Positions 1 to 42,932 of a DNA stretch of 42,932 nucleotides are shown piece after piece; position 1 is the first letter of the stretch; every line of letters begins with the position of its first letter. The notes under the pieces were generated by a model that did no database searches, was not told the origin of the DNA, and saw nothing but the letters and a program-made list of their open reading frames with translations. The stretch is taken from NCBI GenBank assembly GCA_021776655.1, contig JAJFFK010000026.1:1-42932 (forward strand), read 5' to 3'. Both the position numbers and the translations under genes were made by a program. This DNA is from Henriciella sp. Its GTDB lineage: Bacteria; Pseudomonadota; Alphaproteobacteria; Caulobacterales; Hyphomonadaceae.

Positions 1-10
1 CTGTTCCCTT

Positions 11-101
11 CTCCGATGGCTCCGGGCTTGATCCGGAGTCTCGTGCCACGGTGACCGGGAGCCTCGCGAGAGATCCCGGATCAAGTCCGGGACAATCGGG
101 G
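11..101. repeat. Palindromic intergenic repeat, type A
   Basis: Two arms face each other. The left arm (about 11-43) reads toward a GGCTTGATCCGGAG core; the right arm (about 67-100) contains CCCGGATCAAGTCCGGG followed by ACAATCGGGG. The reverse complement of one matches the other over about 30 bp with few differences. The same core recurs at about 320-350 (single arm) and at 38231-38300. This is the look of the REP/BIME-like elements common between alphaproteobacterial genes. No transposase is present, and the short ORFs here are products of the repeat. Confidence 0.75.
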
Positions 102-128
102 TCAGGGGCTGTGCTCCCACACACCAAA

Positions 129-217
129 TTGTCATCCCGGAATTTGCATCAGCAAATATCCGGGACCCAGTGCTTGGCTTCCCTGGGTCCCGGATCGCTA
201 CGCGTCGGGGATGACAA
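129..217. repeat. Palindromic intergenic repeat, type B (nested hairpin)
   Basis: Outer arms TTGTCATCCC (129-138) and GGGATGACAA (208-217) are perfect reverse complements. Inner arms ATCCGGGACCCAG (158-170) and CTGGGTCCCGGAT (183-195) are another perfect 13-bp pair. The element would fold into a long two-part stem in RNA or as a DNA cruciform. It differs from type A in sequence, so at least two repeat families are stacked upstream of the DUF1150 gene. Confidence 0.75.
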
Positions 218-244
218 TGGAGGGTGGAGAAAAACAGCCCTGAG

Positions 245-265
245 CTACCCAACCAAGTTGGGTAG
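245..265. repeat. 9-bp perfect hairpin
   Basis: CTACCCAAC (245-253), a CAA loop and GTTGGGTAG (257-265) form a perfect stem. No T-run follows, so an intrinsic terminator is not well supported. Function unknown; it sits between repeat types A and B and the single type A arm at about 320-350. Confidence 0.5.
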
Positions 266-319
266 AGCCCGGTTCATGACACCTGTGGCGCGCGCCACGA
301 AGACCGGACTAGCGGCGGG

Positions 320-353
320 AGAACCCGGGTCAAGCCCGGGGCAGTCGGGGTTA
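320..353. repeat. Palindromic repeat type A, single arm
   Basis: The core ACCCGGGTCAAGCCCGGGGC followed by AGTCGGGG matches the right arm of the type A element at 67-100 with a few changes. A convincing partner arm is not visible, so this may be a decayed or half copy. The rest of 354-530 holds no gene I can support; it should contain the promoter of the DUF1150 gene. Confidence 0.55.
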
Positions 354-544
354 GGCAAAACTCTAGCGCGCGGCTAAACAAGACCCCTGTGCCTCGCTGC
401 CTTGCACAACCCAACGTGAACGTCCTCGTCTTGATGGTGCCGCTTTCGGCTCCCATATTATCTTTAACACTGCTTCATATCGGGCTGCCATAATGGGGCC
501 ATTGGTGATGGTGGCTGGTCCTGTCTGAACGGAAGGAAAAGACG

Positions 545-787
545 ATGAATATGACGACACACAAAGCCGCTGATGCCATTGATGTCAGCAAAATGGTCTA
601 TATCCGCGCCATCAGATCGCGTGAGCTGGCCGAATTGCCAGACAACGCGCTGGACACCGTCAAAGACGTTAATTCACTGATGGTTGTAACCAATGGTGAG
701 GGCAAGAAACTGGCAATCATTGAGGGTCGTGACGCCGCGATTGCCGCCGCGCACGCCTATTCACTCGAGCCGGTCAGCGTCCACTGA
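545..787 (+). CDS. DUF1150 family protein
   Basis: Small 80-residue protein of the alphaproteobacterial DUF1150 family, recognised from the pattern MVYIRAI..(R/E)ELAELPDNA, a central block ending in LMVVTNGEGKKLAIIEGRD, and the C-terminal end EPVSVH. Family members are typically 70-85 residues and often lie beside small heat-shock protein genes (Hsp20). No Hsp20 gene is present here; it could lie left of the window. The start at 545 follows a good ribosome binding site (GGAAGGAAAA, 531-540). No signal peptide or membrane segment is visible. Biochemical function is unknown for the family, so only membership is claimed. Confidence 0.85.
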   Translation: MNMTTHKAADAIDVSKMVYIRAIRSRELAELPDNALDTVKDVNSLMVVTNGEGKKLAIIEGRDAAIAAAHAYSLEPVSVH

Positions 788-817
788 CCACTTCTGGCCA
801 TTCAGTACCCGGCCTCC

Positions 818-880
818 GGTCGCAAGTGCGACCCGGCGCTAATGCGCCGCGCCCGTGCAGGCTCTCAGCTTCAGCTGAGA
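818..880. repeat. Cluster of three short hairpins between convergent genes
   Basis: Three adjacent stems: GGTCGCA/TGCGACC (818-833), GGCGC/GCGCC (835-848) and TCTCAGCT/AGCTGAGA (863-880). They lie between the convergent DUF1150 and hydroxyacid dehydrogenase genes, so they may jointly end transcription or protect 3' ends. Only short A-tracts follow, so none is a textbook intrinsic terminator. Confidence 0.55.
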
Positions 881-914
881 AATAGTCGTGAACGAAAATC
901 TAAAGCCCACGTGA

Positions 915-1901
915 TCACAAGATTGCAGGAATGACCCGGTCTGGTGGCCGGTGCCCATCGGCGAAGGTCTTGATGTTGATCAACACTTTCTCGCCCATCT
1001 CGATCCGGCCTTCAACCGTCGCTGAGCCCATATGAGGCAGCAGAATCACGTTTGCCAAACCAACCAGATCCGGATTGACCGCTGGCTCGCGCTCGAACAC
1101 ATCCAGTCCAGCCCCGGCGATCTTGCCGGCTTTCAATGCCCGCGCCAGGCCCGCCTCGTCAATCACCTCCCCACGCGCCGTATTGACGATGAACGCCTCT
1201 GGCTTCATCAGATCGATCCGGCGCGAATTGAGCAGGTGAAACGTCGCTGGCGTGTGCGGGCAATTGACCGACACGATGTCCATCCGGGCCAGCATCTGGT
1301 CGAGGCTTTCCCAGTACGTCGCGTCCAGGCTTTCTTCGATATGGCGGGCCACCGGCTTGCGGTTGTGATAATGGATTTGCAGACCAAAGGCTTGCGCGCG
1401 GCGCGCAACCGCTTGACCGATCCGGCCCATGCCGATGATCCCGAGGCGCTTTCCAGCCAAGCGCCGCCCCATCATCCAGGTTGGTGCCCAGCCATCAAAT
1501 TTGCCCGCAGCCATTAGCTGGATACCCTCATGCAGGCGGCGCGGCACAGCCAGGATCAGGGCCATGGTGACATCGGCCGTATCATCGGTCAGGACGCCCG
1601 GCGTATTGGTCACGGTGATGCCGCGTTGGACGGCGCTTTGGACGTCAATATTGTCGACGCCCGCACCAAATTGCGCGATCAGACGCAGATCCTCGCCAGC
1701 TTGGGCCAGCAAGCGACCATCGATCTGATCGGTAACAGTTGAAACCAGCACATCCGCGCGTTTCACCGCCGCGCCAAGCTGATCCGCCGTCATCGCGATA
1801 TCAGCCTCGTTCAACTCGGTGTCGAAAAGCTCCTTCAAACGGAGCTCAACCGGGTCGGGCAGGCGTCGGGTAACAATCACCTTCAAGCGCTTAGCAGACA
1901 T
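915..1901 (-). CDS. D-2-hydroxyacid dehydrogenase (glyoxylate/hydroxypyruvate reductase type)
   Basis: NAD(P)-dependent D-isomer-specific 2-hydroxyacid dehydrogenase, 328 residues. The central Rossmann motif GIIGMGRIGQAVARRAQAFG and the catalytic trio are visible: Arg in NTARGEVID, Glu in FEREP and His in LLPHMGSAT. The family reduces glyoxylate, hydroxypyruvate or related 2-oxoacids; the RxxR-like NADP preference is not decidable by eye. I take the start at 1901 (MSAKRLKVIV), preceded by GAGAGG; an in-frame upstream extension to 1952 would add a basic stretch that partly repeats the real N-terminus because of a 16-bp direct repeat. The divergent SH3 protein begins about 100 bp away, so the two genes share an upstream region. 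Confidence 0.9.
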   Translation of the reverse strand: MSAKRLKVIVTRRLPDPVELRLKELFDTELNEADIAMTADQLGAAVKRADVLVSTVTDQIDGRLLAQAGEDLRLIAQFGAGVDNIDVQSAVQRGITVTNTPGVLTDDTADVTMALILAVPRRLHEGIQLMAAGKFDGWAPTWMMGRRLAGKRLGIIGMGRIGQAVARRAQAFGLQIHYHNRKPVARHIEESLDATYWESLDQMLARMDIVSVNCPHTPATFHLLNSRRIDLMKPEAFIVNTARGEVIDEAGLARALKAGKIAGAGLDVFEREPAVNPDLVGLANVILLPHMGSATVEGRIEMGEKVLINIKTFADGHRPPDRVIPAIL

Positions 1902-1932
1902 GCAACCTCTCTTTCGCTTCAAGCGCTTAGCA
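1881..1932. repeat. 16-bp direct repeat at the hydroxyacid dehydrogenase start
   Basis: CTTCAAGCGCTTAGCA occurs at 1881-1896 and again at 1917-1932, 36 bp apart. The first copy encodes residues 2-7 of the dehydrogenase (SAKRLK region); the second lies just upstream of its ribosome binding site. It looks like a small local duplication across the translation start. Confidence 0.7.
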
Positions 1933-1998
1933 AAGCCTGAGCGTCTCGCCAATGCTCCGTTTTACCTAGGATTCATATCAATACGTCAGAACACCCGG

Positions 1999-2520
1999 AT
2001 GAAGGCTGTGTTTTCTCGTATAGTTGCTGTGATTGCGTTGAGTTTTGCCACCTGTATCGGTGTCTCTGGTGGATATGCTGATCCTGCGGTTGAAGTCGTC
2101 AGCAAGTTCTCCGGCAAGCCGGTGCCACGATTTGAATCGCTGCGTTATTCAGCCGTACATGGCCGCCAGGGCCCGAGCCTCGATCACCCGATCTTGTGGC
2201 GCTATGAGAAGCAAGGCCTGCCGATGCTGATCGTGCGAGAGACCAATGGCTGGCGCCGGGTGCGTGACCGGGACGGCGATGAGGTCTGGGTTCAGGCGCG
2301 GATGTTGTCAGATCAGCGCCGGGTCGCCTTGATCCAGGATCAGATTATGTATCGCAAGCCAGATACCGGTGCCGCCGGACGAGCCGCGCTGAAATCCGGG
2401 GTCATTGCCGACCTCGACAGATGCGAGGCCAATTGGTGCCATATCAAGATCGCGCGCCGGTCTGGCTGGGTTCCGAAAGCTGTCTTGTGGGGGGTCGAAA
2501 CCGACACTGGCGGTCTCTGA
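1999..2520 (+). CDS. Exported bacterial SH3-domain protein
   Basis: 173-residue protein with an N-terminal signal peptide (MKAVFSRIVAVIALSFAT... ending near GGYADP). Two SH3-like repeats follow: one around GPSLDHPILWRYEKQGLPM and WRRVRDRDGDEVWV, a second around LKSGVIADL, CEANWCHI and RSGWVPKAVLWG. This is the alphaproteobacterial SH3_4-type periplasmic protein often found divergent from a D-2-hydroxyacid dehydrogenase, as here. Such domains bind peptidoglycan or peptide ligands; the ligand is unknown. The start at 1999 was chosen because the signal peptide begins there; the longer frame back to 1819 only adds antisense sequence of the neighbouring gene. Confidence 0.8.
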   Translation: MKAVFSRIVAVIALSFATCIGVSGGYADPAVEVVSKFSGKPVPRFESLRYSAVHGRQGPSLDHPILWRYEKQGLPMLIVRETNGWRRVRDRDGDEVWVQARMLSDQRRVALIQDQIMYRKPDTGAAGRAALKSGVIADLDRCEANWCHIKIARRSGWVPKAVLWGVETDTGGL

Positions 2521-2612
2521 CAAATCCTTGGGCTTGCGGGGAGACAGACCAGTCGCTAACAGGCTGAATATCTTCTGTGCACCACGCCCCTCAAGAGAAA
2601 AGGCAGCGCGCC

Positions 2613-3143
2613 ATGAGCGGACCTCACGATTTCCACACCCCAAAATCCTCATACACCTACAACGAGTTGCTTGAATCAAGCACCGGTCAATATTTTGGCC
2701 AAGGCAATGCGCAGCTACCCGCACCGCCCATGCTGATGATGGACCGGATTACGCAAATTACCGAGGCTGGCGGCGAGTTTGGCAAGGGAAACGTGATTGG
2801 CGAGTTGGACATCAATCCAGACCTTTGGTTTTTCAAATGCCATTTCCCCGGAGATCCGGTAATGCCTGGCTGTCTTGGTCTCGATGCCATGTGGCAAATG
2901 GTAGGCTACTGGCTTGGCTGGACCGGCTCACCCGGAAAAGGCCGCGCCCTCGGCGTTGGTGAGGTAAAATTCAGAGGCGAGATCACGCCAGACATCAAAC
3001 AGGTTCGCTACGAGATCGATATCCGCCGCGCCAAACGCGGTAGGCTTGCTCTAGGCATCGCCAATGGGATCGTGTTTGCCGACGACAAGCCGATCTATTT
3101 CGCCCAGGATCTGAAAGTCGGCATGGTCAATCCCAACACCTAG
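2613..3143 (+). CDS. fabA: 3-hydroxydecanoyl-ACP dehydratase/isomerase FabA
   Basis: Bifunctional hot-dog enzyme that dehydrates 3-hydroxydecanoyl-ACP and isomerises trans-2 to cis-3-decenoyl-ACP, the anaerobic branch point to unsaturated fatty acids. 176 residues from the ATG at 2613, close to the usual 170-172. Catalytic His is His77 in [11 protein letters not shown], catalytic Asp is Asp91 in GLDAMWQ. The substrate-tunnel start [12 protein letters not shown] is also present. The start at 2613 follows an A/G-rich ribosome binding site (AAGAGAAAAGG, 2593-2602); the ORF extends 12 codons upstream without support. In many alphaproteobacteria fabA is followed directly by fabB and fabI. Here fabB is missing from this position, and fabI lies 1.7 kb further on behind two unrelated minus-strand genes. 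Confidence 0.95.
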
Positions 3144-3146
3144 GCG

Positions 3147-4025
3147 CTACGGGACATAGACGGTATAAACCACCTCAACCGAGAAATCGAAGGTGCCGAG
3201 GGACAGGTCATAGCCGCGCAGGCTGTTTGCGGCGATGAAATATTCTGCATCAAACCGCACCGATTGATCGGCGATGGAACCGGGTGCCAGAGCCGTGCGC
3301 TGATTGCCCGTGAACATGTTGCGCGCTGTTCTTAAGTCCCAAAGGCGCTGGGAGGGCGCAAACCCTGCCGTCGGGCCACCGGAATGAGGCGGCTGAGCCT
3401 GACTGCCGAAAGCGAGGCCGTCATTGCCGCTAGGCGTAACTGACAGCGTGACGCGGGTGATCAAAAGCAGAATGAATTCGGTAAAGGTCGTCGGTGTAAA
3501 CGCCTGTGCGTCGATCGCGAATGGCACATTTGAGGCGACATAGAAGCTTGAGCGCTGCCGCGTCGCATCCACCCGGGCATCGGAATTGATCTGCAAACCA
3601 AACGCCGTGAACGCGTCCTGATCCGAAACAATCCCGTCGCCATTGGTATCGGTATTGATATCGCCGCGATCGGTATTGGTCAGAACGAAGGGAATGCCGC
3701 CGGTCGCGCCGGAAAAGGAATCCTGGGTTGGCGAAAGCGTGCCGGTCACAACGGTATGGACATCGGTCGCGATCAGGTCTGTGTCGCCAGAACTCGCGGC
3801 GGTGGCACCATTGCCGGTATCAATGACGAAGTCTGACACAACCGGAGCCGAACTTGCCGAGTCAGCGGCCCAAACGATGACCGATCCCTGAACCTTGAAA
3901 TAGGGCGTATCCTCGACCCAGGCTTGGGCGGTGAAAATTGTACCTGTCATCACTGCCAACCCAAAACAAAGATTAGCAATACGCTGTAGCTGGTGTAGAT
4001 ACTTCACAAATCGCAAGCTTGCCAT
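3147..4025 (-). CDS. Secreted protein of unknown function, paralogue 1
   Basis: 292 residues. An N-terminal signal peptide ends near TIFTAQA, so the mature protein is exported. It shares ordered blocks with its neighbour at 4078-4680: VIVW soon after the signal peptide, (F)xVASNxxFxIxAQA, then LxDLRT followed by GxxRTAxxxGSxAxQSVxF, and a C-terminal (Y/F)TV(Y/F)VP end. Around residues 118-132 it carries DTNGDGIVSDQD, which fits an EF-hand/dockerin-type calcium-binding loop and is absent from the shorter paralogue. Low charge and many Thr/Ser/Val suggest a beta-sandwich surface or periplasmic protein. It is convergent with fabA, 3 bp from its stop. I do not recognise a named family; confidence is for a real gene, not for a function. 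Confidence 0.7.
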   Translation of the reverse strand: MASLRFVKYLHQLQRIANLCFGLAVMTGTIFTAQAWVEDTPYFKVQGSVIVWAADSASSAPVVSDFVIDTGNGATAASSGDTDLIATDVHTVVTGTLSPTQDSFSGATGGIPFVLTNTDRGDINTDTNGDGIVSDQDAFTAFGLQINSDARVDATRQRSSFYVASNVPFAIDAQAFTPTTFTEFILLLITRVTLSVTPSGNDGLAFGSQAQPPHSGGPTAGFAPSQRLWDLRTARNMFTGNQRTALAPGSIADQSVRFDAEYFIAANSLRGYDLSLGTFDFSVEVVYTVYVP

Positions 4026-4077
4026 TTGCGCATGACTAGCAGAAAGCCTGAAATGCTAGGTTAACGCCTTGCCGCTT

Positions 4078-4680
4078 CTACGGCACGAAAACAGTGAATG
4101 TAACATCGGCCTGCGGGCCTGCCTGCCAGTTGGCAGTAAATTCTACCGATTGGCTGGCGACCGACCCGCGCCGGGCTGCCGTGCGTCGGCTGCCCTGATA
4201 AATGACCTGCGGCGTACGCAGATCTGACAGCATCAGTCCTGACTGAGTGTCACGCGCGCCGGGCAGCTGCGCGTTCGGGCCAATTGCGCTGAGCGTCAAC
4301 CTGAACGGAGCATCGGCGGCAGGGTCAACAACCTTAGCTTGTGCACGAATGGAGAAGGCCGCATTTGAGGCGACGCGGAAGGTTTTCTGCGTCTTGTCGG
4401 CGGCGCCATCAAACCCAGTTTCAATCGGGTCCAAAATGCCCGTTTGAACATAGGTCGGAGCAACCGCTGTCGCAACAAAATTCGCCGAGACTTCGACCAG
4501 ATCACCAGTGATTGGCCCACCCATACCATGCCAGACAATCACCTTTGGCGCTTGTGACATTTTGATCTGGTGGATGGTTTCGGCTGACACAACAGCAAGG
4601 CCGCGCCCAAAGTATAAGGCAATGACGCCCAACACGATGAAGCGGATAAAAATGTTGCTTCCAGAAAAGGGAAGTGTCAT
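4078..4680 (-). CDS. Secreted protein of unknown function, paralogue 2
   Basis: 200 residues from the ATG at 4680, which has GAGGATT upstream. The N-terminal hydrophobic stretch (about residues 10-30, ending GLAVVSA) reads as a signal peptide. It shares with the gene downstream (3147-4025) the blocks VIVW, FRVASNAAFSIRAQA, LSDLRTP plus GSRRTAARRGSVASQSVEF, and a terminal VTFTVFVP. The pair is in tandem with a 52-bp gap and is probably cotranscribed, this gene first. The two differ by an insertion in paralogue 1 that includes the calcium-loop-like segment. Function is unknown. A longer frame to 4848 overlaps fabI on the opposite strand and is not favoured. Confidence 0.7.
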   Translation of the reverse strand: MTLPFSGSNIFIRFIVLGVIALYFGRGLAVVSAETIHQIKMSQAPKVIVWHGMGGPITGDLVEVSANFVATAVAPTYVQTGILDPIETGFDGAADKTQKTFRVASNAAFSIRAQAKVVDPAADAPFRLTLSAIGPNAQLPGARDTQSGLMLSDLRTPQVIYQGSRRTAARRGSVASQSVEFTANWQAGPQADVTFTVFVP

Positions 4681-4814
4681 TGCAAAATCCTCAGCTGCGC
4701 GAGCCCCCAAATGTCGAAGGCAAATGCAGATTGCATGCCATACCCTTATGCTTGACGGAGTCGCCGGGGCCGAATAGCCCTCTGGCAAACAATTTTTGAC
4801 CTTAGGAACCAAGA

Positions 4815-5633
4815 ATGGCTGAGTACGGAAACATGCAAACTGGCACACTTATGGCAGGCAAGCGCGGCGTCGTGATGGGCGTCGCCAACAAGAATTCCAT
4901 TGCCTGGGGCATTGCACAACAATTGGCCGCGCAAGGGGCCGAACTGGCCTTTACTTATCAGGGCGAAGGGCTGGAGCGCCGCGTGCGGCCATTGGTTGAG
5001 AGTATCGACATGGATTTCATGATCCCAGCCGATGTCACCGATGATGCTGGTATGGACGCGGCGTTTGATCAAATCAAAGCCAAATGGGGCAAGATCGACT
5101 TTCTGGTTCACGCCATCGCATTTGCTGGCAAGGATGAGCTGCAAGGCTCAATGGTCGAGAATACCACACGCGAAGGGTTTGCCCGCGCGATGGATATCTC
5201 GGTCTTCAGTTTCATTGATTGCTCACGCCGCGCCGCAGAGATCATGCCGGATGGCGGGGCGATTATCTGCATGACCTATCTTGGGGCTGAGCGCACCGTA
5301 CCGAGTTACAATGTCATGGGCGTTGCCAAAGCTGCGCTGGAAGCATCGACGCGTTACGCCGCGCGCGATCTCGGCCCGAAAGGCATTCGGGTGAATGCAA
5401 TTTCTGCCGGGGCGATGCGGACATTATCACTGGCCGGTATTCGCGGCGGCAAAAGCCTGATGGGGACGGGCCGCGAGTGGTCGCTGCTAAAAGAAGACAC
5501 GCGCATGGAAGGCGTCGCAGGCTGCGCGCTTTACCTATTATCGCCGATTGGTCATTCGATTGCAGGCGAAGTCCTGCATGTGGATGCAGGCTATCATGCC
5601 GTAGGCGTACCGGATCTGCCAGAAGAGGGTTAA
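4815..5633 (+). CDS. fabI: Enoyl-ACP reductase (NADH) FabI
   Basis: Cytosolic enoyl-ACP reductase of the atypical short-chain dehydrogenase type, performing the last reduction of each fatty-acid elongation cycle. 272 residues. N-terminal cofactor region GVANKNSIAWGIAQQL matches FabI; the catalytic pair is Tyr165 and Lys172 in YNVMGVAK, with the FabI-type upstream Tyr in TYLGAER. ISAGAMRTL and the C-terminal VDAGYHAVG are also typical. AGGAACC precedes the ATG at 4815; a start at the internal Met13 is possible. It is separated from fabA by two divergent secreted-protein genes. Nothing suggests it belongs to the PUFA-type cluster, which has its own enoyl reductase. Confidence 0.95.
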   Translation: MAEYGNMQTGTLMAGKRGVVMGVANKNSIAWGIAQQLAAQGAELAFTYQGEGLERRVRPLVESIDMDFMIPADVTDDAGMDAAFDQIKAKWGKIDFLVHAIAFAGKDELQGSMVENTTREGFARAMDISVFSFIDCSRRAAEIMPDGGAIICMTYLGAERTVPSYNVMGVAKAALEASTRYAARDLGPKGIRVNAISAGAMRTLSLAGIRGGKSLMGTGREWSLLKEDTRMEGVAGCALYLLSPIGHSIAGEVLHVDAGYHAVGVPDLPEEG

Positions 5634-5661
5634 GACTGATGCACCGGACGGGCATCTCCAA

Positions 5662-6102
5662 ATGATAGAACGCGAAGCCTCTTGCCGCTGTGGGCAGTTG
5701 CGCGCGATCTGCTTGGGAGAGCCCGTCAGGGTGTCGGTCTGCCATTGTCTGGCCTGTCAGAAGCGCTCTGGCAGCGCATTTGCCGCGCAGGCTCGATGGC
5801 CCGACAAGCAGGTCCAGATCACCGGGCTTTCTGCAAATTGGGAACGGATTGCCGATAGTGGGCATAAAGCCACCTACCAGTTCTGCACCACTTGCGGCTC
5901 CACCGTGGCTTATGTGATCGAAGGCTGGCCAGGCGTGATTGCGGTCCCGCTTGGGGCCTTCGCAGACCCATCCTTCCCGGCACCTAAATTTTCGGTCTAT
6001 GAAGAGCGAAAACATGGCTGGGTCCAAATATCCGGCGAAACCGTAGCGCATTCTGTAGAATCAAGCGCGCAACGAAAGCCCGGTCTCGATCTTATTGACT
6101 AG
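5662..6102 (+). CDS. GFA family protein (zinc-binding, formaldehyde-activating-like)
   Basis: 146-residue protein of the Gfa (CENP-V/GFA) family. Zinc ligands are visible: CRCG near residue 9, CHCLACQ near residue 27 and CTTCGS near residue 77. Family members include glutathione-dependent formaldehyde-activating enzymes, but most uncharacterised copies have no known substrate, so the call is to family only. It starts 28 bp after fabI with a weak ribosome binding site and may be read through from it. The 98 bp after it (6103-6200) contain no gene that I can support. Confidence 0.85.
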   Translation: MIEREASCRCGQLRAICLGEPVRVSVCHCLACQKRSGSAFAAQARWPDKQVQITGLSANWERIADSGHKATYQFCTTCGSTVAYVIEGWPGVIAVPLGAFADPSFPAPKFSVYEERKHGWVQISGETVAHSVESSAQRKPGLDLID

Positions 6103-6200
6103 GCTCCAAACCCAATTAATTTGGTGTTTTCTACGACACGCCTTCTTTTCGATGACCGCGTCAAAGACTTTGAAAGCCGAAGGGCCCAAGCACGCTTTGA

Positions 6201-7100
6201 TCAAAAAGCCTCTGCCAGAGATGGCGTCATTTCTGGCGCCGGTATGGTTGTGAAGGCTGGACCGGAAATATAGCTGAATTCAATGCGGTCAAGATCATTA
6301 CGTTCAATTTTTAGACTCAGGCTTTGGTCACCGCTGGTTATGAGCGGGATGATCCGGTTGACCAGGTCCTTGACGAACCGGTCCCCGATCAGCGCCAATC
6401 GCTTGATCCGCCACCCCGGAATGTCGGCAGATACGTCCAGACGTGCACCCGCAGACAGCCGAAGCGGCAGGGGCTGAGCGAGCGTGCCAGCCGGCTGAGT
6501 AAATAATTGCGTGACATAGACGGCCTGGTCATTGCGCGCGACACCAAGCGCAATATGGGTCGTTTGCGGGTCCAGTATATTCTTCCTGTGGTCAGGATTA
6601 TTCATAAGTTGGCGGTGCTGGTATTCAGCGGTACCGGCCATAATCTCTGGATCACAAGCGATTATACGTCCGGTCCAGTCGCGGCATGTCCGCTTCAGAG
6701 CAGCGACGTTTTCTGCCGACGAACGCGGCAGCAGGGTCCGATCAAATGCAGCAATCCGGGCGGCATGGCTTTTGCGCGCAGGCGATAGGTGGCCAAAAAA
6801 ATCGTTGATCGCCATGTCGAGACTGTGAAACCGCGCAGCGGCGCGCATTTCGGGGCGAAAGGTAAGTGGCCGCAAATCATGCGCTTCGCGTTCGGCATTG
6901 ATCTTGTCGACAAAGGCCCGCTCCATCATCTCGTCAAAGCGATAATCCTGCGGCGGGGTCGCCAGACAGTCGCGACCGTTTTCAATATAATCAGCGACAT
7001 TATCAGGGCGCAACTGCGTGCGCATGTCGCAGGCATAGCTAGCCCCAGACCAGGCAATGGTCAGTAATATCAAGGCGAACAGTCTGCACATCAGACCCAT
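6201..7100 (-). CDS. Exported CAP-domain (SCP/PR1-like) protein
   Basis: 299 residues with a signal peptide (MCRLFALILLTIAWSGASYA). The CAP domain covers about residues 60-200: FVDKINAEREAHDLRPL, AARFHSLDMAINDFFGHLSP, SAENVA, then NNPDHRKNILDP and VYVTQLF. The conserved His/Glu cavity residues of the family (His in RFHSLDM, Glu in SAENV, His in HRKN) are present. A C-terminal part of about 90 residues has no recognisable domain. Bacterial CAP proteins are secreted and of mostly unknown activity. It is the last gene of a tight minus-strand run (14 bp after udk). The start could be Met1 or Met4. Confidence 0.82.
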   Translation of the reverse strand: MGLMCRLFALILLTIAWSGASYACDMRTQLRPDNVADYIENGRDCLATPPQDYRFDEMMERAFVDKINAEREAHDLRPLTFRPEMRAAARFHSLDMAINDFFGHLSPARKSHAARIAAFDRTLLPRSSAENVAALKRTCRDWTGRIIACDPEIMAGTAEYQHRQLMNNPDHRKNILDPQTTHIALGVARNDQAVYVTQLFTQPAGTLAQPLPLRLSAGARLDVSADIPGWRIKRLALIGDRFVKDLVNRIIPLITSGDQSLSLKIERNDLDRIEFSYISGPAFTTIPAPEMTPSLAEAF

Positions 7101-7114
7101 TTACCGGCAAAGGG

Positions 7115-7804
7115 TTAAAGCACACCTTCAGCGCCGAGACGGGCCATGATCGGGGCCAACATCCGCGCGGTGGCTTCCCGGCCAGCGCGTACTTTGCCAT
7201 AGGCCGGAAGGCCCTCGTCAGCGATCACCAGATCAGCCTCGAACATCGCCGGATAGGTGTGGCGATAATGGGCCGCGCGCACCGTCGTCAGGTATTGGTT
7301 GAGGACGCCAGGCACTTCGCGTCCGCGCTCAACCACATCGCGGCGGATGCGCCGCGCCAGGCGCAAATCGTCCGGCGTATCAACATAGATAGACAAGTCG
7401 ATCAAAGGTTTCAGCTCTGGAATAGACAGCGCATGAATGCCTTCAAGGACGATGATCGGGGCCGATGCAATGGTCAGCGTTTCGTCGCTTTTGCGGTCGT
7501 GCAGGTCATAATCATAGATCGGCTGCTCGATGGTTTGACCCGCTTTCAGATCGGCCAGTTGCCGCGCCATCAGGCTGGTTTCCTTGCTGATCGGGTCATC
7601 ATAATTGACCTTGGCAATAATCGCCTGGCTTTGTTCAGGTGTTTCTGCTGGGCCGTAATGGCTCATCGGCCAATAATATCCATCCTCGTGAAAGATCACG
7701 ATGCCGGGTGTTGCGCAGGCTTCCAGCAAGGCTTCTGCAACCGTGGATTTACCCGAACCAGAGCCGCCGGTCATGGCGATCAGGTAAGGCGTCGTACGGG
7801 CCAT
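7115..7804 (-). CDS. udk: Uridine kinase
   Basis: 229-residue P-loop kinase that phosphorylates uridine/cytidine with ATP or GTP in pyrimidine salvage. The P-loop GGSGSGKST is at about residues 13-21; FHEDGYYWP and the YDYDLHDR segment match the uridine kinase substrate region; VLEGIHAL is the Walker B-like strand, and RLARRIRRDVVERGR is the lid. It starts 7 bp after fur and is followed 14 bp later by the CAP protein gene, so it is in the tsaB-rimI-fur operon. Phosphoribulokinase is the nearest alternative but the YDYDLHDR block favours Udk. Confidence 0.85.
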   Translation of the reverse strand: MARTTPYLIAMTGGSGSGKSTVAEALLEACATPGIVIFHEDGYYWPMSHYGPAETPEQSQAIIAKVNYDDPISKETSLMARQLADLKAGQTIEQPIYDYDLHDRKSDETLTIASAPIIVLEGIHALSIPELKPLIDLSIYVDTPDDLRLARRIRRDVVERGREVPGVLNQYLTTVRAAHYRHTYPAMFEADLVIADEGLPAYGKVRAGREATARMLAPIMARLGAEGVL

Positions 7805-7811
7805 AGGCCGA

Positions 7812-8225
7812 CTATTCGCCAGGCTTCAGAGGCACGGCGTAAAGCTCAAGCCGGTGATCGATCAGGCGGTAACCAAGCTTGCGGGCAATTTCATCTTGCA
7901 GCCGCTCAATCTCTTCATTGTGAAATTCAATCACCGCGCCCGACTTCACATCGATCAAGTGATCATGATGCTCGTCCGGCACCTCTTCATAGCGCGAGCG
8001 ACCATCGCCGAAATCATGGCTTTCTATGATCCCGGCTTCCTCGAACAGTTTGACGGTTCGATAAACCGTCGCGAGCGAGATCGACTTATCCACGGCATTG
8101 GCGCGGCGATGCAATTCCTCGGCATCAGGGTGATCTTCTGCGGTTGACAGAATACGCGCGATTGTACGGCGTTGCTCGGTCATGCGAAGGCCTTTTTCGG
8201 CGCACAGTTTTTCCAGACGGTCCAT
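7812..8225 (-). CDS. fur: Ferric/manganese uptake regulator (Fur/Mur family)
   Basis: 137-residue metal-dependent repressor. N-terminal winged helix: LCAEKGLRMTEQRRTIARIL then DHPDAEELHRRA and the recognition segment ISLATVYRTVKLFEEAGII. The metal site is seen in DEHHDHLIDVKSGAVIEFHNEEIE. CxxC zinc pairs are absent, as in alphaproteobacterial Fur/Mur, so manganese or iron sensing cannot be separated by eye. I use the ATG at 8225; a GTG at 8270 is an in-frame alternative that would overlap rimI more deeply. The place after tsaB-rimI is conserved in alphaproteobacteria. Confidence 0.88.
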   Translation of the reverse strand: MDRLEKLCAEKGLRMTEQRRTIARILSTAEDHPDAEELHRRANAVDKSISLATVYRTVKLFEEAGIIESHDFGDGRSRYEEVPDEHHDHLIDVKSGAVIEFHNEEIERLQDEIARKLGYRLIDHRLELYAVPLKPGE

Positions 8226-8247
8226 AGCGACTACATGCCCTTTCAGG

Positions 8248-8715
8248 TCAGCTCTGTCCAGCAAGGACACGCGACATCAGCACCGCATCAACCCGCAAAC
8301 CATCGCCGCGCTTGTAATATCCGAGCCTACGCGCGTCCTGCGCGAAGCCCAGCGTCTGATACAGCGCAAAGGCAGGCAAATTGTCGGCGGCGACATCCAG
8401 CATCATGCGCTGCACACCCTGCGCGCGCAGAACATCCATAGCCGCTTCAACCAGCGCCCTCGCCAGCCCGGATCGGCGCAGCGCAGGCGCAACTGCGAGT
8501 GTCAGCATGTCCGCTGTATCCAAGACGGTTTGAACCAGGATCAGTCCGGCAAGGCCTGTGTCACCGTTCAGGCACAGCGCCAATGTTGAGTCCAGGCTCA
8601 GCATTTGCGTAAATTCAGCGCGGGTCCAGCCCGCCAGAGGGGCAAAGGCTTTGATGTGCAAGGCGGATAATTGCGCCGCATCTGCGCCAGTTGCAGGGGC
8701 GATATTGTAACTCAA
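8248..8715 (-). CDS. rimI: Ribosomal-protein-alanine acetyltransferase RimI-like
   Basis: 155-residue GNAT acetyltransferase. The acetyl-CoA pyrophosphate loop is in VAPALRRSGLARALV, followed by the C-terminal block AADNLPAFALYQTLGFAQDARRLGYY that is typical of RimI (N-terminal acetylation of protein S18). It overlaps tsaB by 4 bp (ATGA), a strong operon sign, and tsaB-rimI linkage is common across bacteria. Substrate specificity is inferred from context and overall fit. Confidence 0.85.
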   Translation of the reverse strand: MSYNIAPATGADAAQLSALHIKAFAPLAGWTRAEFTQMLSLDSTLALCLNGDTGLAGLILVQTVLDTADMLTLAVAPALRRSGLARALVEAAMDVLRAQGVQRMMLDVAADNLPAFALYQTLGFAQDARRLGYYKRGDGLRVDAVLMSRVLAGQS

Positions 8716-9356
8716 ACGGGTGTTCCGCAGGGCAGCAATGCATCGGGTTCGCGCGCATAGACCGGGCGCGGCGGATGCTCAGCCGGATTAAACTCGGCAG
8801 TCAGTTCGGCCACCCGAATGGCACACGGTTGGGCTGGATGAACGTCAATCTCTGGCATCTCAGCAACCAGCGCTGGCGCTGATCCGTAGACCATGTGCGG
8901 ATGCGCTTGTAAGAGATCAATCAGCGCCGCCAGCGGCATTTCCTCTGCCTGTCCGGTTGCAAGGCCGCTTCTGAAGCGCTGGGTCCAATATGTGATGTCA
9001 GGTGCGCGCTTCTTGGCACTCAAAACCACAATCGCAGACCCTTGCTGGCCCGCAGGCAGCGCTGCCTCAAGGCTGGTGATGCCAATCGCGGCGGTTTTGG
9101 TCGCAAGTGCCAGTCCGCGCACGAAAGCAACACCTACCCGCACGCCGGTAAAGCTGCCCGGTCCCGTCACCACGCCAAACCGGTCAATGTCGGTCAGTGA
9201 GATCCCAGCCACCACACACGCCTGTTGAACCAGGCCCGGCAGTCTTGCATCCTGACCGCGTTGCATTGGCTCGTGGATATGCGCAAGCAGCGCGCCGCCA
9301 CGCACAATCGCGATGTCACAGGCCGGATCGGCAGTATGGATGGCCAGTGTCAGCAT
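8712..9356 (-). CDS. tsaB: tRNA threonylcarbamoyladenosine biosynthesis protein TsaB
   Basis: 214-residue ASKHA-fold protein needed with TsaC, TsaD and TsaE for t6A37 modification of tRNA; it is the scaffold partner of TsaD. Recognised by the N-terminal strand LTLAIHTADPACDIAIV, then VVTGPGSFTGVRVGVAFVRGLA, the TsaB signature. It is the first gene of the minus-strand operon tsaB-rimI-fur-udk-CAP. Its promoter must lie within or beyond the compound palindromic element immediately upstream (9367-9634), because the element begins 10 bp before the start codon. Confidence 0.9.
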   Translation of the reverse strand: MLTLAIHTADPACDIAIVRGGALLAHIHEPMQRGQDARLPGLVQQACVVAGISLTDIDRFGVVTGPGSFTGVRVGVAFVRGLALATKTAAIGITSLEAALPAGQQGSAIVVLSAKKRAPDITYWTQRFRSGLATGQAEEMPLAALIDLLQAHPHMVYGSAPALVAEMPEIDVHPAQPCAIRVAELTAEFNPAEHPPRPVYAREPDALLPCGTPV

Positions 9357-9366
9357 TGGTCATACC

Positions 9367-9634
9367 TAGGCTCAGGCTCTGTTAATCTCACCATTTTGGC
9401 GCTGTCCTGACATGGTGCTGCTTAGGAAGAGACTTGCAGGAATGGCCAGCCCTTTCAAGAGGCTCTGACGACAGGCAGCGCCATGTCAGGGCAGCGTCCC
9501 GCAGAGGTCGCTTCATCTGGCCCACTGGCAGCGCTGGAAAGCCTTGAAAGTAAACATACTTCCTGCGGCTCTCCGCCTTGTCAGCAAACCAGATGAAGCG
9601 ACCAAAGTGGTGAGATTAACAGGGCCTGAGCCTA
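9367..9634. repeat. 268-bp compound inverted-repeat element (three nested stems)
   Basis: Outer arms 9367-9399 and 9602-9634 are 33 bp long and complementary with two mismatches. Directly inside the left arm, 9400-9415 pairs with 9481-9496 (16 bp, one mismatch). The perfect 15-bp pair 9506-9520 with 9589-9603 forms the second inner stem and shares two bases with the outer right arm. The layout is a T-shaped three-way junction with two long hairpins on one base stem. Loops hold further short complementary blocks (for example GCAGGAA near 9436 and TTCCTGC near 9560). The right end supplies the TAG stop codon of the RutE-like gene. It could be a MITE-like element or a structured RNA; no target-site duplication is clear and no protein is encoded. 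Confidence 0.8.
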
Positions 9635-10234
9635 GAGGATTAGGCACGCCTCCTCAAAGGCCAATCGCGGTGATCGGTCAAAAATCGTACTGTCATCGCC
9701 ATGACCAATGCAGCATAGCCAGTTTGAGCGCCAATGCCTGGTTGCCTCTGATCCGAAAAAGAACTCCTGATCCACGCCGGCATTATCGAACCCAGACATA
9801 GGTCCACAATCAAGACCCAAAGCACGCGCTGCCAGCATCATATAAGCGCCCGATAGCGTGCCGTTGCGAATTGCGGTGACTTCACGCACGCCATCATCGG
9901 AAAACCAGCCCTTGGCACCGGGATTATGCGGGAACAGCTGCGGGATTTTGTCCTGGAACTGAAGATCATGCGCGCAAATGACGACCCAAGGCGCTGCCAT
10001 TGTCTTGTCGACATTCGTCTCTATCAGGTGCGGGCGCAAGCGCTGTTTACCTGCATCACTGGCAATGAAGACAAATCGCGCGGGCGAACAATTTGCGCTG
10101 GTCATGCCCATCTTGGTGAGATCATACACCGCCCGGATCATGGTTTCAGGCACACCCTGATCGGTCCAGCCATTATACGATCGGCCGTGCCGCCAAATCA
10201 GATCAAGCGCATAATCATTCACCGGTTTGGCCAT
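9632..10234 (-). CDS. RutE/HadB-like FMN nitroreductase (malonic semialdehyde reductase family)
   Basis: 200-residue flavin reductase that resembles E. coli RutE: YNGWTDQGVP, MTSANCSPARFVF, LFPHNPGAKGWF, RALGLDCGPMSGFDNAGVD and the very C-terminal RSPRLAFEEAC. RutE reduces malonic semialdehyde to 3-hydroxypropionate in uracil breakdown; other family members reduce quinones or nitro compounds. No other rut gene is in the window, so the substrate is open. The start at 10234 is chosen because AAGGGAG is 6 bp upstream; the ORF extends to 10270. The TAG stop lies inside the outer arm of the palindromic element. Confidence 0.82.
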   Translation of the reverse strand: MAKPVNDYALDLIWRHGRSYNGWTDQGVPETMIRAVYDLTKMGMTSANCSPARFVFIASDAGKQRLRPHLIETNVDKTMAAPWVVICAHDLQFQDKIPQLFPHNPGAKGWFSDDGVREVTAIRNGTLSGAYMMLAARALGLDCGPMSGFDNAGVDQEFFFGSEATRHWRSNWLCCIGHGDDSTIFDRSPRLAFEEACLIL

Positions 10235-10291
10235 CAACATCTCCCTTAAGCAGCCCAGATACGACCCCACCCCTTAGGCGCGTTCGCAGCA

Positions 10292-10309
10292 ATTTGGAAA
10301 TCGCCAAAT
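10292..10309. repeat. Short hairpin in the rutE-like/LLM divergent region
   Basis: ATTTGG (10292-10297) and CCAAAT (10304-10309) form a 6-bp inverted repeat with a 6-bp spacer in the 262-bp region (10235-10496) between two divergent flavoenzyme genes. It is a possible operator. I see nothing else definite in that region. Confidence 0.35.
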
Positions 10310-10496
10310 GTACGAGCCCGCAAGCTTTGCAGCAGGCCGGAAAAATCCGTTAATCGCCAATCGTCTTTGTCTTGGATTGAGGCTTGGCGGCGCATATACG
10401 TGGCGCGAAGACTGCACCTCGTTCGGCGATAATACGACAGTGATTGACCTTGAACATTTCACTTGCCATCACGAGGTCCGAACCGAGGGAGCCATG

Positions 10497-11507
10497 ATGC
10501 AGAAATTTTCACTGCTTGATTTGTCGCCGATACCTGAAGGGAAAACCCCGGCAGACGCGCTGGCAAATACTGTTGCCCTGGCCCGTGCTGCGGAACAGGC
10601 CGGGTATGCGCGTTACTGGCTTGCCGAGCATCACAATATGCCTGGTATCGCGAGCGCCGCAACCGGGATCGTGATTGGCCATGTCGCCGCAGCAACGTCG
10701 ACCATGCGCGTTGGTGCAGGTGGGATCATGCTGCCCAATCACGCGCCTTTGATGGTCGCAGAACAGTTTGGCACGCTCGCAACGCTCTATCCAAACCGAA
10801 TCGATCTAGGTCTGGGCCGCGCACCGGGAACGGACATGGCGACGGCCCGCGCGCTGCGTCGTCACATGGCGTCTGATGATAGCTTTCCGCAAGATGTGCA
10901 GGAGCTGATCGGCTATTTCAAGCAGGCACCAGACGGAGCTGCAGTGCGAGCCATCCCGGGGACAGGCACCGATGTTCCTGTGTGGATCCTCGGCTCCAGT
11001 CTTTATGGCGCGCAGCTCGCTGCATTTCTTGGCCTGCCTTACGCTTTTGCTTCACATTTTGCGCCCGCAATGCTGGAACAGGCCCTATCGATCTATCGCT
11101 CGACCTTCCAACCTTCCGAGACCCTTGAAAAGCCTTATGTGATCGTTGCGGCGGGTGTCTGCGCGGCGGCTACAGATGCTGAGGCCAATTATCTGCGCTC
11201 GTCTCAAATGCTCGCCTTCGCGCGACTACGTACAGGCCATCCTGGCAAATTACCGTTTCCGACCGATGACATTGCGTCTGAGGTCTCTGCCGCCATATTG
11301 GCGCAGATACAGCAAGCGCTGTCATGCTCAGCAGTTGGCTCGGCCGCGACTGTCGAGCAGCAACTGCGCGCCATCGTTGAGACGTATCAGCCAGATGAGC
11401 TTATGGTCACAGGCACAATCCACGATCATGCGGCACGCGTGCGGTCCTTTGAAACTGTCGCAGGTATATTGGCAGAGCTGTGTGAGGTATCAGAAATTTC
11501 TGCATGA
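10497..11507 (+). CDS. Luciferase-like (LLM class) flavin-dependent monooxygenase
   Basis: 336-residue TIM-barrel flavoprotein of the bacterial luciferase-like superfamily, YhbW-like subgroup. Diagnostic blocks: [73 protein letters not shown], and VWILGSS followed by [10 protein letters not shown]. Members act with a reduced-flavin supplier; substrates are mostly unknown. The start at 10497 gives 6 bp spacing from GAGGGA; another ATG is directly before it at 10494, and the ORF is open back to 10308. The divergent RutE-like flavoprotein gene could be a partner, but this is inference. Confidence 0.85.
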
Positions 11508-11536
11508 TCCCTCATCCCTTGAGCTAGGTCCTGACC

Positions 11537-12811
11537 TTAAGTCTCTGTTTTACTGACTGAGCTTTGCGGCATATTCAATCGCGCAAAATCCGCACCGGTC
11601 GGATTCTGAAACAGCCGGAGGTCAAATTCTGGAGCGGCGGCAAACAGATGATCAAAAATATCTGACTGGATGCTTTCATAATCGATCCAGTCCGTGGTTG
11701 TGGTGAACACATAGACTTCGATCGGCAGGCCATTTTCGGTTGGCTCCAGCTGACGCACCAGAAAAGTGAACGCGGTACTGATCTTTGGGTGGGCGCGAAG
11801 GTAGGCTTCGACATAGGCGCGGAATGTGCCGACATTGGTGAGGTGACGGCCATTGACCAGTGTCGACGTGTCGACCTCTGCGGCTGTGTTGTACGCAGAG
11901 AGCTCCATTTTCTTGGCGGCGATATAGTCTGCGATATATTGGATTCGGGCGAACCGGGACAGCATTTCTGCATCGCAGAATTTGACTGAACCAACATCCA
12001 GATGGATGGCCCGCTTGATGCGCCGTCCGCCGGTCTCTTGCATGCCGCGCCAATTCTTGAAGCTGTCATTGATCAGGGACTGGGTTGGAATAGTGGTGAT
12101 TGTCTTGTCGAAGTTTCGGATTTTGACCGTCGTGAGGCCGATCTCGATAATGTCGCCGTCGACTGAGAATTTAGGCATTTCAATCCAGTCACCCACCGTG
12201 ACCATTCTGTTAGCCGAGAGCTGGATGCCAGCGACAAAGCCCAGGATGGGGTCTTTGAAAACCAGCATCAACACGGCTGTCATCGCGCCGAGCCCAGCGA
12301 AGAAGGCGAATGGCGACTGGCCAAGCACAAGCGACAACACGGTGATCGCACCAAAGAAATAGAGCAGCAGTTTGGCAATTTGTACAAAGCTCGTGATCGG
12401 GAAGGTCTTCGAAGTCTCATAGGTCCGGTAGATCGCCACGCCAGCATTCATCAGCGCGTCAATGAAGAGGACGATCATCAAGGTGAGATAGAGCAAGCTT
12501 GCGGTTTCGATCGCCTGTACCGCAATGGGGAAAGGCGCGAAGACGGCTGGCCCGAGCGCATAGATGACGGCAGCCGGTGCGACATGGGACAATCGCGGGA
12601 AGACTTTCATCCGCGTGAATGTGTCGTCACGCTTGGATTCAGAGCGCATGATCGCACGGGCAAGTGTGGCCACAATCACATACCGCATGACAAGGTAGGC
12701 GAAGAATGCCAGCGCCAGGACGACAAGCAATGCGGCCCCAACCGCAACACCGAATGCCAGATCTTCTGACAGGCCAAAGGAGTCAACCAGGTCCGATATC
12801 ATATCCAGCAT
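11537..12811 (-). CDS. MscS-family mechanosensitive channel (YbdG-like)
   Basis: 424 residues. Four to five hydrophobic segments lie in the first 210 residues (LVVLALAFFAYLVMRYVIV, LLYLTLMIVLFIDALM, LLLYFFGAITVLSLVLG, FFAGLGAMTAVLMLVF). The MscS pore/beta-domain signature follows: FKDPILGFVAGIQLS, MVTVGDWIEMP, GDIIEIGLTTVKIRNFDKT and TIPTQSLI. The C-terminal soluble part, with KNWRGMQETGGRRIKR and a long cage region, matches YbdG-type mini-channels. The likely role is release of osmolytes on hypo-osmotic shock. The start at 12811 has GGAG 8 bp upstream; the frame continues to 12913 without support. It converges on the monooxygenase gene and is divergent from the small HTH gene. Confidence 0.9.
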   Translation of the reverse strand: MLDMISDLVDSFGLSEDLAFGVAVGAALLVVLALAFFAYLVMRYVIVATLARAIMRSESKRDDTFTRMKVFPRLSHVAPAAVIYALGPAVFAPFPIAVQAIETASLLYLTLMIVLFIDALMNAGVAIYRTYETSKTFPITSFVQIAKLLLYFFGAITVLSLVLGQSPFAFFAGLGAMTAVLMLVFKDPILGFVAGIQLSANRMVTVGDWIEMPKFSVDGDIIEIGLTTVKIRNFDKTITTIPTQSLINDSFKNWRGMQETGGRRIKRAIHLDVGSVKFCDAEMLSRFARIQYIADYIAAKKMELSAYNTAAEVDTSTLVNGRHLTNVGTFRAYVEAYLRAHPKISTAFTFLVRQLEPTENGLPIEVYVFTTTTDWIDYESIQSDIFDHLFAAAPEFDLRLFQNPTGADFARLNMPQSSVSKTET

Positions 12812-12947
12812 GTGGCGTTCTCCTAAGCGGCAATCTATTAGGCGCCTACATGGTGATATTCGCGTGGAGAAGAAAGTGCCTAGGCTCCATTTTCCCATTT
12901 GATCATTTTGCATATAGGGTCGTCTGGACTGCTGAGGAAAGACCCCA

Positions 12948-13127
12948 TTGACCGAACGTTTCGAACGCCATCGCCAAGCCTGGACAAATGAAGAGATTCA
13001 AAAGTTACATATGCTGGCAACCAAGGGGCTAAGCTTGAAGGCGATTGCCAAAGCCCTCACGCGCTCAGAGGAATCAACCAAGAAAAGAGCGAAACAAGAC
13101 AAGCTGAAAATTCAAAAAAAGCGCTGA
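12948..13127 (+). CDS. Small basic helix-turn-helix-like protein (TTG start)
   Basis: 59-residue ORF starting at TTG 12948, 7 bp after GAGGAAA (12934-12940), and ending at TGA 13125-13127. The middle, WTNEEIQKLHMLATKGLSLK followed by AIAKALTRSEESTKKRA, has the W-T-x-E-E-I-x-x-L-x-x-L-x-x-x-G-x-S pattern of the short SANT/HTH-like DNA-binding proteins frequent in alphaproteobacteria. The tail is Lys-rich. It lies between the MscS gene (divergent) and the PUFA-type cluster (same strand, 247 bp ahead). It could be a local regulator, but no evidence ties it to either neighbour. The unusual start codon and size explain why automatic callers may miss it. Confidence 0.6.
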   Translation: MTERFERHRQAWTNEEIQKLHMLATKGLSLKAIAKALTRSEESTKKRAKQDKLKIQKKR

Positions 13128-13186
13128 ATGGCCCAATCGCCCGCACTTGCTACTGACCGGTTTTGCGCTCTGGGTTCAGACCTTTG

Positions 13187-13209
13187 TTTAGGCGGGCTTT
13201 GGGCCTAAA
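13187..13209. terminator. Hairpin with A/T flank, possible bidirectional terminator
   Basis: TTTAGGC (13187-13193) pairs with GCCTAAA (13203-13209), loop of 9, followed by AAA on the plus strand and hence a U-run on the minus strand. A second structure follows at 13217-13256: ACCTTG/CAAGGT enclosed by ACGAC/GTCGT and then AATTTT. The pair probably separates the small HTH gene from the synthase cluster. Confidence 0.5.
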
Positions 13210-13278
13210 AAATCTGACGACGGATAGTACCTTGATCCAGAGCAAGGTCGGTCGTAATTTTGGATAAGCGCACTTTAT

Positions 13279-13314
13279 TTGGCATTAACTGTAATTGGTA
13301 GTCTAATTACTGTT
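13279..13314 (+). promoter_or_regulatory. Promoter overlapped by an inverted-repeat operator, upstream of pfaD
   Basis: TTGGCA (13279-13284), a 17-bp spacer and TCTAAT (13302-13307) each differ from the sigma-70 consensus by one base. Lying over them is an inverted repeat: AACTGTAATT (13287-13296) and AATTACTGTT (13305-13314), 9 of 10 positions complementary with an 8-bp spacer. A repressor bound there would cover the spacer and -10. Predicted transcript start near 13314 leaves a leader of about 60 nt. The leader ends with a four-codon frame (ATG at 13360, TAA at 13372-13374) directly abutting the pfaD ATG. Confidence 0.55.
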
Positions 13315-13374
13315 GTGCGCGTTGATTTCGTTGTCTTAGTAGTCTCGATAATTGTGTATATGAAAGTATGGTAA

Positions 13375-14922
13375 ATGGTGGACTCGATCTTGGACGCAGT
13401 GAAATCACCTCGGCGATTTTTTGCGGCTTCACATCAGGTATCCGGGATTGAGACAATTGTGTCTGGTGTGGAGCAGGATTTTACTGATTCAAACCAGATA
13501 ATGCTTGCGCCTGTCTATCCTGAATGGCTGGGTGACCGCGCGTTCTCGGCGACGCATGGCGCGCGGTTCAACTATATCGTCGGTGAAATGGCGCGCGGGA
13601 TCGCGACACCGCGAATGGTGGTCGAGGCTGTTCGGGCCGGATGTGTCGGCTTCTATGGTAGCGCTGGGCTGTCACCGCAGGAGATTGAGAGCGGCGTGGA
13701 GGCGATCAAGCGCGACCTGTCACCGGAGCAAATCGCCTGGGGTGCCAACCTGATCCACTCCCCACAGCAGCCCGGATACGAAGCTGCGGTGATCGACCTG
13801 TTCGTCAAACAAGGCGTCAAGCGGGTTTCGGCCTCGGCCTATATGAAATTGTCGCCGGATATTGTGCGCTATACCGCGCTTGGCCTGTCGCGCGGCAAGG
13901 ATGGTGAGATCAAGCGCGATCATCATGTCTTCGCGAAAGTTTCGCGCGCCGAAGTGGCTGAAGCCTTCATGGCCCCGCCACCGCAAAAGCTGCTGAGTGA
14001 ACTGGCTGCGGCGGGCCTGATCAGTGCGGATCAAGCGGAACTGGCGGCCTTGGTGCCGGTTGCGGCTGAAATCACCGCCGAAGCCGATAGTGGCGGCCAT
14101 ACCGATAATCGCCCAGCTGCGCCGCTATTTGCATCGCTAAGTCTGGCGCGCGACCGGGTTGCGGCACGTACGGGCGTCGATGCCAATGCGATCCGGATCG
14201 GTCTGGCGGGCGGGATTGCGACCCCGCATGGCGTGGCAGCAGCGTTCCAGATGGGCGCGGCCTATGTGCTGACCGGATCAATCAACCAGTCAGCCGTTGA
14301 GTCTGGACTGTCCGAGGCGGGGCGGGCATTGCTGTGCAAAGCCGGACCTGCAGATGTGATCATGGCCCCGGCGGCGGATATGTTCGAGCAAGGCGTCGAA
14401 GTCCAAGTGCTCCGACGCGGCACATTGTTTGGGATGCGGGCGAAACGGCTGCACGGGCTATATCGTTCTGGTGCCTCATTTGAGAGCATGAGCCAGAAAG
14501 ACCGTGACTGGCTGGAATCGGTGCTGGGTGAACCGTTTGAGACGGCGTGGTCGCAGACCAAGGCCTTCATCGAACAGGCCAATCCGAAAGAGGCTGAACG
14601 TGCCGCGAACGATGGCAACAAGCGTTTGGCACTGGTGGCGCGGCGCTATCTGTTCATGGGCGCGCAATGGGCCCGCGAGGGGCAAGAAGGCCGTGCGGCC
14701 GACTATCAAATCTGGTGCGGGCCAGCCATGGGCGTGTTCAATGAATGGGTCGCGGGCACACCGCTGGAACCAGGCGAGCGCCGTACCGTTCGCCAGATTG
14801 CCTGGAACCTGATGGAAGGCGCCGCCCGGATCACCCGGGCTGGGCAATTGCGGTCACAAGGGGCTTCAGTTCCAGCAACGGCTTTCAATTACACCCCACA
14901 ATGGTTTAGTGAGGAAGGCTAG
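13375..14922 (+). CDS. pfaD: PfaD-like trans-acting enoyl reductase of a PUFA-type synthase
   Basis: 515-residue FMN-dependent TIM-barrel (nitronate-monooxygenase fold) enoyl reductase of the PfaD family, which reduces the enoyl-ACP intermediates of PUFA synthases in trans. Family blocks in order: APVYPEWLGDRAF, GEMARGIATPRMVVEAVRAG, GFYGSAGLS, GANLIHSPQQPGYE, VSASAYMKLSP, KVSRAEVAEAFMAPPPQ, EADSGGHTDNRP, GGIATPHGVAAAFQMGAAYV, LTGSINQSAVESG, MAPAADMFEQGVEVQVLRRG, and DYQIWCGPAMGVFNEWV. Length is close to the usual 530-550. Ribosome binding site is weak; the ATG directly follows the stop of a four-codon frame. It is the first gene of the cluster, as in the myxobacterial pfa1 arrangement rather than last as in marine gammaproteobacteria. 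Confidence 0.93.
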   Translation: MVDSILDAVKSPRRFFAASHQVSGIETIVSGVEQDFTDSNQIMLAPVYPEWLGDRAFSATHGARFNYIVGEMARGIATPRMVVEAVRAGCVGFYGSAGLSPQEIESGVEAIKRDLSPEQIAWGANLIHSPQQPGYEAAVIDLFVKQGVKRVSASAYMKLSPDIVRYTALGLSRGKDGEIKRDHHVFAKVSRAEVAEAFMAPPPQKLLSELAAAGLISADQAELAALVPVAAEITAEADSGGHTDNRPAAPLFASLSLARDRVAARTGVDANAIRIGLAGGIATPHGVAAAFQMGAAYVLTGSINQSAVESGLSEAGRALLCKAGPADVIMAPAADMFEQGVEVQVLRRGTLFGMRAKRLHGLYRSGASFESMSQKDRDWLESVLGEPFETAWSQTKAFIEQANPKEAERAANDGNKRLALVARRYLFMGAQWAREGQEGRAADYQIWCGPAMGVFNEWVAGTPLEPGERRTVRQIAWNLMEGAARITRAGQLRSQGASVPATAFNYTPQWFSEEG

Positions 14923-14934
14923 GAACTTTTAGAT

Positions 14935-17900
14935 ATGCGTAAAGCGAAATCGAAGAAATCGATTGCCATCGCGGTTGTAGGTATCGGCTCGATCTTTCCG
15001 GGTCGGGGCGATCCGACCGGGTTTTGGCGTGACCTGTTCGAAGGGCGCGATCTGCTCAAAGACGTGCCGCCGTCGCACTGGCTGATTGAAGACTATTACG
15101 ACGCCAATCCGCGTATGCCAGACCGCACATATGGCAAGCGCGGCGGGTTTATTGAGCCGATAGCGTTTGATCCGATGATGTTCGGGATTCCGCCCAAAGC
15201 CATGCAGGCCACCGATACAGCCCAGATGCTGGCTTTGATCGCAGCCAAGATGACGCTTGACGATATTGAACGCGATAGCGCCGGCAAGATCGACAAGACG
15301 CGCACCAGCGTGATCCTCGGTGTGGCATCGGCGACGGAGCTGACCGCACATATGGCGGGGCGGCTGCAGCGTCCGACCTGGGTCAATGCGATGCGCGAGG
15401 CGGGCTTGGCTGAGACCGATGTACAAGACATCGCGGCTCGGATTTCAGATCATTATAGCGACTGGCAGGAAGCAACTTTTCCCGGCCTGCTGGGCAATGT
15501 TGTTGCCGGGCGGATCGCCAACCGGCTGGACCTTGGCGGTAGCAATTATGTGACCGATGCAGCCTGCGCGTCGAGCCTGGCAGCGCTGCAGATCGCGCTA
15601 CATGAGTTACGCTCTGGCGACAGTGATACGGTGCTGGCAGGCGGGGTCGACGCGCTCAACGACATCCTGATGTATATGTGTTTTTCCAAGACGCCCGCCC
15701 TGTCACCGACAGGCGATTGCCGGCCGTTCTCAACCCAAGCGGATGGCACGATGTTGAGCGAAGGCGTCGGCATGCTGGCGCTGCGCCGACTTGCGGATGC
15801 TGAGCGCGACGGCAATACGATCCACGCAGTGATACGCGGGCTTGGCGGCGCGTCTGACGGCAAGGGCACAGCGGTCTATGCACCGCTACCTGCGGGCCAG
15901 GCGAGCGCTTTGAAACGTGCTTATGCGCAAGCTGGTTATGGCCCTGATACGGTGGATCTGGTTGAGGCGCATGGCACCGGAACGATTGCTGGCGACAAGG
16001 CGGAATTAGCTGGGCTACATCAGGTCTTCGGACAGGGCGAAGCCAGTCCGCCATGGTGCGCGCTTGGGTCGGTGAAGTCTCAAATAGGCCATTCCAAGGG
16101 CGCTGCTGGGGCGGCGAGCCTTACCAAAGTGGTCATGGCATTGAGCCGGAAAGTCCTGCCGCCCACCATCAAGGTTGATGAACCAGCTGAGGCGATCAGC
16201 ACCAGCAATGCGTTCTATCTCAACACCGAAGCGCGACCTTGGGTGTCCGCGCCTGGTCGCCCGCGGCGTGGATCGGTCAGCTCGTTCGGGTTTGGTGGCA
16301 GCAATTTCCATGTTGCACTGGAGGAATATACTGGGCCGCGCGCGGTCAAACCGTACCGCACATTGCCGTCTGAATTAGTCCTGTTCTCTGGCGCGTCTGC
16401 AGCAGAACTGGCGGCGGCTATTGAAACCATTGCACCGGCTGAGTTGAGCGATGCCGGGCTGGCAACGACCGCTGAGGCGAGCCATGCAGGCTTTGATGTC
16501 AAGGCAGATGCTCGCGCGTCGATTGTTGCCAGCAGTGTGCAGGATCTACGCGACAAGGCAGCGGCTTTAGCGGCGCAGGTTCGCGGCGGTTCGCTTGGCA
16601 CCAAGCCGTTGAAACCGGGCTGCGCGGCGGCGGTAACTCCAGCCACGCCGGGCAAAATCGCGTTCGTATTTTCGGGCCAGGGCAGCCAATATGTCGATAT
16701 GGGCGCTGATCTGGCTATGGCGTTTCCGGGCGCGCTTGAGGTCTGGAACCAAGCAGCGGCGCATCCGCGTGTTGGGGCGCTTCGGCTCGACCGTCTGGCG
16801 TTCCCGCCCGCCGCCTTTGACCAAGTTGAGTTTAGTCAGAATGTTGAGCGGTTGACCGAAATGCAGCACGCCCAGCCCGCTATCGCTGCAGTGGCCTTGT
16901 CACAGCTGGCTTTGTTGAAAACACTCGGGTTGAAGGCAAAGCTGGCGGGTGGGCACAGTTTCGGCGAGATCATGGCGCTGCATTATGCCGGGTCACTGAC
17001 GCAAGGCCAGGCACTGACCGTGGCAGCCGAACGCGGCGCGCTGATGGCCAAAGCGGCGGAGCAGACCGAAGGCGCGATGATTGCGGTTCAGACCGATGCG
17101 CAGGCGGTTCAGCCGGTGCTGGATAAAGTTGGCAAGGATCTGGTTCTGGCGAATGATAATGGTCTCAGCCAAGTCGTCCTGTCCGGGCCAGTTACAGCCA
17201 TCGAGGCGGCGCTGGAGGCCTGCAAGAGCGCCGGCCTGAAAGCCTATCGTTTGCCAGTCGCAACGGCCTTCCATTCGCCAATTGTTGCAAGCGCAGTTGA
17301 ACCATTTGCGAAAGTGCTGACCCGGCAAGACATGCAAAGCCCGAAGATTGGCGTGTTCGCCAATGCAACGGCCAAACGCTATGGTGGCAAGACGATTGAT
17401 CTACCCGCCAAAGTTGCGTCGCAAATTGTAAAGCCGGTGCGCTTCAGAGAACAGATCGAAGCCATGCACGCCGCCGGTGCCAACGTGTTCGTTGAGATCG
17501 GGCCGGGCGCTGTGGTGACTGGCTTGATTGAGAATATTCTCGGGCAAGGCGACTACCAAACCATCGCGCTCGACAATAAGCGCCATAATGGCGTGACGCA
17601 GTTCCTATCCGGCCTCGGCGCCCTCAGCGTCGCGGGTTTCAAGCTCAATTTGAGCAAGCTGTTCAAGAACATTCCGGCCGAACCGATTGCCCCGCCGCCG
17701 TCAAAACACGCGATCATGATTTCCGGTGCCAATCACGCCAAGCCTTATCCGCCAGCAAATGGTGCATCTGGCCGGGCCAGCCCGAACCGATCCGTACCTT
17801 CAAAAATCTCCCCCCCGACATCCCCTTCTTCTGACAGGACAGTTTCCCCGATGGCCAAGCCAGACCCAAACCCCGTTGCCGTTGCCGCGCCGATCTCAAC

Positions 17901-18792
17901 GCTGCCGCAAACCACCCCGGTCGCAGCCAGTATGACTGAGCGTATATGGCAGGAAATCTCTCAGCGCCATGCTGACTATCTGGCCGTGACTTCAGCCACA
18001 CATACAGAATTCTTGCGCATGATCGGTCAGGTGATGAGCGGTGTGCCGGTTGCGCCACTTGCTGCAACCTTGCCGATGACTGCGCCTGTCGCAGCGCCTA
18101 TCCCGGCCGCAGCGCCAGTCGCAGCGCCAGTCCCGGCCACGCCACCTGTTATGACCAGTCCGGCGCCGATCAGTCCGCCATCAGCCTTGAATGGCTCGAG
18201 CGCGATGAACGGGCACGCGCCTGCGACGCTTATGCCAGTGGCTTCGCCGATTGCTCCGGCGATGGATGCCACCGCACTGGTGCGTGCGATCATTGCCGAG
18301 AAAACCGGCTATCCAGACGATATGCTGGAGCCAGATATGGACCTTGAGGGCGAGCTTGGCGTCGACTCGATCAAGCAGGTTGAAATCCTCTCGACCCTGC
18401 GTGAGCGGGTGCCGGACCTGCCGGAAATTGACCCTGAGCAATTGCTTGAGCTGCGGACGATTGGCGCGATTGCAGCGATGCTTGAGGGCCATCTGGGGGC
18501 AAGTGCACCTGCGCCGATCCCCGCGCCAGTTGCACGCGATCCTGCTCGTCCGGCGGCGAATGGCGGGATCACCGCTGATACTGTGCGTGCGCTGATCGCC
18601 GAGAAGACCGGATACCCAACGGATATGCTCGAGGATGATATGGACCTTGAGGGTGAGCTTGGCGTCGATTCGATCAAGCAGGTTGAAATCCTGTCCGCCC
18701 TACGAGACCAGAACCCATCTCTGCCGGAAGTTGATCCGGAAGTGCTGGCCGAGCTACGCACAATCCGGGCAATTGCTGATTTTTTCAGCTAA
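14935..18792 (+). CDS. pfaA: PfaA-like synthase: KS-MAT-ACP-ACP, without ketoreductase
   Basis: 1285-residue iterative type I synthase. KS at about residues 8-470 with catalytic Cys211 (DAACASSL), His346 (EAHGTGT) and His386 (QIGHSKGAAG). Malonyl acyltransferase at about 570-885 with GQGSQ, active Ser675 in GHSFGE, FHSP and VEIGPGAVVTG. A Pro/Ala-rich linker spans about 905-1115. Two acyl carrier domains follow, each with LGVDSIKQVEIL; the phosphopantetheine serines are Ser1145 and Ser1246, 101 residues apart. The protein then ends. Canonical PfaA continues with a ketoreductase and PKS-type dehydratase; here the ketoreductase is the next gene and the dehydratase is not seen. Two ACPs is fewer than the usual four to nine. 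AGGAA precedes the ATG; gap to pfaD is 12 bp. Confidence 0.92.
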   Translation: MRKAKSKKSIAIAVVGIGSIFPGRGDPTGFWRDLFEGRDLLKDVPPSHWLIEDYYDANPRMPDRTYGKRGGFIEPIAFDPMMFGIPPKAMQATDTAQMLALIAAKMTLDDIERDSAGKIDKTRTSVILGVASATELTAHMAGRLQRPTWVNAMREAGLAETDVQDIAARISDHYSDWQEATFPGLLGNVVAGRIANRLDLGGSNYVTDAACASSLAALQIALHELRSGDSDTVLAGGVDALNDILMYMCFSKTPALSPTGDCRPFSTQADGTMLSEGVGMLALRRLADAERDGNTIHAVIRGLGGASDGKGTAVYAPLPAGQASALKRAYAQAGYGPDTVDLVEAHGTGTIAGDKAELAGLHQVFGQGEASPPWCALGSVKSQIGHSKGAAGAASLTKVVMALSRKVLPPTIKVDEPAEAISTSNAFYLNTEARPWVSAPGRPRRGSVSSFGFGGSNFHVALEEYTGPRAVKPYRTLPSELVLFSGASAAELAAAIETIAPAELSDAGLATTAEASHAGFDVKADARASIVASSVQDLRDKAAALAAQVRGGSLGTKPLKPGCAAAVTPATPGKIAFVFSGQGSQYVDMGADLAMAFPGALEVWNQAAAHPRVGALRLDRLAFPPAAFDQVEFSQNVERLTEMQHAQPAIAAVALSQLALLKTLGLKAKLAGGHSFGEIMALHYAGSLTQGQALTVAAERGALMAKAAEQTEGAMIAVQTDAQAVQPVLDKVGKDLVLANDNGLSQVVLSGPVTAIEAALEACKSAGLKAYRLPVATAFHSPIVASAVEPFAKVLTRQDMQSPKIGVFANATAKRYGGKTIDLPAKVASQIVKPVRFREQIEAMHAAGANVFVEIGPGAVVTGLIENILGQGDYQTIALDNKRHNGVTQFLSGLGALSVAGFKLNLSKLFKNIPAEPIAPPPSKHAIMISGANHAKPYPPANGASGRASPNRSVPSKISPPTSPSSDRTVSPMAKPDPNPVAVAAPISTLPQTTPVAASMTERIWQEISQRHADYLAVTSATHTEFLRMIGQVMSGVPVAPLAATLPMTAPVAAPIPAAAPVAAPVPATPPVMTSPAPISPPSALNGSSAMNGHAPATLMPVASPIAPAMDATALVRAIIAEKTGYPDDMLEPDMDLEGELGVDSIKQVEILSTLRERVPDLPEIDPEQLLELRTIGAIAAMLEGHLGASAPAPIPAPVARDPARPAANGGITADTVRALIAEKTGYPTDMLEDDMDLEGELGVDSIKQVEILSALRDQNPSLPEVDPEVLAELRTIRAIADFFS
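18281..18786 (+). repeat. Tandem ACP-coding repeat
   Basis: The two acyl carrier segments of pfaA are near-identical at DNA level around GAGCTTGGCGTCGA(C/T)TCG, which recurs at 18352 and 18655, exactly 303 bp apart. The repeats diverge at the linker and helix IV. This kind of repeat can expand or contract by recombination; copy number varies between known PUFA synthases. Confidence 0.85.
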
Positions 18793-18800
18793 GGGGCGGC

Positions 18801-20246
18801 GTGGAGGCTGACCCTTCGCCTCGTCCCCTTGTTTCGGATAATCAACCTGCTGGATATCAAAGCGCTGTTCGTGTCATCGGGCTAAGTGCCGCCGCCGCGC
18901 TGCCTGCGCTGGCCGACCTGAGCGGGCTTGCACCAATTGAAATTACTGGGGCAGAAAATGCGCTTGCTGCAGCGCTTGCACAAGCACTGCAGGGCGCGGG
19001 CGTTGCGGCGGAGATTGTCGATCAGCCGAGCGGTGCGGCGCGTACTGTAATCCTCACCGAAGGCTTGCAATCGGGCGATCTGGTTGAGCGCCATTGGTCC
19101 GTGTTGGCGCAAGCCTGTCTGGCACACACTTGTCTGACACACACTGGCGCAGCAAAGATCATTTGCCTGCAAGAGACAGCGACAGATGTTCTGGCGCAGA
19201 CAGGGCTGGCCGGACTGGCGCGGACGTTGCGAAAGGAATGGGCAACGGTTGAGACCGTCTGTTGGGCGTTTGAGACGTGCGATCCGGAATTAGTCGTTAG
19301 AGCCTTGTCGAATGGTCTAGGCGACGCAGCAATTGCCCACGATGGCAGCTGGCGCGCGCAAGCAATTGGCCCAGCGATGTTGCCACCTTCAGTCCAAAGC
19401 GCTGGTCAGGCTGAGGTCTGGCTGGTGACCGGCGGCGCGCGCGGCGTGACGGCGACCTGTACGATTGAGCTGGCGCGGCGCACGGGCGCAACGTTCATTC
19501 TAGCTGGGCGCTCGGCGCAGGCGGCGTGGCCGGACGGCATCGCCAAGACAGCAGATATCAAAGTGCTACGCGCTGCTTTGGCTCAGCAAGCCAAGGCAAA
19601 CGGCGAAAAGATCAAACTGCCTGATTTGGATGGCATGGCCCGCCAAGCGCTGGCCGGGCAAGAGATTGGCGAGACCCTTGCGGCAATCGCAGCAGCGGGC
19701 GGCACGGCGCATTACGCGCAGCTGGATTTGAGTGATGACGCGGCGGTGCGTGCGCAAGTCGCGGATATGCAGGCGAGGTTCGGTCAGATCACCGGGCTGG
19801 TCCATGGCGCCGGGGTCTTGGCCGACCGATTGGCGCTGAAAAAGACGCGCCGTGATCTCGACACGGTATTCGGGCCAAAGGTGTTGGGCTTGCAGAGTGT
19901 GCTTGGCGCGTTGGACGTCTCGGTGCTGTCGCATGTCGCGCTATTTTCATCCGCCTCAGCGGCCTTCGGCAATGTCGGGCAAGCCGACTATGCAATGGCC
20001 AATACGTGCCTGAACCAGATTGCCAACCGCTTGGCAAGCCAAGTGCCGGGCCTTCGCGCCAAGGCGTTCAATTGGGGGCCGTGGGATGGCGGCATGGTCG
20101 ATGCCAATCTCGCCGAATTATTCGCGGCGCAAGGCATCGGTCTGATTGATCGCCGCGACGGCGCGCGGATATTTGCCGACCAGCTTCTGGACGGTGATCC
20201 GGCTGAGATTGAACTTTTGGCTGGTGATCGGTGGACTGTTTCGTGA
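18801..20246 (+). CDS. Free-standing PfaA-type ketoreductase (structural plus catalytic subdomains)
   Basis: 481 residues. The first about 200 residues are the truncated-Rossmann structural subdomain with GLAGLARTLRKEWATVE, characteristic of PfaA ketoreductases. The catalytic part begins at WLVTGGARGVTA (NADPH site, about residue 207), continues through VHGAGVLADRLALKK, and holds Ser384 and Tyr397 in FSSASAAFGNVGQADYAMAN, then FNWGPWDGGMV. It should reduce the 3-ketoacyl-ACPs made by the two KS proteins. It has a GTG start 8 bp after the pfaA stop with AAGGGG upstream, and its end overlaps pfaC by 4 bp (GTGA). In known systems this domain is fused to PfaA, so the gene looks like the split-off C-terminus of pfaA; no dehydratase follows it. 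Confidence 0.88.
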   Translation: MEADPSPRPLVSDNQPAGYQSAVRVIGLSAAAALPALADLSGLAPIEITGAENALAAALAQALQGAGVAAEIVDQPSGAARTVILTEGLQSGDLVERHWSVLAQACLAHTCLTHTGAAKIICLQETATDVLAQTGLAGLARTLRKEWATVETVCWAFETCDPELVVRALSNGLGDAAIAHDGSWRAQAIGPAMLPPSVQSAGQAEVWLVTGGARGVTATCTIELARRTGATFILAGRSAQAAWPDGIAKTADIKVLRAALAQQAKANGEKIKLPDLDGMARQALAGQEIGETLAAIAAAGGTAHYAQLDLSDDAAVRAQVADMQARFGQITGLVHGAGVLADRLALKKTRRDLDTVFGPKVLGLQSVLGALDVSVLSHVALFSSASAAFGNVGQADYAMANTCLNQIANRLASQVPGLRAKAFNWGPWDGGMVDANLAELFAAQGIGLIDRRDGARIFADQLLDGDPAEIELLAGDRWTVS

Positions 20247-23200
20247 CCACATTTGAACCGATTGCAATTGTCGGCGAGAGCTGTGTCTTGCCCGGCGCGC
20301 TGAGCGTTGAAGCGCTATGGGACATGGTCGCGCAGAAACGTGTGGTCATTGACCGCCCGCCCGCCGGGACCTTTGGACTGACGGCAGGCGAAGAGGCGGC
20401 ATCGACCTATGTGTCGGGAATTGTGCAGGGCTTCGACACTGTTTTCGATCCGGGCCGTTACAGGTTGAACGCGATTGACGCCGCAGCGCTTGATCCGGTT
20501 TGTGCGTGGCCGCTACATGCCGCGATTCAGGCCTGGACGCAGGCCGGTTCACCGAACATAGCCACCAAGGATCGCGGCGGTGTCTTTGTCGCCAATCTAT
20601 CCTATCCGAGCCGAGGCCATGGCGCCTATGCCGCCGACCTTTGGCGCGGCAGCGTGCCTGAATTGTCGCCGATGCAAGCTTTCAGTTCGGCTTTGCCAGC
20701 GCAGTTGATTGCCGAAGCGCTAGGTGTGACCGGTCCGGCCTTTGCGCTCGATGCGGCCTGTGCCTCGTCGCTCTATGCGGTTGAGATTGCCTGCCGCAAG
20801 CTACAGACGCGCCAGCTTGACTGCGCTGTGGTGGCGGCGGTGAATGCCGCCGATAATCTGATCCTGCACATTGGGTTTGAGGCGCTGAAGGCGCTGAGCC
20901 CGACCGGGCAATCGCGGCCCTTTGTACAGGGCGCTGATGGCCTGGTGCCGTCCGAAGGGGCGGTTGCGATTGTCCTGAAACGGTTGAGCGATGTTGAGGA
21001 TGGCGAAGTTGTGCACGGCGTCATTCGCGCGGTTGGCCTGTCAAATGATGGTCGGCGCAAAGGGCTTCTGGCCCCGGATGCGACCGGCCAGTCAGCAGCG
21101 ATGCGGCGGGCTTGGACGGCGGCGGACCTCGCCCCTGAAACGCTCGATTTCCTTGAATGCCACGCCACCGGAACCCCGACCGGGGACAGCGTTGAGATAA
21201 GTGCCTCGGCTGAGGTCTTTGCCAAGGCTGACCACCTGCCGGTTGGGTCGCTGAAAGCCAATACCGGGCATCTGATAACCGTGGCCGGGCTGGCCAGTCT
21301 GCTGAAACTGACCCGTGCAATGGCGCACGAAACTTTACCACCCATGCCGCTTTCGGGACCCGCAATTCGCGCGTTCGACGGCACCGCTCTGGCACCGCAA
21401 GTCGCAGCGCAACCATGGCGCACGCAGGACCATCCGCGCCGCGCCGCAATCAGCAATTTCGGCTTTGGTGGCAATAATGCGCATCTGATTCTGGAGCAAT
21501 ATCAGGTGACTAGCGGAGCCGTACCCGTAACGACTGTGCCGGAACAGAGCCCCGATGAGATCGTGATTTGCGGGATTGGTCTTCTCGCGGGGCAGGATCG
21601 AGGTTGCCACGCCGTGCTGCGCCGTCTGATGAACCAGCCCTTGCGCGCGTCAGGACCGTGCACACAGATCGGCGCTGACGCGCTGCTGGCACGAACCCCG
21701 CCAAATGATTTGACCGAGGCCGAGCCGCAACAGTTGGCAATCATGGCGACGGTCGATGAAGCTTTGGACGGGCTGGCACTGCCGGACCTGGACCGTTGCG
21801 GGGTCTATGTCGGCATGGCTTGCGCGGCAGACAGTGCGCGCTGGCTCCTGAGCGCGCGGCTGGCCAGGCAATTGGGACTGCAATCGGGATCGGCAGGTTT
21901 GGCCAAAGCTCAGACAGATGTCGCCCCGGTGCTGACCTCCGCTGCGGTGCTTGGCGCGATGGCGAATATGACCGCGAACCGAGTGACTTATGCGCGTGAT
22001 TTTCGGGGCTTGGGGTTTTCGGTTTCGGGCGGGGCGGCGTCTGGATTGGCGGCGTTGGAGCTGGCTTGCGATGGCTTGAAGGCCGGGGTTTTGGACATGG
22101 CGATTGCGGCTGTGGCTGATTTCGCGAGCGAGCCCGTGCGCGCGAATGCGCTGCAGCGACTGGGGATTTCAGACGTTCCGGGAGATCAGTCGGCGGCGCT
22201 GGTGCTGAAACGGCGTAGCGACGCTGAGGCGGCGGGCGACCCGATATATGGGGTGGTTTCAGATCTGGTTTGGGGCGACGCAGAAGCGGTGCAAACCGGT
22301 GCTGGGCCGGTGCGGGAGGCGTATGGAACAGCCCCGGCAGCGACCGTGCTGGTTGATCTGGCGGTGCAAGCGCTTTTGGCGGCGCATGGCCAGCGTCTGG
22401 GTGAGATCGGCGCGGTGCCGGACCTCAGCGGCAAGAGCGGAAAAGCGACCAGGATTAGTGCGCCGCGCGGGCCGTTGAACCAAGCCGGATCGGTGAAGTT
22501 CAAACCGGCCAAGCCGTTAATCATCGGCGACCCGCTGCGCCCGTCGCCGCATATGTTCTGGGCAACGGCAAAAACCAAGGCCTTGCTCGCGGCGAAAATT
22601 ACGGACGCCAAGACTGGCGGACGGGGCAATTGCCGTCTCGCTGTACTTGGCAAGGATCAGGCCGAGCTGGCAGCGCGACTTGAAGTCGCCCAAGCCGCGC
22701 TCGAAGAGGATGAAACACCGCACGGGCCGGGCATCCACTATGGCGAGGGCAAGGCGCAGGGCGAGATGGCCTTCTTGTTCACTGGCTCGGCGGCGGTTTA
22801 TCCGCGCATGGCGCGCGGATTGCTGATGGCGTTTCCGGAACTGGCTAAAGGCTTGTCAAAACTTGGCAAGGCGGATGATATCGCGCCGCTATTGTCACGG
22901 TCATCCTTGTCCGAGTTTGAACAATTATGCGCTGGAACGCTGGTCAGTCAGGCTCATGCGATCTTGTTGAAGGACTTGCTTGGGCTGAAACCGGACGCGG
23001 CGATAGGGCTGTCTCTGGGCGAGAGTAACGCACTGTTTGCGTTCGGGTTCTGGCATGATCCCGGCGCGTTGCTTGACGAGATTTCCGACGCCGCGATGTA
23101 TGAGCGCCATATTGGCGGGGCGTTTGAAACCGCCGCGCAGGCCTGGGGCCCAAATGTCCCGAGTGATTGGTCAAACTGGCGGGTGCAGGCCCCGGTCAAG

Positions 23201-26200
23201 GACGTAAAAGCCTTGCTGAAAAGCCATGCTGGGGCAGAGATTACGATCATCTATAGCGACACAGATTGCATGATTGGTGGCCCGGCCCCGGCCTGCCGGG
23301 CGCTATGTGACACCCTCGGCAAGGGGGCTGGCACAAAGATGAACCAGCACCTGATCGTCCATGCCAAGGCGATGCAACCGTTCGCCGAGACATGGCGCAG
23401 GTTGCATACGCGCAAGATCTACAAAGGCAGCGACGTGCGGCTGTACGCCAATGCGATCAATGCCGCCTACGAGCCAACCAGCGAAGTGGTGGCCGACATG
23501 CTGACGCGCCAAGCGGTGGGCACGGTCGATTTTCCCGCGACGATACGCCAAGCCTGGGATGACGGCGTGCGCACGTTCGTTGAGCTTGGGCCGCGCGATA
23601 CGCTGACCCGCAGTCTGGCGTCGATATTGCGCGACAAGCCGTTTACCGCCGTCACATCCGACCGGATTGAGACCTCTGATCTCGGCCAAATCGCCGAGCT
23701 GTCGGCGGTGGTGTTTGCAGATGGCCGGGCTTGCAAGATCGCGCTTGTGGCCAAGCGTCTGGACGCGGCCCGGCGCACTGTGCGGCCACATTCAAAAGCA
23801 AAGAGTGCGGTGCGGCCGGTGCCATATCCGATGCCGAAACTGCCAGCGCCTGTGTGCGGCGCAACCATGCCGCGTGCGCCGGACTTGCCCGCGCCCGTCT
23901 ATGCCAAATCCGAGCCGGAGGTGCCGAATTTCGATCCGGTGACATTCCCTCACCCGCCGGGTTATGAGGCCCCGCCGGTGCGCAAGGTCAATTCAGGTCA
24001 TGAAGCACTACCCGTGCGTATGCCGACCGGGCCAAGCTGGGACCGCGCGGCGATTGAGGCCTCAACACGCGGCTTGATGTCTGACTTGTTCGGGCCTCAG
24101 TTCAAAGCGCAAGACATGTATGCGCGGCAAGTTCGTTTGCCTGCCGATCCATTGTTGCTGGTCGATCGGATCACCGGGATTGAGGCGCAGGCGCAGACCA
24201 ATGGCCCCGGCGTGATCTGGACCGAGACGGACTTGGAGGCGCAAGATTGGTCGATGCATGATGGCCGCATTCGCCCCGGCTTGTTGATTGAGAGCGGACA
24301 GGCAGACCTGACCCTGATCGCGTGGATGGGCGCTGACCTGTTAAACCAGAGCGAGCGGGTCTACCGCCTGCTCGGTTGTGAGATCACGTTTCATGCAGGC
24401 GGCTTGCCGGGGCCGGGTGAGACACTGAAATTCCAGATCGAGATAACTGGCCATGCGACGCTGGCGGGCGTGCGGATGTTCTTCTTCCAATATGATTGCA
24501 CAGTTGGCGGGCGACTCGTGTTCTCGGTACGCAATGGGCAGGCCGGGTTCTTTACCGACAAGGAATTGGCCAGCGGCAAAGGTGTGGTCTGGGACGCCGC
24601 CAAGGACGCTGCGCCGACAGCTGAGCCAGCGCCGTTCACGGCTGAACTGGCAAGTCAGAAACGGGCCTTCAGCGCGGGCGATCTGGCGCAGTTCAGGGCA
24701 GGCGATGCGCTTGGCTGTTTCGGCGCGGGGTTTGAAATGTGCGCGGCGCAATCACGCCCGACGCATTTGCCAGATGGCAAGCTGGCTCTGTTTGACGAGG
24801 TGACGGACTTTGATCCGACCGGAGGGCCATGGCGCCGTGGCTATTTGAAAGCGCGCGCCAGTGTACCGCAAGACATGTGGTTCTATACCGGCCATTTCCA
24901 CAATGACCCGTGCATGCCCGGCACCCTGATGGCCGAAGCCGCCGTGCAGACGCTGGAATTCTACGCGGCTGCGATTGGTCTGACGATTGATCGTGACGGC
25001 TATATTTTCGAGCCGATGCCGGGACATATGACGCAATTTGTCTGCCGGGGCCAAGTCATCCCTGACGCGGACCACGACGTCACTTATGAGGTGTTTATCG
25101 ACGAGATTGTCGATGGTGATGCACCGATCCTGTATGCCTCTCTGTTGGCGCGCCGGGATGGCCATAAAGTCTTCCATTGTCCGCGTTTTGGCGTGCGGTT
25201 GCGGCCAAATTGGCCTGCTGCGCGAGTGTCTGATGCGCCGCTGAGGATCGGGCCGAACCAGGAAAGCCGGGGCGATTATGCCGCTTTGCTTGACTGCGCC
25301 AATGGTGCGCCGTCAGCCGCTTTTGGCAAGATGTACGCACCATTCGACCGCGCCGACCGGGTGCCGCGCCTGCCGCAACCGCCTTATCACATGATGACAC
25401 GCGTGCTTGAGGTCTCGACCCGCCCGGCCCAGCCGGAAGTCGGCGCGCGCGTGGTGGCGCAATATGATGTCGCGCCAGACGCGTGGTATTTCGACGACAA
25501 TCGCAATGGCACGATGCCATTTGCGGTCTTGTCGGAAGTCGCGTTGCAGCCATGCGGCTGGCTTGCCAGTCATGGCGGGTTTGCGGTGTCGGGCGGTTTG
25601 CGGTTCCGCAATCTCGAGGGCGACGGGTATTTGCACGCCGAAGTGCTGCGCGATGCCGGGACACTGACGATTGAGACCACGTTGAGCAGTTTCTCGCAGG
25701 TTGGGCCGATGACGATTGTTTCGTTTGAGCTGCAGGTGCGGTTTGCCGATGGTCAGCCTGTGCTTGATCTGAAGACGCAGTTCGGGTTCTTCCCGGCCGC
25801 CGCATTGATGCGTCAAGCCGGTCTGCCTGCCAAAGCAAACTGGACGGCATTGTTCGATGCGCCCGGCGCGGCTGTGGACACAGACGCGACCGCGCCGCGT
25901 CTGGCGGGTGGCCAGCTGAATATGCTCGACGCAGTGGATTTGTTCGATCCAACTGGCGGCGAGGCGGGATTGGGGATTATTCGCGGCCGCCAGGCCGTTG
26001 ATCCGGCGGCCTGGTATTTCAAGGCGCACTTCTATCAAGACCCAGTTCAGCCCGGCTCACTCGGGCTCGACGCATTGGCGCAATTGCTTGGCCATGCAGC
26101 GCTGCTCAAGGGGCTCGATGCGGGCATGGCTCAGCCACATGTGGAGACGATTGCCACTGATGCGCCGATCAAGTGGAGCTATCGCGGCGAGATTACGCCG

Positions 26201-26353
26201 AACCGCAAAGAGGTCGTGACGGTGATCGAAATAACCGCGATTGAGGCGCGCGGAGCGGGGGTCCTGATCACCGCGAATGGCAGCCTGTGGCGTGATGGCT
26301 TGCGGGTCTATGAAGTCAAGCCGATGTGCGTGGCGGTGGTGGATCGCGGGTGA
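20243..26353 (+). CDS. pfaC: PfaC-like megasynthase: KS-CLF-AT-DH-DH
   Basis: 2036 residues from the GTG at 20243 (GTGA overlap with the ketoreductase; GGTGGA 7 bp upstream; a GTG at 20231 is the alternative). KS, about 1-420: Cys173 (DAACASSL), His307 (CHATGTPTGD), His343 (NTGHL). Chain-length factor, about 430-760: a KS-like domain whose active Cys is replaced by Ala (about residue 598, VSGGAASGLAALELA). Acyltransferase, about 840-1150, PfaB-like: FLFTGSAAVYPRMARGLL, Ser924 in GLSLGES, IVHAKAMQPF, VELGPRDTLTRSL. Two FabA-like double hot-dog dehydratases follow: DH1 with IESGQADL (about 1350) and His1551 in HFHNDPCMPG; DH2 with His1929 in HFYQDPVQPG. The order matches myxobacterial Pfa3, but no C-terminal AGPAT is present. 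Confidence 0.92.
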   Translation: MTTFEPIAIVGESCVLPGALSVEALWDMVAQKRVVIDRPPAGTFGLTAGEEAASTYVSGIVQGFDTVFDPGRYRLNAIDAAALDPVCAWPLHAAIQAWTQAGSPNIATKDRGGVFVANLSYPSRGHGAYAADLWRGSVPELSPMQAFSSALPAQLIAEALGVTGPAFALDAACASSLYAVEIACRKLQTRQLDCAVVAAVNAADNLILHIGFEALKALSPTGQSRPFVQGADGLVPSEGAVAIVLKRLSDVEDGEVVHGVIRAVGLSNDGRRKGLLAPDATGQSAAMRRAWTAADLAPETLDFLECHATGTPTGDSVEISASAEVFAKADHLPVGSLKANTGHLITVAGLASLLKLTRAMAHETLPPMPLSGPAIRAFDGTALAPQVAAQPWRTQDHPRRAAISNFGFGGNNAHLILEQYQVTSGAVPVTTVPEQSPDEIVICGIGLLAGQDRGCHAVLRRLMNQPLRASGPCTQIGADALLARTPPNDLTEAEPQQLAIMATVDEALDGLALPDLDRCGVYVGMACAADSARWLLSARLARQLGLQSGSAGLAKAQTDVAPVLTSAAVLGAMANMTANRVTYARDFRGLGFSVSGGAASGLAALELACDGLKAGVLDMAIAAVADFASEPVRANALQRLGISDVPGDQSAALVLKRRSDAEAAGDPIYGVVSDLVWGDAEAVQTGAGPVREAYGTAPAATVLVDLAVQALLAAHGQRLGEIGAVPDLSGKSGKATRISAPRGPLNQAGSVKFKPAKPLIIGDPLRPSPHMFWATAKTKALLAAKITDAKTGGRGNCRLAVLGKDQAELAARLEVAQAALEEDETPHGPGIHYGEGKAQGEMAFLFTGSAAVYPRMARGLLMAFPELAKGLSKLGKADDIAPLLSRSSLSEFEQLCAGTLVSQAHAILLKDLLGLKPDAAIGLSLGESNALFAFGFWHDPGALLDEISDAAMYERHIGGAFETAAQAWGPNVPSDWSNWRVQAPVKDVKALLKSHAGAEITIIYSDTDCMIGGPAPACRALCDTLGKGAGTKMNQHLIVHAKAMQPFAETWRRLHTRKIYKGSDVRLYANAINAAYEPTSEVVADMLTRQAVGTVDFPATIRQAWDDGVRTFVELGPRDTLTRSLASILRDKPFTAVTSDRIETSDLGQIAELSAVVFADGRACKIALVAKRLDAARRTVRPHSKAKSAVRPVPYPMPKLPAPVCGATMPRAPDLPAPVYAKSEPEVPNFDPVTFPHPPGYEAPPVRKVNSGHEALPVRMPTGPSWDRAAIEASTRGLMSDLFGPQFKAQDMYARQVRLPADPLLLVDRITGIEAQAQTNGPGVIWTETDLEAQDWSMHDGRIRPGLLIESGQADLTLIAWMGADLLNQSERVYRLLGCEITFHAGGLPGPGETLKFQIEITGHATLAGVRMFFFQYDCTVGGRLVFSVRNGQAGFFTDKELASGKGVVWDAAKDAAPTAEPAPFTAELASQKRAFSAGDLAQFRAGDALGCFGAGFEMCAAQSRPTHLPDGKLALFDEVTDFDPTGGPWRRGYLKARASVPQDMWFYTGHFHNDPCMPGTLMAEAAVQTLEFYAAAIGLTIDRDGYIFEPMPGHMTQFVCRGQVIPDADHDVTYEVFIDEIVDGDAPILYASLLARRDGHKVFHCPRFGVRLRPNWPAARVSDAPLRIGPNQESRGDYAALLDCANGAPSAAFGKMYAPFDRADRVPRLPQPPYHMMTRVLEVSTRPAQPEVGARVVAQYDVAPDAWYFDDNRNGTMPFAVLSEVALQPCGWLASHGGFAVSGGLRFRNLEGDGYLHAEVLRDAGTLTIETTLSSFSQVGPMTIVSFELQVRFADGQPVLDLKTQFGFFPAAALMRQAGLPAKANWTALFDAPGAAVDTDATAPRLAGGQLNMLDAVDLFDPTGGEAGLGIIRGRQAVDPAAWYFKAHFYQDPVQPGSLGLDALAQLLGHAALLKGLDAGMAQPHVETIATDAPIKWSYRGEITPNRKEVVTVIEITAIEARGAGVLITANGSLWRDGLRVYEVKPMCVAVVDRG

Positions 26354-27005
26354 TTGCGATGGCGGCGGTGATCTCGTCATGACGGGCGGTTTCGATCTGA
26401 TAGCGGGTGCCGTGGGCTTCGAGCGTGAACCGGGACGGGGCAGGGCGCAGGTGCTGATTGCTGATCTGGATCGCTTTGGGACCCGCACGAAACCCTTGTC
26501 CGGTGGCTTTCAGCACCGCTTCCTTGATCGTCCACAGGCGGAAGAATCCGATCAGGTCTGGCTCTGCGGACAGGAAGGCGGCGCGCTCAGCCTCGTCGCA
26601 AATCATGCTCAGCATCGGCTGCCAGTCAAGCGGCCGGACGCGTTCAATGTCGAGGCCGATAGCGCGGTCCTCGGCGAGCGCCAGCGCGCTCCATCCCTCA
26701 CTGTGCGAGGTCGAAAGCGACAGCGATGGAAAGTCCGGCAGGAAAGGTTGGCCTTCGGGGTGATAGTCGATGGCAAGGCCGGTTGGGGTGACGTCCAGAA
26801 GGTCCGCGAGATAGACGCGGCGGGCAGCGAACTCTGCCCGGCGTAAGTGTCTGGCTTGCTGCTGGGCCAGTCGATCCGTACGCGCACGCTCTTCGGGAGG
26901 GAGCGCAATGGCTGAACCGGATAGCGTATGGTTGTTCCAGAGCAGGCAGGCTTCGCGCGGGTCAGCGTTCAACCTGTTTTCGAATAGAGTTACGATACTG
27001 CGCAT
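26316..27005 (-). CDS. Sfp-type 4'-phosphopantetheinyl transferase
   Basis: 229 residues. Transfers phosphopantetheine from CoA to the serines of carrier domains; here most likely the two ACPs of PfaA, in the role of PfaE. Motifs: SLSTSHSEGWSALALAED, GLDIERVRPLDW (magnesium-binding Asp and Glu) and FFRLWTIKEAVLKATGQGF (W-x-x-K-E-A-x-x-K). The start at 27005 has AGAGGG upstream; a GTG at 27038 is less likely. The gene converges on pfaC and overlaps its end by 38 bp, so it has its own promoter from the side of tRNA-Ser. I see nothing definite in 27039-27146 besides that presumed promoter. Confidence 0.88.
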   Translation of the reverse strand: MRSIVTLFENRLNADPREACLLWNNHTLSGSAIALPPEERARTDRLAQQQARHLRRAEFAARRVYLADLLDVTPTGLAIDYHPEGQPFLPDFPSLSLSTSHSEGWSALALAEDRAIGLDIERVRPLDWQPMLSMICDEAERAAFLSAEPDLIGFFRLWTIKEAVLKATGQGFRAGPKAIQISNQHLRPAPSRFTLEAHGTRYQIETARHDEITAAIAITRDPPPPRTSA

Positions 27006-27146
27006 GGCTGCTGCCCTCTGATGCGACCCCGTCGCCACTATCCTTAAGCCGATAGGTCGGCAGTGTCAGAGTAAAAATTTAATGACTTGAAAAAGTGCTT
27101 CGCAAGGCGATCAGAGCCAAGATATACCTGCAAAAACAAAACTGTA

Positions 27147-27236
27147 TGGCGGTGAGACAGGGATTCGAACCCTGGAGACTATTGCTAGCCTACACGCTTT
27201 CCAAGCGTGCGCCTTCGACCACTCGGCCACCTCACC
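27147..27236 (-). tRNA. tRNA-Ser (GGA anticodon)
   Basis: Read on the minus strand: acceptor GGTGAGG pairs with the TCTCACC at the 3' end, then discriminator G and an encoded CCA. Anticodon stem CACGC/GCGTG encloses the loop TTGGAAA, giving anticodon GGA (reads UCC/UCU). The long variable arm and the T-loop GGTTCGAATCC complete a class II tRNA-Ser. A T-rich tract follows the 3' end. Confidence 0.96.
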
Positions 27237-27284
27237 AATAGCGCGCGTCTATAGCCCAGCGGTGACAGATCGCAAGCCGTGTCA

Positions 27285-27300
27285 TTGCAGTGGACTGCAA
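27285..27300. promoter_or_regulatory. 16-bp palindrome upstream of msrA, candidate operator
   Basis: TTGCAGTGGACTGCAA is TTGCAGT, GG and ACTGCAA, a perfect 7-bp inverted repeat. A further TTGCAG half-site occurs at 27311-27316. It lies 39 bp before the msrA start, where a repressor or activator site would be expected. It could also be a weak hairpin in the msrA leader. Confidence 0.4.
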
Positions 27301-27339
27301 CTTCCCCATATTGCAGACTGATCATCCAAGGAGGCTGCC

Positions 27340-27996
27340 ATGTTGTTCACCCGAAAATCTTCTGAGCTTCCGGCCAGTGACACGGCATTGGTGGGTCGCA
27401 AGGCACCAATTGCGACCGCTAACAGCCATTTCGTCAATGGCCACAACCTGCTCGCTCCGGTGCCCGCAAGTCTGCAGGAAATTATCGTGGCCATGGGTTG
27501 TTTCTGGGGCGCCGAACGGGTGTTCTGGCAAGCCGACGGGGTTCATGTGACGCAAGTTGGCTATGCCGGGGGCCACACACCGAATGCGACGTATGAAGAG
27601 ACCTGCTCTGGCCAAACCGGGCATGCTGAAACCGTGCGCGTGGTGTTTGACCCGGCAGTGATCAGTTTGGACGACGTCCTGAAACTGTTCTGGGAGGGCC
27701 ATGATCCGACGCAAGGGATGCGCCAGGGCAATGATCTGGGCACGCAATATCGCTCGGCCATCTATACCACTAGCGAGGCGCAATTGGTCGCTGTGAAAGC
27801 GAGTCAGGCGGCTTATCAGACGGCGCTGACGGCGTCTGGACGCGGCGAGATCACAACCGAGATCAAGCCATTGGAGGCGTTTTATCACGCCGAAGGTTAT
27901 CACCAGCAATACCTTGCCAAGAACCCGGCAGGCTATTGCGGCATCGGCGGCACTGGCGTGGTCTGTCCGATGCCCGGCGCACACGCGCTCGACTAG
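27340..27996 (+). CDS. msrA: Peptide-methionine (S)-S-oxide reductase MsrA
   Basis: 218-residue repair enzyme reducing methionine-S-sulfoxide in proteins. Catalytic Cys54 is in MGCFWGAE; other signatures are [42 protein letters not shown] and the C-terminal [20 protein letters not shown] with a resolving Cys. An N-terminal extension of about 45 residues before the core is normal for this length class. It is followed 8 bp later by gluQ and probably starts an operon with gluQ and the EamA gene. Confidence 0.95.
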
Positions 27997-28004
27997 CGCT
28001 GGAC

Positions 28005-28814
28005 ATGACCCAAATGAAAACCCGGTTTGCACCCTCGCCTACAGGTGCGCTGCATCTTGGTCATGCTGCGTCGGCCTTGCATGTCTGGCGCGCGGCAGAA
28101 GCCGTCGGCGGGACAGTTCTGCTGCGCATTGAGGACATTGATACAACCCGCTGCAAGCCTGAGCTAAGCGAGGCGATCTACCGCGACCTGGCCTGGCTCG
28201 GCTTCGACTGGCCCACGCCGGTGCGGGTGCAGTCGGATCATTTTGCGGCCTATGCAGACGTAGTGGCGGGTTTAGCCACACGTGGGCTCGCCTATCGCTG
28301 TTTTCGCACGCGGGCGGAACTGGTCGCAAAAGACCCCGCCCCAATCGCGCCGTCAGAAGAGCAAGCCTGTATCGACGCTGGTCGCCCCTATGCCTGGCGC
28401 TTGTCGCTGGATGCAGCGCGCGACCAACTTGGCCGCGCTTGGCATGACTTGTCCTACACTGTGCAAACAGATCGCGGGATACAAAGCTGCCAGGCTGATC
28501 CGGCCCGTCACGGCGACATCGTGATTGCTCGCAAAGATAGCCCCAGCGCTTATCACCTGGCCGCGACACACGATGATGCCTTGCAAGGGATCACGCACGT
28601 CATTCGAGGAACCGATCTTGAGGATGCGCCGCACATTCACACCCTGTTACAAGTGTTGATGGACTGGCCACAGCCGGTCTATCAACACCACCCACTGGTC
28701 CTGGATGTTGCGGGCAAGCGCCTCTCAAAACGCGGCGAAAGTCCCTCACTTGCGGCCTTGCGAAGAGACGATATGAGCATCGAGGATATTAAACAGCGCC
28801 TGGGATTTGCATGA
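28005..28814 (+). CDS. gluQ: Glutamyl-queuosine tRNA(Asp) synthetase
   Basis: 269 residues, a class I synthetase catalytic core without an anticodon-binding domain, which is the mark of GluQ-RS; it attaches glutamate to the queuosine at position 34 of tRNA-Asp. The HIGH-type motif is HLGHAAS after RFAPSPTGAL; the KMSKS-like motif is KRLSKR near residue 240; RIEDIDTTR and HVIRGTDLEDAPHIHTLLQ are also seen. The ATG at 28005 is used; a second ATG is three codons on. It overlaps the EamA gene by 4 bp (ATGA). Confidence 0.92.
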   Translation: MTQMKTRFAPSPTGALHLGHAASALHVWRAAEAVGGTVLLRIEDIDTTRCKPELSEAIYRDLAWLGFDWPTPVRVQSDHFAAYADVVAGLATRGLAYRCFRTRAELVAKDPAPIAPSEEQACIDAGRPYAWRLSLDAARDQLGRAWHDLSYTVQTDRGIQSCQADPARHGDIVIARKDSPSAYHLAATHDDALQGITHVIRGTDLEDAPHIHTLLQVLMDWPQPVYQHHPLVLDVAGKRLSKRGESPSLAALRRDDMSIEDIKQRLGFA

Positions 28815-29737
28815 CGAACGAGAGCGGCCCAGTACGGTCCTCGCCGCCAATATGGTTTGGCCCCGTGCTGGTTTTGCTTGGCGGAGTTTGTACCGGGTTT
28901 GCGCCGATCGGCTTGCGGCTTGGCTTGGACGATCTTGGGCCGCAGGCGATTGCGTTCTGGCGCTACGTGTTCGCGCTGCCTGTCCTGTTTGTCTTCGTAC
29001 TTCTGACGCATCGCCGCTTACCGGCCAGGCCAAACCCATATGTGATCATTGCCGGTGTCTGTTTCGGTCTGGACATGGGTCTCTGGCATTGGGGATTGAC
29101 CTATACGAGTGTGGCGAACGCAACCTTCATCGTCAATTTGGGGAATATCGGGGTTGGCCTGACCGCCTGGGTATTTCTGAGAGAACGACCCACGAAGACC
29201 TGGGCCCTGGCGGTGATTCTGGCGATGGTCGGGGCAGCAGCCTTGTCCCTGGGCGGCGCAAGCGGTGTTGCCGAGGCCAATCGGCTATCGCTGCGTGGAG
29301 ACCTGTTAGCCTTTGGCGCGGCCCTGCTCCTGTCAGGCTATATGGTCGCGTCAAAAGTTGCCCGGCGCAGCTTGGGCGGGCTGGATACGATATTCTGGCT
29401 GACACTGGTTGAAATCTGTACTGCAGCGGTGCTGATTGCGGTGTTTCAGGAAAATTGGCTGCCCGCCAGCTTGTCCGGCTTTGCGGCGCCCCTGGTTTTG
29501 GCTTTGGTTGTTCAGGTGCTTGGACAGGGCTTGATCATCACCGGTCTTGGCCACACCCCGACTAGCATTGCCGGGCTTTTGGTCGTTGTGCAGCCGGTTG
29601 TGGCCGCCGCGATATCCTGGCAATTGTTTGGTGAGATTCTACTTCCCGTGCAGATTGGCGGCTGTGTCCTGGTTCTGATTGGGATCTATCTGGCGCAATC
29701 GCGAAAAAAAGAAAACCGCAGAAAATCTGGCGTCTGA
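28811..29737 (+). CDS. EamA/DMT-superfamily transporter
   Basis: 308 residues with about ten hydrophobic segments arranged as two EamA repeats (first about 15-145, second about 160-300). Recognisable pieces: FAPIGLRLGLDDLGPQAIAF, FWRYVFALPV, TSVANATFIVNLGNIGVGLT, WVFLRERPT in the first repeat, and TPTSIAGLLVVVQPVVAAAI near the end. Members export amino acids, nucleosides or other metabolites; the substrate is unknown. Inner membrane. Translationally coupled to gluQ by a 4-bp overlap. Confidence 0.88.
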   Translation: MTNESGPVRSSPPIWFGPVLVLLGGVCTGFAPIGLRLGLDDLGPQAIAFWRYVFALPVLFVFVLLTHRRLPARPNPYVIIAGVCFGLDMGLWHWGLTYTSVANATFIVNLGNIGVGLTAWVFLRERPTKTWALAVILAMVGAAALSLGGASGVAEANRLSLRGDLLAFGAALLLSGYMVASKVARRSLGGLDTIFWLTLVEICTAAVLIAVFQENWLPASLSGFAAPLVLALVVQVLGQGLIITGLGHTPTSIAGLLVVVQPVVAAAISWQLFGEILLPVQIGGCVLVLIGIYLAQSRKKENRRKSGV

Positions 29738-29783
29738 GTCAAATTTTGGTACATAGAGGCCAAACCACCCAAAGGGGAGTTCC

Positions 29784-31349
29784 ATGCGACTTTTGATCTT
29801 GGCGGCAAGCGCTTTAACGCTAAGCGCCTGTGCTACCGAATTTGGACTTGCGCCGCAGACGGCGTCTGAGCCCGAAGCCCCAACGTATCAGGACCGCGAA
29901 GCCGTCCCGCAACAGGTCGGCGACGCCTATTATGACAAAGCTGCTACAGCCGTTTCGGCAAGAGCGGGCGAGACATTTGCGCCGCGCGCCAGGAATGTCA
30001 TCCTGTTTATTGGAGATGGCATGGGCATATCAACGATTACAGCTGCGCGGATCGCCGCCGGACAGCAACGCGGCCTGGACGGTGAAAGCTACGAATTGGC
30101 AATGGAAACACTGCCCTATATGGCGCTGTCGCGAACCTATAGCCATGACTATCAAGTCGCCGATAGTGCCTCGACCGCGACCGCAATGGTGTCAGGCGTC
30201 AAAACCCGCTCGCGGACACTAGGCCTGCGCGCCGGCGTTTCATTTGGCGACTGTGCCAGTCAGGCGGGCAACGAAACGGATACGCTGTTCGAGCTGGCAG
30301 AACGCCAAGGGCTGGCCACTGGGATTGTCTCAACCGCCCGGATTACCCACGCGACCCCGGCGGCGACTTACGCAGAAAGTGCCAGCCGCAATTGGGAGAA
30401 TGACAAATCCTTTGGCAGTACCAATGCCGAGGGCTGCGTTGATATTGCGCGCCAGCTGGTCGAGTGGCCTGCCGGAGATGGGTTTGAGGTCGCAATGGGC
30501 GGCGGGCGTAGCCAATTTGGCACCCGCGAGATGACCGATCCGGAATATGACGGGCGCACGGGTGTGCGCGGCGACGACCTGGATTTACAGGCCGCATGGA
30601 CGGCGAAATCAGACAGTCACAATGTGATTACTGATGGCGCAGGCTTCGCCGCCACCGACTTTGACAGCGACGCCCGTATCCTCGGCCTGTTTGAGCCATC
30701 ACACATGCAATTTGAGCTCGACCGCGCCGATGATCCCGGCAGCGAACCAGCTTTGGTAGATATGACCCGCGCCGCGATCACCCGGCTGTCGCGCAATGGC
30801 AATGGCTATATCCTGATGATTGAGGGCGGCCGTATCGACCATGCCCATCACGGCACAAATGCCAGCCGAGCCCTGGCCGATACGGATGCTTTCGATCAGG
30901 CCGTCGCGGCAGCGCTTGAAATGACAGATGCCGCCGACACGTTGATTATTGTCACCGCTGATCACAGCCACACACTGACAATTGCCGGTTATCCACGGCG
31001 CAACAATCCAATCCTTGGTAAGGTTGAAGTTGAGAACGGTGACTTGACCAAAGGCACAGATGGCCTGCCTTACACGACGCTTGGTTACGCCAATGGCGGC
31101 GGGGCGTGCCGACCCGGCGCTGAGGGTGAGCCTTGCCGACGCGAAGACCTGACCGAGATAGATACGACGGCCAAGGATTATCGCCAGCAGGCCTTGGTGC
31201 CGCTCGGTTCAGAGACCCATGCCGGTGAGGATGTTGCAATCTTTGCCAGCGGGCCGGGCGCGGAACTGGTACGCGGTGTGATGGATCAAAACGAGATTTT
31301 CCATGTGCTCGGATTCGCGTCCGGGCTGGTGGCGCGGCCTACAGAATAA
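29784..31349 (+). CDS. Alkaline phosphatase family lipoprotein
   Basis: 521 residues. The N-terminus [16 protein letters not shown] is a lipoprotein signal with a LSAC lipobox, so the enzyme should be membrane-anchored in the periplasm or outer membrane. PhoA-superfamily metal and nucleophile motifs: [14 protein letters not shown], nucleophile Ser128 in [49 protein letters not shown], and a C-terminal [17 protein letters not shown]. It hydrolyses phosphomonoesters. A strong AAAGGGGAG precedes the ATG. Its last 11 bp overlap the end of the convergent hslU gene. Confidence 0.93.
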
Positions 31350-32640
31350 ATTTCGACAAGTCGCTATTGCCGACGAGATCGGACAGTTGTGCAGCAACAT
31401 AATCGGCCGTGATGGTGATGGTTTCACCCTGACGGTCGCTCGCGCTGAAACTTATCTCGTCGAGCAAGCGTTCAAGTACGGTGTGCAGGCGCCGAGCGCC
31501 AATATTCTCAACCGTGTCGTTCACTTTCACGGCCAGGTCGGCGAGGGCGTCCAGCGCAGCCTCGTCAAATTCCAGCGTCACGCCCTCAGCCTCCAGCAGC
31601 GCTTGCTGTTGGCGGATCAATGAGGCTTCAGGTTCGACCAGGATCCGGCGCATATCATCCCGGCTCAGGCCTTTGAGTTCAACCCTGATCGGCAAGCGAC
31701 CTTGCAGTTCTGGCAACAGGTCTGATGGCTTGGCGATGTGGAACGCGCCCGAGGCAATGAACAGAATATGGTCGGTTTTGAGCGGGCCGCGCTTGGTCGA
31801 AACAGTGGTGCCTTCAATCAGCGGCAAGAGATCGCGCTGCACGCCTTCACGGCTGACATCTGCGCCGCTGCGACCATTCTTGCCTGCAACCTTGTCAATC
31901 TCATCAAGAAACACGATCCCGTCTTCCTCAACCGCGCGCACCGCTTCGCGCGCGATGAGATCCTCATCAAGCAATTTGTCCGCTTCCTCTTCAATCAACG
32001 GCCGGTAGGCTTCTTTGACGGTTGTGCGGACCCGTTTGGTGCGCTCGCCCATTGCCTTGCCGAGCATATCGCCAAGATTGATCATGCCCATTGAGCCACC
32101 GCCCGGCATATCCATCATCGGCATGCCGCCACCGCTCTCGGCCAGATCGACATCGACCGCCTTATCGTCAAGCTCACCCTCGCGCAGCTTGCGCCGGAAG
32201 ACTTCACGCGTCGAGGATTGGGCCTCTTCACCAACCAGCGCATCGAGCAAGCGTTCCTCAGCTGTGTCGCGGGCCTGAACTTCAACGCTTTTGCGTTTGG
32301 TCTCACGGATCATGCTGATCGCAGATTCGACCAGATCGCGAACGATCTGCTCAACGTCGCGGCCAACATAACCAACTTCAGTGAACTTGGTCGCCTCAAC
32401 TTTGATGAAAGGCGCATTGGCGAGCTTGGCCAGACGCCGTGACACCTCGGTCTTGCCGACGCCGGTTGGGCCGATCATCAGAATATTCTTCGGCGTGATC
32501 TCTTCGCGCAAACCTTCTGGAGCCTGTTTGCGCCGCCAGCGGTTGCGCAGGGCAATCGCAACGGCGCGTTTGGCATCGTTCTGACCAACGATATGGCGGT
32601 CAAGTTCCGAGACGATCTCAGCCGGGGTCAGTTCTGTCAT
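31339..32640 (-). CDS. hslU: ATP-dependent protease ATPase subunit HslU
   Basis: 433-residue AAA+ unfoldase of the HslUV (ClpYQ) protease. Starts [20 protein letters not shown], Walker A GPTGVGKT at residues 57-64, [18 protein letters not shown] pore region, Walker [11 protein letters not shown], then [12 protein letters not shown], sensor region [21 protein letters not shown] and the HslV-docking C-terminus ending DLSKFIL. Length agrees with the family. It is separated from hslV by the DUF2157-like membrane protein gene, unusual for a pair that is often adjacent. Confidence 0.97.
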
Positions 32641-32649
32641 GTCAGGATC

Positions 32650-33768
32650 CTAAACAGGTTCGGGCGGAAACAGACGGCCCCAAATGCCGTCGCTTGGAAA
32701 CATGACCAAAATGATCCGGCGGGCGGTTTTCCAGCCAGCCCCAAGCAGCACGACGCCGCCGCCAATGATGATCGCAACCACCATGAATATGGTCGACGCG
32801 CCAAAGCCAGCTTCGCTGAGAACGAAGCTGAGCGAGAACATGAAGGTCAAAATACTGGCCGCAATCAGGGCGCGGCGATTGATCGCCAGTGAGATCAGGC
32901 CAAGCCCCAGCAAGACAAATAGCAGCACGAGCGCTTGGGACGAACTATCTGTTCCAGCGGTTGAGCCGGCCAAAAGGTTTGAACCGGTCACCATCGTGCT
33001 GATCCCGGCAATGATCTGTGGGGCCGCCGCCAGATGTAACCAGAACGCATTATCGGAAGCTTTGCGGATGCGTTCCGGGTCGCGCATGTCATACCAGATC
33101 GCTGCCAGCATTGTGGCGATGCCCAACAAGACAGACAGAGTTCCGCCAACGACATAGCCCATCCGCCCACTGAAGCCGAACGAGACATACATCAATCCAG
33201 CCAGCCCCAAAGCCAACAGAGCCAAGGCAAACGGCAATCGGAACCGCCAGAAGATTGCGAACGCCGCCGCTGCAGCGGCCGCAAACGAGACCTGCCCAAT
33301 ATGACCCGCCGTCTTGAACAGCCCGAAAAACTCATCGCCAATATCGACACCGGTCATGCTGGCGGCGATCGTCACTGCAGCGGTTGAGCAGGCCATCGTG
33401 AAAATGATTGACAGCGCCATGCTCGGCAACAGCATGCGGCGGCGGGCGCAAAAATATTCCATCAATCCCCAGGCCAGTCCGGCAACCGGCCCCGAAACCA
33501 CAAGGGCTGACAGAAAATTGCCTGACAGCATGGCAGGTGTGGCCAGGGTTCCAGCCATAGCCGTCACCCCGGCAAACAGGATGATCAGGCCAAGCGTGAT
33601 GAAAATATCATTGAAGTTGGACAGGAAGCGCAAATTCTCCTGACCAACCTCCGCGCCATTTTGCTGTTTTCCATGACGCGACAGAATGAAGCCTTCAAGG
33701 CGTGAAGCTTGTTCGGCTGACAGGACATTGGAAGCAACGGCCGCGCGAAGGTCATTGCGGTCAAACAT
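32650..33768 (-). CDS. Polytopic membrane protein, DUF2157-like
   Basis: 372 residues. A soluble N-terminal part (residues 1-50, [20 protein letters not shown] then ASRLEGFI) is followed by about ten or eleven hydrophobic segments. The N-terminal helix plus multi-TM layout, and the start of the first membrane segment ([16 protein letters not shown]), resemble DUF2157 proteins. Function unknown; inner membrane. Its start overlaps the end of hslV by 8 bp and its stop is 9 bp before the hslU start, so it is embedded in the hslV-hslU operon and must be cotranscribed with the protease. Confidence 0.75.
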
Positions 33769-34321
33769 CCAATATCTCGACGGTGAAATGGCTGTTGGTA
33801 TAAACGCATATGTCGGCGGCGATCTGCATCGCTTTGCGGCCTAGCGTTTCAGCGTCGCTCTCATAGTCAATCAGGGCGCGGGCGGCCGACAGAGCGTAAT
33901 TGCCGCCGGATCCAACTGCAACGACTGAATGTTCTGGCTCCAGAACATCACCCGCACCAGTTATCACCAGGGTTGTTTCCCGGTCGGCAACGATCAACAA
34001 GGCTTCGAGTTTTTGCAGGTACTTTTCCGTGCGCCATTCCTTGGCCAGTTCGACAGCGGCACGTTGAAGCTGATTGGGGAACCGCTCAAGCTTCTCTTCG
34101 AGCCGCTCGAACAAGGTGAAGGCGTCAGCGGTTGCGCCGGCAAACCCAGCCAGAATATCACCGCCGCCGATCCTGCGAACCTTGCGCGCATTGCCCTTCA
34201 TCACAGTCTGGCCCATCGAGACCTGACCATCGCTAAGCATGGCAATTTGGGTTTTCGTTCGCACGGCTAGAATTGTCGTGCCGTGCCAGCTTGGCGGGGT
34301 TTCTGAAATATCGTGTCTCAC
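33761..34321 (-). CDS. hslV: ATP-dependent protease peptidase subunit HslV
   Basis: Threonine protease with the proteasome-beta fold; partner of HslU. The mature N-terminal threonine is in HGTTILAVR; catalytic support residues are in [22 protein letters not shown] (Asp and Lys), followed by [20 protein letters not shown] and [14 protein letters not shown]. The usual GDGQV reads SDGQV here. The family start varies: I use the GTG at 34321 ([16 protein letters not shown]), giving 186 residues; a TTG at 34357 would add 12 residues. It overlaps the DUF2157-like gene by 8 bp. Confidence 0.93.
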
Positions 34322-34384
34322 GCCCAAAGATGTGGCGAATACAGAGCTATTGTGCAAGACCCGTCTGCACGTTCAATACTCTGG

Positions 34385-36370
34385 CTAGGCGATCAGACGG
34401 GCCGGAATAAACGGTTGCTCGTCGAGCATCTTGCGGAAGGCCTCGGCAGTGACGGGCGGGCTGTACAAAAATCCTTGCCCAATATGACAGCCCTTTTGCT
34501 TGAGAAATTCAGCTTGCGGCTCGGTTTCAATGCCTTCGCCGACAATCTGCATCTCCAGCGTACTGGCCATACCTAAGATCATTTCAACAATCGCATTGGC
34601 CTGCGTGTCATGCGGCGTCCCGGCAACAAATTGTCGGTCGATCTTGAACACGTCGAAATCAAGTTGGGTCAAGGTTGCAAGGTTTGAATGGCCCGTCCCG
34701 AAATCATCCACGGCAAGCTTGATGCCGAGCTTGCGCAGAGGTTTCAAAACTGATCTCACGCGGTCAGGATGCTGAATGGCAAGACTTTCCGTAATCTCGA
34801 TTTCCAGCTGGCGCGGTGACAGGCCGGACTTGGCCAATGCATCGAGAATCATCCGCGCGAGGCCGTCGCGTTCGAACTGCTTGGGTGACACGTTGACGGC
34901 GATATTCAACCGATGGCCGAGCTGGTTCCACTGGACAGTTTCCATGCAGGCCTTGTGCATGATCTGCTCGCCAATTGCATTGATCATACCGGTCTCTTCA
35001 GCCAGCTCGATAAACACCGATGGCGACACTAGCCGCCCGTTCTCAAGCCGCCACCTGGCCAGCGCTTCCGCGCCGCAAATACGGCCTGTCGCCAGGTCGA
35101 TCTTGGGCTGAAACAGGGGCACGAAACAGTCATTTTTGACCGCTTTCTGCAGCTCAATCTCAAGCCGCACAAGAGCATCGCGCTGGCGTTCCAGTTTTGG
35201 AGAATAGAAAGAAAAGCCCTTCTTGTCCTGCCGCTTCAAATCAAGAATGGTTGCATCCGCGCGCTGCCGGATCAGCGCGACAGAATCGCCGTCTTCCGGG
35301 ATCAGAACGATACTGCCCGACAGTGAGACAGAAAAAGATTGCTCGCCGACTTTCAGCGGCACGCGGAATGACAGCTGAAGCTCTCGCACAAAGGCTGCGA
35401 GATCATCGCGCATGCCAAAATTCTGGATCAGGATCGCAAATTGCCCTGAATGCAGCGAGGCCAGCTTCCAGCTTCCAGTTGGCAGCCGCAGCCGGGCCTC
35501 ATTCGTCCGAACCAGAGTTTTCAGAATCTTCGCAATTTCCTTGCCTGTCTGATCTGAATAGGTGCTGCCAATTTTCTCGCTGATCCGACCATAATCATTC
35601 AGTTCGATCACAATCAATGCCGCCGGATTGTCAAACTGAGCACTCTCCAGCGTGGCCTCAATCCGTTTGTGTAGACTGCGCTCGTTCAGCAAACCCGTGC
35701 GCGTATCATACTGAGCGCTGTCCTGTAGCGCAGAAATTTCCCGCACCAGACGCCGGGTCGTGCGAATCGTTGCAACATTAAGCTTGCGAAATTCGGCGAA
35801 ATTAAAATCCACCTGACGGTAGTTCTTCGACGTTTTCAGACTGAAATTATTAACGATGCTGGTGACTTGCTCGATATATCTCGATGCCAGTTTAGCCAGC
35901 GATTGCATGACCATCGCAGCAAATATGGCAATCGCGAAGCAAACCATAACCGCAACCGCGTAATGCATAGGCGGTTGATATGGAACGGTTGGGCACGCAA
36001 CCAGGGCGGCGATCTGAAGACCATCCTTCAAAACCGGGTAGGTTACAGCGTCCTTGCGCTCAACCGCCGGAAGTGAGCCAGCCAGCCTCTGGCCTTCAGC
36101 GTCAATCACGATAGCCCTGCCAGGCGCGAGATTGCTCAGCAACTGGTTCAGCCCGACCAAATCGTCGGCGGCGATATCCGTCGCCACAACCCGCGCAAGC
36201 TGGCGGTTATACGATGCCGTTTGCGCAAGATAGGAGGCGTGGGACTGGGTGAAATAGAACACCGTGAACAAGGCGGCAAAGACCAGGCCAAGGATAAAGG
36301 CCGCCAAAGGAATAACGGTTGCAAAACTCGCGCGAGCCCAGATGCGCCGAATGGTCTTGTATGGTCTCAA
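34385..36370 (-). CDS. Membrane EAL-domain cyclic-di-GMP phosphodiesterase with degenerate GGDEF
   Basis: 661 residues. One TM helix at about 15-42, a periplasmic segment of about 90 residues, a second TM at about 137-160, then a GGDEF-type domain (about 215-385) and an EAL domain (about 400-650). The GGDEF motif reads SGQFA, so diguanylate cyclase activity is unlikely. The EAL domain keeps its catalytic set: GAEALARW, NVSPKQF, EITESLA, DDFGTGHSNL, KIDRQFV and GEGIE, so it should hydrolyse c-di-GMP. The periplasmic part may sense a signal across the inner membrane. It lies 63 bp upstream of hslV on the same strand. Confidence 0.9.
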   Translation of the reverse strand: MRPYKTIRRIWARASFATVIPLAAFILGLVFAALFTVFYFTQSHASYLAQTASYNRQLARVVATDIAADDLVGLNQLLSNLAPGRAIVIDAEGQRLAGSLPAVERKDAVTYPVLKDGLQIAALVACPTVPYQPPMHYAVAVMVCFAIAIFAAMVMQSLAKLASRYIEQVTSIVNNFSLKTSKNYRQVDFNFAEFRKLNVATIRTTRRLVREISALQDSAQYDTRTGLLNERSLHKRIEATLESAQFDNPAALIVIELNDYGRISEKIGSTYSDQTGKEIAKILKTLVRTNEARLRLPTGSWKLASLHSGQFAILIQNFGMRDDLAAFVRELQLSFRVPLKVGEQSFSVSLSGSIVLIPEDGDSVALIRQRADATILDLKRQDKKGFSFYSPKLERQRDALVRLEIELQKAVKNDCFVPLFQPKIDLATGRICGAEALARWRLENGRLVSPSVFIELAEETGMINAIGEQIMHKACMETVQWNQLGHRLNIAVNVSPKQFERDGLARMILDALAKSGLSPRQLEIEITESLAIQHPDRVRSVLKPLRKLGIKLAVDDFGTGHSNLATLTQLDFDVFKIDRQFVAGTPHDTQANAIVEMILGMASTLEMQIVGEGIETEPQAEFLKQKGCHIGQGFLYSPPVTAEAFRKMLDEQPFIPARLIA

Positions 36371-36488
36371 TTTATCGCCCTGCCAGATTCAACCACCGCT
36401 CCGAAAACAGGTGTGACGCCGATTGTTTAGGGAGTCGTGAACAAAACTATGCTAGTCGCAGCTTCATATTCACCCTATCTGAGACGCC

Positions 36489-37082
36489 ATGACCCAAAGA
36501 ACCGCCACTGTTTCGCGCAAAACCAAAGAAACCGACATCACCGTCACCCTTAATCTTGATGGCAGCGGTAAGACGGATATTGCGACAGGCATTGGCTTTT
36601 TTGACCATATGCTCGATGCGCTCGGGCGTCATTCCATGCTCGATCTGAAAGTTCGCACCAAGGGCGATCTGCACATTGATGGCCACCACACGGTTGAAGA
36701 TACCGGCATCGTTATCGGCCAGGCGATTGCGCAAGCGCTCGGTGATTTTGCTGGTATCACCCGTTATGGCCACGCCTATATCCCGATGGACGAGACGCTC
36801 AGCCGCGCTTCGCTCGACCTGTGCAAACGCCCATACCTGATCTGGAGGGTTGATTTCGTCCGCGACAAGGTCGGCGAAATGGATACTGAATTGTTCAAGG
36901 AATTCTTCCATGCGCTGGCCGGCAATGGTGGCATGTGTCTGCATGTCGAGAACCTTTACGGCGACAATGCTCACCACATCGCCGAAAGCAGTTTCAAAGC
37001 CGTCGCCCGCGCCCTGCGCATGGCCGTCGCGCCAGATGCCCGCCTCGGCGGTGCCCCGGCCTCGACAAAGGGTTCGCTCTGA
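36489..37082 (+). CDS. hisB: Imidazoleglycerol-phosphate dehydratase
   Basis: 197 residues, the monofunctional HisB dehydratase of histidine synthesis (IGP to imidazole-acetol phosphate). Manganese-binding His motifs: [24 protein letters not shown] and [14 protein letters not shown]; also [14 protein letters not shown] and the end [13 protein letters not shown]. No phosphatase domain is fused. The 118 bp before it (36371-36488) separate it from the divergent EAL gene and should hold both promoters. The GNAT gene follows after 1 bp. Confidence 0.96.
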
Positions 37083-37083
37083 C

Positions 37084-37548
37084 ATGGTGACGACACGGCC
37101 AGCGGTTCTGCCTGATCTACCGACGCTGGCCAAACTGTTTGATGCGTATCGCCAATTCTACAAGCAAGCCGCTGATCTGAGCGGCGCGGAAGCGTTTATT
37201 GCTGAGCGGCTGCGGGCGCAGGACACCCACCTGATTTGCGCTGAACTAGACGGCATAATGGTTGGTTTCACGCATCTGTTCCCGTCTTTCACGTCGACCC
37301 GGATGGCCCGCGTCTTCATTCTGAATGACCTGTTCGTTTTGCCCAGTGCGCGTGGCAAAGGGGCCGGGCGCGCGCTGTTGGCTGCTGCTAAAGACTATGG
37401 CCAGCGCGAAGGCGCGGTCAGCCTTTATCTCAGCACGCAGATTGAAAACACCAGCGCTCAGGCTTTGTATGAAGGTGACGGCTGGGCTCTCAGCACTGGT
37501 TTCATTCCCTACGATTTTTCCCTGTCCAAGCCTGAGCGGGACGGTTAA
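37084..37548 (+). CDS. GNAT-family N-acetyltransferase
   Basis: 154 residues. GNAT fold with the acetyl-CoA loop in VLPSARGKGAGRALLAAA, preceded by ARVFILNDLFV and followed by SLYLSTQIENTSAQALYEGDGW. The ATG at 37084 is 1 bp after the hisB stop and hisH begins 10 bp after its end, so it is within the his operon; whether it has a role in histidine metabolism is unknown. The longer frame upstream is the shadow of hisB. Confidence 0.85.
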   Translation: MVTTRPAVLPDLPTLAKLFDAYRQFYKQAADLSGAEAFIAERLRAQDTHLICAELDGIMVGFTHLFPSFTSTRMARVFILNDLFVLPSARGKGAGRALLAAAKDYGQREGAVSLYLSTQIENTSAQALYEGDGWALSTGFIPYDFSLSKPERDG

Positions 37549-37558
37549 GCCACGACCC

Positions 37559-38200
37559 ATGAAGACCATCGCCCTGATCGATTATGGCTCCGGCAATCTG
37601 CACAGCGCCGCTCGCGCGCTGCGTGTCGCCGCGCATGAGGCTGGGACGGCAAGCGAGATTACCCTCACCGCCGATCCAGAGATCATCGCCCGTGCAGACC
37701 GTATCGTCCTGCCGGGGGTCGGTCATTTCGCCGATTGCGCGGCAAATCTGCGCGCCGCCAAGGGCCTGATCGAAGCGCTGAGCGAAGCCGTGCAAAAGCG
37801 CGCCGTACCGTTCATGGGGATCTGTGTCGGCCAGCAATTGCTCGCCACAAACGGGCTTGAGGACGGCGACACGCCGGGGCTGAACTGGATTCCCGGCAGG
37901 GTTGACCAGATCACACCGGGCGCGGGCTACCGCAGCCCGCACATCGGCTGGAACCAGCTTGAAATCACCCGGCCTCACCCCGTCCTCGCCAATCTCGGCG
38001 ACGGTCCGCACGTCTATTTCACCCATTCCTATGCCTATCGCGACGCAGCGACGAGCGACATTGCCGCGACCACCACATACGGGCAGCCAATCATCGCAGC
38101 GGTCGCGCGTGATAATATTTTCGGGACCCAGTTTCACCCCGAAAAAAGCCAGCGTGTTGGCCTGCAAATCCTGTCTAATTTCGTGTCTTGGGAGCCATAG
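37559..38200 (+). CDS. hisH: Imidazole glycerol phosphate synthase, glutaminase subunit HisH
   Basis: 213-residue class I glutamine amidotransferase that feeds ammonia to HisF. Catalytic triad visible: Cys89 in GICVGQQLL, His193 and Glu195 in QFHPEKS. N-terminal IALIDYGSGNLHS and VLPGVGHFADC are typical, as is YFTHSYAY. Its obligate partner hisF is not in the window. Confidence 0.95.
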   Translation: MKTIALIDYGSGNLHSAARALRVAAHEAGTASEITLTADPEIIARADRIVLPGVGHFADCAANLRAAKGLIEALSEAVQKRAVPFMGICVGQQLLATNGLEDGDTPGLNWIPGRVDQITPGAGYRSPHIGWNQLEITRPHPVLANLGDGPHVYFTHSYAYRDAATSDIAATTTYGQPIIAAVARDNIFGTQFHPEKSQRVGLQILSNFVSWEP

Positions 38201-38230
38201 ATCAAATCCGACCCTCCCGGGACACCCGTG

Positions 38231-38300
38231 GGACTTGATCCGGGACCTTGTGCCGCTTAGACCCAGCTCAGCGCCAGAGACCCCGGATCAAGTCCGGGGC
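38231..38300. repeat. Palindromic intergenic repeat, type A, between hisH and hisA
   Basis: Left arm GGACTTGATCCGGGA (38231-38245) faces the right arm CCCCGGATCAAGTCCGGGG (38281-38299), the same family as the elements at 11-101 and 320-353. The sequence after the right arm continues as CAATCGGAG, and that GGAG is the ribosome binding site of hisA, 5 bp before its ATG. The repeat thus sits inside an operon and provides a translation signal. Confidence 0.75.
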
Positions 38301-38313
38301 AATCGGAGTAAGA

Positions 38314-39048
38314 ATGACGTTCCAGCTCTACCCCGCCATCGACCTGAAAGATGGTCAATGCGTGCGTCTCCTGCGCGGCGAGATGGACCGCGCCACAGCG
38401 TATAATCCAGACCCGGCTGATCAGGCCGCGCGGTTTGCCGAAATGGGCTTCAGCAATCTGCACGTGGTGGATTTGAACGGTGCTTTTGCAGGCGCATCGG
38501 CCAATACAGATGCGGTTCGCGCCATTCTGAACGCCACTAACGCGCCGGTTCAGCTCGGCGGTGGTATTCGCACACGGGCGCAGATTGAGGCTTGGCTGGA
38601 GGCCGGGATTGCGCGGGTCATTCTCGGCACGGCGGCGCTACGCGATCCGCAATTGGTCAAGGACGCCGCCAAAACCCTGCCCGGCCAGATCGTCGTGGGT
38701 ATCGACGCAAAAGACGGCCATGTCGCGGTCGAAGGCTGGGCGCAAACCAGCGCTATGCCTGCGATAGAGCTCGCTAAAGCGTTTGAGGGCTGCGGCGTCG
38801 CGGCCCTGATCGTCACCGATATTGCCCGCGACGGCATGAAGACCGGCGTGAATGTCGGTTTTACCGGCGAGCTTGCCGACGCAGTATCCATTCCGGTGAT
38901 TGCCAGCGGCGGTGTCGCGTCCGTGGACGACATCCGTAAACTGCGAGCGCGGGCAGGCACGCACTCGGTTTCCGGCAGCATCCTTGGCCGGGCGCTGTAT
39001 GATGGCGATATTGATCCCACCGAGGCGATGATCACAGCAGCCGAATAG
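38314..39048 (+). CDS. hisA: Phosphoribosylformimino-5-aminoimidazole carboxamide ribotide isomerase HisA
   Basis: 244-residue TIM barrel catalysing the Amadori rearrangement of ProFAR in histidine synthesis. Signatures: [18 protein letters not shown] (catalytic Asp in AIDL), [43 protein letters not shown] (second catalytic Asp) and [10 protein letters not shown]. The start at 38314 follows GGAG in the end of a palindromic repeat; the frame open to 38248 is in the repeat. hisF does not follow; a terminator and rpsU do. Confidence 0.95.
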
Positions 39049-39069
39049 CACTGTGACTGGCGGGCAAAG

Positions 39070-39106
39070 AAAAACCCCTCCGGCGTGGGCCTGAAGGGGG
39101 TTTCTT
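39070..39106. terminator. Bidirectional intrinsic terminator between hisA and rpsU
   Basis: AAACCCC (39072-39078) pairs with GGGGTTT (39097-39103), flanked by A-rich sequence on the left and TTTCTT on the right, so it serves both hisA (plus) and rpsU (minus). It closes the his gene run. Confidence 0.75.
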
Positions 39107-39126
39107 ATTCGCTTGGCAAGATCGGT

Positions 39127-39336
39127 CTAGACCAGACCTTCACGCTGCGCCCGTTTGCGGGCCAGTTTACGCGCCCGCCGCACAGCTTCGGCTTTTTGAC
39201 GCGCCCGCTTTTCGGACGGCTTTTCAAAATATGTACGGGCTTTCATTTCGCGAAAGAGGCCTTCGCGCTGCATCTTTTTCTTCAAGGCGCGCAGGGCTTG
39301 CTCAACATTGTTGTCGCGGACGGTGATTTGAATAAT
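39127..39336 (-). CDS. rpsU: Small ribosomal subunit protein bS21, apparent ATT start
   Basis: 69 residues: [20 protein letters not shown], then [19 protein letters not shown] and the basic tail [14 protein letters not shown] match bS21 exactly in length and order. The family start (M-(V/I)-Q-x-x-V-R-D) falls on an ATT codon at 39336. Upstream in frame there is no ATG, GTG or TTG before an ATG about 45 codons away (39474). GGAGAG (39343-39348 on the minus strand) is 6 bp before the ATT, ideal for initiation there. AUU is a known rare initiator (E. coli infC, pcnB), so translation may depend on IF3, or the codon could be a sequencing error. Confidence 0.9.
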
Positions 39337-39462
39337 GGTGAACTCTCCATTGGATTTGTTGTGACGGAATATCCGCCGATGCGGTGTTGTGGCCTCTAGG
39401 ACCTTGATCAAGGCGCGCCTATAACATGTGGATACACGCTTGCCTACTCCCGGACCCATATT

Positions 39463-40071
39463 ATGCGCACACCCTCTGAAACACTGAAAGATCGCTGGCT
39501 CGACGCGGCGTTGAAGCGCCTCGGCGAGGGCGGCTGGACTGCGGCAATGATTGAGCAATCGGCTCAAGACGCTGGCCTGACAGAGGGTGAGAAAGCGCTC
39601 GCCGCGCCGAACGGAATCAATGATTTGATTGATCATTTTTTCGACACGTCAGCCGATGATATGCTCGTCGCCCTGGCAACCACTGATCTCGATGCCCTGC
39701 GGGTCCATGAAAAAGTCGCCGCCGGACTGAAGGCCTGGCTCGGCGTCTTGGAGCCCAATCGCGACGCGGTTCACGGCGCAGCTATGCGTGGGATGCTGCC
39801 ATGGCATGCCGGGCGAGCAGGCCGGCGTATCTGGGCCGTGGCCGACGCCATCTGGGAAGCGGCTGGCGATACGGCAACCGATTATAACCGCCAAACCAAG
39901 CGCGCGCTGCTATCCGCGGTCATTCCTTCGGTCCTGATGCGCTGGTTACAGGCCCCGGATGAAGCCGCGCTCGACCGCCATATCGCCAAACGCCTGAAAC
40001 AGGCCATGCAATTGGGTAAAACAGGTGGAAAATTCCTCAAACCCGTTCTCGATGTTATCAATAGAAAGTGA
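39463..40071 (+). CDS. COQ9-family protein
   Basis: 202 residues, all-alpha, TetR-like fold lipid-binding protein related to COQ9, which assists ubiquinone synthesis. Seen: an N-terminal helix-turn-helix-like part ([20 protein letters not shown]), then the COQ9 core with [40 protein letters not shown] and MRWL. In alphaproteobacteria it commonly lies beside rpsU, as here (divergent). It is convergent with the GST gene; both stop codons lie in one 14-bp palindrome. Confidence 0.85.
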
Positions 40072-40082
40072 GCCTAGGCTCA
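40069..40082. terminator. 14-bp perfect palindrome containing both convergent stop codons
   Basis: TGAGCCTAGGCTCA is self-complementary. Its first three bases are the COQ9 gene stop; its last three are the reverse complement of the GST gene stop. The rare CTAG lies in the centre. It could act as a minimal bidirectional transcription end. No U-run follows, so the terminator role is tentative. Confidence 0.4.
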
Positions 40083-41027
40083 AGCCCTGCGCAGCAAGTA
40101 GCCGACACGCGGGAAATGCAGGTGCAAGTTTTCAGCCACCCCATCATGGCGCGCGATAATCACCCGCTCGCTATTGGCGACAACCAGTTCGCCCTCAACC
40201 CAATCCTTGGCATAGTCATCTGGGCAAATCGCCACGTGGTCACCCGGCACGAAGTCACGCATATCCTGCGCGGTTGAGGCCGGTTTCAGGCGCGGCGCCG
40301 CAGCGCGGGCAATATCAAGCGCAATTTCCCCTGTGATCGGCTCTGGTACCGGGCCTTTGACATCTTTCAGCCGCTCATACCAGTTTTGGGTCAGCGGCGC
40401 GCTGTCAAAACACGCGGCGAGGAAATCGGGAACATTTTGCTCAACAAACCACGGGTTCATGAAGGCGTGGACATCGATCATGCCCGGCTTGGTACCGACC
40501 AGCCAATGCCCGACACCTGCCTCTTGTCCGCCAGACAGGCGTTCTTCTAGCCACATCAATTGCGTGCGCCATTGATCGCGCAGGAATGGCGCGGCCGCCT
40601 TCATCGCCTCAAGATCGAACGCCCGCCCGGACATTTTCGTGCGATCATCGATAAAAGCCTGCGGCATTTGATCTCCGACAGCCGCAAATATGATGCCGAC
40701 ACTGGCTTGAAACCATTTGCCATCCGTCCATGCCGCCACCATCTTGGCCAGACCCTCATGACCGGGTAAGTTGAGCGATGGCAGTTGAAACCGGCGCTCC
40801 AGTTCCGGCAACATGATCGCCGTGTCGCAATATATATCCGCGCCGATTTGCAGCACAGGCGTGCGGCGATAACCGCCTGTCAGTGGCATCAAATCCGGCT
40901 TCGGCAAGATTGACGGAATCTCGACACTGGACCAGCCAAGATTCTTCAACCGAAACGCCAGACGCATCTTTTCTGAAAAAGGTGAGCGATCAAAGTGATG
41001 AAGAATAATGCTATGCGCATCGGCCAT
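40080..41027 (-). CDS. Glutathione S-transferase family protein
   Basis: 315 residues. N-terminal thioredoxin-like GST domain (about 1-80): IILHHFDRSPFSEKMRLAF with the Ser/Phe active-site region, YRRTPVLQIGADIYCDTAIM (cis-Pro and glutathione gamma-glutamyl site) and PELERRF. The helical C-terminal domain follows (about 95-230), including GHWLVGTKPGMIDVHAF. A C-terminal extension of about 70 residues (RDFVPGDHVAICPDDYAKDW onwards) has the look of a small beta barrel and is not part of standard GSTs. Substrate unknown. The 213 bp to the next gene (41028-41240) are without a gene. Confidence 0.83.
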   Translation of the reverse strand: MADAHSIILHHFDRSPFSEKMRLAFRLKNLGWSSVEIPSILPKPDLMPLTGGYRRTPVLQIGADIYCDTAIMLPELERRFQLPSLNLPGHEGLAKMVAAWTDGKWFQASVGIIFAAVGDQMPQAFIDDRTKMSGRAFDLEAMKAAAPFLRDQWRTQLMWLEERLSGGQEAGVGHWLVGTKPGMIDVHAFMNPWFVEQNVPDFLAACFDSAPLTQNWYERLKDVKGPVPEPITGEIALDIARAAAPRLKPASTAQDMRDFVPGDHVAICPDDYAKDWVEGELVVANSERVIIARHDGVAENLHLHFPRVGYLLRRA

Positions 41028-41240
41028 ATCTTGCCTCCCCGGCTTTGGCGTAAGTTTGCGCGTATCGACAAGAATTGGAAGACGAAATCGTATGGGTCGA
41101 CCGTGTCAGCGCGGAATTTCCGTCCGAGCCGCCGCGTGGGAACCGATTGAGTTGGCACAAAGTTCATATACTATCTGTTCTGACCCGGTTTTGAGCCGGA
41201 AGACTGCCGTCAGCTGAAAGCAAAGTGAGGGAGACCTGAA

Positions 41241-42134
41241 ATGTCCAAACTGCAATATTTGAAGGCAACCACGTCAGCCAAAAAAATCGCAGCCGTGCTG
41301 AAATCAGATGGCGCCCTTATCCTCGAAGACGTGCTCTCGCCAACCGACCTGACGCACCTAAAGGCCGAGATCATGCCCTATGTCCATGCCACGGCCACAG
41401 GGGCTGACCAATTTTCTGGCGATAAAACCACTCGCACCGGGGCGCTCGTGGCGCGCTCGCCCGCTTGCCGCGACATCGTGATGCATGGCCCTGTACTTGC
41501 GGCGGCGCGGACCTTTCTGAAGCCCTATTGCGGCAGGATACAGCTGCACCTGACCCAGCTTATTCGCATCAAGCCGGGCCAGAAGCGGCAAGTCTTGCAC
41601 CGTGACCGATTGGCTTGGGGCGGCTACTTGCCTGCCGATCTTGAGCCACAGTTCAACACGATCTGGGCAGTGACCGATTTCACGACAGAAAATGGCGCAA
41701 CCCAGCTCGTACCTGGCAGTAATAATTGGGACCCCAAGCGCACCGCAAATAGCAACGAGATCGAGTATGCCGAGATGAAGGCCGGATCGGTGCTGATCTA
41801 TTCCGGTTCGGTCATTCATGGCGGCGGCGCCAATGTTTCAGAGGCCGATCGGATGGGGCTGAACATCGCATATTCTCTGGCGTGGCTGCGTCAGGAAGAA
41901 AACCAGTACCTGTCGTGCCCACCTCAAATCGCCAAGGATTTCGAACCCGACCTGCAGGAATTGCTCGGCTATGCCATGGGCAGCTTTGCGCTCGGCTATT
42001 TCACTCCGCCTTTGCCAGCAGGCGAAGGCCCGGAGGTCGTCTCGCCGAGATTCCTGTTCGATGGATCGGTCAAAGACTGGCAGAGCAACCTGTATGATCA
42101 AACGGCGGCAAAAGCAGCCGAGGGCGCAATGTAG
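41241..42134 (+). CDS. Phytanoyl-CoA dioxygenase (PhyH) family protein
   Basis: 297 residues. Double-stranded beta-helix Fe(II)/2-oxoglutarate oxygenase family. Iron ligands seen: HRD in QVLHRDRLAW (His and Asp) and the distal His in SVIHGGGANVS; Arg in ADRMGLNIAYSLAWL fits 2-oxoglutarate binding. TQLVPGSNNWDP is the typical PhyH segment. Such enzymes hydroxylate diverse small molecules or lipids; substrate not known. A GAGGGAGA site lies upstream of the ATG at 41241. Confidence 0.88.
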   Translation: MSKLQYLKATTSAKKIAAVLKSDGALILEDVLSPTDLTHLKAEIMPYVHATATGADQFSGDKTTRTGALVARSPACRDIVMHGPVLAAARTFLKPYCGRIQLHLTQLIRIKPGQKRQVLHRDRLAWGGYLPADLEPQFNTIWAVTDFTTENGATQLVPGSNNWDPKRTANSNEIEYAEMKAGSVLIYSGSVIHGGGANVSEADRMGLNIAYSLAWLRQEENQYLSCPPQIAKDFEPDLQELLGYAMGSFALGYFTPPLPAGEGPEVVSPRFLFDGSVKDWQSNLYDQTAAKAAEGAM

Positions 42135-42196
42135 GACCCGTCTGGCTGTACGTCTGCGACATCCAGAGCTAATGTTGCCTGCAGGAGGCAATAAAG

Positions 42197-42703
42197 ATGC
42201 GGACACTGATAATTGGCGTGATGCTTATTTCGACATTGCCAGCGCAAGCGGAGGTCGTGGCGGCGGCCCCGGATCATTATGTATTGCGCCATGAAGCAGT
42301 ATCCACCGCCGCGCCAGATGTCATATGGGACCGGCTTGTACACCCTGAGGTCTGGTGGCATCCCGATCACACTTTTTCTGGGGCGTCTGAGAATCTCTCC
42401 CTCGATCTGCAAGCGGGCGGCCTATGGCGGGAGGATTGGGCTGGCGGGTCGGTCGCGCATGGCACGGTATTGCTAGTGACTTATGGAGAGCAGCTGCGTC
42501 TCAATGCACCATTTGGCCCCTTGCAGGAACGCGCTGCAGAAACGATCTGGACCATCACGATCCGCGCCAATGAAGGCGGCGGCACAAAAGTCATCTTCGA
42601 TGAGATCGCCAACGGCACCCATAAGAGTCAACTCGATGAGCTCGCTCCCGCCGTCGATTACGTCAAGACCGAAGCCATCCGGCGCCTGGTTACGGTGGAT
42701 TAG
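42197..42703 (+). CDS. Exported SRPBCC (START-like) domain protein
   Basis: 168 residues. Short signal peptide (MRTLIIGVMLISTLPAQA). The rest has the SRPBCC/AHSA1-like order: LRHEAVSTAAPDVIWDRLVH (first strand and helix), PEVWWHPDHTFSG, GGLWREDW, HGTVLLVTYGEQLRLNAPFG, TIRANEGGGTKVIFDE, and a long C-terminal helix. These proteins bind hydrophobic ligands; the ligand is unknown. Strong GCAGGAGG upstream of the ATG. It begins 62 bp after the PhyH-like gene and is likely cotranscribed. Confidence 0.8.
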   Translation: MRTLIIGVMLISTLPAQAEVVAAAPDHYVLRHEAVSTAAPDVIWDRLVHPEVWWHPDHTFSGASENLSLDLQAGGLWREDWAGGSVAHGTVLLVTYGEQLRLNAPFGPLQERAAETIWTITIRANEGGGTKVIFDEIANGTHKSQLDELAPAVDYVKTEAIRRLVTVD

Positions 42704-42766
42704 GAAAGAAATATTGGGCCAAAACCCGCCCTACTCTCCCGCCCCAATCCCCCAAAACCCGCCGAT

Positions 42767-42903
42767 GCCCGCGCAGGCGGGTATCCATGGTGAGGGGGTT
42801 GCCAAGCCGGGAGTGGGCCGCGTTGATGGTAGATATTACTCAATCATAACAATCCCTTACCCTCACCACAGCAACAGTCGATAGACCCCCGCCTGCGCCG
42901 GCG
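42767..42903. repeat. Inverted pair of palindromic repeats, type C, at the window end
   Basis: The left copy (42767-42796) reads CCCGCGCAGGCGGGTATCCA then TGGTGAGGG; the right copy (42860-42903) is its approximate reverse complement, beginning CCCTCACCA and ending CGCCTGCGCCGGCG. This is the familiar alphaproteobacterial GCAGGCGGG-TATCCA-type repeat. 42704-42932 otherwise contains no gene I can support. Confidence 0.65.
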
Positions 42904-42932
42904 TCTGCGGAATATGGGACCGGGCGCGAAAA

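Follow-up and report, generated by a model that had tools for sequence, protein, structure and literature searches.

PUFA synthases carry three dehydratases (DHs), namely one PKS-type domain (DHPKS or PS-DH) and two FabA-type domains, as set out in the available text of PMC9702510. The same text, crediting Hayashi 2019b, states that the enoyl product of DHPKS is reduced and saturated and that a cis bond follows DHFabA action. Among the arrangements described in 2011 (PMC3098273, in the part available), Type D consists of pfaA1 [KS-AT-ACP5], pfaA2 [KR] and pfaBC [KS-CLF-AT-DH2], and Type H, from Agrobacterium vitis, combines a split pfaA with a fused pfaBC. A split pfaA elsewhere is also mentioned in the accessible portion of a JACS Au article of 2026 (PMC13291983), in which the word alphaproteobacteria does not occur.

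The window, which is the whole analysed stretch of 42,932 nt, comprises the entire contig C19 of a Henriciella genome (2.97 Mb, 47 contigs, 100 percent complete). An initial annotation had placed five genes of a secondary lipid cluster in it; all five were found at those places and on those strands, and their domain content by Pfam and NCBIfam agrees. The first gene, pfaD (13375..14922, + strand), encodes a stand-alone enoyl reductase (ER) of 515 aa, which scored 525 bits against TIGR02814 (PfaD family, cut-off 449) and whose relatives include the solved PfaD structures 6lkc and 4yx6. The next gene, pfaA1 (14935..18792, + strand), encodes a KS-MAT-ACP-ACP protein of 1285 aa, in which Pfam and NCBIfam detected a KS, an acyl transferase and a pair of PP-binding stretches. 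The tandem ACPs are likewise marked by two GVDSI motifs. The best NCBIfam match of pfaA1 was TIGR02813 (PfaA) with 964 bits, just below the cut-off of 1010, as expected because the protein is split. The separated portion is pfaA2 (18801..20246, + strand), a stand-alone KR of 481 aa when counted from the first GTG, for which Pfam reported the KR only; its relatives P0001 and P0002 have recorded starts about 44 aa later than this GTG. The pfaA2 frame stops 11 aa past the KR and contains no PS-DH.

The largest gene, pfaBC (20231..26353, + strand), encodes a KS-CLF-AT-DH1-DH2 protein of 2040 aa, as judged from Pfam, NCBIfam and full-length relatives. Pfam and NCBIfam detected two FabA-type stretches and two ketoacyl-synthase stretches, the second of the latter presumably being the CLF. 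Pfam reported no acyltransferase in this protein, and the AT became visible through the PfaB family TIGR02816 (residues 840-1124, 83 bits, cut-off 144) and through full-length relatives. The FabA-type pair DH1-DH2 (24041..26350, + strand) closes the protein with a tail of 0 aa after DH2, so that neither PS-DH nor AGPAT is present, the latter as initially annotated. Spacings of 12 bp between pfaD and pfaA1 and 8 bp between pfaA1 and pfaA2, and a 16 bp overlap between pfaA2 and pfaBC, suggest that the four genes form one operon.

An Sfp-type PPTase gene (26316..27038, - strand; PF01648 6.3e-16, ACPS superfamily) is convergent to pfaBC and overlaps it tail to tail by 38 bp. The initial annotation was right about its presence and orientation and wrong about its start: the frame opens with a GTG at 27038, and the position given, 27005, is an internal ATG. 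Of the 14 Hyphomonas-type clusters (a subtype defined below, the window counted), 9 have a convergent PPTase at this position. By eye, its motif P1a (EGQP) is present and the PUFA-type P0 and P1b are absent. According to the available text of PMC3098273, P0 is perhaps dispensable for secondary lipids generally, and Types M-T have another P1b motif.

Catalytic columns were read from an alignment of 29 clusters. In the window, Cys-His-His is kept in both KS domains, as are GHS and AFHS of the MAT, Tyr and Ser of the KR, and His plus the acidic residue of both DHs. The KS Cys/His/His and the MAT Ser and His of pfaA1 are kept across all 29 clusters, AT GxSxGE is retained in 27 rows, and in the CLF the Cys is missing from its usual position. 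What these KS, MAT, KR, DH and AT motifs generally do in catalysis is known from their families. Neither Gln nor Arg, the malonyl-selecting residues of MATs, is present in the AT of pfaBC, and the residue before its catalytic Ser is Leu, the equivalent in bacterial PfaB being Tyr. In the available part of PMC12895367, PfaB is a terminal long-chain acyltransferase without the Gln-Arg pair, and Leu at this position is known from MATs and certain eukaryotic homologues. Given this PfaB work and the missing malonyl-selecting pair, the AT of pfaBC probably passes the completed chain on or releases it.

The cluster thus contains what Shulse and Allen 2011 defined for such synthases, namely KS, ACP and KR, one or more of each, along with varying combinations of MAT, AT, CLF, DH/I, ER and PPTase. 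Its kinship with PUFA-type (Pfa, "secondary lipid") synthases is, on these sequence features, well supported. The domains, the TIGR02814 score and the intact catalytic residues that were checked bear out the original reading that this alphaproteobacterium has a secondary-lipid cluster resembling PUFA synthases.

We then asked how widely the arrangement occurs. Homologues of pfaBC (E 1e-200 or better) were present in 59 of 105 Hyphomonadaceae genomes and those of the KR (E 1e-40 or better) in 57 of 105, hence the cluster in the window is not there by chance. The KR lay outside any PfaA-sized frame in 57/57 KR-positive genomes, in frames of 243-619 aa, three of these genomes (G012, G691, G704) being cut by contig ends. 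The detailed layout set comprised 19 fetched Hyphomonadaceae clusters plus the window, and the order ER / KS-MAT-ACP-ACP / KR / KS-CLF-AT-DH-DH was found in 20/20. The same split was seen outside the class in G730, and loci of Mycobacterium simiae, Paenibacillus, Gemmatimonadetes and Acidobacteria are split at the identical ACP-KR boundary. The myxobacterial gene order with the ER first, the split second protein with its KR alone in its own frame, and the two ACPs were correctly recognised from the outset. The idea that this layout is unusual fails against the 20 clusters, the 57 KR frames, the splits outside the family and Types D and H (PMC3098273, in the part available). The layout is ordinary for Hyphomonadaceae, and the split was published in 2011; what was thought odd is the standard of one marine family. 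PfaD alone was discarded as a marker of such clusters, as it also matches Bacillus subtilis and sites beside multi-KS frames in the class. A plasmid collection yielded 27 matching records, 7 of them over most of the query, from which Azospirillum, Persicobacter and Streptomyces were used.

A feature overlooked in the initial annotation is the absence of DHPKS. It was assessed by measuring the residues after KR and after DH2 in each cluster. All 14 Hyphomonas-type clusters (the window and 13 others) have KR tails of 10-16 aa and DH2 tails of 0-7 aa, and all six Henriciella-type clusters have DH2 tails of 385-389 aa with KR tails of 13-15 aa. Outside the family, 45/45 rows with both ends measured had a tail of no less than 270 aa after KR, after DH2 or after both; these came from 49 rows after exclusion of L130 and L131 (no KR seen) and L132 and L144 (no DH2 tail), and L146 and L207 among them are the same contig. 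There were 41 long KR tails, and 27/27 of those submitted matched PS-DH. Of the 26 long DH2 tails, 24 were submitted (L132 and L136 were left out), giving 13 with PS-DH and 15 with an AGPAT-type acyltransferase. The Henriciella-type DH2 tails align with other DH2 tails in profile A5, and Pfam PS-DH matches to them are weak or nil (L097 E 0.013, L101 none).

Profile A5, which represents the DH2-linked form of PS-DH, was used to search 32 whole genomes. It was found in 8/8 Henriciella genomes, G393 and G730 with E below 1e-130, and it detected no Pfa-type PS-DH in 20/20 Hyphomonas-type genomes (the 14 read in detail plus six typed by frame lengths). Two weak matches, G523 at 2.8e-6 and G471 at 6.6e-8, fall within frames 2117 and 2140 aa long, both of which PF14765 marks too. 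The profile covers the DH2-linked form only, as it misses G533 and G588, where PS-DH follows the KR. A PF14765 scan of 29 genomes gave matches in 7/20 Hyphomonas-type genomes, every one within a frame of 2092-2535 aa; the genome of the window has one such PS-DH, on contig C16 and within a different type I PKS frame. Among genomes whose Pfa proteins have a PS-DH or PS-DH-like tail, the PF14765 scan recovered 2/9, so that its negatives carry little weight; it was given up as proof of PS-DH absence, and profile A5 was added.

With one search insensitive and the other limited to the DH2-linked form, the firm claim is confined to the Pfa proteins: DHPKS is absent from the Hyphomonas-type Pfa proteins themselves. 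This absence, like the genes, domains, residues and conservation within the family, is directly observed. A free-standing copy of the KR-linked PS-DH form may exist elsewhere in Hyphomonas-type genomes, and the PKSs with PF14765 matches may supply DHPKS in trans. If a housekeeping or other PKS dehydratase did supply it, the product could be of the myxobacterial type. This we regard as unlikely, even though the window contig encodes a FabA-family protein and an enoyl-reductase-like one, and the PS-DH-bearing PKS frame is in the same genome, since 13/20 Hyphomonas-type genomes are without any PF14765 match, in a scan of weak sensitivity.

The catalytic acid of DH2 bears on the same point. At this position, E. 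coli FabA has Asp and FabZ has Glu. The DH2 residue is Asp in 14/14 Hyphomonas-type clusters and in 4/6 Henriciella-type clusters, the other two having Glu, and it is Glu in 45/45 rows outside Hyphomonadaceae in which the motif was found (L132 is without it). The change from Glu to Asp suggests that the FabA-type domains themselves have been altered, which argues against help in trans; yet four of the six Henriciella-type clusters share the Asp and still carry a PS-DH-like tail. As most Henriciella-type clusters also have Asp, the substitution and the loss of DHPKS do not coincide exactly.

Taken together, we consider it likely that the locus encodes an iterative PUFA-type synthase of a Hyphomonas-type subfamily which has lost DHPKS and AGPAT and in which the FabA-type pair carries out the dehydrations. 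By analogy with related synthases, from which each reaction step is drawn, the PPTase would activate the two ACPs and the MAT would load malonyl onto them. KS and KS-CLF would condense and the separate KR would reduce. The two FabA-type DHs would perform every dehydration and any trans-to-cis isomerisation, and PfaD would reduce the enoyl steps destined for saturation. Finally, the PfaB-like AT, without the malonyl-selecting Gln/Arg, would hand over the finished long acyl chain or hydrolyse it off. In the absence of DHPKS, each cycle has to rely on the FabA-type pair unless another enzyme helps, and the double-bond pattern is expected to differ from that of EPA/DHA.

Most likely the product is a long acyl chain, polyunsaturated or in part unsaturated, that would go into membrane lipids, and our guess, slightly better than even, is a PUFA of some kind. 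Alternatively, the synthase could make a long, mostly saturated, hydroxylated or mono-unsaturated secondary lipid that feeds the glyco- or taurine-lipids of Hyphomonadaceae, on the model of heterocyst glycolipid or phenolic-lipid synthases. Such products are given for Types F and P by Shulse and Allen 2011 (PMC3098273, in the part available). Judging from cited titles, Hyphomonas jannaschiana lacks phospholipids and has a taurine-amide glycolipid, and its protein P0145 matches pfaBC over the full length. Moreover, among the matches listed, mostly from non-subscription literature, no title or beginning of an abstract linked Hyphomonas or Henriciella to PUFA synthesis. Nevertheless, both FabA-type DHs are intact in the window, whereas Type F is without DH/I domains in the available description (PMC3098273), and the loss of a saturation-linked dehydratase points to more unsaturation, not less. 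We thus rate this mostly saturated product as rather unlikely.

To place the window's copy, we built a KS1 tree of 49 rows, all Pfa-type, from which L137, L139, L152 and those with KS1 pieces of 380 aa or less or not found (Sorangium L158 included) were left out. Hyphomonadaceae formed one clade of 20 rows (100/99), divided into a Hyphomonas-type clade of 14 rows that includes the window (100/99) and a separate Henriciella-type clade of six (100/99). The sister of the window was G663 of genus code g283 (96/90). Rows with the marine type A/B layout fell on a separate branch together with the Persicobacter and Streptomyces rows; a grouping of the KS with a characterised EPA/DHA family of the same layout, which would have spoken against the initial reading, was not seen. 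A DH1-DH2 tree (61 rows, quick method; excluded were six named loci and any row whose piece was short or absent) agreed with the KS1 tree and placed L192 as sister of the Hyphomonadaceae (97 SH-aLRT). In it, a group of 30 rows (100) unites Hyphomonadaceae, L192, Azospirillum, G393, G730, some mycobacteria and others.

Because the window falls inside the Hyphomonas-type clade in both trees, its cluster is distinct from that of other Henriciella. Within the genus, the cluster is missing from the 11 genomes closest by MsrA (72-77 percent); of the 17 that are further away (61-68 percent), 14 have the Henriciella-type subtype. The copy was probably acquired from, or is shared with, the Hyphomonas side of Hyphomonadaceae. 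Transfer from that side fits the data, and so does an ancient pair of subtypes that were lost differentially, the donor being read from gene trees.

A different explanation is that the contig comes from Hyphomonas and was misbinned, so that the cluster does not belong to this Henriciella. The contig comprises the window alone and its KS groups with Hyphomonas, as would be expected in that case. Against it, the GC of the flanks is 56.5 and 57.7 percent, close to the 54.8-55.9 percent of four other stretches of the same genome, while three Hyphomonas stretches and one g283 stretch range from 61.1 to 65.1. In addition, G020, another genome of the genus, has the SH3 and fabA genes together at 8.7-9.4 kb from msrA. 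Tetranucleotide correlations separate the alternatives poorly. Hence we hold misbinning to be very improbable. A GC excess of the cluster over its flanks was dropped as a sign of transfer, as it was seen in 24/24 loci, and FabI homologues were dropped as a genus marker, their named matches falling in both Henriciella and Hyphomonas. In an empty-site comparison of the msrA region in nine relatives, the left flank was not syntenic. For the MscS neighbour, none of the 28 further genomes of the genus gave a match at E 1e-40.

The loss of DHPKS matters as the choice between double bond and saturation in PUFA synthases is unsettled and saturation is assigned to DHPKS in the available text of PMC9702510. 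A subfamily without DHPKS, with members in Hyphomonas neptunium, H. johnsonii, H. beringensis and H. pacifica (namings inferred), is in effect a natural deletion experiment, and the Henriciella-type clusters with their PS-DH-like domain are its control. We did not find an earlier remark on this loss. More tentatively, and at less than even chances, we propose that the subfamily across Hyphomonas works without any PKS-type dehydratase, the FabA-type pair with its DH2 Asp sufficing, and makes a double-bond pattern other than that of EPA/DHA. If true, the bonds would be, for example, more numerous or differently spaced, or the chain shorter, than in EPA/DHA.

Compared with known systems, the marine EPA/DHA Types A and B (pfaA-B-C-D-E) share the kinds of activity and the catalytic motifs of the window. 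The genomes recognised by layout as these types differ in having a separate pfaB, 4-7 ACPs, PS-DH on PfaA, the ER last and another KS branch; accordingly, the window shows neither the pfaA-B-C-D order nor the separate AT nor the KS clade of Types A/B. Persicobacter, with a Type D-like layout, has PS-DH after the KR and the ER last, and it groups with the marine types, not with the window. Type D itself (Psychroflexus torquis, arachidonic acid/EPA), compared by the description in the available part of PMC3098273, has the same split into pfaA1 and pfaA2 [KR] and the same fused pfaBC, but five ACPs instead of two. The layout of Type H (Agrobacterium vitis), compared by description only from the same partial source (PMC3098273), agrees with the window.

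Azospirillum (L149, L152) and G393 (L142) resemble the window in their two ACPs and the ER first, whereas their PfaA is unsplit and their pfaBC carries PS-DH and AGPAT. L192, an uncultured Rhizobiaceae-group contig, likewise has an unsplit PfaA, and its pfaBC has a PS-DH tail. In the myxobacterial Pfa1-Pfa2-Pfa3 systems (Aetherobacter, Minicystis, Sorangium), the ER gene is first, the order KS-MAT-ACP-KR is the same and the PPTase is a separate gene; in Aetherobacter and Minicystis the AT is also fused into KS-CLF-AT-DH-DH. Unlike the window, with its split and its KR tail of 11 aa, the myxobacterial Pfa2 is unsplit with PS-DH at its end, and Pfa3 ends in AGPAT where the DH2 tail of the window is 0 aa (both from Sorangium cellulosum So ce26, L158, and the available text of PMC8436480).

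At the catalytic-acid position of the second dehydratase domain (DH2), an aspartate was found in all 14 Hyphomonas-type clusters, including that of the window (dehydratase region at 24041-26350), and in four of the six Henriciella-type clusters. Outside the Hyphomonadaceae, this position was occupied by glutamate in 45 of 45 rows.

In all six Henriciella-type clusters, pfaBC and the PPTase gene are separated by about 550-570 bp. As read by eye in one of them (L097), this region appears to harbor a small gene for a GNAT-like N-acyltransferase at 16243-16806, with no counterpart in the window. Such a gene in L097 gives a hint that the Henriciella-type product may be attached to another molecule.

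The KR matches of two genomes, both of genus code g283, were marked as reading through one TAG (G663:C15:100385-101707 and G668:C58:1551-2936). Despite the TAG marked in the G663 match, the cluster of that genome (L084) nonetheless contains a KR frame of 451 aa.

To the left of the window's cluster, a luciferase-like monooxygenase gene and an MscS-type channel gene are located at 10308-12913, and for the latter none of the 28 remaining Henriciella genomes yielded a match at E 1e-40. The window's own genome (G000) also carries a separate second type I PKS on contig C16 at about 26.9-31.8 kb (loci L003 and L241), whose KS, KR and PKS-type dehydratase (PS-DH) matches all fall within one open frame of 2109 aa.

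PfaD homologues were additionally observed in two single-contig alphaproteobacterial genomes of 1.5 Mb (L041 and L042, in G240 and G330). One guess is that these are reduced symbionts in which the homologues might serve a PKS as reductases acting in trans.

The AGPAT domain, absent from the window's Pfa proteins, is described as unique to terrestrial myxobacteria in one report (PMC8436480). Among our loci (L142, L149, L173, L180, L194 and others), a C-terminal AGPAT of pfaBC was also identified in Azospirillum, mycobacteria, Paenibacillus, Acidobacteriota and further groups, and in these non-myxobacterial loci it is often preceded by a second PS-DH.
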